From positions 2,666,001 to 2,730,000 of the forward strand of contig NZ_AP025144.1 in the NCBI RefSeq assembly GCF_019977755.1: a DNA stretch of 64,000 bases. Reading direction: 5' to 3'. Shown here one piece after another: positions 1 through 64,000 of this stretch. The notes below the pieces were generated by a model that was given only the letters and a program-made list of their open reading frames with translations, ran no database searches and had not been told where the DNA came from. Origin of the DNA: Vibrio penaeicida (GTDB taxonomy: Bacteria; Pseudomonadota; Gammaproteobacteria; Enterobacterales; Vibrionaceae). A program made the translations under genes and the position numbers. How positions within the stretch are numbered: position 1 is the first letter of the stretch; every line of letters starts with the position of its first letter.

Positions 1-706
1 TACTAATCGATTCTATTCTATCCTTATCTGCTTTTTTAAATTTGAATACTTCTGGAGTAATATTTCCAGAGACTAGTTTTTCACCTAGACCTTCGCAGTA
101 TTCTATAATAATAGTTTCACTTTGCATGGTTTGAGGATCAGAGGTAAACAACACACCAGATATAGAAGCAGGAATCATCTCTTGTATTACGATGGCCATT
201 TTAGGTGGAAATATTGTGTATCCATTTCTATGCGAATAATCTACAACTCGCTCACTAAATAGTGAGCTCCAACATGCTAATATACTATTTTCAATTCCAT
301 CGTCATCGATATCTAGATGGCTCTCAAACTGTCCAGCCCAGCTTTTATTACAACCATCTTCAATATCGGCGGAGGATCTAATTGCTAATTTTTTTATTCC
401 ATTATTTTTTTTAAAATTTACTATTTCAATCAATAACTCTCTGGGTATTCTTTCTGATTCTATTTTTGAACGCAATATAGGGAGTAGTCTATATGCTGAA
501 GCTAAATCGTCCTCAAAAAGATATCGGTATAGTCTATCGACATCTTCATCAATATTTTTGCTTTTTAAAAACTCGTCGAAACTTTCCGTCGTAACTACAA
601 GAGTCTTTGGGACATTGAAGCCAAAATCTAATGACTCTTTTAGTCCAGAAAACTTTCCACCAACGCTTCTCAAGGATGGAGATACTTCTTTGATATTAAT
701 TAACAT
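1..706 (-). CDS. PEP synthase/pyruvate phosphate dikinase-like protein, N-terminal part (runs off the left edge)
   Basis: The reverse strand is open from an ATG at 706 to the window edge (about 235 codons), so only the N-terminal part is visible. It carries hallmarks of the PPDK/PEP-synthase ATP-binding domain: SVGGKF near residue 15, an AIRSSADIED segment, WAGQFES, and QEMIPASISGVLFTSDP followed by EYCEGLGEKLVSG. Members transfer the beta-phosphate of ATP to pyruvate or, in rifampin phosphotransferases, to a small molecule; whether the phosphohistidine domain is present lies outside the window. The ATG overlaps the stop of the upstream ATP-grasp gene (ATGTTAA), so the two are probably translationally coupled. 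Low GC and flanking IS debris suggest acquired DNA. The exact substrate cannot be inferred. Confidence 0.75.
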   Translation of the reverse strand, partial: MLINIKEVSPSLRSVGGKFSGLKESLDFGFNVPKTLVVTTESFDEFLKSKNIDEDVDRLYRYLFEDDLASAYRLLPILRSKIESERIPRELLIEIVNFKKNNGIKKLAIRSSADIEDGCNKSWAGQFESHLDIDDDGIENSILACWSSLFSERVVDYSHRNGYTIFPPKMAIVIQEMIPASISGVLFTSDPQTMQSETIIIEYCEGLGEKLVSGNITPEVFKFKKADKDRIESIS

Positions 707-1899
707 ACATCAATCCGGCTTAATAATATTTTTTCTTCTACTTTATTTATCCAATTGTCGAGTTGTGTCAGGTATCCTTCTTTCATTTCACCGGCCAGAA
801 AACCAAGGGCATCACCACCATCAAAGGTTTCACCTGATGTCTTGTTTCTCTGTTTTGGCATACAATAAAGTGTAGAGACACTCATTAAGTTTTCTAGTTC
901 CTTTCTGAGCTTATCGACATCAACAGACTCATAAATAACAAAACTAGCCATGTAATTGCTTTTCTTAGTAATTCCATCTTGCTTTAGTTTTGTATTCTCG
1001 TTGAATGCATTTAATATAGTTTCCGTCAACATATCGATACCTGTCGATAGTTTAACCAGTTGCCATATAAAGCCCCCTGCAGTTCTGTTATTAATTTCAA
1101 TTAACTTAATCCCAGACTCGCTTAATCTAACTTCGATATGCATTGGGCCATGTTGGAAATCAATTTGGTTCAGAAGTCTTTTGCAAAATGATTCTAATCT
1201 AAAGTATTCATCCTGTGTCACATCAGGAGCAGGAAAAATATGCCTATCCTCAACAGGCATTCCTGAGTGAAGATAAGTTTTAGTTGCCCCCAAAAATATG
1301 TGGTTATTATTTAAGCTTAAGCACTCTAGGGTATATTCTCTCCCATCCAAATATTCCTCTAGAAGTCGGACATAAACTTTGGACACATGGGTAACTGCCC
1401 ATGCTTTCTCAAGTTCACTTTCTGATTTACAAATAAATACGTTTTCACTCCTACATCCAGATGGGTCCTTTAATACGATTTTCCCTCCATTTTCGTAGAA
1501 AAAATCTAATGCATCTTCGTAATTTTCTGTTTGGATACTATTAATAGAGAATTCTGTTCCTGATAATCTTTCTCTCATTTGGATTTTATCTAAACACAAG
1601 GTATGTACATCATAATCCATTCCTGCTACGCCTAAATTTTTAGAGATATAAGCTGCAGTGTAAAGCCCTTCTTCAATGAATGAAAAAATGTAATCAATTG
1701 GGCTATCAGCGTGTAATTCTTTGGCAATAGCTAGTGCTTCTTCCGGTTCAAACTTGTCGACTGTATAAATTTTCTCACAAGCTTCCATATGTAGGTCATG
1801 GATCATGTGTTTTTCTTGAATCAAGGAAATTTTAGTATTGATGTTCTCAAAGGAATCAAACCTATTAAAATAACCACCTATAATTAATACATGCTTCAT
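700..1899 (-). CDS. ATP-grasp domain protein (amino-acid ligase/carboxylase-like)
   Basis: A 399-residue protein with ATP-grasp architecture: an N-terminal Rossmann-like part beginning MKHVLIIGGYFNR, a lysine-containing KIVLKDPSG strand, a VYVRLLEEYLDGREYTLECLS segment, and the metal/ATP site in HIEVRLSESGIKLIEINNRTAGG (Glu and Asn ligands). Such enzymes join a carboxylate, activated as acyl-phosphate, to an amine or thiol; the nearest type by feel is the L-amino-acid ligase/BacD-like group, but the substrate is unknown. An ATG at 1911 also exists, but only the ATG at 1899 has a purine-rich Shine-Dalgarno stretch (GGAAGAAAAG) before it, so I start there. It overlaps the downstream PEP-synthase-like gene by 7 nt, suggesting one biosynthetic or modifying operon. 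Confidence 0.75.
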   Translation of the reverse strand: MKHVLIIGGYFNRFDSFENINTKISLIQEKHMIHDLHMEACEKIYTVDKFEPEEALAIAKELHADSPIDYIFSFIEEGLYTAAYISKNLGVAGMDYDVHTLCLDKIQMRERLSGTEFSINSIQTENYEDALDFFYENGGKIVLKDPSGCRSENVFICKSESELEKAWAVTHVSKVYVRLLEEYLDGREYTLECLSLNNNHIFLGATKTYLHSGMPVEDRHIFPAPDVTQDEYFRLESFCKRLLNQIDFQHGPMHIEVRLSESGIKLIEINNRTAGGFIWQLVKLSTGIDMLTETILNAFNENTKLKQDGITKKSNYMASFVIYESVDVDKLRKELENLMSVSTLYCMPKQRNKTSGETFDGGDALGFLAGEMKEGYLTQLDNWINKVEEKILLSRIDVC

Positions 1900-1911
1900 C
1901 TTTTCTTCCAT

Positions 1912-2300
1912 AATAATTTCAAACTATATAGCAATAGCATCCTTCGACGTAATTAATACATGCACACTATCAGAATACATAACCACACAACCTACTGCTA
2001 ATGCTTTATTTACAAAAACATCAACAAAGCAACACGAACGCAAACGGATATTAACAACTCATTTAAAAAACATCAATATACTCTACTTTATTTGGTTTAA
2101 ACTTATAAAAAATATACATTCTCTTCTCAAAGTTGAGTATAAAGTAGTCATGCTTATCTAACCTATATTTCTATAAAGCCTTATTTGTACACATAACAAC
2201 CAAATGTAAATGACACATATAATGACTATTCACGGCTCGATACATTACGGCGTTCTTGCCTAAATCAGTGAAACCTTTTTAAAGATCTACCATCTGAGCC
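1912..2300. other. AT-rich intergenic stretch upstream of the ATP-grasp operon
   Basis: No convincing gene is seen. The stretch is strongly AT-rich and must contain the promoter of the leftward ATP-grasp operon. I could not fix a -35/-10 pair with confidence. Its right part grades into the decayed IS66 sequence. Confidence 0.4.
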
Positions 2301-2399
2301 TTTTTGATGAGTGGTGCATTGGTGACATGGGTGAATCAAAAAAGAAGATAACTAACTGGGTGCTTTACAATAAAGCTTTGTGGATAACTGGTTCGGCTA

Positions 2400-3186
2400 C
2401 ATTCTGAATAGGACAATCAGCCGTAGGTGCATGGCGATATAAAAAACTTCACATCAAGCGTATGTTATGTGTGATTCATAGAGATGGTTTCAAATAACTG
2501 GATATAGTGCCCGCCGAAATTTGTGTTCTGCAATACATGCAGAAAAAAGCGGCGTTCGATACTGAAGACGGTCAATCTATGGTAACGGCTCAGATGCCCA
2601 AGCATTCGCTGCCTGATTCACTGGGTAGTGTCAGCCCGATTGCTCATGTCATTACTTCCAAATATGTGGACGTTCTTCCGTTCTACCGAATCGAAAAGGT
2701 GTCCAGCCGTTACGGTGGCGATATCTCCAGAGCGACACCGTCCAACTATGTAATTAAATCAGCAAACGTACTTCAGCCTATGGTGAACCCACTCAAAGAA
2801 AAGCAGAACGAAGGCATTTAATTGCAATGGATTAAACCGGTATCCAGGTGCTGATAAAGCCCTGTAAAGCCGCAGCTTAAGATAAATATATTTGGGTATC
2901 AATGAGTTGGCCACCAGAGCAACGGAGCGTGTTGTTCTATTACGACCCATCCAGATCTGGAGAAGTGCCACTCGATTTACTCTAAGGTTTTAAAGGGTGT
3001 CTGAACACCAACGTCTATGGAGGGTATAACGCTGCCTGCAAAGAATATAAGCTTACACATGCTTACTGTATGGCTCATGCCCGCCGTAAATTTGTTGAAG
3101 CGCAGGATGCTCAGCCGAAAGGCAAAGTCAGCAAACCCGATATAGCTCTTCGGAACATTAATAAACTCTACAGTATTAAAGGGCAA
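2400..3186 (+). pseudogene. Decayed IS66-family transposase (TnpC) remnant
   Basis: Several forward frames together spell an IS66 transposase. The stretch VPAEICVLQYMQKKAAF, HVITSKYVDVLPFYRIEKVSSRYGGDISRAT and LQPMVNPLKE lies in one frame (about 2507-2821). VLFYYDPSRSGEVPLDLL and the later GYNAACKEYKLTHAYCMAHARRKFVEAQDAQP lie in shifted frames up to about 3186. Stops and frameshifts break the gene, and the C-terminal third is missing. No intact ends were recognised. It marks an old insertion in the accessory patch and is certainly non-functional. Confidence 0.75.
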
Positions 3187-3206
3187 ATTTTACCCAAAAG
3201 CTTAAT

Positions 3207-3506
3207 TTAGTAGGTAGGAGTAATAACCATATATTTAAGCTCATTTACAGTTGAACCTGTATTTCCCAGAAAATTGGGCTGAGTAGAGGCAAGGTTAACC
3301 GTAAATTGAATAAAATTTACGGTTGCATCAGGTGATTTATTGCTAGCGTTGGTATTATTCTTCAGCTTTTTCAGCTCTTCTGGATTGTTTTTCTCTAGCT
3401 CTTTCTCATCCATATGATTCGAGAGCCAAATGTGAACTTTTTGTGCATCGAGAACAAAAACACCAATAGCTAAACTCAATGCGAATATTATACTTAGGGA
3501 CAACAT
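3207..3506 (-). CDS. Small membrane-anchored protein of unknown function
   Basis: I do not recognise this 99-residue protein. It starts with a hydrophobic segment (MLSLSIIFALSLAIGVFVLD, residues 1-20) that could be a signal anchor, followed by a charged Lys/Glu/Asn-rich stretch (DEKELEKNNPEELKKLKNN) and a soluble tail. A good Shine-Dalgarno (AGAGGAC) lies 4 nt before the ATG, which supports real expression. It sits between an IS66 remnant and an IS407-like element, so it may be a cargo or stranded gene. Confidence 0.5.
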   Translation of the reverse strand: MLSLSIIFALSLAIGVFVLDAQKVHIWLSNHMDEKELEKNNPEELKKLKNNTNASNKSPDATVNFIQFTVNLASTQPNFLGNTGSTVNELKYMVITPTY

Positions 3507-3655
3507 TCTAGTCCTCTCATGATTTATGTAGACACGCTAGTTAGTACTAACAAACAACCCTATCAATTCATCAGTGGTAGTGTAATCATCCCCTAAACTA
3601 GGGACATTTAGAATTAGAGTTCTTCGGTTTAAACTAAACCAAATGGAGAACGCTG

Positions 3656-3922
3656 ATGAAAAAGTCACGCTATACAGAAACGCAAATCGTCAAGATTCTG
3701 AAAGAAGTTGAAGCTGGCAGGTTGGTCAAAGAGGTCTGCCGAGAGTATGGCATCTCAGATGCCACTTACTACAACTGGAAGTCCAAGTACGGCGGCATGG
3801 AAGCCTCAGACATGAAGCGACTGAAGGAGCTTGAGGATGAAAACCAACGCCTGAAGCAAATGTTTGCTGAATTGAGCCTCGACCATAAAATCCTTAAGGA
3901 TATCGTCGAAAAAAAGCTGTAA
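3656..3922 (+). CDS. IS3-family transposase OrfA
   Basis: An 88-residue OrfA beginning MKKSRYTETQIVKILKEVEA. It has a helix-turn-helix (VCREYGISDATYYNWKSKYGG, residues about 28-48) that binds the IS ends, then a leucine-zipper-like coiled coil (LKELEDENQRLKQMFAELSL). A slippery run A AAA AAG at 3910-3916, just before the stop, is the expected -1 frameshift site for making the OrfAB transposase. The ORF is intact, but the partner OrfB is broken. Confidence 0.85.
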   Translation: MKKSRYTETQIVKILKEVEAGRLVKEVCREYGISDATYYNWKSKYGGMEASDMKRLKELEDENQRLKQMFAELSLDHKILKDIVEKKL

Positions 3923-4773
3923 AGCCCACGATTCGGCGAGAGTGGGTGGATTACGTCAAGAATTGTCACTGTGTGAGTCTGCGTAGGGCTTTTCGTTTAG
4001 TCGGCATCAGTGACTCGGTCTATCGCTATCGACCAGATAAGCACGAGATACCCCTGTGATTGCCGCCTTGCAAGAAGCCGTTGAACGTTATCCTGCATAT
4101 GGTTTTGGCATGTTATTCAAAGTGCTTAAACGATGGGGGTATCGCTGGAACCACAAACGAGTGCATCGACTCTACTGCGAACTGAAGTTGAATAAACGCC
4201 GTCGAGGAAAGAAGCGATTACCAACAAGAGAGCCCGCTTCTTTATGTGTGCCAGAAACGTTCAACCAATGCTGGTCAATGGATTTCATGAGCGATTCACT
4301 GATGTGTGGCAGACGCTTCAGGACGTTCAATGTTATCGATGACTTTAACCGTGAAGCGCTGGCCATTGAAATTGACTTGAACCTTCCCGCCCAAAGAGTT
4401 GTCCGCGTATTGGAGCGTATCGTCGCTTGGCGAGGTTATCCGAGTCCCGAGTCAGTTACGTATGGACAATGGTCCAGAGTTTATCTCAACGACTTTAGCT
4501 GAATGGGCGGAGCAACATGACATACAACTCGAGTTCGTACAACCAGGTAAGCCCACACAAAACTCGTTTGTTGAAAGGTTCAACCGGACGTATAGAGATG
4601 AAATACTCAACATGCATGTGTTTAGAACGTTAAAAGAGGCACGTGAGCTAACGGAAAGCTGGGTTCAAGAATACAACGATGAACGTCCCCACAGCTCGCT
4701 GGATGACCTGACCCCATGGGAATATCTCACTAAGTTGAAATTGCCGGAAGAGTCTAATTTAGGGTGCCACTAA
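3909..4773 (+). pseudogene. IS3-family transposase OrfB (DDE), frameshifted
   Basis: The integrase-core part is readable only across three frames. The first carries IRREWVDYVKNCHCVSLRRAF. The second (from about 4050) carries the CWSMDFMSDSL...TFNVIDDFNRE segment with the first two Asp residues. The third (from about 4450) carries LRMDNGPEFIS...QPGKPTQNSFVERFN...ERPHSSLDDLTPWEY with the Glu. The second shift is explained by a 7-bp tandem duplication near 4440-4455 (CCGAGT CCCGAGT). The copy should not make an active transposase. Confidence 0.85.
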
Positions 4774-4789
4774 AAAAGGGATGTTTACA

Positions 4790-4905
4790 TCTACATCTTG
4801 CACGTCTTTATTATTGTCCAAGTGACTAAGTAGACGACGGAACACCGCTGCATCTAGCTTATCTTGTTCTTCTTGGCTTAAGTTCTTGTAATTAAAATCG
4901 ACCAT
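4790..4905 (-). pseudogene. DUF1244-family protein, truncated by the IS407-like element
   Basis: The reverse strand from an ATG at 4905 reads MVDFNYKNLSQEEQDKLDAA followed by VFRRLLSHLDNNKDVQDVD. That is the N-terminus of a DUF1244 protein, a small family of about 100 residues. Sequence then enters the right end of the IS at 4789 and stops after a few foreign codons. The missing part would carry the conserved Cys-rich NxxLxGFCRNCL segment. A Shine-Dalgarno (GGAAT) lies at the end of the RND gene, 2 nt upstream, so this was the third gene of the efflux operon. The rest of the gene is not found on the other side of the IS. Confidence 0.75.
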
Positions 4906-4907
4906 TG

Positions 4908-7900
4908 CTATTCCTTATTTGTGTTCAATTCGGGTTTTGGATTTAATGATTTCAAAGCGATCTCACCGTGAGATGAACGTGCTTTTACGTCTCTTGCTAG
5001 CTCAGCGTTTAACTTCGATTCTACATAGCCAGGTGAATGTGTACGAGCAGAGATCAATCGATACATCGCTGGAATCACAAACAGAGTAACCAATGTGGCA
5101 AACGCCATTCCAAAGAAAATTACCGTACCCACAGCCACTCGGCTTTCGTAGCCGGCTCCACTCGATAATATTAACGGGATAGAGCCAGAAAGCGTGGTGA
5201 ACGCCGTCATTAGGATCGGGCGTAAACGTCTCGCTGCGGCATCGACTATCGCTTGCTCAAACTCAACACCTTTGTCTCTAAGTTGATTGGCAAATTCAAC
5301 AATCAATATCCCATTTTTGGTTACCATGCCTATCAACATAATCATGCCAATTTGGCTGTAAATATTGAGCCCTTGTTCCATAAAGAATAGCCCTAAAAAC
5401 CCACCAAGAACGCCCATTGGAACAGTAAACATGACAACGAGTGGGTTAATAAAACTCTCAAACTGTGCAGCTAACACCAGGTAAGCGACCAATAATGCCA
5501 AAGCAAAGACGATCAATACACTGGCTTGGTTTTCCTTGAATTCTTTCGACTCTCCAGAATACGTCACGCTGATATCACTTGGTAAGTTATCAATAGCGAG
5601 ATTATCCAAATGATCCAACGCTTCCCCTAACGTTACCCCATCGTTAAGATTCGCACTGATAGTGATGGATTTTTGTTTATTGGTATGTGATAAACGAATG
5701 GATGAGCCGACTTCCTCTATCTTAGTGACTGCGTCTAAAGTCACCAGATCGCCGCTTCGTGTTCGCATGTAAATTTGGCTAAGATCCATTGCACTGTTGA
5801 AGTGGTTTTCATCGCCACGAAGATAAACATCGTACTCTTCCCCACGCTCAATAAACGTGGTTTCTGTTTTACCACCCAGCATCACCTCCAGCGTATTAGA
5901 GACGTCCGTTACTTTGATTCCTAATTCTGCTGCGCGCTGCTTATCGACACTCACAACCAATTCAGGCGTTTTTTCTGAGTAGTCTATTTCTGCTCCATTC
6001 ATAAATGGGCTATCGTTGGCTTTGTCTTTTATTAGGTTCGCCCACTTTTGCAGTTCCTGGTAATCCGAGCCCCCAAGTACAAACTGAACTGGCTCACTTG
6101 ATCCGCCCCTAAAGCCGGGCATCATTGGGAACACCCTAGCATCAGGAATATCTCCTAATGCTTTGCGAACCATTCCCAAAGCTTCCTGAGCCGTTTTGTC
6201 TCTAGTTTGCCAATCTTCTAAGATCATGATGACAAAACCAGTTTGGTCCCCCGCCCTGCCACCAAAAGCGGGCGATTGAACACTAAAAGATTTCAATACG
6301 CCTTGTCCTAGCAGTGGGAGTAAGCGTTGCTCCACAATGTCGATATTGGCATTCATTCGGTTATAACTGGTGCCATCAGCACCACGCACAAACGCAAATA
6401 GAACGCCTCTGTCTTCTTTTGGTGCCAATTGTGAAGGCACTTGCTCCATCAAATAAACGCTCCCTCCTATACACCCAAGAATAATTATGGGTGCAAACAC
6501 TCGCCAAGCCACCGCCTTAGACAACGCTCGTCTGTAAATGCTTTCTAACTTGCCAAACATCGAATCAATGAACCGATTGAATCGGTTAGGCTTAACGTTG
6601 GCTTTGAGGATCTTACTGCCTAATACGGGCGTTAATGTAAGGGCAATCAAAGAGGAAAAAATGACGGACATTGCGAGTAAAACCGAAAACTCGGTGAACA
6701 ATAAGCCAACCATTCCTTCCATAAATGAGATAGGCAAAAATACCATCACCAAAACTAGAGTGGTCGCGACAACAGCAAAGCCAACTTCTCTTGTGCCTTT
6801 ATACGCCGCAAGTAACGGCGACTCTCCACGCTCAATATGGTGATAAATGTTTTCGACGACAACAATCGCATCATCCACAACCAAACCAATCGACAAGATC
6901 AACGCCATCAATGTGATCAGGTTGATTGAGAAGCCAAAGTAGTAAGCCGCTATAAATGATGAAATAAGCGATACAGGCACGGTAACCGCTGGAATTAATG
7001 TTGCCCTAACTTGACCAATGAATATGTACAGAACGAGAACAACTAAACCGCCCGTTATAAAGAGTGTGTTATACACCTCGGAGATTGAGCGATCGATAAA
7101 GACCGTCGAGTCATAATCGATAGCCAGTCGTGTTCCCTTAGGAAGAAACTTTTGGATCTGCTCAACTTCTTGGTGAACGGCTTTTGCTACCTGAAGCGGG
7201 TTGGCGTCCGATTGGGGCACAATGCCCAAACTAACGTTGACGACACCGTCGCTTTTAAACGTCGAGTTTTCGTTTTGTGCACCAATGAATACGTCAGCAA
7301 CATCTTTGAGATAGACCGGTGTCCCATCGCTGGCTTGTTTTACGACTAAGTAGTCAAAATCTTCTGGGGTGTTATATAGACGAGCGGTACGTACCGACAT
7401 AACCATTGTGTCGTTTCGCACTTCACCGCCTGGATTCTCCACATTTTCGCTACGCAAAGCGCTCGTGATGTCGGTTGTTGTTACCCCTCTTCCTGCCATT
7501 AATGCAGGCTTCAGCTTCACATACATGACTTTATAGAGACCACCGGAGATATTGACGGAACTCACCCCGGAAATCAGTGAAAACCGATCCACCAATACGC
7601 GTTCGGTGTAATCGGTCAATTGTGTTCTATCGAGTTCGGAAGAACTTAAGTTTATGTATACCGAAGCTTCCCCACTGCCATTGTCTTTATAAACAATCGG
7701 ATCATTCGCTTCGTCCGGTAGTCGACGTTGTGCGCGAGCGACGGCATCTCGCACATCACTAGCGCCAGTATTTAAGTCGTAACCGAGCTCAAATTTGATA
7801 GAGATCCGTGAAAAACCATTTCGAGAAACTGAGGTAATTTCGTCAATACCGCTAATGCCAGAAAGTTGGTCTTCCAATACAGACGTAACTTGGCTTTCCA

Positions 7901-8075
7901 TGATCGTAGCCGAAGCGCCATCATAACGAGTACTGACAGTAACGATGGGGCTTTCAATGTCGGGCATTTCACGAACAGCAAGCTTTGAAAAGGACACCAA
8001 ACCAAACACACAGAGCAGTAAACTCAGGACAATGGCAACAACAGGGCGCTTTACAGAAACATCAGATAACCACAT
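4908..8075 (-). CDS. RND-family multidrug efflux permease (HAE1 type)
   Basis: A 1055-residue inner-membrane proton-driven pump of the AcrB/MexB superfamily that exports drugs or detergents with a periplasmic adaptor and an outer-membrane TolC channel. It has the usual start (MWLSDVSVKRPVVAIVLSLLL, first membrane helix), two large periplasmic loops, and the TM4 proton-relay motif GLVVDDAIVVVENI. It also has the family segments GTREVGFAVVATTLVLVMVFLPISFM and, in the second half, AAQFESFINPLVVMFTVPMG and RRLRPILMTAFTTLSGSIPL. Length is normal. It starts 2 nt after the adaptor gene ends, forming one operon. It resembles the Vibrio Vex/Vme pumps, but I cannot say which one. Confidence 0.93.
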   Translation of the reverse strand: MWLSDVSVKRPVVAIVLSLLLCVFGLVSFSKLAVREMPDIESPIVTVSTRYDGASATIMESQVTSVLEDQLSGISGIDEITSVSRNGFSRISIKFELGYDLNTGASDVRDAVARAQRRLPDEANDPIVYKDNGSGEASVYINLSSSELDRTQLTDYTERVLVDRFSLISGVSSVNISGGLYKVMYVKLKPALMAGRGVTTTDITSALRSENVENPGGEVRNDTMVMSVRTARLYNTPEDFDYLVVKQASDGTPVYLKDVADVFIGAQNENSTFKSDGVVNVSLGIVPQSDANPLQVAKAVHQEVEQIQKFLPKGTRLAIDYDSTVFIDRSISEVYNTLFITGGLVVLVLYIFIGQVRATLIPAVTVPVSLISSFIAAYYFGFSINLITLMALILSIGLVVDDAIVVVENIYHHIERGESPLLAAYKGTREVGFAVVATTLVLVMVFLPISFMEGMVGLLFTEFSVLLAMSVIFSSLIALTLTPVLGSKILKANVKPNRFNRFIDSMFGKLESIYRRALSKAVAWRVFAPIIILGCIGGSVYLMEQVPSQLAPKEDRGVLFAFVRGADGTSYNRMNANIDIVEQRLLPLLGQGVLKSFSVQSPAFGGRAGDQTGFVIMILEDWQTRDKTAQEALGMVRKALGDIPDARVFPMMPGFRGGSSEPVQFVLGGSDYQELQKWANLIKDKANDSPFMNGAEIDYSEKTPELVVSVDKQRAAELGIKVTDVSNTLEVMLGGKTETTFIERGEEYDVYLRGDENHFNSAMDLSQIYMRTRSGDLVTLDAVTKIEEVGSSIRLSHTNKQKSITISANLNDGVTLGEALDHLDNLAIDNLPSDISVTYSGESKEFKENQASVLIVFALALLVAYLVLAAQFESFINPLVVMFTVPMGVLGGFLGLFFMEQGLNIYSQIGMIMLIGMVTKNGILIVEFANQLRDKGVEFEQAIVDAAARRLRPILMTAFTTLSGSIPLILSSGAGYESRVAVGTVIFFGMAFATLVTLFVIPAMYRLISARTHSPGYVESKLNAELARDVKARSSHGEIALKSLNPKPELNTNKE

Positions 8076-8077
8076 GG

Positions 8078-9160
8078 TTATTGCTCCTTCTGCGACGCAT
8101 TCTTGTCTGCGTTACCTTTGCTCTGTCCTTTCGAAGCGTTAACCTCGCGAACTTTTGCACCGTCACGCATGTTTACGACTCCTTGAGTTACGATTTTCTG
8201 ACCAATGTCTAAGCCTTTCTCTACCACAACTTGGTTATCGATACGTGCACCAAGCAGAATTTCCGTTTTGTGCGCCTGATTGTTTTCATCAATGACGAAA
8301 ACAAAGCGTTTTGTGCCCGAGTATTGAAGTGCTTGAACCGGGATGATTGGTGCATTTAATGAAGGAAAATCAAGCGTCGCAGCCATCAGCATTCCCGGCT
8401 TGAGTTGCTTGTTAGGGTTATTGAAATGCACTCGCACTCTCAGGTTCAACGTATTAGGATTTATACGTGGATCGATAGCGACCACTTTGCCTTGAAACGC
8501 GGTATTTCCCCATGCTTGGCTTTCAGCGATAACCGACATGCCAACAGATAATTGGGCTAGGTAGCGCTCCGGTACCTGCAGATCCAATTCCATCAACGTT
8601 AGGTTATCTAGCGTAAGTAATTGCTCACCAATACTGACTAATTTACCTCGGCTAAAATCAACAAATCCGACAGTGCCAGAAAATGGTGCATCTATATGTA
8701 AGTCATTTAAACTCGCTTTTGCGACAGCTAAACGCGCCTTCGCGATTTCTACTGCCGCTTTTTGCCCATCAATTTCCGTTTGAGTAATAGCGCCTTTTTT
8801 TAAGAGCCGTTGGTACTCTTTTAAAATCCTCTGCTGGTCAGATAAATACGCAGTAGCTTCAGCCGCAGATGCTTTCGCTTTATCATCACTCAGTTTTACC
8901 AACAACTGACCTTTCTTTACGTCCTGATTCGACTGAATCAATATACTGTCGACCTTGCCTGCCGCTTCTGGGGCAATCACAACGCTCTCACTCGCTTCCA
9001 GCTTTCCAATCAAAGAGAGCGACTGTGAAATCTCGTGCGTTGCCACTTCCGAAGTAACAACAGCGATTGATCTGTCACCGCTAGGACCTTTTGCAGATAC
9101 TACTGGGCTGATAAAGATAAAAGTGAATAAAAGAGCAGGAATTATCGATTTAGTTTTCAT
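8078..9160 (-). CDS. RND efflux periplasmic adaptor (membrane fusion protein)
   Basis: A 360-residue periplasmic adaptor that links the RND pump to the outer-membrane channel. From the ATG at 9160 it begins MKTKSIIPALLFTFIFISPVVSAKG, a clear signal peptide. A TTG further upstream (9199) would put extra residues before it and is less likely. The lipoyl/barrel-sandwich half-motifs (VVIAPEAAGKVDSI and DAPFSGTVGFVDFSRG) flank an alpha-hairpin (AYLSDQQRILKEYQRLLKKGAITQTEID), followed by beta-barrel and membrane-proximal domains (VPERYLAQLSVG, IPVQALQYSG). It is the first gene of the efflux operon, 2 nt before the permease. No Shine-Dalgarno is obvious. Confidence 0.92.
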   Translation of the reverse strand: MKTKSIIPALLFTFIFISPVVSAKGPSGDRSIAVVTSEVATHEISQSLSLIGKLEASESVVIAPEAAGKVDSILIQSNQDVKKGQLLVKLSDDKAKASAAEATAYLSDQQRILKEYQRLLKKGAITQTEIDGQKAAVEIAKARLAVAKASLNDLHIDAPFSGTVGFVDFSRGKLVSIGEQLLTLDNLTLMELDLQVPERYLAQLSVGMSVIAESQAWGNTAFQGKVVAIDPRINPNTLNLRVRVHFNNPNKQLKPGMLMAATLDFPSLNAPIIPVQALQYSGTKRFVFVIDENNQAHKTEILLGARIDNQVVVEKGLDIGQKIVTQGVVNMRDGAKVREVNASKGQSKGNADKNASQKEQ

Positions 9161-9348
9161 AGGGAAAGCTCGAAGTTTGTATAAATGCAATTCTATCAAG
9201 TGATACGGCTTTGAGCGTAAAGGAATGTAAAGTTTGCGAATTAATGGGTAAGTAACCCGTTGCTACGCATAAAATTAATACAAAACGCCCAATTTTTGTT
9301 GCTCTTGCCCAAAAAGTCAGCATTCACGCCAAATATCTAAGAAATCTC

Positions 9349-9376
9349 TTTACAGCATAATCGAGTTTGCTATCAT
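9349..9376 (+). promoter_or_regulatory. Promoter of the tRNA-Tyr array
   Basis: A sigma-70-type pair, TTTACA (9349-9354) and TATCAT (9371-9376), is separated by 16 bp and followed by a GC-rich discriminator (GCGCTCCGC). That discriminator is typical of growth-rate and ppGpp-controlled stable-RNA promoters. It lies about 60 bp before the first tRNA-Tyr. Confidence 0.6.
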
Positions 9377-9434
9377 GCGCTCCGCACTTGGTTACTGAGT
9401 TGGGAAAACGGTAGCTAAGTATAAAAAGCACCCT

Positions 9435-9519
<85 letters not shown>

Positions 9520-9621
9520 TATTTAATTCTGCTGTTTATTCCTTTTAAACATCAGACAGCTTGATAGATGCGTTGGGAAATCATCTTTTAAGTTTGCTCT
9601 TAGAAGCATAAAAAACACCCT

Positions 9622-9706
<85 letters not shown>

Positions 9707-9807
9707 TATTTAATCTGCTGTTTATTCCTTTTAAACATCAGACAGCTTGATTGATGCGTTGGGAAATCATCTTTTAAGTTTGCTCTTTGAAGCATAAAAA
9801 ACACCCT

Positions 9808-9892
<85 letters not shown>

Positions 9893-9993
9893 TATTTAAT
9901 CTGTTGTTTATTCCTTTTAAACATCAGACAGCTTGATCGATGTGTTGGGAAATCATCTTTTAAGTTTGCTCTTTGAAGCATAAAAAACACCCT

Positions 9994-10078
<85 letters not shown>

Positions 10079-10178
10079 TATTTAATCTGTTGTTTATTCC
10101 TTTTAAACATCAGACAACTTGATTGATGTGTTGGGAAATCATCTTTCAAGCTTGCTCTTCGAAGCATAAAAACACCCT

Positions 10179-10263
<85 letters not shown>

Positions 10264-10317
10264 TATAAAATAAAAAACCAGCTCATTGAAGTGACCCCAT
10301 AAAGTTGGACATTTCTG

Positions 10318-11118
10318 TTAAGCGGCTTTTAAGGCCTGATTTCGATATTCCGTCGGAGTCCGGCCTTTTAGTTTCACCTTGATGCGTTTCGTATTGTAAT
10401 ACTCGATGTATTCGTCAATATGTGCGATTAAGTCATCGGCATCTTCAAAGTGCTGATTATGGTACATTTCTGTTTTCAGTAAGGCAAAGAAGTTCTCTGC
10501 TACTGCGTTATCTAAGCAGTTTCCTTTTCGTGACATACTTTGAGTTAATCCCCGTTCAGCGAGAGTTTGCTGATACTTCCTATGCCTATATTGCCAACCT
10601 TGATCGCTATGCACTATGGGCTTAGCGTCTTTAGCTAAGGTCGCAACCGCCTCAGTCAGCATGTCAGTAACCAGAGGTAAACACGCATTTTTAGCAACCC
10701 TGTAAGCGACAACTTCTTGAGTAAACAGATCAACAATTGGTGATAGATACACCTTTTGTTGTTGAACTTTAAACTCAGTGACATCAGTTACCCATTTTTC
10801 ATCAGGCTTCGTTGCATTGAAGTCCCGTTCAAGTACATTTGGAGCGGTTGTCCCAGCATCTCCTTTGTAAGAGCTGTACCGCTTAGGTCTGACCGTTGAT
10901 TTCAAGCCTAGTAACCCCATTAGACGTTGAACTGTCTTATGGTTAAGCATGACGCCCTGTCTCCTTAACTCTAAATGAATACGACGATAGCCATATCTCC
11001 CTTTATGGTCATGATATATTTTCTCAATTAACCGTTTTTCATCTTGATAGCTTTCGATGGCGTTGTTCGACTGCGCATGATAATAGAAGCTACTTCTTGC
11101 TAACTTAAGAGCATGCAA
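10318..11118 (-). CDS. IS150-like transposase OrfB (DDE integrase core)
   Basis: A 266-residue catalytic part with an HTH_21-like segment (YHDHKGRYGYRRIHLELRRQG) and the rve integrase core. The DDE residues are visible as WVTDVTEF, SPIVDLFTQE/IVHSDQGWQY and MSRKGNCLDNAVAENFFALLK. The same frame is open upstream of the ATG back to OrfA, so the normal product is an OrfAB fusion made by -1 frameshifting. Confidence 0.93.
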   Translation of the reverse strand: MHALKLARSSFYYHAQSNNAIESYQDEKRLIEKIYHDHKGRYGYRRIHLELRRQGVMLNHKTVQRLMGLLGLKSTVRPKRYSSYKGDAGTTAPNVLERDFNATKPDEKWVTDVTEFKVQQQKVYLSPIVDLFTQEVVAYRVAKNACLPLVTDMLTEAVATLAKDAKPIVHSDQGWQYRHRKYQQTLAERGLTQSMSRKGNCLDNAVAENFFALLKTEMYHNQHFEDADDLIAHIDEYIEYYNTKRIKVKLKGRTPTEYRNQALKAA

Positions 11119-11156
11119 GAGATGTTGCTGTAGATATCGATTTTTAAGAGCTAGAA

Positions 11157-11666
11157 CTACTTTCGTTTTTTCTTTGTTCGACGATGTTTCTCCTGTTCCA
11201 GCTCCTCTAACTTTTTTAGGACAGCATTCTCTGCTCGCAAGTACGCTAACTCCTCTTTGAGCTCTTCCAGTGTTTTCTCGTCATCGCTCTTGTTTTGAAT
11301 AAAAGGGTGCCTACTCATTACGGGTCGTCCTCTGCTACGTTCAAGCCCCTGAAAGCCATCTCTTTCGTACTGTTTGAGCCAAACAGCGATTGTGCCAGGG
11401 GAAGAAAAGTTTAAAACCGCACTAGTGTGACTGATAGACCAACCATTCGTCCACATATGAGTTAAAGCTTGCAGTTTAGTTTGCGCATTTTTTGCAAAAC
11501 TATGAGGCATAAATGCCTGAGAGCCATGAATATCGAATACTTGTGCCCAGTAACGTATTTGACGCGATGGTATGGAATGAAGGCGAGAAAGCTCCTGAGA
11601 TGAGCTTTCGCCTTGTAGGTATTGTTTCGCTATTGAGCATTTCAATGCTCGGTTGTATTTGGACAT
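11157..11666 (-). CDS. IS150-like transposase OrfA (DNA-binding)
   Basis: A 169-residue protein with two helix-turn-helix regions (KQYLQGESSSQELSRLHSIPSRQIRYW near residue 14, and a second around residues 75-100 with SISHTSAVLNFSSPGTIAVWL) and a C-terminal coiled coil (KTLEELKEELAYLRAENAVLKKLEELE). It ends in a Lys-rich tail encoded by AAGAAAAAACGA. Moving back one base there enters the open frame that leads into OrfB, the usual IS3-family arrangement. Confidence 0.92.
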   Translation of the reverse strand: MSKYNRALKCSIAKQYLQGESSSQELSRLHSIPSRQIRYWAQVFDIHGSQAFMPHSFAKNAQTKLQALTHMWTNGWSISHTSAVLNFSSPGTIAVWLKQYERDGFQGLERSRGRPVMSRHPFIQNKSDDEKTLEELKEELAYLRAENAVLKKLEELEQEKHRRTKKKRK

Positions 11667-11753
11667 AAAAAGACCCCCAATAATTGGTGTCCAACTATTG
11701 GGGGTCAGTTCACATTGAGCTGGTTTTTTATTACCTGAATCTTGAGTATTTCT

Positions 11754-12692
11754 CTAATCTCTGCCGTGAGGACTATCCAAATCCAACGCAGGTCCTTTTG
11801 GCACCACTTGAGTTGGGTTAATCCCGGTATGGCTGAAGTAATAATGCCTTTTTATGTGTTCAAAATTAGTGGTTTCTTTAACACCGTCAACTTGATACAG
11901 CTCTTTCAAATACCCTTGAATATTTGGGTAATCCGCGATGCGTTTCTTATTACATTTGAAATGCCCTACGTATACCGCATCGAAACGAACCAGTGTGGTA
12001 AACAAGCGCCAGTCAGCTTCTGTAATCTGAGAACCCGCTAAATAGCGTTGAGAGGCTAACTGCTCTTCAACAGTATCCAACGCATCAAATAGCTGATCAT
12101 ACGCTTCTTCATAAGCTTCTTGCGTTGTTGCAAAGCCACAGCGATAAACACCATTGTTGATGTTTGGATAAACAAATTCATTCCACTTCTCTATTTCTTT
12201 ACGAAGTGACTCAGGGTAATAGTCGTCATTATTGCCTGTTAGCGTATTAAACTCGCTGTTAAACATTCTGATAATTTCAGAAGATTCATTGCTAACAATG
12301 GTTTTGGTTTTCTTATCCCAAAGCACAGGGACAGTCACTCTTCCCGTGTAGTCAGTTTTAGCTTGCGTGTACACTTGATGCATTCGAGTAAAACCGAACA
12401 ATTCTTCTGGCTGATCAAACTGCCAACCTTCAGAGAGCATATCTGCACTCACTACGGATACCGAGATGTGTTCCTCTAACCCTTTAAGCTTTCGAAAAAC
12501 TAACGTTCGATGCGCCCAAGGACAAGCTAACGAGACGTATAGGTGATAACGTCCCGACTCGGGCTGAAATTCAGCATTTGGTTTGTCTTCGATCCAATGG
12601 CGAAAACCGGCATCTTCTCGAACAAACTTTCCATTACTTGCTTTTGTGTCATACCAAACATCATGCCAAACGCCTTCAACTAACTTACCCAT
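11754..12692 (-). CDS. yqjG: Glutathionyl-hydroquinone reductase (Xi-class glutathione transferase)
   Basis: A 312-residue cytoplasmic enzyme that removes glutathione from glutathionyl-hydroquinones. It begins MGKLVEGVWHDVWYDTK as E. coli YqjG does, and carries the active-site SLACPWAHRT with nucleophile Cys57. C-terminal all-helical GST features follow (YLAGSQITEADWRLFTTLVRFDAVYVGHFKCNKK). Upstream in-frame TTG and ATG codons would add 13-15 residues, but the ATG at 12692 has a Shine-Dalgarno (GAAGGAC) 7 nt before it and matches the family start. Confidence 0.92.
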   Translation of the reverse strand: MGKLVEGVWHDVWYDTKASNGKFVREDAGFRHWIEDKPNAEFQPESGRYHLYVSLACPWAHRTLVFRKLKGLEEHISVSVVSADMLSEGWQFDQPEELFGFTRMHQVYTQAKTDYTGRVTVPVLWDKKTKTIVSNESSEIIRMFNSEFNTLTGNNDDYYPESLRKEIEKWNEFVYPNINNGVYRCGFATTQEAYEEAYDQLFDALDTVEEQLASQRYLAGSQITEADWRLFTTLVRFDAVYVGHFKCNKKRIADYPNIQGYLKELYQVDGVKETTNFEHIKRHYYFSHTGINPTQVVPKGPALDLDSPHGRD

Positions 12693-12896
12693 GTTTTTGT
12701 CCTTCTCTGACGGTTTTCTTTTTTTGAACATAGTCAACTCGACACAAAAGTCATTTATCTAAAACTTTAGGGTCTGGTTGATATAGGGTTAGTCTACAAA
12801 TGTATGATAAAGAAACGACTACTTTATACCGTTCAACTTCATCGAAATATTTGAATAAGCAGCCGTACAGCTTCAAAAATAGGGACGAAAAATAAA

Positions 12897-12915
12897 GGCT
12901 GACAAGAAGTCAGCC
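12897..12915 (-). terminator. Rho-independent terminator of the small membrane protein gene
   Basis: The stem GGCTGAC / GTCAGCC has a 5-nt loop. On the reverse strand it is followed by a T-rich run (TTTATTTTT), 30 bp after the stop of the gene at 12945-13460. Confidence 0.75.
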
Positions 12916-12944
12916 CTTAGATATTTTGTTGACCGAAGATACAT

Positions 12945-13460
12945 TTAATCAGGGATTGGAGAGCCAATACTCGAGCAATCGGCAATAAATTCGGCTTTAG
13001 GGTGGCGATTCAAAATGTCTTCAACTCGGTGCGCTTGATCGCGCTCAACATCGATGACAATAACCACTTCGCCATCATCGAGGTGTTGATTAAACAAACT
13101 CATAAAGTAATTGTCGAACGAACCACCAGTCATCTTCACAATCACTGTTGTTGTTAAGGCAATAATGCAAATCAAAGCAAACGGAACAAAACTGGAAGAA
13201 GCAAATAAGTTAGTGAAGAACGTTAGAAAAAGAATAAGAACGCCAGCAGCGACCGCTCCGGCTATCAAGGCCTTTTGTGTGCCTGAAATGATATGAGCCG
13301 TCTCAAGGGATGCACCACCATGCAAGTGATGAGTGTTAATCCCATTATCATCTCGACTTAATACATAGAAATGGTGATCATCAATTCCATTTGCGTGTAC
13401 TTCATCAGAGATTTCTTCTGCATCGTCTAAATCTTTAGTGATGTAATACAGTCTTTTCAT
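12945..13460 (-). CDS. Two-span inner-membrane protein of unknown function
   Basis: A 171-residue protein starting MKRLYYITKDLDDAEEISDE at an ATG preceded by a strong Shine-Dalgarno (GGAGG, 13460). The reading frame is open further upstream, but that sequence lacks a ribosome site. The N-terminal soluble part (residues 1-60) looks like the dinucleotide- or stress-protein-like regions seen before small membrane hairpins. Then come two adjacent hydrophobic spans (ALIAGAVAAGVLILFLTFFTNLF and FVPFALICIIALTTTVIV) and an acidic C-terminal part (DDGEVVIVIDVERDQAHRVEDIL). It has its own terminator. I cannot assign a function. Confidence 0.75.
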   Translation of the reverse strand: MKRLYYITKDLDDAEEISDEVHANGIDDHHFYVLSRDDNGINTHHLHGGASLETAHIISGTQKALIAGAVAAGVLILFLTFFTNLFASSSFVPFALICIIALTTTVIVKMTGGSFDNYFMSLFNQHLDDGEVVIVIDVERDQAHRVEDILNRHPKAEFIADCSSIGSPIPD

Positions 13461-13703
13461 ATGAGCCTCCAGCGCACTGAATAAAGCGTATTCATGCTTA
13501 ACTAATAGTACATTCTTACTCTCAAATAAACTTTTGTAAAACATTTTATTTACATCTTGTTTACATTTAAATGTTAATACAACGAATAATACGTAATTTT
13601 TTAGTGTGGAATACACGCTTTGAGATTGAAATATCGGACAAATTTAGGCTGTAAGAAGACGAAGAGTTGGATAAAAAGAAGGCTAATATTTTTTATACAA
13701 AAA

Positions 13704-13731
13704 AAGCGCGGTCCAAAAAGGCACCGCGCTT
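13704..13731 (-). terminator. Terminator of the opp operon
   Basis: A 9-bp GC-rich stem (AAGCGCGGT / ACCGCGCTT) with a 10-nt loop, followed on the reverse strand by a run of T, about 20 bp after the oppF stop. Confidence 0.88.
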
Positions 13732-13751
13732 AAGCCTGTCACAGGCTGAAT

Positions 13752-14741
13752 TTAGTTAACCATGAAACAAGAAACGGCATGTACGTCGTCTCCCGTAATT
13801 TCAGGCTTTTTCTGCGAACATGCTTCAGTCGCTTCAGGGCAACGAGTACGGAATACACAACCTGAAGGTGGGTTCATTGGAGAAGGAAGATCGCCCTCAA
13901 GCATATCTATCTTCTTCTCTCGTTCGAGCTCTGGATCAGGGATAGGTACCGCAGACATCAGTGCACGCGTATATGGATGCTTTGGTTCTGCAAACAACGC
14001 TTTAGATTCACCAAGCTCAACGGCATTACCCAAGTACATAACCAACACACGGTCGGAAATGTGCTTAACAACAGAAAGGTCGTGAGCAATAAAAACCAAA
14101 CTTAATCCAAGCTCTTTCTGAAGTTCTTTCAACAAGTTAACAACCTGTGCCTGAATGGAAACATCGAGTGCTGATACAGGCTCATCACAAATGATCATTC
14201 TAGGGCGAAGAATTAGAGCACGAGCAATACCAATTCGCTGACATTGACCGCCGGAAAATTCATGCGGGTAGCGGTTGATTACGTTCGGTAGCAGACCCAC
14301 TTTCGTCATCATTTCGCGAACACGTTCTTTGACTTCATTCGCTGATAGCTCTGGATAAAATGTTTCCAGTGGCTCTGCAATGATGTCTCCGATTGTCATA
14401 CGCGGGTTCAATGAAGCCAAAGGATCTTGGAATATCATTTGGATTTCTTTACGCGTATTACGTCGCTGAACGTTTTGCATTTTGGTTAAGTCTTGCCCTA
14501 ACCATACCACCTCACCCTCGGTCGCTTCGACTAAGCCTATCACGGCACGAGCAAAGGTGGATTTACCACAACCAGATTCCCCAACCACACCGAGCGTTTC
14601 ACCTTCATAAAGGCGAATGTTAACGCCATCAACGGCTTTCAGAGGCGTCGGTTTTGTCCAAGGCCACGCAGATTTAGGGGCTATGCTAAAGTGTACTTTT
14701 AAATCTTTAACATCAAGCAATAGCTTTTTTTCATCACTCAT
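13752..14741 (-). CDS. oppF: Oligopeptide ABC transporter ATPase OppF
   Basis: A 329-residue ATPase that with OppD powers oligopeptide uptake. Walker A is GESGCGKST, the signature is FSGGQCQRIGIARAL, Walker B is RMIICDEPVSALD and the switch His is in FIAHDLSVV. The C-terminus has the Opp/Dpp-type Cys-rich segment (PSGCVFRTRCPEATEACSQKKPE) that binds an iron-sulfur cluster in some relatives. The start at 14741 (MSDEKKLLLDVKDL) overlaps the oppD stop as ATGA and has GGGAGG upstream. Confidence 0.95.
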   Translation of the reverse strand: MSDEKKLLLDVKDLKVHFSIAPKSAWPWTKPTPLKAVDGVNIRLYEGETLGVVGESGCGKSTFARAVIGLVEATEGEVVWLGQDLTKMQNVQRRNTRKEIQMIFQDPLASLNPRMTIGDIIAEPLETFYPELSANEVKERVREMMTKVGLLPNVINRYPHEFSGGQCQRIGIARALILRPRMIICDEPVSALDVSIQAQVVNLLKELQKELGLSLVFIAHDLSVVKHISDRVLVMYLGNAVELGESKALFAEPKHPYTRALMSAVPIPDPELEREKKIDMLEGDLPSPMNPPSGCVFRTRCPEATEACSQKKPEITGDDVHAVSCFMVN

Positions 14742-15712
14742 CGCTTCCAAGCCTCCCAATCAGAAAAACATGCTCTTTGACGTCCGTCGCCAAAGTTAAC
14801 CAGCTCAGGTGCATCAGTCATACACTTATCTGTCACGCGATGACAGCGCTCTTGGTATGGGCAGCCTGGAGGCAAGCGAAGCAAGTTAGGTGGGTTTCCT
14901 GGAATCGTTGGCAAAATTTCGCCTTCGGTATCCAAACGCGGAATGGCTTTTAACAAGCCTTCAGCATAAGGATGACTAGGATTGTAAAAGATTTCATTTA
15001 CTGAACCGTACTCCATAGTACGACCCGCATACATGACAAGAACTTTGTCGCACGAACCCGCTACTACGCCCAAATCATGAGTAATCATAATGATCGCGGT
15101 GTTGAACTCGCTCTTAAGCTCATTCAATAGGTCCATGATTTGAGCCTGAACCGTTACATCTAATGCTGTCGTAGGTTCATCTGCAATCAATAGTTTCGGA
15201 CGACACAATAGCGCCATTGCGATCATAACGCGCTGTCGCATACCGCCCGAAAACTCATGTGGGTACATGGTGATACGCTTACGAGCTTCAGGGATTTTAA
15301 CGGCTTCTAACATACGAACAGACTCTTCGAATGCTTCCGCTTTACCCATGCCCTTGTGCAGCATCAACACTTCCATCAACTGATCGCTGACTTTCATATA
15401 TGGATTGAGTGATGTCATAGGGTCTTGAAAGATCATCGCTATCTGTTCTGCTCGAACGCGATTAAGTTCGCTTTCAGGCAAATTCAGAATTTCGCGACCT
15501 TCAAATTTTGCACTACCAGAAATAATGCCGTTTTTAGCAAGAAGCCCCATGATGGCGAATACAGTTTGGGATTTACCCGAGCCAGACTCGCCTACGATAC
15601 CAAGGGTTTCCCCTTGGCTCAGAGTAAAATTAAGATCATTGACTGCGGTGACGATACCATCTTGCGTGGTAAATTCGACTCGCAGATCTTTAACATCTAA
15701 CAAGCTCATCAT
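14738..15712 (-). CDS. oppD: Oligopeptide ABC transporter ATPase OppD
   Basis: A 324-residue ATPase partner of OppF. Walker A is GESGSGKSQ, the signature FSGGMRQRVMIAMAL, Walker B LLIADEPTTALD, and the H-loop MITHDLGVV. A C-terminal oligo_HPY region (PYAEGLLKAIPRLD...CPYQERCHRVTDKC) is present. It overlaps oppF by 4 nt. The start MMSLLDVKDL has an AGGAAAG ribosome site. Confidence 0.95.
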   Translation of the reverse strand: MMSLLDVKDLRVEFTTQDGIVTAVNDLNFTLSQGETLGIVGESGSGKSQTVFAIMGLLAKNGIISGSAKFEGREILNLPESELNRVRAEQIAMIFQDPMTSLNPYMKVSDQLMEVLMLHKGMGKAEAFEESVRMLEAVKIPEARKRITMYPHEFSGGMRQRVMIAMALLCRPKLLIADEPTTALDVTVQAQIMDLLNELKSEFNTAIIMITHDLGVVAGSCDKVLVMYAGRTMEYGSVNEIFYNPSHPYAEGLLKAIPRLDTEGEILPTIPGNPPNLLRLPPGCPYQERCHRVTDKCMTDAPELVNFGDGRQRACFSDWEAWKR

Positions 15713-15765
15713 TGCTTTCCTGTGTAATTTTTTAATTGCTCTAAAAGGATCCGATAATTATTTTT

Positions 15766-16668
15766 TTATCTATCTTTTGGATCCAGTGCGTCACGCAGGC
15801 CGTCACCGACATAGTTGAAGCAGAATAGGGTCACAACCATAAATGCGGCTGGAAAACCAAGCTGCCAAATAGCAATCTCCATCGTTTGTGAACCTTCCTG
15901 AAGCAATGCGCCCCAACTCGTCATTGGTTCTTGAGTACCTAAACCTAGGAATGAGAGGAATGACTCCGTCAAAATCATACTAGGAATCAATAAAGTTGAA
16001 TAAACGGCAACAATACCTAATACGTTTGGAACAATATGGCGAGTAATGATCTTCCAGTTACTCACACCACAAACATGTGCCGCTTCGATAAACTCTTTGT
16101 TGCGCAAACTTAAAGTTTGACCGCGTACTATACGTGCCATATCTAACCAAGCAATTGCACCAATAGCTACGAAAATCAGAAAGATATTACGTCCGAAAAA
16201 GGTCACTAGAACGATAACCAAGAACATGAATGGTACTGCATACAGAATTTCTAGGATACGCATCATGATACGGTCAGTTTTACCACCGATGAAACCTGAT
16301 GCTGCCCCATAAATGGTACCAATAAGAACGGCTACAATCGCTCCCATTACACCCACCATCAGTGAGATACGACCACCAATAAGAGTTCGAACATACAGAT
16401 CGCGTCCTAAGCTGTCAGTACCAAACCAGTGTTCCGCATTTGGACCAACGTGCATCGCATACCAATCGGTATCGTCGTAGGCGTACGGCGCAATCATTGG
16501 CAAGAAGATTACAGCTAAAGTCATAACAAACAAAATGGCTAAACTCACCATCGCCGCTTTATTCCGTAAAAAACGGATTCGCGCATCTTGCCAAAGGCTG
16601 CGACCTTCAATTTCTAAATTTTCTGCAAACTTTTCTACCGCGTCGCGGTTTTCTTTTTTCGTCAACAT
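15766..16668 (-). CDS. oppC: Oligopeptide ABC transporter permease OppC
   Basis: A 300-residue inner-membrane permease with about six spans. It has an N-terminal cytoplasmic segment before the first helix (MVSLAILFVMTLAVIFLPMIAPYA) and the binding-protein-dependent transport EAA loop (EFIEAAHVCGVSNWKIITRHIVPNV) that docks on the ATPases. It lies between oppB and oppD with short gaps, in operon order. Confidence 0.95.
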   Translation of the reverse strand: MLTKKENRDAVEKFAENLEIEGRSLWQDARIRFLRNKAAMVSLAILFVMTLAVIFLPMIAPYAYDDTDWYAMHVGPNAEHWFGTDSLGRDLYVRTLIGGRISLMVGVMGAIVAVLIGTIYGAASGFIGGKTDRIMMRILEILYAVPFMFLVIVLVTFFGRNIFLIFVAIGAIAWLDMARIVRGQTLSLRNKEFIEAAHVCGVSNWKIITRHIVPNVLGIVAVYSTLLIPSMILTESFLSFLGLGTQEPMTSWGALLQEGSQTMEIAIWQLGFPAAFMVVTLFCFNYVGDGLRDALDPKDR

Positions 16669-16682
16669 AACCTATACCTCTG

Positions 16683-17603
16683 TTAGTAACGAATTTTCGG
16701 GTCAATGGCAGCCAGCAAAATATCAACGATGGCATTAAATACAATAAACAGCAGACCAATCAAAATAGTGATACCTAACACCAGCGAGTAGTCACGGTTA
16801 AAAGCGGCGTTTACGAACAACTTACCAATTCCAGGGAGACCAAAGATAGTTTCTACAACAACCGACCCTGTAATTATCCCTACGAATGCAGGGCCCATAT
16901 AAGACACTACAGGCAACAATGCTGGCTTTAATGCATGCTTAATGATGATGTAACGATAGCTTAATCCCTTTGCTCGAGCTGTTCGGATAAAGTTACTGTT
17001 CAATGTTTCAATCATTGAACCGCGTGTAATGCGGGCAAACGTTGCGACATAGAGTAATGACATTGCTATAACAGGTAGCACCATATACTTCCATGCTCCA
17101 CCATTCCATCCACCAGCAGGAAAGATGTCGAGATGTATTGCAAAGATATAAATCAACGCAGGAGCTAGAACAAACGAGGGTAAAACCACCCCAAGCATGG
17201 CGGTTGACATTATCGAGTAGTCAATCCATGTATTCTGTTTGAGCGCAGCTACAGTGCCAACAGATACCCCCATGATGACTGTAAAAATAAAGGCTACTGC
17301 TCCCACTTTTGCGGAAACAGGTAAAGCTTGTTCCACTAGTTCATTTACAGTTAAATCTTTAAATTTGAATGACGGACCAAAATCGCCAGTCAGTATATTA
17401 CCCAAGTACGTAAAATACTGTTCATGAACAGGTTTATCTAATCCATATTTAGCATTGATGTTTTCCATCACTTCCGGCGGAATACCACGTTCTGTGGAAA
17501 ATGGGTTGCCGGGAGCAAATCGCATGAGGAAAAACGAAACTGTGATAAGCACCAATAGCGTTGGAATCGCTTCTACTGCTCGTTTTAAAATGAACTTAAA
17601 CAT
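16683..17603 (-). CDS. oppB: Oligopeptide ABC transporter permease OppB
   Basis: A 306-residue inner-membrane permease beginning MFKFILKRAVEAIPTLLVLI. It has the typical MRFAPGNPF segment after the first helix and the EAA loop (FIRTARAKGLSYRYIIIKHALKPAL), ending VDILLAAIDPKIRY as family members do. It follows oppA after a hairpin-bearing gap of about 90 bp and precedes oppC by 14 bp. Confidence 0.95.
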   Translation of the reverse strand: MFKFILKRAVEAIPTLLVLITVSFFLMRFAPGNPFSTERGIPPEVMENINAKYGLDKPVHEQYFTYLGNILTGDFGPSFKFKDLTVNELVEQALPVSAKVGAVAFIFTVIMGVSVGTVAALKQNTWIDYSIMSTAMLGVVLPSFVLAPALIYIFAIHLDIFPAGGWNGGAWKYMVLPVIAMSLLYVATFARITRGSMIETLNSNFIRTARAKGLSYRYIIIKHALKPALLPVVSYMGPAFVGIITGSVVVETIFGLPGIGKLFVNAAFNRDYSLVLGITILIGLLFIVFNAIVDILLAAIDPKIRY

Positions 17604-17643
17604 ATATTGTTCTCTTCAGTCTGTGACGTTAAGACAAAAGAAG

Positions 17644-17667
17644 ACTGCACGAACGAATCCGTGCAGT
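17644..17667 (-). terminator. Intercistronic hairpin between oppA and oppB
   Basis: A perfect 8-bp stem (ACTGCACG / CGTGCAGT) with an 8-nt loop lies between the oppA stop and the oppB start. On the reverse strand it is followed by TCTTCTTTTG, a weak U-tract. It probably acts as a partial terminator or an RNA-stabilising hairpin, giving more OppA than permease. Confidence 0.65.
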
Positions 17668-17693
17668 AATTTTTTACTTATATTTATAAATTG

Positions 17694-19325
17694 TTATTTC
17701 GCTTTAAGATATAGATCTTTTGTGTAGATCATTTCTTCAGCATTTTCGAATGGGAAACCACCAACCTGTGGATTGAGTAGCCTAGGCTTGGTGTAGAAGA
17801 AAATTGGCGCGATTGGCATTTCATCTGCAAGCAAAAACTCTGCTTTGTGATAAATTGCTTCACGCTCTTCATCACTAACCGCCAAAAATGCTTCATCAAG
17901 CAACTTATCAAATTCCTTGCTTTGGAAATCCTGATAGTTGTAACTAGCAGTTGAGCGCATTGTTGATAGGAAGGTAGACGCTTCATTGTAATCGCCACAC
18001 CAACCTGCACGACGAACTTCAAAATTATGTTGCTCAGAGTTGTCTACGTACGTTTTCCATTCTTGGTTTTCTATGGAAATGTTAACACCCAACGACTTTT
18101 TCCACATAGATTGAACCGCTGCTGCAGTTTTTTTGTGGTTTTCGTTAGTGTTGTACAGAAGGTTGACTTTCAGAGGGTTCGCTTTGTTATAGCCCGCTTC
18201 CGCTAATAATGCTTTCGCTTTTTCCACACGCTCTTTTTGCGTCCAAGTCGCGTACTCTGGGGTGATTTGAGTAAAGTCAGCAGTGATTGGTGGAGTGAAA
18301 GCATAAGCTGGTTGCTGACCCTGCCCCCAAATTGCTTTAGTAATTACATCACGATCAATTGCATAACTAAGTGCTTTACGGACTCGCTTGTCATCAAATG
18401 GAGGTTGTTGGTTATTGAAACCATAGTAGTAGGTACAGAATAGTGGCGAAATTAGAACAGATTCTGGGTATTCTTTCTCTAAGCGTTTAAATTGCTCATT
18501 AGGAACTGAATCAGATATATGTAGCTCACCCGACAAAAAGCGGTTCATTTCTGCTACTTGGCTTTCAATCGGCATGAAGCTTACTTTATTGACAACTGTT
18601 TTTGAATTGTCCCAGTAAGTTTCACTACGAGTCAGAACCGTTTTCTCGTTAATTACACGCTGTGATAAAACATACGCACCATTACCAACGAAGTTCTCTG
18701 GCTTCGTCCAAGCATCGCCAAACTTCTCTACAGTTGCTTTATGAACAGGTTTAACTGAGGTATGACCAAGCATTTTCAGGAAGTATGGAATTGGTGCTTT
18801 AAGGGAAACTTTCAGAGTGAAGTCATCAATAGCTTTAACACCTAGTTCATGTGATTTTACTGTGCCCTCTACAATTTCCTTTGCGTTGACTACACCGGCA
18901 TCACCTAGATAAGTTGCGTACGGTGAAGCTGTTGCAGGGTCAACAAGGCGCTGAAAACTGAATACAAAATCATGAGCAGTAATTTTATCGCCATTAGACC
19001 ACTTAGCGTCCTTACGTAGCTTAAATGTGTAATGTTGATTATCTGAGGTTTCCCACGATTCTGCGACACCAGGAACTAAAGAGCCGTTAGCGTCTTGGTT
19101 TAACAAACCTTCAAACAGGTCTCGAATAACATGCGATTCAGGTACACCTGATACTTTATGTGGATCAACAGACTCAATTTCTGCACCGTTACCACGAACC
19201 AGTTCCTGAACCTTCGCTAATTTTGTGCCTGCTGGAACATCAGCAGCAAGAGAGGAGAACGAAGTGGCAGCCACTGCCATACCAGCACCTAGAAGAAGTG
19301 CTTGAGTGATTTTGTTCTTATACAT
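17694..19325 (-). CDS. oppA: Periplasmic oligopeptide-binding protein OppA
   Basis: A 543-residue SBP family 5 protein that captures peptides in the periplasm. It has a Sec signal peptide (MYKNKITQALLLGAGMAVAA, cleavage after SSLAA) and the family signature region RDLFEGLLNQDANGSLVPGVAESWE...YTFKLRKDAKWSNGDKITAHDFVFSFQR. Further family motifs are NGAYVL and FDDKRVRKALSYAIDRD. It leads the oppABCDF operon, facing away from chiA. Confidence 0.95.
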   Translation of the reverse strand: MYKNKITQALLLGAGMAVAATSFSSLAADVPAGTKLAKVQELVRGNGAEIESVDPHKVSGVPESHVIRDLFEGLLNQDANGSLVPGVAESWETSDNQHYTFKLRKDAKWSNGDKITAHDFVFSFQRLVDPATASPYATYLGDAGVVNAKEIVEGTVKSHELGVKAIDDFTLKVSLKAPIPYFLKMLGHTSVKPVHKATVEKFGDAWTKPENFVGNGAYVLSQRVINEKTVLTRSETYWDNSKTVVNKVSFMPIESQVAEMNRFLSGELHISDSVPNEQFKRLEKEYPESVLISPLFCTYYYGFNNQQPPFDDKRVRKALSYAIDRDVITKAIWGQGQQPAYAFTPPITADFTQITPEYATWTQKERVEKAKALLAEAGYNKANPLKVNLLYNTNENHKKTAAAVQSMWKKSLGVNISIENQEWKTYVDNSEQHNFEVRRAGWCGDYNEASTFLSTMRSTASYNYQDFQSKEFDKLLDEAFLAVSDEEREAIYHKAEFLLADEMPIAPIFFYTKPRLLNPQVGGFPFENAEEMIYTKDLYLKAK

Positions 19326-20010
19326 GCATTAAACTCCAAGTTTTTTTGATTGCATCCATGACGTCTTCTTTAGTTGCCAGAACGGAGGGCATTTAGAAAA
19401 ATTTAGCGCGAAAAAGCGTACAGCGTTTTCTAAACCTAAAGAAGATTGCGCAACACACTACCAATCATTGAAGTAATTTGCCATAAAAATGTAGTAAAAA
19501 ACCGTTTAATTTTTGGGATTACAGCATTTTTCAGACAATTACTCTGATAATTTTAAAAATAGTGGTTCAAACACACTTAGATAGCGCCTGAGCCAAACAT
19601 AGAAACCAACATGTTCTAAAAATAATCAATATTGCAGAATCTTATACTATATTTGAACAAATATTTTAACACTATATACAAATCAAGTCGATTGGCACCC
19701 CACAAAATGCCACAAGCTTTCAACATAAATGTGACAATAGTCACTCACATTTTTGGGAGTAGTGCAAAAATTCATAAGTGCAACACAAGCATGTCAGGTT
19801 TTATAAAAAATCGAGGCACCATCACTTTTTTTGTAACGCATAAGAAACTAATTTTTACTTTTTTTATGTCGATTCAAAAGCATTTTATTTTTCTTTGTCA
19901 AAACTTTGCCTCTCATAAACACTGGTTCGGATGGTTGCAATTATGACCATCGAATCTTTCGCCTCTGTGCTTTTGAGGCAACTATTTATACAAGGAATGA
20001 GAGAAATACA
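19326..20010. promoter_or_regulatory. Divergent regulatory region between oppA and chiA
   Basis: About 685 AT-rich bases without a convincing gene. The stretch must hold the promoters for oppA (leftward) and chiA (rightward), and the long leader would suit sRNA or chitin-sensor (ChiS-type) control. I see no operator that I can name. The chiA ribosome site is the purine-rich stretch 15-25 nt before the ATG (AAGGAATGAGAG). Confidence 0.5.
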
Positions 20011-22551
20011 ATGAAACATCTTAGCTTATGCGCTATCGGTGTTGGACTGGCTCTATCAGGTTCCGTCATCGCCGCACCAGCAACACCAACTATCGACGTA
20101 TATGGTTCAAATAACCTACAGTTCTCTAAAGTAGTTTTGGAGATGCAAACGGTTAAAGGTTACAACCAAATGGTTCAGTATAAAGACCTTGCTGATATTG
20201 CCGTGAAGTTTAACCAATGGAGTGGTACAACAGGAGATACGTACAAAGTCTTCTTTGACGGTGTTGAGGTTGCATCTGGTCCAATTTCTGGTTCAACGAC
20301 GACAGCAGCTTTCCAATACGGTAAAGGTGGTGTTTACTCCCTAGAGGTCGCAGCTTGTGATGCAACTGGATGTAGCAAGAGTGCACCCCAAGAAATTACA
20401 ATTGCAGACACTGACGGCTCTCATTTGAAGCCATTGGTTATGAATGTTGATCCTAACAACAAAACTTACAACACTGACCCAAATACTGTTGTTGGTACTT
20501 ACTTTGTTGAATGGGGAATTTACGGCAGAAACTACACAGTAGATAATATCCCTGCAGACAACCTAACGCATATCCTATATGGCTTCATCCCTATCTGTGG
20601 ACCAAATGAATCTCTGAAATCTGTAGGTGGAAATAGCTTCAAAGCTCTTCAAGATGCATGTCAGGGTGTGAACGACTATGAAGTCGTAATCCACGACCCT
20701 TGGGCCGCATTCATGAAAGATTTCAAACATGCTGGTCACACGTTCAACTCGCCAATCAAAGGCAACTACGCCATGATGATGGCGCTTAAGCAACGTAACC
20801 CAGACCTTAAGATCATCCCTTCTATCGGTGGATGGACACTATCTGACCCGTTCTTTGACTTCACAACGAAAGCTAACCGAGACACATTTGTTGCATCGGT
20901 TAAGAAGTTCCTTACAACATGGAAATTCTACGACGGCGTTGATATTGACTGGGAATTCCCAGGTGGCGGTGGTCAAAACGCTAATTTAGGTGACCCAGTA
21001 AATGATGGTCCTGCTTATATCGCTCTTATGCAAGAACTGCGTGTAATGCTTGATCAACTTCAAGTTGAAACAGGTCGTACATACGAGCTAACTTCCGCTA
21101 TTGGTGTTGGCTACGATAAATTGGAAGACGTAGATTACGCAGCGGCAGTTCAGCACATGGACTACATCTTTGCGATGACTTACGACTTCTACGGCGGTTG
21201 GAACAATGTTCCTGGACACCAAACAGCACTGTACTGTGGTAACTTTATGCGCCCAGGTCAGTGTGATGGAACTGGTACAGACGCTGATGGCGTACCTTAC
21301 AAAGGTCCTGCATACACCACTGATAACGCAATTAAGATTCTTCTAGCTCAAGGCGTTCCTGCTAATAAACTTGTCGTAGGTACTGCTATGTACGGTCGTG
21401 GTTGGGATGGTGTAATGCCTTCTAGCTTGACAGATCCTACAGACCCAATGACAGGTACTGGTTCAGGTAAACTTACAGGTACTGAAGAGCAAGGCGTTTG
21501 GGAAGCAGGCGTAATTGATTACAAAGGTATTAAAGCGAATATGCTTGGTGCAAACAACCAAGGTATCAATGGCTTTGAATACGGCTATGACGAAGTAGCT
21601 GAAGCTCCTTATGTATGGAACCGTTCAAACGGAAAACTGATTTCATTTGATGATGATCGCTCTGTGAAAGCCAAAGGCGCTTACGTTCGTAGCCTAGGTC
21701 TTGCAGGTCTATTCTCTTGGGAAATCGATGCGGATAACGGCGACATCCTAAATGCTATGCACGAGGGTCTTGCGACTATCGGTGGTAACCGTACTCCAGT
21801 TGCAAAAGCAGGGGCTGACGTTTCTGTAGAAGGCCCAGCAAAAGTAACGCTTGATGCAAGTGCTTCTAAAGATCTTGATGGCACAATCGCAAGCTACGCT
21901 TGGACACAAGTATCGGGTCCAGCGGTCACTATCACTAGCGCAAATGCTGCGGTAGCTTCTGTTGATTTCGCAGCTGTAACGGCTACTCAAACTTACGTAT
22001 TTGAAGTAACGGTAACAGATAACGAAGGCGCAGCAGCAACTGACCGTGTCGCTGTTACTGTAAGTGCTAAAGGCGTGAATACTGCACCAGTAGCAGCAGT
22101 TTCGGCTCCTGCACAAGTTAGCGCTGGCGCAACAGTTGTGGTTGACGCAAGTGCTTCAACTGATGCTGACAATGACACTCTAACTTACACTTGGGATGTT
22201 CCAGCAGGTCTAAATGCGACAGTTCAAGGTTCAAAAGTAACCTTTACTGCTGCTAGCTACAATGTAGACACAACATTGAACTTCACTGTATCTGTAAGTG
22301 ATGGTAAAGCGTCAAGCTCTGCTCAAGCTGCGGTTCTAGTTAAGAAGAACGTTGTAGACCCAACTTGTGATGTAACAGGTATCAACGTATACCCTAACTG
22401 GCCACAAGTAGACTGGGCAGGTAACCCTAATCACGCTAAAACAGGTGACCAATTGGTTCACAACGGTGTCATCTACAAAGCAAACTGGTACACCACTTCT
22501 GTACCAGGTTCAGACGGTAGCTGGTCTACTGTTTGTACTGTAGCTAAATAA
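20011..22551 (+). CDS. chiA: Secreted chitinase A, GH18 with PKD and chitin-binding domains
   Basis: An 846-residue secreted endochitinase. A signal peptide (MKHLSLCAIGVGLALSGSVIAA) is followed by the ChiN all-beta domain (about 24-135). The GH18 barrel carries DGVDIDWEF at residues 308-316, with catalytic Glu315, the same number as in Vibrio harveyi chitinase A. Substrate-site segments include MTYDFYGGWNN and the closing SLGLAGLFSWEIDADNGDILNAM. Two PKD-like repeats (about 592-785) and a C-terminal CBM5/12 (YPNWPQVDWAGNPNHAKTGD...YKANWYT) complete it. It degrades chitin for uptake as carbon and nitrogen. The start with the signal peptide is preferred to open sequence upstream. Confidence 0.96.
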   Translation: MKHLSLCAIGVGLALSGSVIAAPATPTIDVYGSNNLQFSKVVLEMQTVKGYNQMVQYKDLADIAVKFNQWSGTTGDTYKVFFDGVEVASGPISGSTTTAAFQYGKGGVYSLEVAACDATGCSKSAPQEITIADTDGSHLKPLVMNVDPNNKTYNTDPNTVVGTYFVEWGIYGRNYTVDNIPADNLTHILYGFIPICGPNESLKSVGGNSFKALQDACQGVNDYEVVIHDPWAAFMKDFKHAGHTFNSPIKGNYAMMMALKQRNPDLKIIPSIGGWTLSDPFFDFTTKANRDTFVASVKKFLTTWKFYDGVDIDWEFPGGGGQNANLGDPVNDGPAYIALMQELRVMLDQLQVETGRTYELTSAIGVGYDKLEDVDYAAAVQHMDYIFAMTYDFYGGWNNVPGHQTALYCGNFMRPGQCDGTGTDADGVPYKGPAYTTDNAIKILLAQGVPANKLVVGTAMYGRGWDGVMPSSLTDPTDPMTGTGSGKLTGTEEQGVWEAGVIDYKGIKANMLGANNQGINGFEYGYDEVAEAPYVWNRSNGKLISFDDDRSVKAKGAYVRSLGLAGLFSWEIDADNGDILNAMHEGLATIGGNRTPVAKAGADVSVEGPAKVTLDASASKDLDGTIASYAWTQVSGPAVTITSANAAVASVDFAAVTATQTYVFEVTVTDNEGAAATDRVAVTVSAKGVNTAPVAAVSAPAQVSAGATVVVDASASTDADNDTLTYTWDVPAGLNATVQGSKVTFTAASYNVDTTLNFTVSVSDGKASSSAQAAVLVKKNVVDPTCDVTGINVYPNWPQVDWAGNPNHAKTGDQLVHNGVIYKANWYTTSVPGSDGSWSTVCTVAK

Positions 22552-22609
22552 CAAATAGCTAGGTAAACAACCATTGAGCTTATGTTCTGCTTAAGCTCAA
22601 AATAAAAAG

Positions 22610-22642
22610 AAATCGGTCAGAGAAATCTCCACTGACCGGTTT
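22610..22642 (+). terminator. Terminator of chiA
   Basis: The stem AAATCGGTCAG / CTGACCGGTTT with an 11-nt loop is followed by CCTTATTTTT, about 60 bp after the chiA stop. Confidence 0.85.
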
Positions 22643-22810
22643 CCTTATTTTTGATTGCAGAACTCTTTTAGACAACGTTCTTGAAATAGAGTTTTTGAAG
22701 AGAAAACTTTTGAAAGCTGACTTTTAGAAAGTTAGACCTTTTGCAACGTTATGTAGTTAACGTTAATTGGTTAACCTATTACTCCCATCAAACCATATCA
22801 AATCAGCGGA

Positions 22811-23266
22811 CTATTTTTGTTCCCATCGGTTTGCTGCCAATGCATCAGACTCTCGAGACTCTACCCATCTAACTGAATCCGTAGTACGTTCCTTTTTCCA
22901 AAATGGTGCTTTGGTTTTAAGGAAATCCATCACAAACTCACAAGCATCAAACGCATCACCACGGTGCGCACTGGAAACACCAACGAATACAATTTGATCA
23001 CCAATATCGAGGTCCCCTACTCTGTGAATAACAGTCATCGCTTCAATGTTCCAACGCTGTTTGGCTTGATCACAAATATCGAGTAGCGATTTTTCAGTCA
23101 TCCCTGGGTAATGTTCAAGAGACAACCCAACAACATTGTCCCCTAGATTCATATCTCTCACTTTTCCAACAAACGTAACCACAGCACCCGCCGAAGTACC
23201 TGTTGCCAGTCGATCATATTCATCAGAAAGAGAGAAGTCATTAATCTGAACAGATACATTTGCCAT
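22811..23266 (-). CDS. moaE: Molybdopterin synthase large subunit MoaE
   Basis: A 151-residue catalytic subunit that, with thiocarboxylated MoaD, inserts two sulfurs into cyclic pyranopterin monophosphate to make molybdopterin. Family segments are visible: GAVVTFVGKVRD, LEHYPGMTEKSL, VIHRVGDLDIGDQIVFVGVSSAHRGDAFDACEFVMDFLKTKAPFWKKE, with the catalytic Lys pair near the end. It starts 3 nt after moaD and is last in moaABCDE. Confidence 0.96.
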   Translation of the reverse strand: MANVSVQINDFSLSDEYDRLATGTSAGAVVTFVGKVRDMNLGDNVVGLSLEHYPGMTEKSLLDICDQAKQRWNIEAMTVIHRVGDLDIGDQIVFVGVSSAHRGDAFDACEFVMDFLKTKAPFWKKERTTDSVRWVESRESDALAANRWEQK

Positions 23267-23269
23267 TCA

Positions 23270-23515
23270 TTACCCTCCTGTAACAGGCGGAAAGAATGCG
23301 ACCTCATCACCATGTTTCAGAGGTGAATCTAATGAACAAAGTGTCTGATTAATAGCGACGAGCAACTTACCGGATTCCAGTGCCAATGCCCACTTATCAC
23401 CTTTTTTCTCAAGGTGAGATCGCAGTTCTTCAGCCGTTTCAAACGTCGCGTCAAGTTCGAGTTCATCTACGCCAATTAACTCACGAGTTTGAGCAAAAAA
23501 TAGAACTTTTATCAT
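23270..23515 (-). CDS. moaD: Molybdopterin synthase sulfur carrier MoaD
   Basis: An 81-residue ubiquitin-like sulfur carrier ending in the diagnostic Gly-Gly (FFPPVTGG), which is adenylylated and thiocarboxylated. The start [15 protein letters not shown] overlaps the moaC stop as TAATG. Confidence 0.96.
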   Translation of the reverse strand: MIKVLFFAQTRELIGVDELELDATFETAEELRSHLEKKGDKWALALESGKLLVAINQTLCSLDSPLKHGDEVAFFPPVTGG

Positions 23516-23991
23516 TATTCCACCTTAAAATGACCAGACTTGCCACCCGTTTTTTCAAGTAACCTGACTTGGCTGATAACCATGTCTTTTTGAACCGCTT
23601 TACACATATCGTAGATGGTTAAAGCTGCAATGGAAGCCGCTGTTAACGCTTCCATTTCTACGCCAGTTTTTCCTGCTAGTTTACAAACAGATTCAATCCT
23701 AACTTTATTTTCTGATTCAATTGCTTCGAGCTGAACTTCAACTTTAGACAAAAGCAATGGGTGACAAAGTGGAATCAGATCCCATGTTTTCTTTGCTGCT
23801 TGAATACCAGCAATACGTGCTGTAGCAAACACATCACCTTTATGGTGTGAGCCAGAAACAATCAATTGAAGTGTTTCTGGCGACATGTGGACGAAGGCTT
23901 CTGCGCGGGCTTCTCTAACTGTGTCATTTTTTGAAGACACATCAACCATGTTTGCCTCGCCAGAAGCATTAATATGGGTAAATTGATTCAT
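23515..23991 (-). CDS. moaC: Cyclic pyranopterin monophosphate synthase MoaC
   Basis: A 158-residue enzyme that forms cyclic pyranopterin monophosphate from the MoaA product. Typical segments are [74 protein letters not shown] and KTGGKSGHF. The ATG at 23991 is preceded by AGAGGAG; a longer open frame upstream lacks such a site. Confidence 0.96.
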
Positions 23992-24001
23992 GATGCTCCT
24001 C

Positions 24002-24514
24002 TTATTTGCTGAGGTGAGGCATAAAATTGCACGGACGATGACTGGCATCCATTTGCTGCTTAATGATCTTTGTCCATGCTGTGCGGCATGCTCCAGTCGA
24101 GCCAGGCATTGCGAAAATCACCGTGTGATTAGCAAACCCTGCAATAGCGCGGGATTGAATGGTTGACGTACCTATCTCTTCATAAGAAACCGCACGGAAC
24201 AGTTCACCAAACCCTTCGACTTGCTTATCGAATAATGGAACAAGCGCTTCAGGGGTACTATCGCGAGAAGTAAATCCTGTACCACCAGTAATCATTATCG
24301 CTTGAATCGTATCGTCAGCAATCCACTTTGAGACGACAGCCCGGATTTGATACATATCGTCAATAACGATGCTTTTATCAGCAAGATTATGACCAGCTTC
24401 TTGCAAGTGCTCAGCCAAATAGCCACCAGAGGTATCATTCTCTTCCGTTCGGGTATCAGAAACCGTTAAAACAGCAATGTTTGCAGGTTCAAATTTACTT
24501 TCAGCGTGCCCCAT
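24002..24514 (-). CDS. moaB: Molybdenum cofactor biosynthesis protein MoaB
   Basis: A 170-residue MogA/MoaB-fold protein thought to adenylylate molybdopterin or act in Moco maturation. Motifs are [38 protein letters not shown] and [18 protein letters not shown]. It lies between moaA and moaC. Confidence 0.95.
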
Positions 24515-24580
24515 TTGCTCACCTTACGTGTTATAGATTGAAATTGTTTACTGGCGGGAATCCACCAGCGTTTAAATTAT

Positions 24581-25573
24581 TTAGCCGCCGATAGATGCGA
24601 GGTGTGGTGTCATACCTGAGTTTCCATCGTGCAAAAAATGGCTAACAGATTTAGTTTGTAACTGCTCAGAAATGCGATTTATTAGCTCAATATCCTGATG
24701 ATCGTGTTGTAATAAATCTCTTAACTCAACACCATGCTCACCGAACAAGCACAAATGCAACTTACCTTTAGCCGATACTCTTAATCGGTTACAGCTTTCG
24801 CAAAAATCTTTTTCATACGGCATGATAAGCCCTATTTCCCCTTGGTAGTCAGGGTGAATAAAGACTTGAGCTGGACCGTCATTAAGCGCTTTTGGCTTGA
24901 GCAGCCAACCATTGGCAATGAGATGATTGCGAATACTTACGCCAGATTGATGATGATGTTTAAACAACTCATCCATCTCTCCTGTTTGCATAAGCTCAAT
25001 AAACCGAAGTTGAATCGGTCTATCTTTGATCCAATGCAAAAACGCGGGTAACTCGCTACTGTTCAAATTTTTGAGCAGAACTGCATTCACTTTTACCTGT
25101 TCAAAGCCGACTTCAAATGCTTTATCGATCCCAGCCATGACTTGAGCGAATTTATTCTCACCAGTAATTTGATGGAACATCCTAGAGTCCAAGCTATCGA
25201 CGCTTACATTTATGTTGGTAAGACCTGCCTCTCTCCATTCACCAACTTGCTTCTCCATACGATACCCGTTGGTTGTAGTGGCAACCTTGCGAATACCTTG
25301 TGTTGAAGCAATCTCGTGAATGATTTCGGTAAAATCCTTACGTAAACTCGGTTCACCACCAGTAATGCGGACTTTATCCGTACCACAACTAGCAAATGCA
25401 TGAACCACGCGTCGGATTTCGGGGAGAGTTAAAAAGGATGAATTGCGTTGCCCCGAAGGATGTTGATATCCATCAGGCAAACAGTATGTGCATTTAAAGT
25501 TACAAACATCAGTAACTGATAAGCGCAAGTAGTAAAACTTGCGATTGAATTTATCTTCGAATTGTTGCGCCAC
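24581..25573 (-). CDS. moaA: GTP 3',8-cyclase MoaA (radical SAM)
   Basis: A 330-residue radical-SAM enzyme that starts molybdenum cofactor synthesis from GTP. The SAM cluster motif is CNFKCTYC near residue 22, the substrate-side cluster cysteines lie in [22 protein letters not shown], and a C-terminal Gly-Gly ends the protein. I chose the GTG at 25573 ([19 protein letters not shown]) because GGAAAGG precedes it and it matches the usual start. A TTG at 25588 would add five residues inside the riboswitch tail. Confidence 0.95.
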
Positions 25574-25577
25574 GGAA

Positions 25578-25697
25578 CACCTTTCCAAACACGGGAGGCT
25601 TGTTCATTTCCAAACAAACCCTTGTGACCAAATTGCCACTGGCTGACACCTCTTATTCGCTAATTTGCGAACTTAGCAGTGAAAGCTCGGAGTTATG
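25578..25697 (-). promoter_or_regulatory. Molybdenum-cofactor (Moco) riboswitch upstream of moaA
   Basis: The reverse strand before moaA contains conserved parts of the Moco RNA motif: ACTCCGAGC...CACTG at the 5' side, a TTCGCAAATTAGCGAA hairpin, then GCCTCCCGTGTTTGGAAAGG at the 3' side (25578-25599). The last element overlaps the moaA ribosome site (GGAAAGG), so ligand binding would hide it and repress translation. A further hairpin (GCCACG...CGTGGC) lies just upstream. The RNA family is known to precede moaA in gamma-proteobacteria. Confidence 0.82.
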
Positions 25698-25915
25698 GCA
25701 GCCACGAAAATACGTGGCAGCGTCTTAATAAAATACTTAATATTAGTGTGGGATACCAGTCAAAATTGCAAAAACTCGGGGTTGTACAGCTTATTTGGTA
25801 GAAATTTAGCGATTCTGTAGGCAAAGTATCGAGCTATCAATACAGAATTTCTCTTATACCTCTTCGAAGGGTATACACTTTAATCAATAAAATAAAATGC
25901 GATATATGAACGACT

Positions 25916-26803
25916 ATGACGCTATATAAAAATAAAAAAGTGGTCGCTATTGGCGGCGGGCACGGTCTTGGAAGAATGTTAGCTGCGCTGAAAGATTTCG
26001 GTAATAACGCAACAGGTATTGTCACTACAACCGATAATGGCGGTTCAACTGGTCGAATTCGCGATTGCCAAGGCGGGATCGCCTGGGGTGATACACGAAA
26101 TTGTATTAATCAGCTGATAACGGAACCTTCTATCGGTTCTATGATGTTTGAATACCGCTTCAAGGGTGTAGGCGAGTTAAATGACCACAATCTTGGAAAC
26201 TTAATGCTCACCGCCTTAGATAACCTTTCAATTCGACCTCTAGAAGCAATTAATTTAATTAGAGATATGCTTAAAGTCGATATCAACATCGTCCCAATGA
26301 CGGAGCACCCCACAGATCTAACAGCGCTGTCTGTCTCAGGTGAATGGGTACGTGGTGAAACCAGTGTCGATGAAACTGAGTACGATCTACAGCGTTTATA
26401 CTTGGAGCCTCAAGTTCAAGCGACTAAGGAAGGGATAAAGGCCATTGAAGAAGCGAACTGCATTGTATTGGGACCTGGCAGTTTTCTCACAAGTATTATG
26501 CCCCCACTATTGCTTCCAGAGTTGGGTAAAGCGATAGCAAGAAACTCAACAGCTAAACTCGTGTTTGTCGAAAACTTATCGCCAGAATATGGCCCTGCCG
26601 GACGCATGACGCTGCAAGAAAAACTCACTTGGTGCCAACGAGCTTGTGATGGTCGTGAGATAGACGTATTACTCGGAAAAGACGATTATGAGGCGTTCAC
26701 TGGTGTACGTGAAATAGTCACCATTGATTTAGCTTCAGCCAATCATCAATGGCGACATGATAGAACTAAACTGCAGAAAGCAATAGAAAATCTATTGGGT
26801 TAA
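25916..26803 (+). CDS. ybhK: YvcK/CofD-family protein (gluconeogenesis factor family)
   Basis: A 295-residue cytoplasmic protein of the YvcK (UPF0052) family. It has a GGGHGLGRML nucleotide-binding loop, TTDNGGSTGRIR, GDTRNCI and VLGPGSFLTSIMPPLL, all conserved in E. coli YbhK and Bacillus YvcK. The family supports growth on gluconeogenic carbon sources and cell-shape control; it may bind UDP-sugars. It is divergent from moaA and convergent with luxU, whose stop lies inside its 3' end (12-bp overlap). Confidence 0.9.
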   Translation: MTLYKNKKVVAIGGGHGLGRMLAALKDFGNNATGIVTTTDNGGSTGRIRDCQGGIAWGDTRNCINQLITEPSIGSMMFEYRFKGVGELNDHNLGNLMLTALDNLSIRPLEAINLIRDMLKVDINIVPMTEHPTDLTALSVSGEWVRGETSVDETEYDLQRLYLEPQVQATKEGIKAIEEANCIVLGPGSFLTSIMPPLLLPELGKAIARNSTAKLVFVENLSPEYGPAGRMTLQEKLTWCQRACDGREIDVLLGKDDYEAFTGVREIVTIDLASANHQWRHDRTKLQKAIENLLG

Positions 26804-27139
26804 TTTGAGAAATTCTTCTCGAGTTAAGTGCAAGCAGGTGATCATTGTTTCCCTATTTTCTGACGTGTTAATGTCTTCACCTGTTTTGTATCGAGCATCT
26901 AACCTTGTTGCAAATTCGCATAACCTTTCAGCACCAAAACTTGCTGCACTGCTTTTCAGTGAATGGCTGATCGACTTCAATTGCTCCTCAGCTTCGCTTC
27001 GCTCGGACGGACCATTTGCTAGCGCCTCAGCGTAATCGACTAACTCTCCAATAAAAATAGAAAAAAGCATGGGAAGGTTCTCTTCTCCGATGTCTCGACT
27101 CAACTCGTCTATTTTGTCTGTATTGACGACTGCTTTCAT
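26792..27139 (-). CDS. luxU: Quorum-sensing phosphorelay protein LuxU
   Basis: A 115-residue histidine phosphotransfer protein. It passes phosphate from the hybrid autoinducer receptors (LuxN, LuxPQ, CqsS) to LuxO. The HPt motif is SISHSLKSSAASFGAERL with the phosphorylated His59. It follows luxO by 30 bp in the usual luxO-luxU operon and overlaps the end of yvcK on the other strand. Confidence 0.95.
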   Translation of the reverse strand: MKAVVNTDKIDELSRDIGEENLPMLFSIFIGELVDYAEALANGPSERSEAEEQLKSISHSLKSSAASFGAERLCEFATRLDARYKTGEDINTSENRETMITCLHLTREEFLKLTQ

Positions 27140-27169
27140 TCTGCCCTCTTAAACTTGTTGTGTTTCTCT

Positions 27170-28561
27170 TTATTGTTCTTTCCAAGTTTGCAGCTTGCGA
27201 TACAACGTAGACGGACTGACGTCTAGATGACCTGCTGCCTTCGGAATATTACCTTCACAGGCTTCAATTGCTTGCTCTATCGCACTTTTTTCAGTAAGCC
27301 AAAGTGGTCGTATTTCTTCTATAGAGAGTTTAGTTGAAATTGAGTCGGTTGCATTCGCTTGTTTCAATTCTGATACCGAAGGCAAATTTAAGGGTGGCGG
27401 TAGCATATTAAGTGTGATCTCACTCCCATGGTTAAGTACCACGGCATTACGCAGCACGTTCTGCAACTGACGAACGTTACCAGGCCATTCGTACTCAATA
27501 AATTTATCGAGTACTTGCTGGGAAAAACGTACAAAACCTTTCCCTTCTTCATGAGACATATGCCCAAGTAATGAATACGCAATTTCGACTACATCTTCCC
27601 CACGGTTTCTCAACGGTGGTAAATGCAACGGAATGACATAAAGTCGGTAATACAAATCCTCACGAAAACGCCCTTCTTGCACTTCTTTCCATGGGTCACG
27701 GTTGGTTGCACATACAAAACGCACATCCACACTTTTCATTTTGGAAGAACCCACTTTTTGAAAAGTACCCGTTTGGATAAATCGAAGCAGCTTGGTTTGA
27801 AGATCCAAGTCCATCTCACACAATTCATCCAAGAATAGAGTTCCACCATCAGCTAACTCTGCTGCACCTTGCCTATCCGTTGATGCACCTGTAAAGGCAC
27901 CTTTAACATGACCAAAAAGCTCACTTTCTATAAGATCTTTAGGGATGGCAGCACAGTTGATCGCGATAAAAGGACTATCACCACGTTTACTCGCAGCGTG
28001 TATGGCTTCAGCACACACCTCTTTACCCGTACCACTTTCCCCAGTGATGAAAAGTGAAGCTTTACTAGGAGCTGCGGAATCTATCGTTCGATAAACCGCC
28101 TGCATGGTCTGGCTACTGCCAATAAAGCCTTGATAGTTGTTATCAGGTTCACTGGTTGGAGAACGCAACTTTCCAGCTTTTCGAAGAGCATTATTAACCG
28201 GGACACGAAGCCTATCTGCTTCACATGGCTTAATAAGGAAATCCTGAGCCCCCTTTCTCATCGCTTCAACTGCGGTATCTATTGAACCATGCGCAGTCAT
28301 AAAGATGACAGGAACATCAGGGTAATTGGACTTTACTGACGAAAGGACATCCATCCCGGTCATATCAGGTAGGCGTAAGTCGAGTAAAATGAGATCAGGA
28401 GTTCGCTTTTCGAGACTTTTTATTGCATCTATTCCCGTCCCGACAATAGTAATATCCAAGCCAAGTGGATTAAGATAGGATCGGTATAACGCTGCAACCG
28501 AAGCGGTATCTTCTACCATGAGAAGATATTTTGGATTCGGATTAGTTGTTGTGTCTTGCAT
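27170..28561 (-). CDS. luxO: Quorum-sensing sigma-54 response regulator LuxO
   Basis: A 463-residue NtrC-type regulator. Receiver domain: phospho-acceptor Asp61 in [10 protein letters not shown] (Asp47 in the usual shorter numbering). AAA+ domain: Walker A GESGTGKE, the sigma-54 contact GAFTGA, and Walker [12 protein letters not shown]. The C-terminal Fis-type helix-turn-helix is [23 protein letters not shown]. At low cell density phospho-LuxO activates the qrr sRNA genes; qrr1 lies divergently next door with a sigma-54 promoter. The AAA+ core is close to known Vibrio LuxO proteins. Confidence 0.97.
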
Positions 28562-28602
28562 AACCTAGCCGTTGCACTTTAGTAATGTAGTTGCAATATG
28601 AA

Positions 28603-28615
28603 TCGCATTTTGCGA
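28603..28615. promoter_or_regulatory. Probable LuxO binding site upstream of qrr1
   Basis: The palindrome TCGCA-TTT-TGCGA differs by one base per arm from the LuxO consensus TTGCA-N3-TGCAA. It lies about 65 bp upstream of the sigma-54 promoter, a usual enhancer distance. A neighbouring TTGCAATATGAA (28591) may be a second half-site. The site sits between divergent luxO and qrr1, so it could also serve LuxO autoregulation. Confidence 0.6.
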
Positions 28616-28666
28616 AAAATAATAGCCTAAACAGAATAAAATGTAAAAGAAAGGGTGAAATAAACA

Positions 28667-28682
28667 TGGCACGCTATGTGCA
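28667..28682 (+). promoter_or_regulatory. Sigma-54 promoter of qrr1
   Basis: TGGCAC-N5-GTGCA matches the -24/-12 consensus TGGCAC-N5-TTGCA with one change. It sits about 12 nt before the expected qrr1 start. Confidence 0.88.
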
Positions 28683-28692
28683 ACTTCATGTA

Positions 28693-28787
28693 TGACCCTA
28701 ATGGGTCACCTAGCCAACTGACGTTGTTAGTGAACAAAGTATTCACAAAATGAAGCCAATAGAACGATTTCTATTGGCTATTTTTTT
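28693..28787 (+). ncRNA. qrr1: Quorum regulatory small RNA Qrr1
   Basis: A Hfq-dependent sRNA of about 95 nt. The 5' hairpin TGACCCTAATGGGTCA is followed by the invariant target-pairing core (CCTAGCCAACTGACGTTG, TTAGTGAA) that pairs with luxR/hapR-type, luxO and aphA mRNAs. It ends in a terminator stem AGCCAATAGA / TCTATTGGCT with a T run. Its position, divergent from luxO behind a sigma-54 promoter, is that of qrr1 in other vibrios. Confidence 0.95.
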
Positions 28788-28831
28788 GATTTAAATTCAG
28801 CTCAAAAATCATCTCGAGAGATCGGTAGACC

Positions 28832-30862
28832 TTAGCTGTTTGCTATAAATTGCGCTTTCAACTTTTCTATTTCATCTCGTTTTCCAGCCGCCAGCTCAAA
28901 CTCTAAGTTTTGAGCATGCTGATACATTTGACCTTCTAACTTCGAAATTTCTTTCTCTAACTGCTGTGGAGAGAGTACTTCATAGCTGTTCGATGGCTCT
29001 GCAACCTGAGATAGGGGAACTTGTTTGTTATGACGCTTCCCTTTGGCTTTAGCGATATCGCCAAGCTCCATAATGTCTTTTACGTTAGTCTGAAGCGCTT
29101 GAGGTGTAATACCTTGCTCTTCGTTATACATTTTTTGTTTATCTCGACGGCGGTTCGTCTCATCCATCGCTTTTTTCATGGATTTAGTAATCCTATCTCC
29201 ATAGAGAATAGCCTTACCACTTAGGTTACGCGCTGCACGACCAATAGTCTGAATCAAAGAACGCTCCGAACGAAGGAACCCTTCTTTGTCAGCATCCAAT
29301 ATCGCCACCAAACTCACTTCAGGCATATCAAGCCCCTCTCGAAGTAAGTTAATCCCAACAAGCACGTCAAATTCACCTAAGCGAAGATCTCGGATAATCT
29401 CAACTCGCTCAACCGTATCGATATCAGAGTGCAGGTAACGAACTTTTACGCCATGCTCGTGCAGGTATTCCGTTAAATCTTCCGCCATTCGTTTCGTTAA
29501 CGTCGTTACCAAAACACGTTCACTTTTTTGACTGCGGATTCGAATTTCAGAGAGTAGATCATCCACCTGCGTGGCAACGGGTCTAACTTCTAATTCAGGA
29601 TCTAACAATCCTGTTGGGCGGACGACTTGATCGGCGATGTCATCAGCCGACTTTTCTAGTTCGTAATTTCCAGGTGTCGCAGATACAAAAATAGTTTGAG
29701 GTGCGATGGATTCAAACTCTTCAAATTTCATCGGACGGTTGTCCAATGCGGAAGGTAATCGGAAGCCAAATTCAACTAAGGTTTCTTTTCGCGAACGGTC
29801 GCCTTTATACATCGCACCAATTTGGGGTACGGTAACGTGAGATTCGTCGATAACCAAAAGACCATCTGCAGGCAAATAGTCGAATAAAGTCGGCGGCGGC
29901 TCCCCCTCATTTCTACCACTTAAATAACGCGAGTAGTTTTCAATACCGGAGCAAAACCCAAGTTCGGTCATCATTTCAATATCAAATTGAGTACGTTGCG
30001 AAATTCGTTGCTCTTCAAGAAGCTTATTATTTTCTATCAGATGTTTTTTGCGTTGCTCAAGCTCGATTTTTATTTCTTCAATAGCATCCAAGATTTTCTC
30101 ACGAGGCGTAACATAGTGAGTTTTCGGATAAATGGTAAACCTCGGAAGATCTCGTTGCTTAACCACGCCAGTCAGCGGATCAAACACACTAATACAGTCT
30201 ACTTCATCATCAAACATTTCGATGCGTACTGCATCTTGCTCAGATTCGGCAGGGAATACGTCAATAACTTCGCCACGCACCCTAAATTGACCGCGCTCGA
30301 AAGCGACATCATTTCGAGAATATTGAAGTTCAGCCAAGCGCCTTAGAATATCTCGTTGACCTATCACATCCCCTCTGGTTACGTGGAGCATCATCTTTAG
30401 ATAGCTGTCCGGGTCTCCTAAACCGTAAATGGCTGAAACGGATGCAACAATAATGGCGTCTTTTCTTTCTAGTAGAGCCTTTGTTGCAGATAAACGCATT
30501 TGCTCAATATGCGCGTTCACAGAGGCATCTTTCTCTATAAACGTATCTGTTGTAGGTACATAGGCTTCTGGCTGATAGTAGTCGTAGTAAGAGACAAAAT
30601 ATTCAACAGCGTTGTTTGGGAAAAAGGCTTTCATCTCCCCGTATAACTGGGCGGCAAGCGTTTTATTTGGAGCGAGAAGAATTGCTGGTCGCTGAGATTC
30701 AGCAATAACATTCGCTAACGTAAATGTTTTACCCGATCCGGTCACCCCTAAGAGCGTTTGATGTGCTAGTCCAGAGTCTAACCCGTCTAGAAGCTTTTTG
30801 ATCGCAGTAGGTTGATCGCCCGAAGGTACATATTTGGAGACGAGATCGTACGTCTTGCTCAT
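28832..30862 (-). CDS. uvrB: Excinuclease ABC subunit B (UvrB)
   Basis: A 676-residue damage-verifying helicase of nucleotide excision repair. Walker A is [15 protein letters not shown] and the beta-hairpin is [12 protein letters not shown]. Helicase motifs include [70 protein letters not shown]-terminal UVR domain binds UvrC (about 635-670). Full length. A possible LexA box lies about 120 bp upstream. Confidence 0.97.
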
Positions 30863-30981
30863 TTTTATTCCCTAACCTAAGTTTAACGGTATTGTCTTTT
30901 GCTTTAACTCTAGAGGCAATACATAGAGTGACTAAAAGTCCGATCTACGGCACATTTACCGCTAGATACTGACAACGTTAT

Positions 30982-30997
30982 CTGGTATCTTTTTCAG
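30982..30997. promoter_or_regulatory. Possible LexA (SOS) box upstream of uvrB
   Basis: CTG-N10-CAG with an AT-rich core (CTGGTATCTTTTTCAG) fits the gamma-proteobacterial LexA core and lies 120 bp before uvrB, an SOS gene in E. coli. The inner bases are not well conserved, so this is tentative. Confidence 0.4.
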
Positions 30998-31238
30998 CCC
31001 TGTACAAAAACCCCGCAATAAAACACCATTTTTCATCCACGAGTTTTCCCCAAAATTTTGCTAGATATGTCGATACTGTCATCTAAGTGCATTTTTATTC
31101 ACATCCACAACTTCAAGCATTAAAAACACTTAAACAACGTAAAATCAATTTGTTAGAGCATCTTCATTCCCTATTTATTGCTGGGAAACTCTTTCTAAAA
31201 CAGCCCAAAAAATAATTGTCAAAAATCAATTAACACAG

Positions 31239-31261
31239 TTATCCACAATTTTGGTGGATAA
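31239..31261. promoter_or_regulatory. Two inverted DnaA boxes in the uvrB upstream region
   Basis: TTATCCACA (31239-31247) is a perfect DnaA box. GGTGGATAA (31253-31261), read on the other strand, is TTATCCACC, a one-mismatch box. They face each other 5 bp apart. DnaA binding near the E. coli uvrB control region has been reported, so the position is suggestive. Confidence 0.5.
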
Positions 31262-31530
31262 GTTCGATTAGGCTTTGCCGTGCAAGGGTTATGTGATTGT
31301 AAAGATTTTTTTTAAGATTTTTTTCTCAAATCTTTCTCGTTGAGTGTTGACAGAAAATTGTGTAGTCAACCGATAAGTTTGAGAAAAGAATTCGCATAAA
31401 ATGAGCACTTCCGCACGAACAGCTCAGCCTAGAATGTATTTACGGGTAAATCTGAGCACACATAGGAATCTTTACCTTCTTGTCACTCCATATCGTTGGC
31501 TGACGTCAACCAAGCTGATACAGGAACTCT

Positions 31531-31794
31531 CTATCTCGTTTGTTCGGTGTAAAAAGATTGGTGGTCGTAATCCACCAGCACTTTGTGACGCGCAGCTTTG
31601 GTAGCAGCAATAAAGGCATATGCACTTTCCGCATCTAAATACCAATACCCGCTTTCTGGCTCGGTGGGTCGACCGTCTGGCGCTTTGAATTTGCCAGCAG
31701 GCAGCAGTTGACACCAACCGTCTTCAGACAGAGATAAATCTGCGGTCAGTATCGCCTGCGCGACTGGGTTTGAGGGTAAGGTCTGTGTTTTCAT
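31531..31794 (-). pseudogene. Relic of a Mu-like phage protease (I protein) N-terminus
   Basis: An 87-residue fragment matching the N-terminal part of Mu-like phage I/protease proteins: GWCQLLPAGKFKAPDGRPTE, YWYLDAESAYAFIAATKAARH, and VLVDYDHQSFYTE. The full protein is about 350 residues, so about three quarters are missing and the frame ends soon after the YDHQ motif. An ATG at 31794 has GGAGAG before it. No other phage gene is nearby, so this is a stranded relic or a captured fragment. Confidence 0.6.
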
Positions 31795-32482
31795 GCTCTC
31801 CATATTGAAGGGCGAGAGGGGCTAGGTGTGATTCACCTTAGTGTGTGTATTTAGGGAAAACCGTGAATAAGTGATTTGAAGGAAGTACTTTATGCTCAAA
31901 CTCGTTTGCGCCCCCGAAACCTGTTAGAGTATTTATTCGACTTTATTTTTATATCTAAATACGCCCTAGCATTTCTAATATTTGAATTCAGCTTGGAGCA
32001 TGCTGCATTAGTACCAATTACAAGTGCTACTGGTTTGACTTGTGGTTTTCAACAGGGATTTTATACGGTTTATTGGTTTTGAGTTAAATTTGAGTATGTG
32101 AAATGGTTTGCTTTGTCGACAGAGCGACCGCAAACATGTTCAAATTTTAAACTAATATTGAGCACTTAATTAAATTTAGTACCTATGTCTGTATTTTATG
32201 AATAGGTAATGCACATCAACTTTCTACTAAACAAGCGTCACACGAACAAAAACAATCATGCAATTGCTCTTGAGGGTGATTAATAAGTGATTGTTAATAA
32301 AGAAGATTATCGTTACCCATCCTTAGATAACATGCACTATTTAAAAGTGATAAAGCGCCTGCTCGTTTTTGTATGTTGGCAGAGTGCAAAATATGATGTA
32401 TATGCTTTGTTTTTTAGTGGCTTATGGTAGATTAGATGAAAGTTGCTCTACCGGAAAACGAGCCCGCCGGTTATTAAAAATG
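31795..32482. other. Intergenic region before the restriction-modification cassette
   Basis: About 690 bases, AT-rich, with no gene I can support. The right end contains a GC-rich patch (GAGCCCGCCGG, 32459-32470). It meets the presumed cassette boundary at the GTT of 32482-32484. Confidence 0.4.
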
Positions 32483-32532
32483 TTATACGCAAACCCTAAT
32501 TAACAACATTTACTTTATGAAAAGACGAATAC

Positions 32533-34380
32533 ATGCATTATAAAACGGAAAAATCTAAGACTAGACCTGACAAAGCTCCTGAGGAATTTACCATATACGC
32601 TGTCGGTGATGAAGAGTATATTTATTGCCCAATAAGAAGTCGTGTCTATAAAGTAAACAACAAACCTGAAGAGAAAGTTCGGCAGTGGTGGCTATACAGA
32701 TTAGTTGAGGTTTACGGCTATACATTTAACCAAATAGATGTAGAAGTAAAAGTTAAAGTAGGAGCTGCCGAAGCCAAAAAAGCTGCTGATATCGTTGTAT
32801 ATACAGATAGTAAAAAATCTACTGCAAGAGTTTTTATTGAAGTTAAGCGGCCAAAGAGAAATGATGGAATTGAACAGCTTAAAGTCTATATGAATGCTAC
32901 TGGCTGTAGAATTGGCTTATGGAGCAACGGTGAGCCTCCTCATGTCTATCTTTTGAGAATTGAGCCAAAAGAAGACCAAGAAGAAGCTACATGGAGAGAA
33001 TTACGAAATATTCCAAAGAAATCAGAATCGCTAACAGATGTTGACTCTCCCATAACTAGGAAAGAGTTGGAGCCTGTAAAGGATTTTCTTTCAATAATTA
33101 AAGAGTGTGAAAATTACATCAAAGCTCATGAAGGTGTTGATGCTTTTGATGAAATATTCAAACTTATTTTTGCGAAGCTTTTTGATGAAAGAGCTAACTT
33201 AAAAAATGACAACTCTTCTGCTCAGTTTAGAGTAGGTATTCTTGAAGCTCCAGAAGATGCAAAGACAAGAATAATTTCATTGTTCAAAAATGCATCTAAG
33301 AGATGGTCTGGCGTTTTTCTAGAAGGTGAAACTTTGAACTTGGGGGATGAGACATTAGCGTTTTGCGTCTCAGCCTTACAAAAGGTATACCTTTTGAAAT
33401 CTGATGCAGATGTTCTAGGTGCTGCATTTGAAATTATGATTAACCCAGGCATGAAGGGGGATAAAGGTCAGTACTTCACACCAAGACATGTTGTAGATAT
33501 GTGTGTTGAAATACTTAACCCTAAGGATGGTGAAACCATATTTGACCCTTCCTGCGGTAGTGGAGGCTTTCTAGTTTCTGCCATGAGTCATGTCTATAGG
33601 ACTATTGAGAAAGAACGAGATGATGAAAATGAAATAATAGAAAATAAAAAAGACTATGCTATTGAATGTGTTTATGGCATGGATTATGACCCTCTAATTG
33701 CAAAAGTCGCAAAGGCATACATGCTTATTTGGGGAGACGGACGGTCAAACATAGCCGTCTGTGATGGGCTAAATAATGTTAACTGAGATGATGAAACTAA
33801 ATCCAAATTTATTATCAAGTCTGATGGAAAATCAGAATTACGTAAATTTGATATCATTGCAACTAACCCTCCATTTGCAGGAGATATCTCATCAGATGAT
33901 ACCCTCTCAAAGTACCATATTGCTCATAAACCTCAAAAAAATGGTGGCAGAAAAAGAGTAAATAAATTATCCAGAGATAAGTTATTTATCGAGCGATGCG
34001 TTAATATGCTAAACCCACACGGGAGAATGGCTATTGTTTTACCTCGAGGTATTTTTAAAAATTATGGTGATGAATACATTCGTAGATATATTCTAAAGCA
34101 TTGTAAGATATTAGCCGTTGTTGGACTCGGTGGCGACATGTTTAAGCCTTTTACAAACACTAAAACTTGCGTTGGATTTTTCCAAAAACGAGAGACTCCT
34201 CTAGAAGATTTTTCTGACGTAGAACTAGATCCCGACCCAATTTTTGCACTCACTGAAAACCCAGGGAAGGATAAAACAGGAAATCTAATCGTTGATAAAG
34301 ATCATAATATACTATCCGATTTAGATGAAATATCTGCTTTTGTTCAAGCTAATATTCAGTTCACCAAGGCGGAGCAATAG
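32533..34380 (+). pseudogene. BcgI-A-like nuclease/N6-adenine methylase, one in-frame TGA
   Basis: The forward frame reads 616 codons with a single internal TGA at 33784-33786 (codon 418). The N-terminus has a PD-(D/E)XK nuclease fold of the HSDR_N_2 type (Asp86 in AADIVVY, Glu103-Val-Lys105 in FIEVKRP). Then comes an N6_Mtase domain with the SAM motif FDPSCGSGGF at 337-346 and, after the stop, the catalytic NPPF at 445-448 and LPRGIFKNYGDEYIRRY. A nuclease-methylase fusion with a separate specificity subunit is the layout of type IIB BcgI. The stop separates the SAM motif from the catalytic motif, so the product is inactive unless TGA is read through. The changed codon was probably TGG (Trp). 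Weak ribosome site. Confidence 0.8.
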
Positions 34381-34382
34381 AT

Positions 34383-35156
34383 ATGGCTAAGCTAGCAATT
34401 AGAAAAGTAACCGATACTTATCTTGATCTAAATGACCCTGAATCTGGTTTATATTCAAATAACCATATTTATGAACCTGAATTTCATCAAGAAGATTATG
34501 TTTCGGTATGTGATGAGCTGGAAGGAACTAAAGGTTCTTTTCAATTATCCACGAATGAAAAACTCGTAGGCGTTATCCATAGGGGAACCCAACCTAAATA
34601 CGCTGATGTTGAAACTGACCCGTCTTCACTTAATTGGTTCGGTATGACTGATGACTACGGCAAGCAAGTTAATGATAAAGGTGCAAATATTTGCGCTCTA
34701 AAATCAGTTTGTATTAGAGCTGGATATGTGGACCTTGAAACTGCTAGATCAGTTAGTAAAGAAACGTATGAGAAAACCAAGCATCGCGCCGGCATACAAA
34801 AGAATGACGTTCTTATAAATTCGACAGGTGATGGAACCATCGGTCGAGTCGCCGTCTATGATCATGACTTTCCTGCTGTTGTAGATGGACATATCACAAT
34901 CCTTCGATTTACTGATGAAGATTTGGCTTGGTATATAGGGGCATTTCTTATGTCCGAAATGGGTCAGAAACAAATTACTAGATATATTAATGGATCTAGT
35001 GGTCAAGTTGAAATATACCCTCAGGATATTGCTAGAATTTGGGTGAAGCCTGCAACTCAGAAAAAAATTGCAAAGATAGCCAGTGAGTTTCGAGATGCTT
35101 GTGGAAGTTATAATAAGTTTAAACAAGATATAAAGAAGGCATTGAGCAGCGTATAA
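34383..35156 (+). CDS. Specificity subunit (HsdS/BcgI-B-like)
   Basis: A 257-residue protein 2 nt after the methylase gene. The second half looks like a target-recognition domain followed by the conserved helix start: KNDVLINSTGDGTIGRVAVYD, VDGHITILRF, QITRYINGSSGQVEIYPQDIARIWVKPATQKKIAKIASEF. One recognition domain plus a single helix is about half a type I HsdS and would need to dimerise or serve a symmetric complex, as expected for BcgI-type B subunits. Its stop codon overlaps the start of the attC-like site. Confidence 0.75.
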   Translation: MAKLAIRKVTDTYLDLNDPESGLYSNNHIYEPEFHQEDYVSVCDELEGTKGSFQLSTNEKLVGVIHRGTQPKYADVETDPSSLNWFGMTDDYGKQVNDKGANICALKSVCIRAGYVDLETARSVSKETYEKTKHRAGIQKNDVLINSTGDGTIGRVAVYDHDFPAVVDGHITILRFTDEDLAWYIGAFLMSEMGQKQITRYINGSSGQVEIYPQDIARIWVKPATQKKIAKIASEFRDACGSYNKFKQDIKKALSSV

Positions 35157-35200
35157 CAAGGCGCTGCGCTCCTAATTTACCGGTGAGCGCGGCGTTACCC
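35151..35200 (+). repeat. attC-like recombination site
   Basis: GTATAACAAGGCG starts the site and GGCGTTACCC ends it, with an inner near-palindrome GCTGCGCTC...GAGCGCGGC and a short loop. The TAACAA and GCGTTA ends are characteristic of integron attC sites of about 50-60 bp. The last bases (ACCC) do not pair with GTAT because they belong to the flank. The pairing partner TTATAC is found at the other cassette end (32483-32488). Confidence 0.55.
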
Positions 35201-35268
35201 TTCCGAGTACCCCACGTTTAGTAGACACTTTACTAAGTTAGATCTAGGGTCTAATTGAGAGGTGATTT

Positions 35269-35577
35269 ATGACTAAACATCGTAATCCAGCGTACAGCGA
35301 AGAATTCCGCAAAGAAGCAGTGCATCTTGCCAGTCTTCCAGGTCGAACGGCGGTCTCGGTTGCTCAAGAGCTGGGCATCAGTGCTCAGCAAATACGGAAC
35401 TGGAAGCGTCAGTTCACACGTCTATCGGATAAACAGTTTAACACCCTAGACGGTGTTGATTATTCGAAGAAAGAGTCCGAAGAGCTTCGAGCGCTAAGGC
35501 GCGAGAACAAGCGACTCAAAGATGAAATGGAATTCCTAAAAAAGGTCTCGGCGTACTTCGCGAAGCAGCAAGAGTGA
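35269..35577 (+). CDS. IS3-family transposase OrfA
   Basis: A 102-residue OrfA with a helix-turn-helix (PGRTAVSVAQELGISAQQIRNWKRQF) and a C-terminal coiled coil (ESEELRALRRENKRLKDEMEFLKKVSAYFAKQQ), typical of IS3-group elements. A ribosome site (GAGAGGTG) precedes the ATG. The ORF is intact, but the element is broken. Confidence 0.85.
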   Translation: MTKHRNPAYSEEFRKEAVHLASLPGRTAVSVAQELGISAQQIRNWKRQFTRLSDKQFNTLDGVDYSKKESEELRALRRENKRLKDEMEFLKKVSAYFAKQQE

Positions 35578-35740
35578 AGTACGAGTTCATCGACAGTTAT
35601 GTTGAGAAATACAAAGTCACTCACATGTGTCACGCTCTTGATGTCTCACCTAGTGGCTTTTACAAGTGGCGTCATCGAGTGCCCAGTGAGCGTTCAAAGC
35701 GTCGAGAGCGCTTTGAACAATTGGTCATGTGTATGTACCT
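35574..35740 (+). pseudogene. IS3-family transposase OrfB, N-terminal fragment
   Basis: It starts MKYEFIDSYVEKYKVTHMCHAL and continues into SPSGFYKWRHRVPSERSKRR, the HTH-like N-terminus of IS3 OrfB. It is cut after about 55 codons by the inserted IS407-like copy, then reads a few IS codons to a stop at 35756. The catalytic core is absent. Confidence 0.85.
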
Positions 35741-36006
35741 TGTAATCATCCCCTAAACTAGGGACATTTAGAATTAGAGTTCTTCGGTTTAAACTAAACC
35801 AAATGGAGAACGCTGATGAAAAAGTCACGCTATACAGAAACGCAAATCGTCAAGATTCTGAAAGAAGTTGAAACTGGCAGGTTGGTCAAACAGGTCTGCC
35901 GAGAGTATGGCATCTCAGATGCCACTTACTACAACTGGAAGTCCAAGTACGGCGGCATGGAAGCCTCAGACGTGAAGCGACTGAAGGAGCTTGAGGATGA
36001 AAACCG
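35741..36006 (+). mobile_element. IS407-like element, second copy, 5' fragment only
   Basis: The first about 266 bp match the element at 3581-4789 almost base for base (the same TGTAATCATCCCC end and OrfA start at 35816, with only a few substitutions). Identity ends within OrfA after GAGGATGAAAACC, where toxin sequence begins. No right end follows, so a deletion has joined the IS directly to the toxin gene. Confidence 0.85.
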
Positions 36007-36383
36007 ACTCCATTGCAGAGCCGCAGCCATCTCCAAACCATGCAGCACATCATATCGTTATGGGTAATGGTCGTGTTAAGGCAATGATTAACGCTCGCTT
36101 GCAGATGTTCATGTATGGGATAGGTATCAACGACTCTATGAATGGTATTTGGCTACCACGTTCGACCACTTACAAGGGACGTTACACTACACCAAAAGCG
36201 CCGACTCACTCGCGCATACATGGCAATAACTATCAGAGGTGAGTTGGAAAATTGGCTGATATTCGCAACAATGAAGGCGCATTTAGAGCCAGACTTGTCA
36301 GAATTAAATCTCAGCTAAAAGATGGCTCTCACCCTTCCCAAATTCTTATGAAGAAAGATCCATCTTGGAAACCAGCTCAATGA
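36007..36383 (+). pseudogene. AHH-family nuclease toxin tip, 5'-truncated with an in-frame TGA
   Basis: The frame reads the C-terminal toxin domain of a polymorphic toxin. It has NHAAHHIV (the AHH signature of this HNH/EndoVII-fold nuclease), MINARLQMFMYGIGINDSMNGIWLP, and HSRIHGNNYQR. After a TGA at 36240-36242 the same frame continues VGKLADIRNNEGAFRARLVR...PSWKPAQ and stops at 36383. In other members a Trp or aromatic residue fits the TGA position. The delivery N-terminus was removed by the IS407-like fragment. It is followed, with ATGA overlap, by its probable immunity gene. Confidence 0.75.
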
Positions 36384-36955
36384 GTATATATCAGATAAGA
36401 AACATCAATCGTCACTTCAAAGTTCTCGAACATGACCCTTTTCAACGGGCCATCGATGCGGGTGACGATGCTCTATTGGATAGGCTCTACAGTGAACCCA
36501 TAGCCTCAAAAGGGTTGTCCGATGTTTGGGTAGAAGAGAGTGTCAAATTCACAGCTCACGACAATACGTCTATAAAAATTCCAGATATATCTGTTTGGGG
36601 TTCTTTCCTAGTACTAACGCAACGAGCGGTAGAAGTGTTAAAGCCATATATCGGCTCTGATGGCGAGCTCTTACCTATCGTGATTGATGATGAAAAGTTT
36701 CAGGCTTTCAATGTCATGAGTTTTGGTGAGGAAGACAAAGCCAGTACGAAGCACGAATACATCGATGGGTATCCAGCTGGCTTGGAATCTCTCAACTTCA
36801 TCGAGTCTAGTGTTACTGATAAGCACGTTTTCAAGTCTTTAATGCAAGGGGGTAACTTGTTGTATTGCGATGAGAAGCTAAAGGCGTTATGTAATAAGAA
36901 TGATTTACGCGGTGTGTATTTCGACTTGGATCTATTGGATGTTTTCGATTACTAA
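36380..36955 (+). CDS. Probable immunity protein (Imm11/DUF1629-like)
   Basis: A 191-residue protein beginning MSIYQIRNINRHFKVLEHD, with its ATG overlapping the toxin stop (ATGA). A TTG 15 nt upstream is less likely. The layout, VWGSFLVLTQRAVEVLKPYIGSDGELLPI in the middle and NLLYCDEKLKALCNKNDLRGVYFDLD near the end, resembles the imm11 family that neutralises AHH-type toxins. It is intact although the toxin is broken, so it may protect against the same toxin from neighbours. Confidence 0.65.
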   Translation: MSIYQIRNINRHFKVLEHDPFQRAIDAGDDALLDRLYSEPIASKGLSDVWVEESVKFTAHDNTSIKIPDISVWGSFLVLTQRAVEVLKPYIGSDGELLPIVIDDEKFQAFNVMSFGEEDKASTKHEYIDGYPAGLESLNFIESSVTDKHVFKSLMQGGNLLYCDEKLKALCNKNDLRGVYFDLDLLDVFDY

Positions 36956-37158
36956 GTAGCGGCTTCATCTTCCACATTTACTCCTCACCAAGGCTGTTTT
37001 CGCCCGCCAGCCTCAGAGTGCCTTCTCGCAATACCCGATTTCTTGATTCATCCGTCGCTTGAGAAATATTTGAGCCTTTTTTCTCATTTCTAGTAGATTT
37101 TATGTTTACCCGGTGATAGTATCCTGCCCCGTTGAAAGATGTGGTGTACCCGTCTTGT

Positions 37159-37234
37159 TCCCCCTTAGTTCAGTTGGTAGAACGGCGGACTGTTAATCCG
37201 TATGTCGCAGGTTCGAGTCCCGCAGGGGGAGCCA
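37159..37234 (+). tRNA. tRNA-Asn(GTT)
   Basis: A 76-nt tRNA with anticodon GTT in GACTGTTAATC, D-loop TTCAGTTGGTAGA, T-loop GGTTCGAGTCC, acceptor TCCCCCT/AGGGGGA and encoded CCA. Confidence 0.97.
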
Positions 37235-37437
37235 AAATTCTAAAAGCCATGTCGAAAGACGTGGCTTTTTTCGTTGTTAGCGACTGGTTTGTTCCAAACC
37301 AATGTCTCAGAGCTCGCCGCCCACGTTGAGTCCCGACAAAGGGAGCCAAACTTCCAAAAGCCATGTCGAAAAGAGTGGCTTTTTCCGTTTATAGCGACTG
37401 GTTTGTTCCAAACCAATGTCTCAGAGCTCGTTGATTG
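37230..37437 (+). repeat. Duplicated tRNA-Asn tail with terminator (tRNA remnant)
   Basis: GAGCCAAA-TTC-AAAAGCCATGTCGAAA and the following GCGACTGGTTTGTTCCAAAC plus CAATGTCTCAGAGCTCG occur twice, about 114 bp apart. The second copy is preceded by GTTGAGTCCCGACAAAGGGAGCCA, a decayed T-arm and acceptor end. This is the trace of a second tandem tRNA-Asn that has been largely deleted. Confidence 0.75.
37242..37269 (+). terminator. Terminator after tRNA-Asn
   Basis: A 12-bp stem (AAAAGCCATGTC / GACGTGGCTTTT, one G-T pair) with a GAAA tetraloop and following T residues, 8 nt after the tRNA. A second similar hairpin (AAAAGCCATGTC...GAGTGGCTTTTT) lies at about 37356-37384. Confidence 0.88.
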
Positions 37438-37780
37438 GCGACAGGTGTATTTCAAACCCAAGCTAAAAGATATGATCCCCTCGCTCTGGTCAATTAAAAA
37501 CACTCTAAGCTTATGTTTCGTAAGAGTACTTGTTCAACACTCCACTCACGTTCAAATTTCGACCAACAGAAACTGACCTGCTACGCTTTTATCGTCGCCA
37601 CACGCAACCTAAATGATATTAATTCTCAACAACTTGGCGTTTTTCAAATTTAGAATCATAATTCTATAATTAACTGACTAATAAACAGTCAAATACCAAA
37701 AAACCTTGCTCTATCTCGGTTGTTAAATACGTAACAAAGCAGGATAATATTAAGATCTGATTTATTTTTATTGAGATGCC
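37438..37780. other. Intergenic region upstream of rnfA
   Basis: About 340 AT-rich bases with no gene seen. It should carry the promoter of the rnf operon. The ribosome site before rnfA is weak (TTGAGATGCC). Confidence 0.4.
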
Positions 37781-38362
37781 ATGACAGAGTATCTGTTGCT
37801 GCTTGTTGGCACCGTTTTGGTCAACAACTTCGTTCTTGTAAAATTTTTAGGCTTATGCCCCTTCATGGGTGTTTCAAAAAAACTTGAAACAGCTATAGGC
37901 ATGGGCTTGGCTACGACATTTGTGCTTACTTTGGCATCGGTGAGCGCATACCTCGTTGAAACCTACATCTTAACGCCGCTAGGTATTCAATATCTCCGCA
38001 CCATGAGTTTTATTCTGGTTATCGCTGTTGTTGTGCAGTTTACCGAAATGGTGGTGCACAAAACCAGCCCGACTCTTTACCGCCTACTTGGTATTTTTCT
38101 GCCATTGATTACCACAAACTGTGCCGTTCTAGGTGTAGCGTTACTCAACATTAATGAGAATCACAATTTCATTGAATCCATCGTTTATGGCTTTGGCGCT
38201 GCTGCTGGCTTCTCCATCGTTTTGATTTTGTTTGCTTCTATGCGTGAACGTATTGCCGCAGCTAACGTACCAATGCCATTTCGCGGTGCATCTATAGCAA
38301 TGATTACCGCCGGGTTAATGTCACTCGCATTCATGGGCTTTACAGGGCTGGTGAAACTGTAA
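37781..38362 (+). CDS. rsxA: Rnf/Rsx complex membrane subunit RnfA
   Basis: A 193-residue protein with six spans, beginning [42 protein letters not shown]. The conserved Cys in FLGLCPFMG and in TTNCAVLG are thought to hold an intramembrane iron-sulfur cluster with RnfE. The complex transfers electrons between NADH and ferredoxin coupled to ion flow and also keeps SoxR reduced. It is first of rnfABCDGE; its stop overlaps the rnfB start (TAATG). Confidence 0.95.
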
Positions 38363-38940
38363 TGAGTGGAATTCTAATTGCTATCATTGCACTTGCAGCC
38401 CTAGCGGCTATCTTTGGTGCGATCCTTGGTTTTGCTTCAATAAAGTTCAAAGTTCAAGCTGATCCGATTGTGGATCAAATCGATGAAATTTTACCTCAGA
38501 CTCAATGTGGTCAGTGTGGTTACCCTGGTTGCCGCCCTTATGCTGAAGCCATTGCAGATGGTGACTCCATCACTAAATGCCCTCCAGGTGGGCAGGCTGC
38601 TATCGAAAAGCTGGCCGATTTAATGGGGGTTGAAGCGGGAGAACCGGAACACGACCCAGAAAAAAGCATCAAAAAGGTCGCTTACATACACGAAGATATG
38701 TGTATAGGCTGCACAAAATGTATCCAAGCTTGCCCAGTAGATGCCATTGTAGGAGGCAACAAAGCGCTGCACACCGTTATTAAAGACGAATGTACTGGCT
38801 GTGATCTCTGTGTTGCACCGTGCCCGACGGATTGCATCGAAATGATTCCAATTGCGCAAACAACAGATACATGGAAGTGGCAATTAAACACAATACCGGT
38901 GGTTAACGTCACCGATTCTCAACCTCAAAAATTACAATAA
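38362..38940 (+). CDS. rsxB: Rnf/Rsx complex iron-sulfur subunit RnfB
   Basis: A 192-residue protein with one N-terminal membrane helix, then the 4Fe-4S motif CGQCGYPGC, and two ferredoxin motifs ([16 protein letters not shown] and [16 protein letters not shown]). It connects the ferredoxin side to the membrane complex. Confidence 0.96.
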
Positions 38941-38946
38941 GAAGGA

Positions 38947-41772
38947 TTGGGCATGTTGTCACTCATTGAGAAAATTCGTTCTGGTTACCTCTGGGATTTT
39001 CCCGGTGGTATTCACCCACCAGAAAATAAGCGCCAATCTAACCAGTCAGAAATGCAGGTATTACCTCTTCCGCAAGAGCTGGTTATTCCTGTAAAACAGC
39101 ACATTGGGAAACCCGGTGATCTCGCGGTATCAATAGGTGATCACGTAACCAAAGGTCAGCCGCTGACTCGCTGTTCATTAAGCTTCATGCTTCCAATTCA
39201 TGCCCCGACATCTGGAACCATTACCGCAATAGAGCCCAGAACGACAGCTCACCCGTCTGGTCTGACAGAATTGTCCGTCGTTATTGAACCCGACGGAAAA
39301 GATGAGTGGGGGAAAAAGAACCCCATTGCGAATTACCAGCAAGAAACATCAGACGACTTAATTGAAGCTATTCGTCAGGCAGGCGTGTCTGGAATGGGAG
39401 GAGCCGGTTTCCCAACGGCAAAAAAAATCCAATCGGGATTGGCTAAAACAAAAATATTCATCGTCAACGCTGCTGAGTGCGAACCGTACATAACCGCTGA
39501 TGATCGAATAATGCAAGAACATGCAGAAGAGATCATCAAAGGCATAGAAATTGTTGAGCACATACTTAAACCAGAGCTCACCATTATCGGTATCGAAGAC
39601 AATAAACCAGAAGCCATCAAAGCACTGCAAGCTGCTGCTACGGCAAAAGATCTGGTTATTCGAGTCATCCCGACGAAGTATCCTTCTGGTGGCGAAAAGC
39701 AACTCATCAAAATACTGACCGATATGGAAGTACCAGCAAATGGTATTCCAGCGGACATAGGCATATTGGTACAAAATGTGGGTTCAATGCATGCCATCAA
39801 GCGTGCAATCATTGACGGCGAGCCTCTTATCCAGCGCGTAGTGACTCTGACAGGTAAAACCTTCAAACAACCCCGTAATGTTTGGGCTTTGATCGGGTCA
39901 CCTGTTTCACACCTGCTGGAACACGCAGATTATAAAGCCGATAAAAAAGCGCCTCGCCTTATTATGGGTGGACCAATGATGGGGTTTGCTCTTCCGCATG
40001 CTAACGTCCCCATCACAAAAACAGCTAACTGTATTCTTGCGCCCGCGCGTCGGGAACTGCCTGTTGAGCGTTACGAGATGGAATGCATCCGCTGTGGCGA
40101 ATGTGCAGACGTATGCCCGGCGTCTTTACTTCCTCAACAACTTCAATGGTATGCAAAGGATCAAGATTACGATAAGTGCGAAGAACTCAATCTAAAAGAT
40201 TGTATCGAATGTGGAGCTTGTGCATTTGTCTGTCCAAGTGAAATCCCCTTAGTCCACTACTACCGTGAAGCGAAAGCGGAAATTCGTACCCGTAAAGAAG
40301 AAGCCATCGCTGCTGAGCGAGCTAAAAAACGCTTTGAAGAAAAGAACGCTCGAATGGAGCGCGATAAGCTTGCTCGTGAAAATAAATTCAAGAAAGCCGC
40401 AGAAGCGCGCCGTAAAGATTTGAAGACCGGTGACGGTGAAGATGCCGTTGCGGCAGCCATTGCTAGAGTTAAATCTCAGAAAGCACAAACAGCAGCAACA
40501 GATGAAGTTAAACCGGCTGTTGCAGCAGCCATTGCTCGCGCAAAAGCCAAACAAGCTGAGGCAATGAAATCTGGACAATCTGAACCAGATAATAGCGAGA
40601 TGGCAAAACTCAGAGAAGAGCGCAAGCGTCAAGCGAGAGAACGTAAAGCCTTAAAAGCAAACGAAACGACTGATTCAGATTCGAAAGATAAGCAAGACAC
40701 AAGTAAAAAAGATGCCGTCGCTGCAGCTATTGCCCGTGCAAAGGCAAAAAAATCAACTCAACCAGAACAAGCGGAAACTGCAGGAAACGAGAAGAAAGAT
40801 GCGGTAGCCGCTGCTATTGCAAGAGCGAAAGCGCGCAAGGAACAGCAATCTGAATCGAAAGGGGCTGAAACCTTGGATTCAATCGAATCTCCGGCTAAAG
40901 CAACTCCTGAAGACGATCCGAAAAAAGCCGCAGTTGCTGCAGCCATTGCAAGGGCAAAAGCACGCAAAACGAAACAAGTTCAACCAACTGAAAGTGATGA
41001 CTCGAGCTCAAACGAGCCATCAGCGGAAACGTTTGTTGAGGAAGACCCGAAAAAAGCCGCGGTAGCCGCTGCCATTGCAAGGGCAAAAGCACGCAAAACG
41101 AAACAAGTTCAAACAGAAAATGATGATTTGAAATCGGATGAGCCACCAGCGGAAACACCTGTTGAAGAGGACCCGAAAAAAGCCGCGGTAGCCGCTGCCA
41201 TTGCAAGGGCAAAAGCGCGTAAGGCGAAGCAAGCTCAAACAGAAAATGATGATTTGAATTCGGATGAGCCACCAGCGGAAACACCTGTTGAAGAGGACCC
41301 GAAAAAAGCCGCGGTAGCCGCAGCCATTGCAAGAGCGAAAGCGCGTAAGGCGAAACAAGCTCAAACAGAAAAAGATGATTTGAAATCGGATGAGCCACCA
41401 GCGGAAACATCTGTTGAAGAAGACCCGAAAAAAGCCGCGGTAGCCGCAGCCATTGCAAGGGCGAAAGCGCGTAAGGCGAAACAAGCGCAAGCAGCTGAAA
41501 GTGACGACTCGAATTCAAACGAGCCAGCAGTGGAACCACCTGTTGAGGATGACCCGAAAAAAGCCGCGATAGCCGCTGCCATTGCAAGAGCGAAAGCGCG
41601 TAAGGCGAAACAAGCTCAAACAGAAAATGATGATTTGAATTCGGATGAGCCACCAGCGGAAACACCTGTTGAGGAAGACCCGAAAAAAGCCGCGGTAGCC
41701 GCAGCCATTGCAAGGGCGAAAGCTCGAAAAGCCGAACAACAGAAACGTAATCAATCTGAGGAAAACGACTAG
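38947..41772 (+). CDS. rsxC: Rnf/Rsx complex subunit RnfC with expanded C-terminal repeats
   Basis: A 941-residue NADH- and FMN-binding peripheral subunit. The core (1-440) has [42 protein letters not shown] and two 4Fe-4S motifs ([17 protein letters not shown] and [16 protein letters not shown]). The remaining about 500 residues are Ala/Lys/Glu-rich, with eleven copies of an [12 protein letters not shown] motif. Six of these form exact-looking tandem units of 126 or 129 bp (from about 40918 to 41700). Long repeat tails are known in gamma-proteobacterial RnfC, but this one is large. It joins RnfD with a 1-nt overlap. Confidence 0.95.
40918..41720 (+). repeat. Tandem 126/129-bp coding repeats in rnfC
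   Basis: Units start at 40927, 41056, 41182, 41308, 41434, 41563 and 41689 (spacings 129, 126, 126, 126, 129, 126). Each encodes [18 protein letters not shown] followed by a variable acidic linker with DEPPAET. The lengths are multiples of three, so copy number can change without breaking the frame. Confidence 0.9.
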
Positions 41773-42824
41773 TGGCATTTTTTATTGCTAGCTCTCCACA
41801 CGCACGTAATCGACGCAGCACACCCGATCTAATGAGGTGGGTGGCTTTGTGTGCGCTACCAGGACTTGTCGCTCAAATATACTTCTTCGGTTGGGGTACG
41901 CTCATTCAACTTGTGTTTGCCATTGGTTTAGCGATAGGTTTCGAAGCAATCGTGATGGTAGTGAGAAAGCGTAACCCAGTTTCAGCACTTCGTGATTACA
42001 GCGCAGTCGTTACAGCTTGGTTATTAGCCGTTGCCATCCCTCCTCTATCCCCTTGGTGGATGCTCGTTATCGGTATTTTCTTTGCCATTGTGATTGCAAA
42101 ACATTTATACGGTGGCTTAGGGCAGAATATTTTTAATCCCGCGATGGTTGCCTACGTTGTACTGCTGATTTCTTTTCCCGTCCAAATGACAAGCTGGCTA
42201 TCGCCTTTAAGTATCAGCCCATTTCAGGTCGACTTCTCTGATGCTTTGTCACTCATCTTTACTGGTTTCAACCATGATGGCTTCTCTCTTCAGCAGGTAA
42301 GAACTGGCATCGATGGAATTACAATGGCAACGCCGTTAGACACCATTAAAACATCATTGCAATCAGGTCTTACACTAGGCGAAATCACCCAAAAGCCTCA
42401 GTTTTCAGGCATTGCCGGAGCTGGATGGGAATGGGTGAACCTTGCTTATCTTGCGGGCGGACTCGCATTAATAAAGTTGCGAATAATTCAATGGTATATC
42501 CCTGCTGCGTTCTTAGGGTCATTGGCTGTCATGTCGCTTATTTTTACTCTTCTACTCCCAGGAGAAACCGCCCCTGTTACTATGCAGTTGTTATCTGGCG
42601 CAACGATGTTGGGCGCATTTTTCATCGCAACAGATCCGGTATCTGCGTCAACGACTGTTCGAGGTAGATTGCTGTTTGGAGCATTAATTGGTGCTTTAGT
42701 CTTTATTATTCGAGCGTGGGGAGGTTTCCCTGATGGTGTAGCGTTTGCCGTATTACTCGCCAATATGTGTGTGCCTCTCATCGATTACTATACTAAGCCA
42801 CGAACTTACGGGCATAAGGGGTAA
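41772..42824 (+). CDS. rsxD: Rnf/Rsx complex membrane subunit RnfD
   Basis: A 350-residue multi-span protein with a GTG start that overlaps the rnfC stop by one base. It has AHGLGQN-type loop [15 protein letters not shown] and the covalent-FMN site in [13 protein letters not shown] (Thr), then [21 protein letters not shown]. It works in the ion-translocating core with RnfG. Confidence 0.95.
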
Positions 42825-42826
42825 AC

Positions 42827-43456
42827 ATGCTGAACGCAATTAAAAAGAATGGCGCTGTTCTTGCCATGTTTGCCTGTGCTTCTACAGGATTGGTTGCCAT
42901 CACTAACGCCTTAACCAAATCGACTATTCAAGAACAAGAACAAGCACAACTGATGTCGGTTCTCAACGAAGTTGTACCATCAAACATGCACGACAATCAG
43001 CTCTTTTCTGCTTGTATGATCATTGAGTCTCCAGCGCTTGGTCCTGATCCTGTCCATGCTTATGTTGCCTCCAAGCAAGGCGATGTCTCAGCGTATGCTA
43101 TAGAAGCGATTGCACCCGACGGCTACAATGGAAAAATCAAACTGATTGTAGGTATTTCCTCTACCGGTGAAATTTTGGGTACGCGTATTCTTTCTCATAA
43201 AGAGACTCCTGGATTAGGTGACAAAATTGACCTTCGGATATCGGATTGGATCCTCTCCTTTAATGGCAAATCCGTTACTGACCCAGAAGATGCAGCTTGG
43301 GGAGTCAGAAAAGACGGTGGGCAATTTGACCAATTCACAGGCGCTACGATTACACCTAGAGCTGTAGTAAAAGCGGTGAAAAAAGCGGTTTGGTATGCAA
43401 CCCAGAACCAACAAAAAATTAGTTCGATGCCATTCAACTGTGGGAGCGATTCATGA
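42827..43456 (+). CDS. rsxG: Rnf/Rsx complex flavoprotein subunit RnfG
   Basis: A 209-residue protein with one N-terminal membrane anchor and a periplasmic FMN-binding domain. The flavinylation motif is [19 protein letters not shown] (Thr of TGAT). Another conserved part is [10 protein letters not shown]. It lies 2 nt after rnfD and overlaps rnfE by 4 nt. Confidence 0.95.
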
Positions 43457-44145
43457 CAGATCACAAAACTCTGATAAAGAATGGGATCTGGGAAAATAAC
43501 CCAGCATTAGTTCAGCTTCTTGGCTTATGCCCATTGCTTGCGGTTTCATCTACTGTGACCAACGCATTAGGGCTTGGGCTAGCAACTTTGCTTGTTCAGG
43601 TTGGCTCAAATGTCGTGGTATCCCTAGTGAGAGACTACGTACCTAAAGAAGTGCGCATACCGGTTTTCGTTATGATTATCGCGTCGCTCGTTACCTGTGT
43701 TCAGCTACTAATGAACGCTTATGCCTATGGACTTTACCTCTCACTTGGTATTTTTATTCCCCTCATCGTAACCAACTGCATCATCATTGGTCGTGCAGAA
43801 GCGTTTGCCTCTAAAAACCCTGTTTTACCTTCCGCGTTAGATGGGTTTTGGATGGGAATGGGAATGATGCTTGTGCTAGTGGTGCTTGGTGCGATGCGTG
43901 AAGTTATAGGCAACGGTACTCTATTTGACGGTGCGGATATTTTGCTTGGGTCATGGGCGACTGTTTTGCGTATAGAAGTGTTCCAATTTGATAACAGTTT
44001 CTTACTGGCACTTCTTCCACCCGGTGCATTCATTGGTGTAGGGTTTTTGATTGCAGCCAAGAACCTAATAGACAAACAACTAGAGTCGCGCCAACCAAAA
44101 GAAGAAAAGCCAGAAATTGAGCGAGCGCGAGTGACTAATGCATAA
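43453..44145 (+). CDS. rsxE: Rnf/Rsx complex membrane subunit RnfE
   Basis: A 230-residue six-span protein homologous to RnfA, with [24 protein letters not shown] and [18 protein letters not shown] holding the conserved Cys pair. The cytoplasmic C-terminus is rich in Lys/Glu. It is the last rnf gene; nth follows after 98 bp. Confidence 0.95.
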
Positions 44146-44243
44146 ACGTAAGTGTATATGCGTAACACTAAGCATATGAAAGATATGCGCATAAAGATAA
44201 GCGAACAAGAATACCTAGATAAAAATACTGGAAGCAGCCTTAA

Positions 44244-44924
44244 ATGAATCAACCTATATCAAAAAAAGAGAAAGTAGAGGCTATAGTCAATATTCTTGAT
44301 GACCTCTACCCTGAAGTCCCCATCCCTTTAGATCACAAAGATCCCTATACTCTGCTCGTTGCTGTTTTATTGTCAGCACAATGCACGGATGAACGTGTAA
44401 ACCAAATCACACCTAAGCTCTTTGCTCGTGCTGATAACCCCTATGATATGGTGAAACTGAGCATTGAAGAGATAAAAGAAATCATCAAGCCCTGTGGTTT
44501 GTCCCCTATGAAATCCAAAGGGATATGGCACCTTTCCGATATGATCATCAAGCAACATGGTGGTGAGGTACCTAAGGACTTTGAAGCTTTGGAAGCAATG
44601 CCTAGCGTAGGACATAAAACAGCTTCCGTGGTTATGGCTCAAGCATTCAATGTGCCCGCTTTTCCGGTCGATACACACATACACCGTCTTATGTACCGTT
44701 GGGGATTGTCTAACGGAAAAAGCGTTGAACAAACAGAGAGAGATGGAAAACGTCTTTTCCCAAAAGAGAAATGGAACGATCTACACCTCCAGATTATCTA
44801 CTACGGTCGTGAATACTGCCCTGCAAGAGGGTTCGATTTAGACAAATGTATTATTACAAAACAGTATGGGCGCAAAAGCTTCATCAACGAAGTCTTAAAA
44901 GAGAAGCTTAAGAAGAGTAAGTAA
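44244..44924 (+). CDS. nth: Endonuclease III-like DNA glycosylase lacking the iron-sulfur motif
   Basis: A 226-residue HhH-GPD glycosylase/AP lyase for oxidised pyrimidines. The helix-hairpin-helix MPSVGHKTASVV contains the catalytic Lys125 and the conserved Asp143 lies in PVDTHIHRL. E. coli Nth has cysteines at 187, 194, 197 and 203 that bind a 4Fe-4S cluster. The aligned residues here are Cys192, Leu199, Cys202 and Tyr208, so a cluster cannot form in the normal way. The sequence (YYGREYCPARGFDLDKCIITK) is more like the cluster-less Nth of Bacteroidetes than the usual Vibrio enzyme, yet it occupies the conserved rnf-nth position. A GGAAGC ribosome site precedes it. Confidence 0.85.
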   Translation: MNQPISKKEKVEAIVNILDDLYPEVPIPLDHKDPYTLLVAVLLSAQCTDERVNQITPKLFARADNPYDMVKLSIEEIKEIIKPCGLSPMKSKGIWHLSDMIIKQHGGEVPKDFEALEAMPSVGHKTASVVMAQAFNVPAFPVDTHIHRLMYRWGLSNGKSVEQTERDGKRLFPKEKWNDLHLQIIYYGREYCPARGFDLDKCIITKQYGRKSFINEVLKEKLKKSK

Positions 44925-44951
44925 CTGCTTTTGGAAGATGAAAAGTTAAAG

Positions 44952-44980
44952 AAAAAGGGAGTAGCGATTACTCCCTTTTT
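44952..44980. terminator. Bidirectional terminator between nth and the ABC operon
   Basis: A 12-bp stem AAAAAGGGAGTA / TACTCCCTTTTT with a 5-nt loop, A-rich before and T-rich after on both strands, between two convergent stop codons. Confidence 0.9.
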
Positions 44981-44988
44981 GATGCGGT

Positions 44989-46374
44989 TTAAATTTGGAT
45001 GACTTGATCACAAAGCTTTTTCAACGCGATCTTATCGTGGCTGATTAAGATTAAAGTAAACTTCAGCTCTTCACCTAACTCGACCAGTAGCTTCAACGTA
45101 TTCGCCGCTGTGATTGGGTCCAATCGAGAGGTCGGCTCATCAGCAATCAGTAATTTCGGCTTCATAAGCAATGTTCTAAGAATCGCAAACCGTTGAAGCT
45201 CGCCACCAGACACTTGCGTAATTTTCCTTTCAAGAACACTAGCGTCTAAGTTCAATCTATCCAGTAACCTCTGCACGGTTTTATCGTCAAACTCTACGAG
45301 CTGTTTTAAGTCTCGCAATAGTGAATTTAAGTTTACCGCTCTAGACAATGCGCTTGGAGGATCTTGATATAGCTTGAGTGCTTGCCCTTTTGCAATATTT
45401 TGATGCTGGATTATTTTGCCGTCAGTCGGGGGGATAAGACCAAGCAGTATATCCGCAAGGGTCGATTTTCCCTTTCCGCTGTCACCACTAATTCCAACCA
45501 CAGACTGCTCGTACACATCAAAACTCAAATCAGAAAATAGTGCTTTCCCATTTCTGGTCATTTTCAAAGAATCAGCGGAAATAAGAGGTGCCGAATCAGT
45601 ACGTTTTTCACGATTTACCCAGTTCTTCGGGTGCGCTGCAATCAAGGACTTAGCGTATTCAGACTGAGGAGAGGCGATCACTTTTTCCCCCTCACCTCGT
45701 TCTAACACCACACCTTTACGCATAACAATCACTTCGCCCCGCAAAGATTCGGCGAGTTCAATGTCGTGAGTAATGACAAGTACCGCGCCTTTCTTTTTAT
45801 GCGCTTTTAACTGTTCGCCAATTTGCTTTTGGCGACTGGCATCCAAACCTTTTGTCGGTTCATCTGCTATCAGCAGTTTTCCACCCGCTTGCGTAGCACA
45901 CAAGTACGCGACACGTTGCGCCATGCCGCCAGAAAGCTCACTTGGTAACTTGGTTTCATCGCCAGAAAGTTGTACACGCTTAAATGCGTCTGTAAGTCGA
46001 GCTTGCAAAGCGGAATCTTCAATCGAATTGACCAACTGATCCACCTCTTTAACCTGCTCGCCAGCGTTCATCAAAGGGCTTAACGCAAACCAAGGCTCTT
46101 GCGGCAATACCGAGACTTTTTTACCCCATAAAGCCTCTCGCTCTTTCGTACTTCGTGTCGATTGAGAGCGGTCGAAGAGTGCTATCTCTCCGTTATAAGA
46201 CAACCCTTCAGGGAGGTTGCCTATGATGGCATTGGCTAATAGGCTTTTACCCGACCCTGTTTCGCCAAGGATAATAAGCGCCTCTCCATCCTTGACGTTA
46301 AAAGATACAGGATCAACTAATACGCCTTCAGAACTGGAAATCGACAAGTTCTGAACATCGAGTAAACACGTCAT
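44989..46374 (-). CDS. Fused double ATPase of a peptide/nickel-type ABC importer
   Basis: A 461-residue protein with two complete nucleotide-binding domains in one chain. First half: GETGSGKSLL, LSGGMAQRVAYL and LLIADEPTKGLD. Second half: GDSGKGKSTL, VSGGELQRFAIL and LLIADEPTSRLD. It is equivalent to DppD plus DppF joined, and shorter than usual because the oligo_HPY tails are missing. The ATG overlaps the stop of the permease gene (ATGA). Confidence 0.9.
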   Translation of the reverse strand: MTCLLDVQNLSISSSEGVLVDPVSFNVKDGEALIILGETGSGKSLLANAIIGNLPEGLSYNGEIALFDRSQSTRSTKEREALWGKKVSVLPQEPWFALSPLMNAGEQVKEVDQLVNSIEDSALQARLTDAFKRVQLSGDETKLPSELSGGMAQRVAYLCATQAGGKLLIADEPTKGLDASRQKQIGEQLKAHKKKGAVLVITHDIELAESLRGEVIVMRKGVVLERGEGEKVIASPQSEYAKSLIAAHPKNWVNREKRTDSAPLISADSLKMTRNGKALFSDLSFDVYEQSVVGISGDSGKGKSTLADILLGLIPPTDGKIIQHQNIAKGQALKLYQDPPSALSRAVNLNSLLRDLKQLVEFDDKTVQRLLDRLNLDASVLERKITQVSGGELQRFAILRTLLMKPKLLIADEPTSRLDPITAANTLKLLVELGEELKFTLILISHDKIALKKLCDQVIQI

Positions 46375-47156
46375 GATTTCTCTCCTCTAGCCAGAAGGTG
46401 GAATCCCATTACCAGAAGAAACACAGCCATAATAGGTTGAGCCAGAACCCAAGGAGCTTGTTGGTAGTATCGAAACAGTTCAACCATCATTAACCCTAAT
46501 TCAGCCTCTGGCGGCTTTAATCCAACATACAAGAAGCCTATGGACGCAAGAGTAAGAATGGAGTTACCAGCACCAAAACACGCTAAGGTGTACAGATCTT
46601 TTCTAAGTTCCGGCCAAAAATGACGCTTAAAAATATAGAAATCAGAAAAACCGTACAGCTTAGACGCTTCAACTTCTGGCGACACAACAAGCCCCATCAC
46701 TCTCGATCGGACAACACGGAAGTATTCAACCCAAAGAATAAGAGAAATAGCGACGTACAGTATCCAAAACGATCCCGGTACAATTGCGCCAAAAAGAAGT
46801 ACAAGAATTAAACCAGGCATCGCCAAAACAAGGTTCAATACCCAAGATAAACTTCTATCCCACCATCCTCCTTTCCATCCAGCCAAAATACCTGCGATCA
46901 ATCCAAGAATAGCTGACGTTAAAACGCAAGTTAGCGCCATGAAAAACGACGTTTGGATAGCATCTGATAAGCGAGCCATATTACTTCGACCATAATGATC
47001 TCTGCCCAATGGTTCTGCTATATCGGGAGCAGCAAATACTAACGTAAGATTCTGCTGGTATGGGTCACTGTTAAAAAAGGATTTTTCGAGTACCACGAAG
47101 ACAAATAGTACGGACAGTAATGTCAGTCCAACACATTGCGATAGATTCAGTTTCAT
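46371..47156 (-). CDS. ABC importer permease (DppC/NikC-like)
   Basis: A 261-residue inner-membrane permease with an N-terminal helix (CVGLTLLSVLFVFVVLEK), LGRDHYGRSNMARL before the first transmembrane core, and an EAA-type loop (VEASKLYGFSDFYIFKRHFWPEL). It overlaps neighbours by 4 nt on both sides. Confidence 0.9.
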   Translation of the reverse strand: MKLNLSQCVGLTLLSVLFVFVVLEKSFFNSDPYQQNLTLVFAAPDIAEPLGRDHYGRSNMARLSDAIQTSFFMALTCVLTSAILGLIAGILAGWKGGWWDRSLSWVLNLVLAMPGLILVLLFGAIVPGSFWILYVAISLILWVEYFRVVRSRVMGLVVSPEVEASKLYGFSDFYIFKRHFWPELRKDLYTLACFGAGNSILTLASIGFLYVGLKPPEAELGLMMVELFRYYQQAPWVLAQPIMAVFLLVMGFHLLARGEKS

Positions 47157-48106
47157 TGTATCTCCACCGCAACATTGGATTTAAGGCGAGGATCAAGCAG
47201 GTAATTAGCGACATCCACAAGCGTATTGATCAAGACAAATAACAACCCCATCATCAATGCAGCGCCTTGTATCACAGGAATATCTCTCGCAAAAATAGCA
47301 TGGGATAACGCGTGCCCTATTCCTGGCCAGGAAAACAGAGATTCGATCATCACAATGCCTTCAATCAAGGTCACGGTTTGTATGCCAACAAAGGCGATAA
47401 CGGGTAACGCAATGTTCACCTGGGCATGTCTTTCAAACGCTTGCGAGTGGCTTAACCCCTTCAAGCGCGCAAACAAGAAATACTGGGAACCAAGCACATT
47501 GTGGGTGGCGTTTCTGATGATCCGGTTAGACATTGCAGCCATACTCAACGCTAACGTAATGGCGGGAAGAACAATAAAGCTCGCATCCCCAAAACCTGCC
47601 ACTGGCAGCCAGTTAAGTTTTAAAGCGAACAAGATGACCAAACCTAAGCCAATCAAGAATACGGGCTGTGCCTTGATCATAATGGACACAAAAAGTGAGA
47701 AAGTATCAGACAACTTTCCGGCTCTTCTGCCGCAGTACACGCCAACAGGGATGGCAATGAAAAGCGAAATGATCATGGCAACCAATGCGAGCATCACGGA
47801 ATGACCGAGCTGGTGAATCAACTCGGTTGTCACTTTTTCTCCGCTCACAAGCGAATAGCCAAGGTTAAAATGAAGCAAATCCCATAGCCATTCAAAGTAG
47901 AATTCTATCGCACTTCTATCTAACCCTAGCTCTGCGGACACTGCCTGAGCGGCATTTTCATCGACATAATCATAGCCATAACGCCCCGCAGCAATTCGAT
48001 AAGCGATGTCTCCTGGAATCAACCTCATGAGCACAAACGTTACGGTTCCCACCGACCAAGCGACAAATATCGCTTGGCAAAATCGTTTATAGAGGAAGCT
48101 AGTCAT
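47153..48106 (-). CDS. ABC importer permease (DppB/NikB-like)
   Basis: A 317-residue permease beginning MTSFLYKRFCQAIFVAWSVG, with FVLMRLIPGD after the first helix, an EAA-type loop (YFLFARLKGLSHSQAFERHAQVNIALPV), IEGIVMIESLFSWPGIGHAL and the family ending ANYLLDPRLK. It overlaps the binding-protein gene by 8 nt. Confidence 0.92.
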   Translation of the reverse strand: MTSFLYKRFCQAIFVAWSVGTVTFVLMRLIPGDIAYRIAAGRYGYDYVDENAAQAVSAELGLDRSAIEFYFEWLWDLLHFNLGYSLVSGEKVTTELIHQLGHSVMLALVAMIISLFIAIPVGVYCGRRAGKLSDTFSLFVSIMIKAQPVFLIGLGLVILFALKLNWLPVAGFGDASFIVLPAITLALSMAAMSNRIIRNATHNVLGSQYFLFARLKGLSHSQAFERHAQVNIALPVIAFVGIQTVTLIEGIVMIESLFSWPGIGHALSHAIFARDIPVIQGAALMMGLLFVLINTLVDVANYLLDPRLKSNVAVEIQ

Positions 48107-49628
48107 TCAGCTCCATCTCCGCAACTCGATAGTTGATCTCAAATGGGTCAAAGGAAAAGTTTTGAACGCGTTGATTAACGGCGATAATTTGCTGATAGTA
48201 GCTGATTGGAATCAAGGGCATTTCATCCGCCAGCAGCTTAGAAGCTTCTGGAATCAAATTGCGATATTCCGTCTCGTTGTCTTGAACTGATAACCGATTC
48301 AATAGACGGGTAAACTCGGAAGAAGACCAATTCGTTGGTCCCCAATCGCTGCCTTTATGGCTCGCAAAATCGTTAAGCAGCAACGCTAACGGATCTGCCA
48401 ACGTGCCGAAGTTACGCGCGACAAGCGCCATTTCCAACGTACCATCATGATGTTTTGATGGGATAGCACTAGAATTGTCGATAGAAATGTCGACCGAGAT
48501 TCCTACATCGCTTAACTGCGCTTGAATGGCAGTCGCAATTAGGGGAAGTTCAGGGCGATCAGAGTAAGTGGTTAAGTTTATCTCAAAAATCTTTCCTTCA
48601 CGCTCTAGTTTGTTATCGCCATTTAACGTCCAGCCATGATCTGTTAATAGGCTTTTTGCCGTATCTAGATTTCGAGCGCTCACACCGTAGTTACCCATGT
48701 GCCAAACACCTAAAGCGGGTGAAAACAACTGGTAAGCTTCAGACCCAGGCAAACGAAGCACATGATCAGCGATGCCTTTCCTATCCAACGCTAAACTTAT
48801 TGCCTTGCGAATATCGGAGTGATTAAGGAATGGATGTTCATTATTAAGTTTTATCAATACCGTGCGCGGCATAGAGATAACGTGTGTTTTTAAATTGTCA
48901 GAGGCATTTAAACTCTCCAAGCTCAGTGGATCCAATGTGTACACTAAATCCGCTTGGCCCGATTGCGCCAACAATGCTCGACTCTCTGAGCGATGACCCG
49001 CTAAGTAACTCACTTGGGCAATCTTAGGTTGAACACCACGATAATTTTCGTTGGTGCTGACCAATGCTTTGTGTGGTGGCACCAAGTTTTCGATTTTATA
49101 GGGACCCGTACCATGTAAGTGGGTCACTTCGTTCGCGGCATTAAATGATTTCTTCGAAACAATAGAGGTCGAGTAGTGTGCAAGAACCGACAACATAGGA
49201 ACAAAGGGGTTCGACAGACTGATCACAACACTGTTATCTTGAGCGCGAATGGATTCAATCGGGGCTCTTTTAATAACCCCTGGTCTCGACATGGCTTGTT
49301 TCAAAGAAAACACAACAGCATCGGCATTGAGCGGGGAACCATCGTGAAACGTGACATCATCACGAATTTTAAATGTCCAGGTTAACCGATCGTCACTTTG
49401 CTCCCAGCTTTCCGCCAGCAACGGCACCAATTCTGACTGCTCGTTAATTGCCACTAGCGCTTCAACGACTTGTAATCGGGAAAACAAAAAACCATCTTTT
49501 GCTAAGTCTTGGCTACTGAACTCAAATGGACCTGAAATAGTAAGTGTTTGTGGTTCGTCTTTTTTGTCCAACGAAAAATACGCGAGCAGACCAAGTCCAA
49601 CCAACAAAAATAGGGCGAGCTTTTTCAA
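48099..49628 (-). CDS. Solute-binding protein, family 5 (peptide/nickel type), membrane anchored
   Basis: A 509-residue binding protein leading a four-gene importer operon. Family 5 segments include LLAESWEQSDDRLTWTFKIRDDVTFHDGSPLNADAVVFSLKQ, GTGPYKI and HSDIRKAISLALDRKGIAD. The N-terminus has one hydrophobic helix (residues 1-19) without a lipobox Cys or clear cleavage site, so it may stay attached to the inner membrane. The ligand cannot be read from the sequence; peptides, nickel chelates or other small molecules are all possible. Confidence 0.88.
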   Translation of the reverse strand: MKKLALFLLVGLGLLAYFSLDKKDEPQTLTISGPFEFSSQDLAKDGFLFSRLQVVEALVAINEQSELVPLLAESWEQSDDRLTWTFKIRDDVTFHDGSPLNADAVVFSLKQAMSRPGVIKRAPIESIRAQDNSVVISLSNPFVPMLSVLAHYSTSIVSKKSFNAANEVTHLHGTGPYKIENLVPPHKALVSTNENYRGVQPKIAQVSYLAGHRSESRALLAQSGQADLVYTLDPLSLESLNASDNLKTHVISMPRTVLIKLNNEHPFLNHSDIRKAISLALDRKGIADHVLRLPGSEAYQLFSPALGVWHMGNYGVSARNLDTAKSLLTDHGWTLNGDNKLEREGKIFEINLTTYSDRPELPLIATAIQAQLSDVGISVDISIDNSSAIPSKHHDGTLEMALVARNFGTLADPLALLLNDFASHKGSDWGPTNWSSSEFTRLLNRLSVQDNETEYRNLIPEASKLLADEMPLIPISYYQQIIAVNQRVQNFSFDPFEINYRVAEMELND

Positions 49629-49810
49629 TTTAAATCTTCCTGATACGTTATAACATTCGGGTTGCTATTGAATCGTAATTTGATTGCTCTGTCTATCTGC
49701 AACTATGAGATTTATCAAAAGAAGAAAACGGAGAGCAGAATTGCTTTGAGAGCGCGCAAGTATTCGATATTCTTATACTCTTAACGATGAAAGATTTTTG
49801 GAGAACAACA

Positions 49811-50227
49811 ATGTCAAACGGACGCATTCTACACACCATGATTCGTGTTGGTGATCTTGACCGCTCAATTGAGTTTTACACCAAAGTTTTAGGCATGAAG
49901 CTTCTGCGCACCAATGAAAATGAGAAATACAAATATACACTCGCCTTTTTGGGATATTCAGACGAATCTGAAGGCGCCGTGATAGAACTAACGTATAACT
50001 GGGGCACAACCGAATATGACCTAGGTACAGCATTTGGTCATGTGGCACTCGGCTTTGATGATATCTATCAAACTTGTGATGCTATTCGTGAAGCGGGCGG
50101 CAACATTACTCGTGAGCCTGGTCCAGTAAAAGGCGGAACAACCCATATTGCATTTGTTAAAGACCCAGATGGCTATATGATCGAATTGATTCAAAACAAA
50201 TCAGCATCCGCTGGTTTGAAAGGCTAA
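49811..50227 (+). CDS. gloA: Lactoylglutathione lyase (glyoxalase I)
   Basis: A 138-residue metal-dependent enzyme that converts the methylglyoxal-glutathione hemithioacetal to S-lactoylglutathione. Metal ligands are visible as His in [11 protein letters not shown], Glu in GAVIELTYN, His in [10 protein letters not shown] and Glu in [10 protein letters not shown]. The ATG at 49811 has GGAGAAC before it; an open frame upstream is not needed. Confidence 0.96.
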
Positions 50228-50424
50228 GTGAAAAACTTACTTCTGTAGAAACGAGCTTTCTATTCGCCTCTTTTTAAGTAATTTTCAGTCTCCATTTTAA
50301 GTGAAATTACCGAATATAATTCGGCGGTTAGCGCATTATAAATAAAGCCATCACTTTACATGAAAACAATTATCATTTAATATATTTGGAATATATGTTT
50401 TATGATCGTACGGAAGAATTGACA

Positions 50425-50862
50425 ATGAATGTTAGAGACTGGGAACAGCATACACTGAAAGCCGATGTCGCCTTGCAGGAAAAAGACTTTCAGCGCAGTA
50501 TCATTCATTACCAGCAAGCATTAGCTATTTCAGAAACATTGATTGATGAGCAAGAAGTCGAGGTCGACGATTTGCTGACGATCAACGTAATCTCTTGCCA
50601 CAATCTGGCAAAATTCTGGCGCGAGAACGGTGATAACGATTACGAGCTGAAATACTTGCAGCTTGCATCAGAGAAGATTCTCTCTCTGGTCCCTCAGTGC
50701 CCTAAAACGCATTGTGATAGCTTTGTAGATTCCCTAGGCTGTTGCCGTAAAGCTCTGATTGATTTCATGAAGCGCCACCCGAATCCAAAAGTTGCCGAGC
50801 AAGTACAGCATATCGATACAGCGACGAACTGCGAAATCATTGCTAGCTTCCGCTTAAACTGA
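50425..50862 (+). CDS. Small helical (TPR-like) protein, DUF2753-like
   Basis: A 145-residue cytoplasmic protein beginning MNVRDWEQHTLKADVALQEK. It has helix pairs resembling tetratricopeptide repeats (FQRSIIHYQQALAISETLI and DYELKYLQLASEKILSLV) and a Cys-rich middle (PQCPKTHCDSFVDSLGCCRKAL). I think it is the Vibrio-restricted DUF2753 family, of unknown function. A GGAAGAATT ribosome site precedes the ATG at 50425. It has its own terminator. Confidence 0.7.
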   Translation: MNVRDWEQHTLKADVALQEKDFQRSIIHYQQALAISETLIDEQEVEVDDLLTINVISCHNLAKFWRENGDNDYELKYLQLASEKILSLVPQCPKTHCDSFVDSLGCCRKALIDFMKRHPNPKVAEQVQHIDTATNCEIIASFRLN

Positions 50863-50906
50863 TCGTACAAATTCCGCACTTTCGTGAAATCGAAGAAACA
50901 AACTAA

Positions 50907-50930
50907 AAGAAGCGCCGATTGGCGCTTCTT
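50907..50930. terminator. Bidirectional terminator between the DUF2753-like gene and motY
   Basis: A perfect 10-bp stem AAGAAGCGCC / GGCGCTTCTT with a GATT loop followed by a long T run, between convergent genes. Confidence 0.92.
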
Positions 50931-50954
50931 TTTTTTGTTTAACCGAATCTTTTA

Positions 50955-51842
50955 CTAAACCTGTGTACGCCCTAACGAAATCACTACTCGACGGTTTTTG
51001 TCTTTACCAAGAGGAGAGCTGTTATCGGCTACTGGTCTTCTCTCACCGAACCCTTGGACTTCAATTCTATTTTGCGGTAACCCTATCGACTGGAAGTATT
51101 CACTCAATACACCAGCTCGGCGTTCGGACAAGCTCTGATTGCCCTTTTTACCACCACTAGAGTCGGTATAAGCCGCGACCAAAACCAAATCGATGTCCTT
51201 ATTGTGTTTCACGTACTCGGCAATTTTGGCCAGCCGTTTTTGTGAGGCTTTGTTTAGTTGGTCACTATTGCGATCATAATGCAAAATCGTAAAGGAAATA
51301 TCTTCAAAGCTGTACGGCAATAGTTGGCTAATGCACATACTAAAAGCATTGTAAGAGTGTTGGAACAGTACCGATGAAAGAGCAACCTCTACCCTTTTAT
51401 CGCGGCTTTGCCAGTCCGCATAGCCAAAAGTCGGATAACGCCCCTTTTCAAGTTCGGAGAGAAGTCCCCAAGCAGTTTGCCCCCCAATGTAACCATCAAA
51501 CTGCTTGAAGAACTTCAAATTGGAAATCTGTTCTGCATTTTCTCCCGCTCTCCATATAGGCGGCATCGATACCAATGAAACGTTGCGAGTTTCTCCCATA
51601 GGGCGATACATTTTTAATTCAAAGTCGAGATTGATTTTCTTGCTAGCACGAGAAGTAAACACAGCTGAGCCGTAATTAGGTATGGGATGCACCAATTGGC
51701 ACTCTAATGGTGTATTCACCGACATTTCCCATTTCGACTGACCAGGATTAGCCACATAACGAGTTTGCATGGCGGAAGCACTGCTCGACGCTACCATAGC
51801 TAAACCCATAAGGCTAAAATTGAACCACATGTTTTTCTTCAT
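50955..51842 (-). CDS. motY: Sodium-driven flagellar motor protein MotY
   Basis: A 295-residue periplasmic T-ring protein that anchors PomA/PomB stators around the polar flagellum. The ATG at 51842 (GAAGAG upstream) gives a signal peptide ([25 protein letters not shown]). The N-terminal MotY domain includes [25 protein letters not shown]. The C-terminal OmpA-like peptidoglycan-binding domain (about 160-290) has [25 protein letters not shown] and [11 protein letters not shown]. It is divergent from rnt, as in other vibrios. Confidence 0.95.
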
Positions 51843-52043
51843 TACTATCTCTTCTTTCATCAAAACGGCTTGGCGTTGCCGCTTTTGCCACAAAAGCCCC
51901 TCTAATTGACGCTTTTATGTAAATTTACATTATCAATGCAAAAACCCCGCCAGATTTTCTATTCGTCTTTAGAAAGGATTAAGTATCGCTAAACGGTATC
52001 GCTTGGGTATAATGCGATGCTTGTCACATGGAACAGAATAAAT

Positions 52044-52694
52044 ATGACTGAGATAAACAGCGACCTTACATTGAAACAACGCTTTAGAGGCTACTTCCCT
52101 GTCGTAATTGATGTGGAAACAGCTGGATTTAATGCAAAAACCGATGCACTTCTAGAAATTTGTGCCGTCACGTTAAAAATGGATGAAGAAGGCAACTTAG
52201 TGCCAGCGTCGACCATTCATTTCAATGTCGAGCCGTTTGAAGGGGCAAATTTAGAAAAAGAAGCACTTGAATTCAATGGCATTCGCGACCCGTTCAGTCC
52301 TCTTCGAGGTGCAGTCACAGAAGCCGAAGCACTCAAAGAAATATATAAGCTCGTGCGTAAGGAACAAAAAGCAGCAGACTGTAATCGCGCCATTATTGTT
52401 GCTCACAATGCGACGTTTGATCATAACTTTGTTATGGCGGCAAGCGAGAGAAGCAAACTCAAGCGAGTACCTTTTCACCCGTTCGCAACGTTTGATACAG
52501 CAACCCTAAGTGGTCTTGCATATGGACAAACTGTACTAGCAAAGGCATGTAAAGTGGCAGGAATGGAGTTCGATAACAAAGAAGCTCACTCAGCGCTTTA
52601 TGATACAGAAAAAACCGCAGAGTTGTTTTGTGGCATCGTAAACAAATGGAAAGCACTGGGTGGGTGGCCACTTCATACAGAAACAGAATCTTAA
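52044..52694 (+). CDS. rnt: Ribonuclease T
   Basis: A 216-residue DEDD exonuclease that trims tRNA and other RNA 3' ends. Exo I is [20 protein letters not shown], Exo II is [14 protein letters not shown] and Exo III is [15 protein letters not shown]. The ATG at 52044 ([19 protein letters not shown]) fits the family; an earlier ATG would add nine residues. Confidence 0.96.
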
Positions 52695-52766
52695 TACCGT
52701 TATTTCACAACAATAAATCTTAAAACTTATTCGCAAACACTACATCTAAAACTACCTGAGAAATAT

Positions 52767-54092
52767 ATGAACCCCGTTGTAATTTCTGTGTGCATCATGT
52801 TGGTACTCGCTCTGATGCGAGTCAACGTTGTCGTTGCACTCACTTTTAGCGCCGTCGTTGGCGGCCTTGTATCTGGAATGTCACTCAATGAAGCTGTATC
52901 CGCGTTTGAAAGCGGTCTGGGCGGCGGAGCAACCATCGCTCTAAGCTATGCCATGCTTGGCACATTTGCTGTGGCAATTTCGAAGTCTGGCATTACCGAT
53001 ATGCTCGCCAATGCCGTTATTCGAAAGATAAATGGCTCGGAAAGTAAAACAGCGTCCACTGGATTGAAATACTTCATTCTTGTTGCGCTCATTTTAGTTA
53101 CCATGTCGTCTCAAAACATCATTCCCGTGCACATTGCGTTCATCCCCATTCTGATCCCACCTCTCTTGCAAGTGTTCGCCAAATTCAAGCTAGACAGACG
53201 TTTAATTGCTTGCTTGATCACGTTTGGGTTGATCACCCCTTACATGGTTTTACCTATTGGATTTGGTGGGATTTTTCTAAACAACATCTTGCTTAAGAAC
53301 TTGCACGACAACGGTTTGGATGTCGTGGCATCGCAAGTTCCTGTTGCCATGTTACTCCCTGCAGCCGGAATGATATTTGGCTTACTCACTGCGTTATTCT
53401 TTAGTTACAGCAAGCCACGGGACTATAAAGAGATAACGTTAGATAACTCAGCTCAAAATCAACAGCCAGAAGTGAAAAGCAAAAACATTTGGATAGCTAT
53501 AGTCGGCATTGTGACAGCGCTTGCCGTGCAACTGGCTACTGGTTCAATGATTATTGGTGCCTTAGCGGGCTTTATGGTGTTCACATTTGGTGGCGTTATT
53601 GCGTGGAAAGAAACGCAAGATGTTTTCACTAAAGGTGTTCACATGATGGCAATGATAGGTTTTATCATGATAGCTGCTGCCGGATTTGCAGCCGTAATGA
53701 AACAAACTGGAGGCGTTGAATCGCTAGTAGAAGCGCTTTCTACCTCTATTGGGGATAACAAGCCCTTAGCCGCGCTGTTAATGTTGATTGTCGGCTTACT
53801 GGTCACAATGGGCATTGGCTCGTCGTTTTCGACCATTCCTATCTTGGCAACGATTTATGTACCCTTAGCCATTACGTTTGGCTTCTCTCCCCTTGCAACT
53901 GTGGCTTTAGTCGGTACAGCTGCCGCGTTAGGAGATGCAGGTTCACCAGCATCAGATTCCACATTGGGGCCTACATCTGGGCTAAATGCGGATGGGCAGC
54001 ATGAACATATATGGGAAACTGTGGTTCCGACATTCGTTCACTACAATATACCGCTCATCGCCTTTGGCTGGATTGCAGCGATGGTGTTGTAG
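52767..54092 (+). CDS. Na+/H+ antiporter family membrane protein
   Basis: A 441-residue protein with about 11-12 hydrophobic spans, starting [19 protein letters not shown]. The segments [27 protein letters not shown] and [35 protein letters not shown] are typical of the NhaC-like Na+/H+ antiporter family. The transported substrate is not proven; amino-acid exchange is possible in relatives. It lies 72 bp after rnt. Confidence 0.85.
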
Positions 54093-54161
54093 TTTTTATA
54101 GCAGCCCCTAACACTTGTTGTTTTTAAAAGAACTGTTGTTCTAAAAAAATCTGTTGAGCCC

Positions 54162-54427
54162 TATACCCAAGTAACCTCAAGATGCTAGGTTCAGCGAGAG
54201 TTAGCTGGCTTTCAAGCAAGGCATCGATTTGAAGATCTAGTGGTTCTAAATTAAGAATCGATAACACAGCATGAAAGCCAGTTAAACTCGCCCTTGGGAG
54301 CCCATATTCTGCCCCACTTCATCGTCTAAGAACTTGGAAAGGACTCGTCATTCCGCTGCGTTCTTTTCCTTGAATTGAAACAGAATATGAGGCTCTGAAT
54401 CTTGCACCTTGAAGTCACTTGGGTATA
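54162..54427. repeat. MITE-like inverted-repeat element (266 bp)
   Basis: The ends are matching inverted repeats: TATACCCAAGTAACCTCAAG at the left and, on the other strand, TATACCCAAGTGACTTCAAG at the right. The inside has paired arms (AGCTGGCTTTCAAGC and GCATGAAAGCCAGTT, then ATCGATT and AATCGAT) and no gene. It resembles a family of short non-autonomous elements scattered in Vibrio intergenic regions. No target duplication is obvious. Confidence 0.7.
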
Positions 54428-54444
54428 AAGGTCTATTGAAATAA

Positions 54445-54478
54445 AAAAGGCTTGGTGATCGAAATCACCAAGCCTTTT
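54445..54478. terminator. Terminator downstream of grxD
   Basis: A perfect 15-bp stem (AAAAGGCTTGGTGAT / ATCACCAAGCCTTTT) with a CGAA tetraloop and T-rich flanks on both strands. It follows grxD on the reverse strand, after a short repeat tract. Confidence 0.9.
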
Positions 54479-54490
54479 CTTTCTTTTTGT

Positions 54491-54552
54491 ATACAAAAAG
54501 CTTAAATACAAAAAGCTTAAATACAGAAAGCTTAAGTACAGAAAATTCTTAA
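54491..54552. repeat. 15-bp tandem repeats between grxD and its terminator
   Basis: ATACAAAAAGCTTAA occurs at 54491, 54506 and (as ATACAGAAAGCTTAA) 54521, then decays to GTACAGAAAATTCTTAA. All of it is in the presumed 3' untranslated part of the grxD message. Confidence 0.8.
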
Positions 54553-54564
54553 GCGCAAAAAGTA

Positions 54565-54897
54565 TTATTCTGCGTCTTCAATTTTCGCTGCAGCTTCTTT
54601 AATAAGAGGCTGTAGTTCACCTTTCTGGAACATCTCAATGATGATATCGCAACCACCAACTAGCTCACCTTCAACCCAAAGCTGTGGGAATGTCGGCCAC
54701 TGAGCGTATTTTGGAAGCTCTGCGCGGATATCCGGATTTTGCAGAATGTCTACATAGGCGAATTTCTCGCCACACGCCATAAGCGCTTGAGAAGCTTGAG
54801 AAGAAAAACCGCAGCTTGGCAGTTTTGGGGAGCCTTTCATGTAAAGAAGGATTGTATTTTCAGCAATCTGTTGCTTGATTTTGTCGATGGTTTCCAT
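54565..54897 (-). CDS. grxD: Monothiol glutaredoxin Grx4
   Basis: A 110-residue iron-sulfur carrier with the CGFS site in YMKGSPKLPSCGFSSQASQAL and the glutathione-binding WPTFPQLWVEGELVGGCDIIIEM. It is divergent from sodB, as in other vibrios. Confidence 0.96.
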   Translation of the reverse strand: METIDKIKQQIAENTILLYMKGSPKLPSCGFSSQASQALMACGEKFAYVDILQNPDIRAELPKYAQWPTFPQLWVEGELVGGCDIIIEMFQKGELQPLIKEAAAKIEDAE

Positions 54898-55229
54898 TGC
54901 GTCCTCGTTAATGGATGCGTTAACTATTCAGACCATTCTACTGGTTTAAGTCAGAATAAAAAGTCCTTAATGACTAGGGTTATTACTTTTTAATCTATCA
55001 GACACCGGGTTCCCATTCTAAGTTTTAAAAAACTCTCTGCTTTTTCTTTTAATAAAGTAAAAACTTGCTAAACTAAATCAAAAATTTGCGCTGAACTTAG
55101 TATCTTGAGTTTTCTTGGATACAGACAGTATTGGCTCATATAAAAGTCAAAAAGACTTAATAATAAAATACACACTGGAAGCAATCCGAAAGAGGTAGCA
55201 CTCTTTCACATACAATGGAGAATCGAGCA
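54898..55229. promoter_or_regulatory. Divergent promoter region between grxD and sodB
   Basis: About 330 AT-rich bases without a gene. It must contain the sodB promoter and its untranslated leader. In related bacteria the sodB leader is a RyhB target; I could not define that pairing region or a Fur box here with confidence. Confidence 0.4.
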
Positions 55230-55814
55230 ATGGCATTTGAACTACCAGCTCTTCCTTACGCTAAAGATGCGCTAGAACCACATATTTCTGCGGAAACTTT
55301 AGATTTTCACCACGGCAAACACCACAACACATACGTGGTAAAGCTGAACGGTCTAGTACCTGGTACTGAATTCGAAAACAAATCTCTTGAAGAAATCATC
55401 AAATCTTCAACGGGCGGTATTTTCAACAATGCAGCACAGATCTGGAACCACACGTTTTACTGGCACTGCCTAGCACCAAACGCTGGCGGCGAACCAACAG
55501 GTGCAGTAGCTGACGCTATCAACGCATCATTCGGTTCTTTCGAAGAGTTCAAAGCAAAGTTCACTGATTCCGCAATCAATAACTTTGGTTCTTCTTGGAC
55601 TTGGCTTGTGAAAAAGTCTGATGGTTCTTTGGACATCGTTAACACTTCAAACGCAGCAACACCACTTACTGAAGAAGGTATTACTCCTCTTCTAACTGTT
55701 GATCTGTGGGAACACGCTTACTACATCGATTTCCGTAATGTTCGTCCTGATTACATGGGTGCATTCTGGGCATTGGTTAACTGGGACTTCGTAGCAGAAA
55801 ACCTAGCAAAGTAA
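55230..55814 (+). CDS. sodB: Superoxide dismutase (Fe)
   Basis: A 194-residue cytoplasmic enzyme. Metal ligands are His in [13 protein letters not shown], His in WNHTFYWH, and Asp/His in [11 protein letters not shown]. The residues around the active site ([22 protein letters not shown]) are those of the Fe form. The ATG at 55230 has GGAGAATCG upstream. Confidence 0.97.
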
Positions 55815-55836
55815 GACAGTACAGATAGAAAATTCG

Positions 55837-55859
55837 AACCCATGCGATAAGCGTGGGTT
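55837..55859 (+). terminator. Terminator of sodB
   Basis: The stem AACCCATGC / GCGTGGGTT (one G-T pair) with a 5-nt loop and a T run, 22 bp after the sodB stop. Confidence 0.88.
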
Positions 55860-55977
55860 TTTTTATGTTCTTTTTTTGCATTCTTGTTTTTTTGAAATCT
55901 GGGCGAATTGCAACTTGATGTAAACATGTAAAAAGGTAGGATATTCACCATATCTCTTAATCCCTCAAAGGCACATC

Positions 55978-57291
55978 GTGAAATTTGACGCTTATTTAGA
56001 AAAGCACTTTCAAATTCTGTTCTTTCTTATTTTGGCTGCTGGCACCCTCTTCTCCATTTATTACTCGGGAAATCAGCTACTAGATGGCGACCAAGACCAA
56101 ATGCTTCTAAAAGGCTATATGGGCGCTTATGCCGGTAATTGGCTCCCGTTTGGTAACTATGGCAGTACAGTCGGCAATGTACCCGGTTATCTCTCAGCAT
56201 TGGTTGTAGGTGGTCCTCTTCTTTTATGGGATTCCCCTTGGGCTCCAATGGCCTTTTTGATCGCCATCCGTATTGCTTCTGTTTTTATCTTAGATGCCGT
56301 TCTTAAACATTATTTCTCAAAACCAGTGCGACTGGTTTTTGTATTGCTCGTTTGGTTTAGCCCATGGATGCAATACGACAACGTTCTCTATAACCCTTCT
56401 TACCTTCTGTTTTTTGCTGCACTTCATTTTTGGACTGCTTTCAAAATGCGTGAGGGAGTGTCTTTTGGGTACAGCTTTTTGCATGTGCTTTCCATTGGTA
56501 TGGCAATGCAACTTCATTTCTCATGGCCGTTGTTAGCGTTTGTCTCGTTTTATTTGCTGTATCGTGGCTTAGGGAAAGTTTCTTGGGTAGGCGTTATTTG
56601 TGGGGTTTTGGTGACTGGAGCTTCATTGATTCCATATTTCATCGAGATGATGAACAATGATCAAATTGTACAAGAAAGCGACCGCTATATCGGCTACGGA
56701 TTAACCCATGTATATCCTGTATTAAAATCTGTGCTTTATTGGATTCGCTATGGATCCATGATGTTCTCTAACAAAGCCATCGCAAATAGTACATTTGAAT
56801 GGATCACGACAATAGAGTTTGCTCGATTAGCGTTAGTCTACATCTGGAAAGCTTGGGTATTTGGAGTGGGTGCATTTACAGTTGTCGTGTCTGCGCGCTA
56901 TAGCTGGCGTTTATGGAAACACGTAAAACCAATGATTCGGAAATCTGAAGACGTCGCCACAAAAGAAGATTGGCTGCCACTTTATGCTTTTGGTGTCTTC
57001 ATTGCGATTCTGATATGCGCAGCATTAGCCCCTATCACATTCAACTATTGGCACTTAATGCTCGCCTACCCTTTCGCCATCATCCCTATTCTATACGGTG
57101 TTAAGCAGTTTTTAGAAAGCAAACCAGAGCGCTTTAAGTTGTTCTTCTTGATTGCAGTTTGTCATCTGGTGTTGGTGAATATCGTCGCGTCTAACGACAG
57201 TAGGAAATACTCATCATCCGCCAGTTATGTTGAGCAAGTGAATAAGTTTGTAAAAGATCATCATTCTGTGATTTACAAAAAGAGTGAATGA
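55978..57291 (+). CDS. Multi-span membrane protein, possibly GT-C type glycosyltransferase
   Basis: A 437-residue protein with a GTG start and about ten or more hydrophobic segments. After the first helix comes an acidic loop (SGNQLLDGDQDQMLLKGYMGAYAGNWLPFGNYG). Its position and DGD pattern resemble the catalytic loop of GT-C enzymes that use lipid-linked sugars (ArnT/PMT-like). Later parts (LVWFSPWMQYDNVLYNPSYLLFF, MQLHFSWPLLAFVSF) fit a GT-C fold. I cannot name the substrate; a lipopolysaccharide- or O-antigen-related role is only a guess. Its terminator hairpin is now beside an IS1182 element. Confidence 0.6.
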   Translation: MKFDAYLEKHFQILFFLILAAGTLFSIYYSGNQLLDGDQDQMLLKGYMGAYAGNWLPFGNYGSTVGNVPGYLSALVVGGPLLLWDSPWAPMAFLIAIRIASVFILDAVLKHYFSKPVRLVFVLLVWFSPWMQYDNVLYNPSYLLFFAALHFWTAFKMREGVSFGYSFLHVLSIGMAMQLHFSWPLLAFVSFYLLYRGLGKVSWVGVICGVLVTGASLIPYFIEMMNNDQIVQESDRYIGYGLTHVYPVLKSVLYWIRYGSMMFSNKAIANSTFEWITTIEFARLALVYIWKAWVFGVGAFTVVVSARYSWRLWKHVKPMIRKSEDVATKEDWLPLYAFGVFIAILICAALAPITFNYWHLMLAYPFAIIPILYGVKQFLESKPERFKLFFLIAVCHLVLVNIVASNDSRKYSSSASYVEQVNKFVKDHHSVIYKKSE

Positions 57292-57340
57292 GTACTAAAG
57301 ATACTAGGTAACTTGCGAAATACTCTGTTAGATCAAAAAT

Positions 57341-57360
57341 AGGCGACCATTTGGTCGCCT
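57341..57360 (+). terminator. Terminator hairpin, left copy (IS1182 target duplication)
   Basis: AGGCGACCATTTGGTCGCCT, a palindrome with an 8-bp stem, ends the membrane-protein gene. An identical copy lies at 58953-58972 on the other side of the IS, so the whole hairpin was duplicated on insertion. The left copy has lost its T run to the IS; the right copy keeps ATTTTT. Confidence 0.88.
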
Positions 57361-58952
57361 CAGATTGATGACGAACCCCACTTTTCGCAGTGGGGTTCTC
57401 TTTTTTGAGTGCCGTAGGCCGCGATCGCGATATTTTTTGTCATGCGAAGTTTGGAAGTACCCAATTCTTTAATTGGCAGCAAAAAGCTAATATTTGACGT
57501 ATTTGGGGCATATTTAGACCGTTTTTTCGAAGATAACTCACCACTAAAACTATCTTCTTGATGTTTTGAGCGGTGGCTGCAAGCCAACACTGCATTTGCA
57601 CGTTCGTCAGACCTCGGAACCGAGCATAACGGTGACCATGATGCTGTTTCGCATCGGCGAAGCTTCTTTCGACCGTCTCACTTCTCCGTCTATACGTTTT
57701 CTTTCCGTAGGGAGAAAGCCGCATTTCGTTGGCTCTCTCTACGGCATCGGTATAGATATGCCGAGTAATTACCTTCTTCATGTTTTTGCTTTGGGTACAG
57801 TCCTCCCTCAGTGGACAGAACGCACACTCTTTCGGGTCGGAGTGATACTCTCTGTAAGCGTCTCTTGAGGTCGTTTTATAGATGAGATTTTGCCCATTTG
57901 GACATTGGTAACTGTCACTTCCTTTGTGGTAGATAAAGTGCTTTTTCTTGAAGGTATTCTTTGTTCGTGAGGGTCTTCGGTAACCAAACACACCTAAAAT
58001 ACTTCGCCGCTCTAATGACTCTGCGACTGGTGCCGTAAAATAGCCCGCATCCAGCCCGACCGCTATTGGATTAAGGTTGAACCGTTCTAACGTATAATCC
58101 AGTCGTCCGACATAGGGTTGAGAGTCATTGACATTCCCTGCGGTAGTATGGGTATCCACGATAATCCCATGCAGTCCATCTACAGTGCGATGGTCAAGGT
58201 AGAAGAAGCCTTGTGGCTTGTTATCACGGGTCATAAACCCACTTTCAGGATCTGTAGTGCTGACTTTTGTATTCTTGATTTTAGGCTCAGATTCTCGTGC
58301 TTTAAGTGGCTTCTTTCCTTCTTTTTCTCGGTCTAATGCGACGTCTTCATCAAGCATATCAAGGTAAGCACTAGCCCGAACTTCTCTTACTTCATTGGTG
58401 TGTTTGTTCTTGTTGGCATTTGCCTTTAGGTGAGTGCTATCAGTGAATAATTGTTGCCCCGCCACTAAGCCCTTAGCCATAGCCTGCTCAACGATATTGA
58501 TAAAAATACGTTCGAATATGTCCGTACCATTGAAGCGACGAATGCGGTTTTGGCTGAGTGTCGAGGCATGGATAACCTTCTCCGTTAAGGACATTCGTAA
58601 GAACCAACGATAGGCGACATTCACTTCAATTTCTTTCACGAGCTGTCGCTCGCTTTTTATTCCGAAGAGATAGCCAAGGAGAATGATTTTAAACAAGCGC
58701 ACAGGGTCAACGGGTGGGCGCCCATTATCTTTACAATAGAGATGAGCGACTTCATCACGGATAAATTCGAAGTCGATGACTTTATCAATCTTGCGAACCA
58801 AATGGTTTTTAGGAACAAGCTGTTCCATGGTGACCATTTCAAGTTCGTACTGTTGAGGAGAAGGTTCTTGAAGCATGTTGGAATATCCATATTTTGATAC
58901 CCCTATTAGATCAAAGGTCTAGCCTGATGGCTAGACCTTTGTCAGCAGTCTG
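57361..58952 (-). mobile_element. IS1182-family insertion sequence
   Basis: A 1592-bp element. The left end begins CAGATTGATGACGAAC and the right end, on the other strand, CAGACTGCTGACAAAG. It is flanked by a 20-bp direct repeat that is itself a terminator palindrome. It contains one transposase gene, and a hairpin (GAACCCCACTTTTCGCAGTGGGGTTC, split here as two arms at 57373-57398) inside the left end serves as the transposase terminator. Confidence 0.9.
57440..58876 (-). CDS. IS1182-family transposase
   Basis: A 478-residue DDE transposase. The N-terminal DUF772 part is LVPKNHLVRKIDKVIDFEFIRDEVAHLYCKDNGRPPVDPVRLFKIILLGYLFGIKSERQLV (positions about 17-78). Catalytic segments are LFTDSTHLKANANK, AVGLDAGYFTAPVAE and RRSETVERSFADAKQHHGHRYARFRGL. 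A Cys-rich stretch (CPNGQ...CAFCPLREDC) is usual for the family. It appears intact. Confidence 0.95.
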   Translation of the reverse strand: MLQEPSPQQYELEMVTMEQLVPKNHLVRKIDKVIDFEFIRDEVAHLYCKDNGRPPVDPVRLFKIILLGYLFGIKSERQLVKEIEVNVAYRWFLRMSLTEKVIHASTLSQNRIRRFNGTDIFERIFINIVEQAMAKGLVAGQQLFTDSTHLKANANKNKHTNEVREVRASAYLDMLDEDVALDREKEGKKPLKARESEPKIKNTKVSTTDPESGFMTRDNKPQGFFYLDHRTVDGLHGIIVDTHTTAGNVNDSQPYVGRLDYTLERFNLNPIAVGLDAGYFTAPVAESLERRSILGVFGYRRPSRTKNTFKKKHFIYHKGSDSYQCPNGQNLIYKTTSRDAYREYHSDPKECAFCPLREDCTQSKNMKKVITRHIYTDAVERANEMRLSPYGKKTYRRRSETVERSFADAKQHHGHRYARFRGLTNVQMQCWLAATAQNIKKIVLVVSYLRKNGLNMPQIRQILAFCCQLKNWVLPNFA

Positions 58953-58972
58953 AGGCGACCATTTGGTCGCCT
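58953..58972 (+). terminator. Terminator hairpin, right copy
   Basis: The second copy of the 20-bp palindrome, followed by ATTTTTCT. It was originally continuous with the sequence ending at 57360 and still has the U-tract that makes a terminator. Confidence 0.85.
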
Positions 58973-59055
58973 ATTTTTCTAAATCGAAAAAAACTCAAAA
59001 TTTCCTAAAGTTAACGATTCTCCTGCCGCTAAAAGAACATCGAGCGAGGAGCGTC

Positions 59056-59559
59056 ATGAACATTCATACATTAGACAAAGCGGCTATCATTAGCGAACTC
59101 AATGTGGGCTCTGGCATCAGCCAGGCAGTCAACACTGGGCGTCGCGCCGATTTTGCTTTACTTGTATCCATGTTTTCAAACGATGTTCGAGACAATACCC
59201 CCGTTGAAGCCGTTGAGACTCAAGAAATCAGCGATGATAGATTGAGACAACAGTTTGACTTAGCCGAACCTCAGGCACTTCGTTCTAGTGAAGAATCCTA
59301 TGAACGTTCTGCACTGCAGGCAAATTTATTTCATAAATCGGGTATCGCTAGCGCAAGACTCGCTCACGGACTTTCCCCTGATGCTCTAGCCTACTTACCT
59401 CAAGGCACTCATGATCTACCTGAAGAGGTTTATCACAACCTCTCAGGCCACGAACGCCGCAAACTCGCTGAAACAACGACCACCAACGTTGTTCCTCAGG
59501 AAATCTATAAGCAGATGTCTGAAGCAAGCCTACTACACAAACTTAAGATGTCGGCTTAA
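59056..59559 (+). CDS. Conserved Vibrio-type hypothetical protein
   Basis: A 167-residue soluble protein starting MNIHTLDKAAIISELNVGSG with a strong ribosome site (GAGGAG) before the ATG at 59056. It is acidic and mostly helical, without signal peptide, membrane span or a motif that I recognise; segments such as RRADFALLVSMFSNDVRDN and GLSPDALAYLPQGTHDLPEEVY look like a structured small domain. Position after sodB and the membrane gene suggests a genus-level conserved gene. No function can be stated. Confidence 0.65.
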   Translation: MNIHTLDKAAIISELNVGSGISQAVNTGRRADFALLVSMFSNDVRDNTPVEAVETQEISDDRLRQQFDLAEPQALRSSEESYERSALQANLFHKSGIASARLAHGLSPDALAYLPQGTHDLPEEVYHNLSGHERRKLAETTTTNVVPQEIYKQMSEASLLHKLKMSA

Positions 59560-59817
59560 TCTAAGCCAAGATGCAATCTCATTTTTGAGACAATTTTCAG
59601 ATCGCAAGCATTTCTAGCGAGACTCAAATCATAAAGAATCACCCCAAAACCCTTTCATCAGAAAACTATGATGTTATTCACATCATGCGCTCGATATTTT
59701 ACCCATGATAGTTATTCACACGTTACTCCGCGCTTAATAACGACTTATCCAGAGTTCAGTGTGAATAACTTAAAGAACCAAATAATAACAATACGTTAAC
59801 TAGAGTGAGGTATCCCA

Positions 59818-60498
59818 ATGGATATACGAAACTCAGTGGTTTTAATCACTTCTGCAGGTTCAGGGCTAGGCAGTACATTAGCAGTGCATTTTACCTCTTT
59901 AGGGGCTCGCGTTGTTGTCGCTGACACAGATTCGATAGCGCTTTTAGATACCGTAAAACGCTGCCGCACTTTGTCAGACAGTATTTACTATTACCCGCTT
60001 CCAGACCACTCTTCCGAGAGTATTCAGTCTTTGTTTAATTACATTGACGAGCGGTTTCCAAATGGTGTTGATGTGCTGATTAATAATTGGCCCAGCATGC
60101 CGCTTCCAAGACTATTTGGCAGTGAACAAGGAGAGGAGTTCACTCACAAATTGTCATCATTGGCTTCGTCCCTATATGGTTACGGAAAAGCCAGTGCTCT
60201 GAGGATGCGCATGCATAAAAAATCGGGGGTTATTGTAAATTTAACTTCTCACCAGCAACACAATCTGCCAGAAGGGCACGAGAATGTTTCTGCGATGATT
60301 GTTGGATTTACTCAAACATGGGCGAAAGAGCTCGACCCGTTTAACATCCGTGTGGGAGGTGTCATACCCACACAATTTCGCGCTAAGGACAGTGCCAATG
60401 GTGATTGGGCATATGTGCAGGATGAAATGATTAGAAACACTGAATACATAGTCTCCAATGACTATTTTAATGGTCGCGTAATGGCTTCAGAAGCATAG
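59818..60498 (+). CDS. SDR-fold protein lacking the catalytic Tyr and Lys
   Basis: A 226-residue protein with a short-chain dehydrogenase Rossmann fold: the nucleotide loop TSAGSGLGST (10-19), ADT after beta-2, INNWP in place of NNAG, and the serine strand GVIVNLTSH. Where family members have YxxxK before the GFT helix, this protein reads HENVSAMIVGFTQTW, so both Tyr and Lys are absent. It may bind NAD(P) without normal catalysis. GAGTGAGG before the ATG is a ribosome site. Confidence 0.8.
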   Translation: MDIRNSVVLITSAGSGLGSTLAVHFTSLGARVVVADTDSIALLDTVKRCRTLSDSIYYYPLPDHSSESIQSLFNYIDERFPNGVDVLINNWPSMPLPRLFGSEQGEEFTHKLSSLASSLYGYGKASALRMRMHKKSGVIVNLTSHQQHNLPEGHENVSAMIVGFTQTWAKELDPFNIRVGGVIPTQFRAKDSANGDWAYVQDEMIRNTEYIVSNDYFNGRVMASEA

Positions 60499-60563
60499 AT
60501 AACCTGAACTCAGGTTAGATGAACAAACGGTTTATTTGCGACTTTTTATAGGAACGATACAAA

Positions 60564-60589
60564 AAAGCTCCACCAAATGGTGGAGCTTT
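60564..60589. terminator. Bidirectional terminator between the SDR gene and adhE
   Basis: A perfect 11-bp stem AAAGCTCCACC / GGTGGAGCTTT with an AAAT loop, A- and T-rich flanks, between convergent genes. Confidence 0.92.
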
Positions 60590-60643
60590 ATTTTTCCCGA
60601 AAGGTTATCGAGTGCTAGCGAGAACCTTTTTCAAGCATCTTGC

Positions 60644-63361
60644 TTACGCTTCTGCTTTTTCTTTCTTTGTTGCCTTTGCAGCTGCTTTAGGTGCTGGCTT
60701 TGCTGCAACTTGGTCTGCTTTTTTCTTAATTACGGTTGTACCTTCGAAAGTTTCACCTTCAATGTATGGCTTACCGTAGTATGCAGACAACATCACGTCT
60801 TTCAGCTCAGAAATTAGAGGGTAACGTGGGTTCGCACCAGTACATTGGTCATCGAACGCGTCTACCGCTAGTTCATCAATCTTCGCTAGGAAATCAGCTT
60901 CGTTCACACCTGCAGCTTGGATAGACTTAGGAATGTCCAAGTTATCTTTAAGCTCGTCCAACCAACCTAGAAGACGCTCGATCTTCTGAGCCGTGCGGTC
61001 ACCTGGTTGAGTTAGGTCTAGGTGATCTGCAACTTCAGCGTAACGACGGCGCGCTTGTGGACGGTCGTACTGAGAGAATGCAGTCTGCTTAGTTGGGTTG
61101 TCGTTTGCGTTGTAGCGTACAACGTTATCAATCAACATTGCGTTAGTCATACCATGCGCAAGGTGGAACTCTGCACCAATCTTGTGCGCCATTGAGTGAC
61201 AAACACCTAGGAATGCGTTAGCAAATGCGATACCAGCGATAGTTGCAGCATTGTGAACTTTCTCACGTGCAATCGGGTCGTTAGAACCGTTCGCATAACT
61301 AGATGGTAGGTACTCTTTTAGCATCTTAAGCGCTTGTAGAGCTTGGCCATCAGAGTATTCGTTCGCAAGAACTGATACGTAAGCTTCAAGTGCGTGAACA
61401 ACTGCATCGTAACCACCAAATGCACATAGAGACTTAGGCATGTTCATTACTAGGTTAGCATCTACGATAGCCATTTGAGGCGTTAGTTCGTAGTCGGCTA
61501 GTGGGTATTTCGCACCAGTTTTGTCGTCGGTAACAACCGCAAACGGTGTCACTTCTGAACCTGTACCTGAAGTGGTTGGGATACAAACCATTTCTGCTTT
61601 TTTACCCATTTTAGGGAACTTGTAAATACGCTTACGAATGTCCATAAAGCGCATTGCAAGGTCTTCAAATGCTGTTTCTGGGTGCTCGTACATTACCCAC
61701 ATGATTTTCGCAGCATCCATTGGTGAACCACCACCAAGCGCGATGATGACATCAGGCTGGAAGCTCTTCATTGAATCTGCACCTTTTTGTACAGCAGACA
61801 ATACTGGATCCGCTTCTACATCAAAGAACGTTTGAACTTCCATACCGTTCGCTTTCAAGATGCTGATGGTTTCATCTGCGTAACCGTTATTGAATAGGAA
61901 ACGGTCTGTTACGATGAATGCACGCTTCTTACCTTCAAGGTCGCCAAGTGCAACTGGAAGGCTACCGCGACGGAAGTAGATAGACTTAGGTAGTTTATGC
62001 CACAACATGTTCTCAGCTCGCTTAGCTACAGTTTTCTTGTTAATTAGGTGCTTAGGACCTACGTTCTCAGAGATTGAGTTACCACCCCAAGAACCACAAC
62101 CCAATGTTAGTGAAGGTGCAACGTTGAAGTTGTACAGGTCACCGATACCACCGTGAGTCGTTGGGATGTTGATTAGAATACGAGCTGTTTTTAGTTTATC
62201 GCCAAAGTAACGAACACGGTCTGCGTTCTTGTCTTGGTCAGTGTACAAGCCAGATGTGTGACCGATACCGCCAATCTCAACCATTGTTACCGCTTGAGCC
62301 ACTGCATCTTCGAAATTATCAGCGCGGAACAAACCAAGAGTTGGAGACAATTTCTCGTGAGCGAACTCGTCGTCGTATGAAACTTTACCCAAACCTTCAC
62401 CAACAAGTACTTTCGTGTCTGCTGGTACCGTTACACCTGCCATTTCAGCGATAGCTGGCGCTGGCTGACCGACGATTTTTGCGTTTAGGTTACCTTCGAT
62501 TAGAAGAATTTTACGTACTTTCGCTGCTTCATCTTTGCTTAAAACGTAAGCTTTGTGAGAAGCAAAACGCTCTTTCACTTCGTCGTAAACATCATCAACT
62601 ACGATAGCTGCCTGCTCAGAAGCACATACAACACCGTTATCGAAAGTCTTAGACATTAGGATAGAAGCGACTGCACGTTTGATGTCTGCAGTTTCATCGA
62701 TAACGACAGGAACGTTACCTGCGCCAACACCGATTGCTGGTTTACCAGAAGAGTAAGCTGCTTTAACCATGCCTGGACCACCAGTTGCAAGGATAAGTGC
62801 GATGTCGTCGTGCTTCATTAGTGCATTAGAAAGCTCAACAGAAGGTTGGTCGATCCAACCAATGATGTCTTTTGGAGCACCAGCTGCGACTGCCGCATCT
62901 AGAACAAGCTTAGCTGCGTCGTTCGTAGAATTCTTTGCACGAGGGTGTGGCGAGAATATAATCGCATTACGCGTCTTCAAAGAGATAAGAGATTTGAAGA
63001 TTGCTGTAGAAGTTGGGTTTGTTGTTGGAACGATACCACAGATGATGCCCACAGGCTCTGCGATGGTCATTGTGCCAAGGCTTTCGTCTTCGTCTAGAAC
63101 ACCACATGTTTTTTCATCTTTATACTTATTGTAGATGTACTCAGAAGCAAAGTGGTTTTTGATAACCTTATCTTCAACAATACCCATACCAGACTCTTCT
63201 ACCGCTTGCTGTGCTAGAGGAATACGAGCTTGGTTAGCGGCTAGAGATGCTGCGCGGAAAATTTTATCTACTTGCTCTTGAGAGTAAGTAGCAAATTCTG
63301 CTTGAGCCGCTTTAACACGTGCGACCATTGCATCAAGTTCAGCCAGATTAGTTACAGGCAT
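60644..63361 (-). CDS. adhE: Bifunctional acetaldehyde-CoA/alcohol dehydrogenase AdhE
   Basis: A 905-residue fermentative enzyme that reduces acetyl-CoA to ethanol through acetaldehyde and forms spirosomes. The aldehyde-dehydrogenase half has catalytic Cys246 (DNGVVCASEQA). The iron alcohol-dehydrogenase half (from about residue 450) has GGGSPMDAAKIMW, GTGSEVTPFAVV and the metal His segments (ALEAYVSV, GVCHSMAHKIGAEFHLAHGMTNAML). It ends in an Ala/Lys-rich tail (AAKPAPKAAAKATKKEKAEA) often seen in vibrios. The ATG has AGGAGATTC upstream. Confidence 0.97.
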   Translation of the reverse strand: MPVTNLAELDAMVARVKAAQAEFATYSQEQVDKIFRAASLAANQARIPLAQQAVEESGMGIVEDKVIKNHFASEYIYNKYKDEKTCGVLDEDESLGTMTIAEPVGIICGIVPTTNPTSTAIFKSLISLKTRNAIIFSPHPRAKNSTNDAAKLVLDAAVAAGAPKDIIGWIDQPSVELSNALMKHDDIALILATGGPGMVKAAYSSGKPAIGVGAGNVPVVIDETADIKRAVASILMSKTFDNGVVCASEQAAIVVDDVYDEVKERFASHKAYVLSKDEAAKVRKILLIEGNLNAKIVGQPAPAIAEMAGVTVPADTKVLVGEGLGKVSYDDEFAHEKLSPTLGLFRADNFEDAVAQAVTMVEIGGIGHTSGLYTDQDKNADRVRYFGDKLKTARILINIPTTHGGIGDLYNFNVAPSLTLGCGSWGGNSISENVGPKHLINKKTVAKRAENMLWHKLPKSIYFRRGSLPVALGDLEGKKRAFIVTDRFLFNNGYADETISILKANGMEVQTFFDVEADPVLSAVQKGADSMKSFQPDVIIALGGGSPMDAAKIMWVMYEHPETAFEDLAMRFMDIRKRIYKFPKMGKKAEMVCIPTTSGTGSEVTPFAVVTDDKTGAKYPLADYELTPQMAIVDANLVMNMPKSLCAFGGYDAVVHALEAYVSVLANEYSDGQALQALKMLKEYLPSSYANGSNDPIAREKVHNAATIAGIAFANAFLGVCHSMAHKIGAEFHLAHGMTNAMLIDNVVRYNANDNPTKQTAFSQYDRPQARRRYAEVADHLDLTQPGDRTAQKIERLLGWLDELKDNLDIPKSIQAAGVNEADFLAKIDELAVDAFDDQCTGANPRYPLISELKDVMLSAYYGKPYIEGETFEGTTVIKKKADQVAAKPAPKAAAKATKKEKAEA

Positions 63362-63963
63362 AATGAATCTCCTAAAATAGAAAAATATTAAAAACTTTTT
63401 ATTAAGGTTGCTGCCTTAAGTTTTCAACGTTTCGTCAATCGCTTATCGAACCACAGTCTTAGTAAATTGCTTTCAGGACTGAGTATAATATTTCAGGGTA
63501 TGAAAAAAATTGACTCAGATCAGTTATGAAAAATTAAATACTACTTACTGGGTACATGAAAAAGGAAATTTAAAATAAGTGATTGATAATTAAGTATATC
63601 TGAGCAAATAACAATGTGCTCAAAAATGAATCAAACAAATAATTAAATACAAAAAAACAACAGCACTCTGTAAGAAAATTTCATTTTTGTTCATTTCTAG
63701 AACAAAACACTCCAATTCCACACTTGAGGTGCAACTGGTTACTCAACCATGCAACCGTTTCAGACAGATGAACACAACGTGTTTTTTAATAACTTTTCAT
63801 ATTCGTACAAAACATCTTTCATTTCCACTTATTTCACAGCCTGTAACACATTCATCACCCCATGCTGGCAACGAGTAACGAATACACTTCCGAACAGAGT
63901 AAATCGTTAGAATATACTTCACCTACAGAAGATAATTCCCCTACCTTTTAGGTGACTTTTAAG
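63362..63963. promoter_or_regulatory. Long upstream region of adhE
   Basis: About 600 AT-rich bases without a supported gene. A long leader is typical for adhE, whose expression depends on redox state (Cra, Fis, NarL, RNase III processing in E. coli). I see no operator that I can name safely. An inverted repeat (TCACCTA...TAGGTGA, about 63919-63951) lies near the right end. Confidence 0.45.
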
Positions 63964-64000
63964 ATGGCTTTTATACCACATCCAAACGCGTTTTTTCTAA
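63964..64000 (+). CDS. Possible start of a gene running off the right edge
   Basis: An ATG at 63964 preceded by AGGTGACTTTTAAG opens MAFIPHPNAFFL and remains open to the edge. Twelve codons are too few to identify a product. Confidence 0.3.
   Translation, partial: MAFIPHPNAFFL

Follow-up and report, generated by a model that had tools for sequence, protein, structure and literature searches.

A gene cassette at a class-2-type attI site in Vibrio penaeicida, and dispersed copies of the site, mostly without an adjacent integrase gene, in Vibrio

Results

The Cassette and Its attC Site

The window, a stretch of 64,000 nucleotides of Vibrio penaeicida DNA (contig NZ_AP025144.1, positions 2,666,001 to 2,730,000), contains a 2,712-bp gene cassette on the + strand at 32483–35194, which starts with TTATAC at 32483 and has the G at 35194 as its last base, with an attI core at its left and an attC site at its right. 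The core, GTTATAC, lies at 32482–32488 (+), and crossover would have occurred between 32482 and 32483, where 21 aligned copies of the left flank diverge. The attC site (35151–35200, +) is composed of R'' GTATAAC, L'' GGCGCT, a 20-nt loop, L' AGCGC and R' GTTACCC; it is short, with the loop making up its inner part. The segment ends named in a preliminary description of this DNA, TTATACGC at 32483 and GTATAAC..GGCG at 35151–35194, are present, and the 7-bp outer arms that it called perfect complements do pair at seven of seven positions (GTTATAC, 32482–32488, with GTATAAC, 35151–35157), as R' and R'' of a gene cassette should. The stop codon of the last gene (TAA, 35154–35156) falls inside R'', so the overlap reported there is also correct.

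The full attC geometry (R'', L'', loop, L', GTT) was present in the 4 kb after the core and in none of 3000 random sequences with the neighbour frequencies of those 4 kb, while the 9-mer GTATAACAA alone occurred by chance in 86 of the 3000. With any core allowed, the + strand of the whole window has two places with this geometry, 14063 and 35151, and the − strand has none. Using 13 attC sites from elsewhere in Vibrio genomes, a covariance model was constructed; it is a purpose-built model rather than that of IntegronFinder, and its 10-pair structure was set by hand after the window site had been viewed. This model recognized a folded attC at the 3' end of the cassette, scoring 35151–35200 at 24.2 bits (E 6.3e-4 over 10 kb, 10/10 pairs formed) against 11.4 bits for the runner-up. 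Folded as DNA, the joined junction gave −11.9 kcal/mol (z −2.7). The attC-like site of the preliminary description thus stands, and the results support the reading of the segment as an integron gene cassette, apparently recombined at the G|TT core into an attI.

The Restriction-Modification Genes

Two genes are carried on the + strand. The first part of a nuclease-methylase gene (32533–33786; HSDR_N_2, E 9.9e-21; N6_Mtase, E 1.5e-18) ends at an in-frame TGA, after which the same frame continues (33787–34380) with the NPPF motif and the remainder of the methylase (N6_Mtase, E 2.4e-17). The frame 32533–34380 is consequently not one ORF: it is broken by a single TGA at 33784, ahead of the NPPF motif, which may be a true mutation or a sequence error. 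With the methylase frame interrupted, restriction-modification activity is doubtful. The second gene (34383–35156) encodes a half-size specificity subunit of 257 aa, with one Methylase_S match (E 7e-5), which aligns with part of the profiles of type I S families. Domain matches therefore bear out the nuclease-methylase fusion and half-size specificity subunit first described, and the interruption of the first gene had gone unmentioned there.

The further claim of a BcgI-like, type IIB layout holds at the domain level, HSDR_N_2 and N6_Mtase lying in one frame next to a gene with one Methylase_S, just as BcgI and BsaXI combine nuclease and N6-methylase in one frame with a separate S gene. For nuclease and methylase as one protein it is less certain, the frame being broken at 33784, and the cassette also differs from those systems in the half size of its S protein. 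The top match of the methylase in solved structures was the BsaXI RM protein (E 1.3e-32), which we take to be a type IIB enzyme. The top PADLOC families were type I and type II methylases, and NCBIfam MADS2 gave 353 bits, under its cut-off of 720 bits.

At E 1e-30 the methylase was found in 3 of 329 Vibrionaceae genomes, namely the host and two others at 37% and 32% identity, with no second match elsewhere in the host genome. Among 72,556 plasmid records, 21 matched at E 1e-40, all below 60% identity (best listed, 38.8%). One viral contig (L239) carries a 64% relative, around which scans found neither attC nor attI; such cargo genes are therefore no speciality of integrons, and the idea that they are exclusive to them was rejected.

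The attI Site and the Decay of the Window Copy

The sequence to the left of the cassette (32274–32482, +) matched an attI profile of 20 copies, built without the window, at E 8.8e-46 (nhmmer). A query of 32180–32481 matched 29 of 196 Vibrio genomes, many matches beginning near 32280 or 32321 and ending at the last base before the core. The alignment of 21 copies showed strong conservation in the last 30 bases (..CCTGTTATTAAGAAT), followed by G|TTA and unrelated sequence; in some copies the start of intI lies upstream in reverse orientation, and a CTGT-N8-ACAG box precedes the attI. Taken together, these features identify the left flank, on sequence grounds, as an attI of class-2 (IntI2-like) type. 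In the preliminary description, the sequence left of the cassette was not mentioned as a recombination site, and the cassette was placed outside an integron. As worded, that placement lacks support: the cassette sits at a class-2-type attI, in a window without intI, and this type of site occurs in 35 of the 196 Vibrio genomes.

Left and right unit ends (LE and RE) were defined on other copies, as described below. The window retains a decayed LE (AACTCGTTTG then CGCCCCCGAAACCTGTTAGAG; 31899–31980, +) at 578 bp before the core (LE profile, E 4.4e-4), and the alignment places at 32053–32068 what is probably left of a LexA-type box belonging to the intI promoter, with CAGG-N8-ACGG for CTGT-N8-ACAG. 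A possible RE start lies at 35194–35204 (+), where GTTACCCTTCC is identical to the conserved start GTTACTTTTCC at 9 of 11 positions; the RE profile had no match there at E 1e-3, so that the window RE rests on these 11 bases. The empty site that had been proposed, AAAAATG joined to TTACCC, fits because of this resemblance of GTTACCCTTCC to the conserved RE start.

The right flank holds a truncated, transposase-bearing insertion sequence (35205–35733, +; HTH_Tnp_1, IS3-type by eye), whose left edge is uncertain by a few bases and which is 97% identical over 543 bp (35191–35733) to a longer copy inside the attC array of the host (G000:C1:1594581). A second IS fragment (35740–36011, +; HTH_Tnp_1) is 97% identical over 272 bp to a sequence near 1607.9 kb of the same contig (G000:C1). 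A reading of the right flank as plain host DNA was rejected on account of the IS and its 97% copy in the array. Judged by its degenerate LE and LexA box, an RE broken by the IS and the interrupted methylase, together with a good attI, the window unit reads as an old, decayed copy. The flank 30900–31890 gave matches of at most 116 bases in relatives, and no relative sharing this flank was found.

Dispersed Copies in Vibrio Genomes

A pattern of the last 30 bases of the attI (≤3 mismatches) had 91 matches in the 35 genomes, and the reversed-pattern control had none. Several genomes carry many matches: 11 in G202, 9 in G207 and 5 each in G173, G200, G229 and G256. When an exact 28-base pattern was searched in one genome for each of 84,980 species, 29 stretches were found, 27 from Vibrio and one each from Enterovibrio and Photobacterium. 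The sample analyzed further comprised 90 of the 91 places (G255:C214 was left out; the window's place is among the 91), L149, and the region of one further intI (L182). With the profile of 20 copies, 93 attI sites were recovered in 80 loci and the window, the seed copies being counted; two places in G300 and L182 were below the E 1e-6 threshold and lie outside the 93. A limited literature search found no description of dispersed class-2-type attI sites in Vibrio. Carriage of the site by phages was also considered, and 50,697 phage records had no match at E 1e-5. Among viral contigs there was one exact short-pattern match to the attI.

Nearly every unit holds a different cassette, the 400-bp segments downstream of the 93 copies falling into 91 clusters. 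Of the 84 copies whose core is GTT, 58 had an exact complement of their own 7-mer core within 4 kb downstream and 26 did not; when cores were swapped between copies, the mean number was 21.3 (sd 3.5, maximum 30). For 44 copies, the window included, lenient scoring detected an attC-like arm pair starting at the core complement, and some of these pairs are poor. No empty unit, with attI joined to RE, was found in the 196 genomes by a pattern with ≤3 mismatches. This result favours movement of units together with their cassette over free docking sites.

Integrase Genes and Kinship with Class 2 Integrons

Within 2.2 kb upstream of the attI, tblastn with the IntI of V. gangliei detected a whole intI in 7 of the 93 copies, a fragment in 8 (108 residues in one, 25–52 residues in seven) and nothing in 78. 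The window, with no IntI homology in that range, belongs to the last group, in which all 7 copies with less than 1.4 kb of upstream sequence in their stretch are also counted. No IntI match at E 1e-40 was recorded for 23 of the 35 attI-bearing genomes, a count obtained by comparing lists and resting, for part of the genomes, on their not appearing among the matches. Away from the cassette, at C1:1465107, the host carries its single IntI that exceeds the family cut-off; it is 60–67% identical to six other Vibrio IntI and 41–42% to the mobile type, and is taken to be of superintegron type.

The mobile IntI proteins of V. gangliei and V. chagasii are 99.4% identical to one another and 41–45% identical to seven other Vibrio IntI; they share 88% identity with the IntI of a V. 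halioticoli plasmid, 62.5% with two Shewanella plasmid integrases and 62% with IntI2. The attI profile found the V. halioticoli site at E 1.2e-55. It matched attI2 of the class 2 integron at the correct place, weakly and in a small search space (E 0.002), and the nearest Shewanella integron only at E 0.026, over 22 bases. At 31 other IntI genes (that of the host and the 30 best matches), which are taken to be of superintegron type, the surrounding loci gave nothing under E 3.7.

Like the class 2 integron (Tn7, IntI2, attI2), the dispersed element has an attI with AAAACGAGC, a TA-rich stretch and AATG|TT at its end. Unlike it, the dispersed units possess their own LE and RE, occur in several copies per genome and mostly lack intI, and the copies with intI have an AT-rich LexA box. 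An exact CTGT-N8-ACAG box was present in 24 of 92 copies (e.g., CTGTTTTTTTATACAG in L104), against a mean of 0.3 in composition shuffles. Jove et al. (2017; PMC5559693) suggested that class 2 integrons had an ancestor under SOS control, and reported the present class 2 box as C/G-rich and unbound by LexA. The intI-bearing copies are a natural relative of the class 2 integrase, and make the origin of class 2 integrons directly testable.

Unit Ends and the attI Tree

Three V. gangliei copies have 1.39–1.51 kb in common, ending at the attI, and then different cassettes. Their LE starts with TGCCCCAAA, and RE (GTTACTTTYCCATACTTC..) follows the last attC in two of these copies; the ends were then traced in others with an LE profile of 9 seeds (matches to E 0.5) and an RE profile of 7 seeds (matches to E 1e-3). 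LE was found in 38 of the 93 copies (35 at E 1e-3 or better, 3 weaker), RE in 30 and both in 20; the profile search did not find LE for 55 copies or RE for 63. RE lies within 4 kb of the core in 25 of the 30, and the other five, being farther away, may belong to other units. An LE at E 1e-3 was combined with an RE within 4 kb in 16 copies. LE lies less than 440 bp from the core in 30 of 38 copies (268–431 bp in 30 copies other than the window), and 1,394–1,400 bp from it in six copies with intI.

Both LE and RE are loosely of the form AACTC-N5-TG|YCC-N6-GAGTT. The terminal inverted repeats and fixed target duplication of a transposon or MITE were not seen: the cores are palindromic, and inspection by eye of 10 end pairs revealed no constant direct repeat. 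Flanks joined at TG|YCC formed a perfect 11-bp palindrome in 1 of 10 cases (L128), and the matches listed for 8 joined flank pairs showed no empty site that extends across a join. Three left flanks recur in many genomes (L118, after an IS110-type gene; L121, after a glmS-like gene with SIS domains; L147, with a 209-aa Phage_integrase gene), their longer matches stopping within ~20 bases of the join. Such recurrence is expected of flanks from mobile or core genes, and shows only that other DNA follows there. The conserved, shared ends suggest that miniature integrase-less integrons have moved as units.

A tree was built from the 200 bases that precede the core in each of the 93 attI copies and was rooted at its midpoint; 34 of its 89 inner branches are open and the bootstrap had not settled. 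On one side of a branch (96/96) are 46 copies, which come from 21 genomes and all lack a whole intI, and all seven intI copies are on its other side; three label changes are needed, against a shuffled mean of 6.9. Three places of V. ostreicida (L110, L111, L112) have nearly identical attI sequences but cassettes that differ. The partner of the window copy is L149 of G215 (100/98; 78% identity). The tree favours, and does not prove, multiplication without intI over one-by-one loss of the gene.

Discussion

In our judgement the window quite probably shows the class-2-type attI of a dispersed, intI-less miniature integron, into which a cassette was inserted at the G|TT core, in a copy that has since decayed. 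The basis is the identity of the attI, the attC, the complementarity of the core, the missing intI beside most copies, the diversity of the cargo and the dispersed places, to which part of the copies add conserved ends. Such a unit would consist of LE, a LexA-type box, the attI, one or a few cassettes and RE, without intI. Cassettes would be inserted by an IntI2-like integrase that is absent here, or by a superintegron-type integrase of the host acting in trans. This LE/attI/RE reading is weakened by the failure to find, in the 196 genomes, any of the empty units that free docking sites would predict. Also counting against it are the lack of a constant direct repeat in 10 end pairs, the 209-aa recombinase that does not co-occur with the units, the copies for which LE, RE or the core complement was not found, the weak Shewanella match, the 11-base RE of the window and the promoter scan of its attI. 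The wider proposal, which we hold with as much doubt as confidence, is a Vibrionaceae family of integrase-less miniature integrons (LE, class-2-type attI, cassette, RE) that would multiply as whole blocks inside a genome, a site-specific recombinase acting in trans on their palindromic ends; cassettes would thereby be spread, and probably expressed, outside arrays, and the SOS-controlled ancestor suggested for class 2 integrons could be the intI-bearing parent with its AT-rich LexA box.

The main competitor is plain decay, in which whole class-2-like integrons lost intI locally, so that the intI-less copies are independent deletions and no mobile miniature family exists. The intI fragments in 8 of 93 copies, the evident decay of the window copy and the lack of empty copies in the 196 genomes are what this account would expect; the attI tree, too, needs three changes of intI label, and many of its forks are unsupported. 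Nevertheless, we consider it unlikely, because in 30 of 38 copies LE stands about equally close to the core, no IntI match at E 1e-40 was found in genomes with 5–11 copies, and 46 copies in 21 genomes lie without a whole intI beyond a supported branch, where a single genome can hold near-identical copies at separate loci.

Entry of the cassette into an ordinary chromosomal G|TT site (attG) outside any integron, as the preliminary description implied, would agree with the absence of intI within 2.2 kb of the cassette, and attG integration has been described by others (PMC12444791, PMC12901181). An attG is neither attI nor attC, however, and here the left flank is a conserved attI and the similarity between copies stops at the core; ordinary attG insertion was rejected, and off-target integration is accordingly given very little weight. 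It is even harder to believe that the cassette broke off the chromosomal integron of the host. The host does have a superintegron-type intI and attC sites, and the IS at 35205 has its 97% copy inside the attC array; yet the attI type contradicts such an origin, no match to the attI profile being found near the host intI or 30 other IntI genes, and the host genome gave no second match to the methylase.

The integrase-less miniature integron favoured here resembles other arrangements only in part. In delta-attI-type cassettes of classes 1 and 2, an attI likewise lies away from its usual place, beside cassettes (PMC12901181), but it replaces the attC at the 3' end of a cassette within an array (PMC12901181), whereas in the window it precedes an attC cassette, and does so at dispersed loci. 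CALINs (attC clusters lacking an integrase) also hold cassettes without intI. They are called from attC sites, by default two or more (PMC12444791), while in the window a single attC is accompanied by an attI of its own. Detection of attI by IntegronFinder is described as confined to class 1 (PMC9024848). Standard integron searches seek intI or attC clusters, and single cassettes at an orphan attI, of which dozens were found here in Vibrio, can go uncounted. Orphan attI units would be a second route, besides superintegrons, for placing cassettes around a chromosome.

Expression of the cargo without intI may be possible from a class 2 cassette promoter inside the attI: the class 2 cassette promoters are located within attI2 (PMC8876359), so an attI-only unit might still drive its genes. 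A consensus scan of the window attI found no promoter on the + strand before the gene.

The unit itself would move as a block through its palindromic AACTC-N5-TG|YCC ends, by the action of a site-specific recombinase. One protein considered as the mover was the 209-aa recombinase, which presumably resembles the small tyrosine recombinases of the FimB/FimE type. Its gene forms a dispersed unit of its own in Vibrio, bounded by the same TG|YCC core: it starts ~10 bases or less from one core and ends at another. The gene was found in 80 of the 196 genomes, 14 of the 35 with attI units and 66 of the 161 without, and had no match in the host of the window at E 1e-30. It thus shares the end core with the attI units but does not co-occur with them, and is at most a candidate mover. 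A second candidate is the phage-type integrase (Int_N and Phage_integrase) that adjoins two V. chagasii units. The 1.35 kb common to both of these loci lies outside the intI unit, adjoining it, and starts a few bases from an LE-like core. In V. chagasii, RE-like ends were also seen to delimit units without an attI.

Recombinase Genes at Unit-Type Cores

A gene for a 209-aa tyrosine recombinase formed a dispersed unit of its own, about 760 bp long and bounded by TG|YCC, the core found in the conserved ends of the proposed miniature integrons (L249, 1551–2180; also L147 and L250). This unit was present in 80 of the 196 Vibrio genomes, and many copies of the recombinase gene had internal stop codons. 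In V. chagasii, a core resembling that of the left end marked the start of a phage-type integrase region at two loci (L237, ∼13,125; L236, ∼225).

Also in V. chagasii (L127, G132:C3:316501–331500), ends resembling the right end (RE) were located at 88–158, 4619–4692, and 10782–10852, each followed by a linker repeat of ∼45 bases; together with the linker they separated single genes of the LysE, HAD, Sel1, and GNAT types, and attI was absent. These may be tandem mobile units that belong to a wider family.

Genomic Context of the Units

In the window, a short gene fragment for a Mu-like prophage I protein (31531–31803, minus strand) was found left of the unit, and a gene with a weak match to Imm11 immunity proteins (36365–36955) followed the IS fragments. 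The superintegron-type intI of the host genome (G000:C1:1465107) was ∼128 kb from the attC sites at 1593747–1607041, which are those matched by a narrow pattern.

One unit elsewhere (L121, G200:C1:2335001–2349000) was just downstream of a glmS-like gene with SIS domains, the position at which Tn7 is inserted. The intI-bearing copies on the V. gangliei plasmid pVgang (L103, L104, and L264) carried resistance cassettes, annotated in L264 as qnrVC7 and a fos gene. Directly after the RE of one plasmid copy (L103, 14811 onward), the sequence resembled a group II intron 5′ end and began with GTGCG, a motif of such ends.
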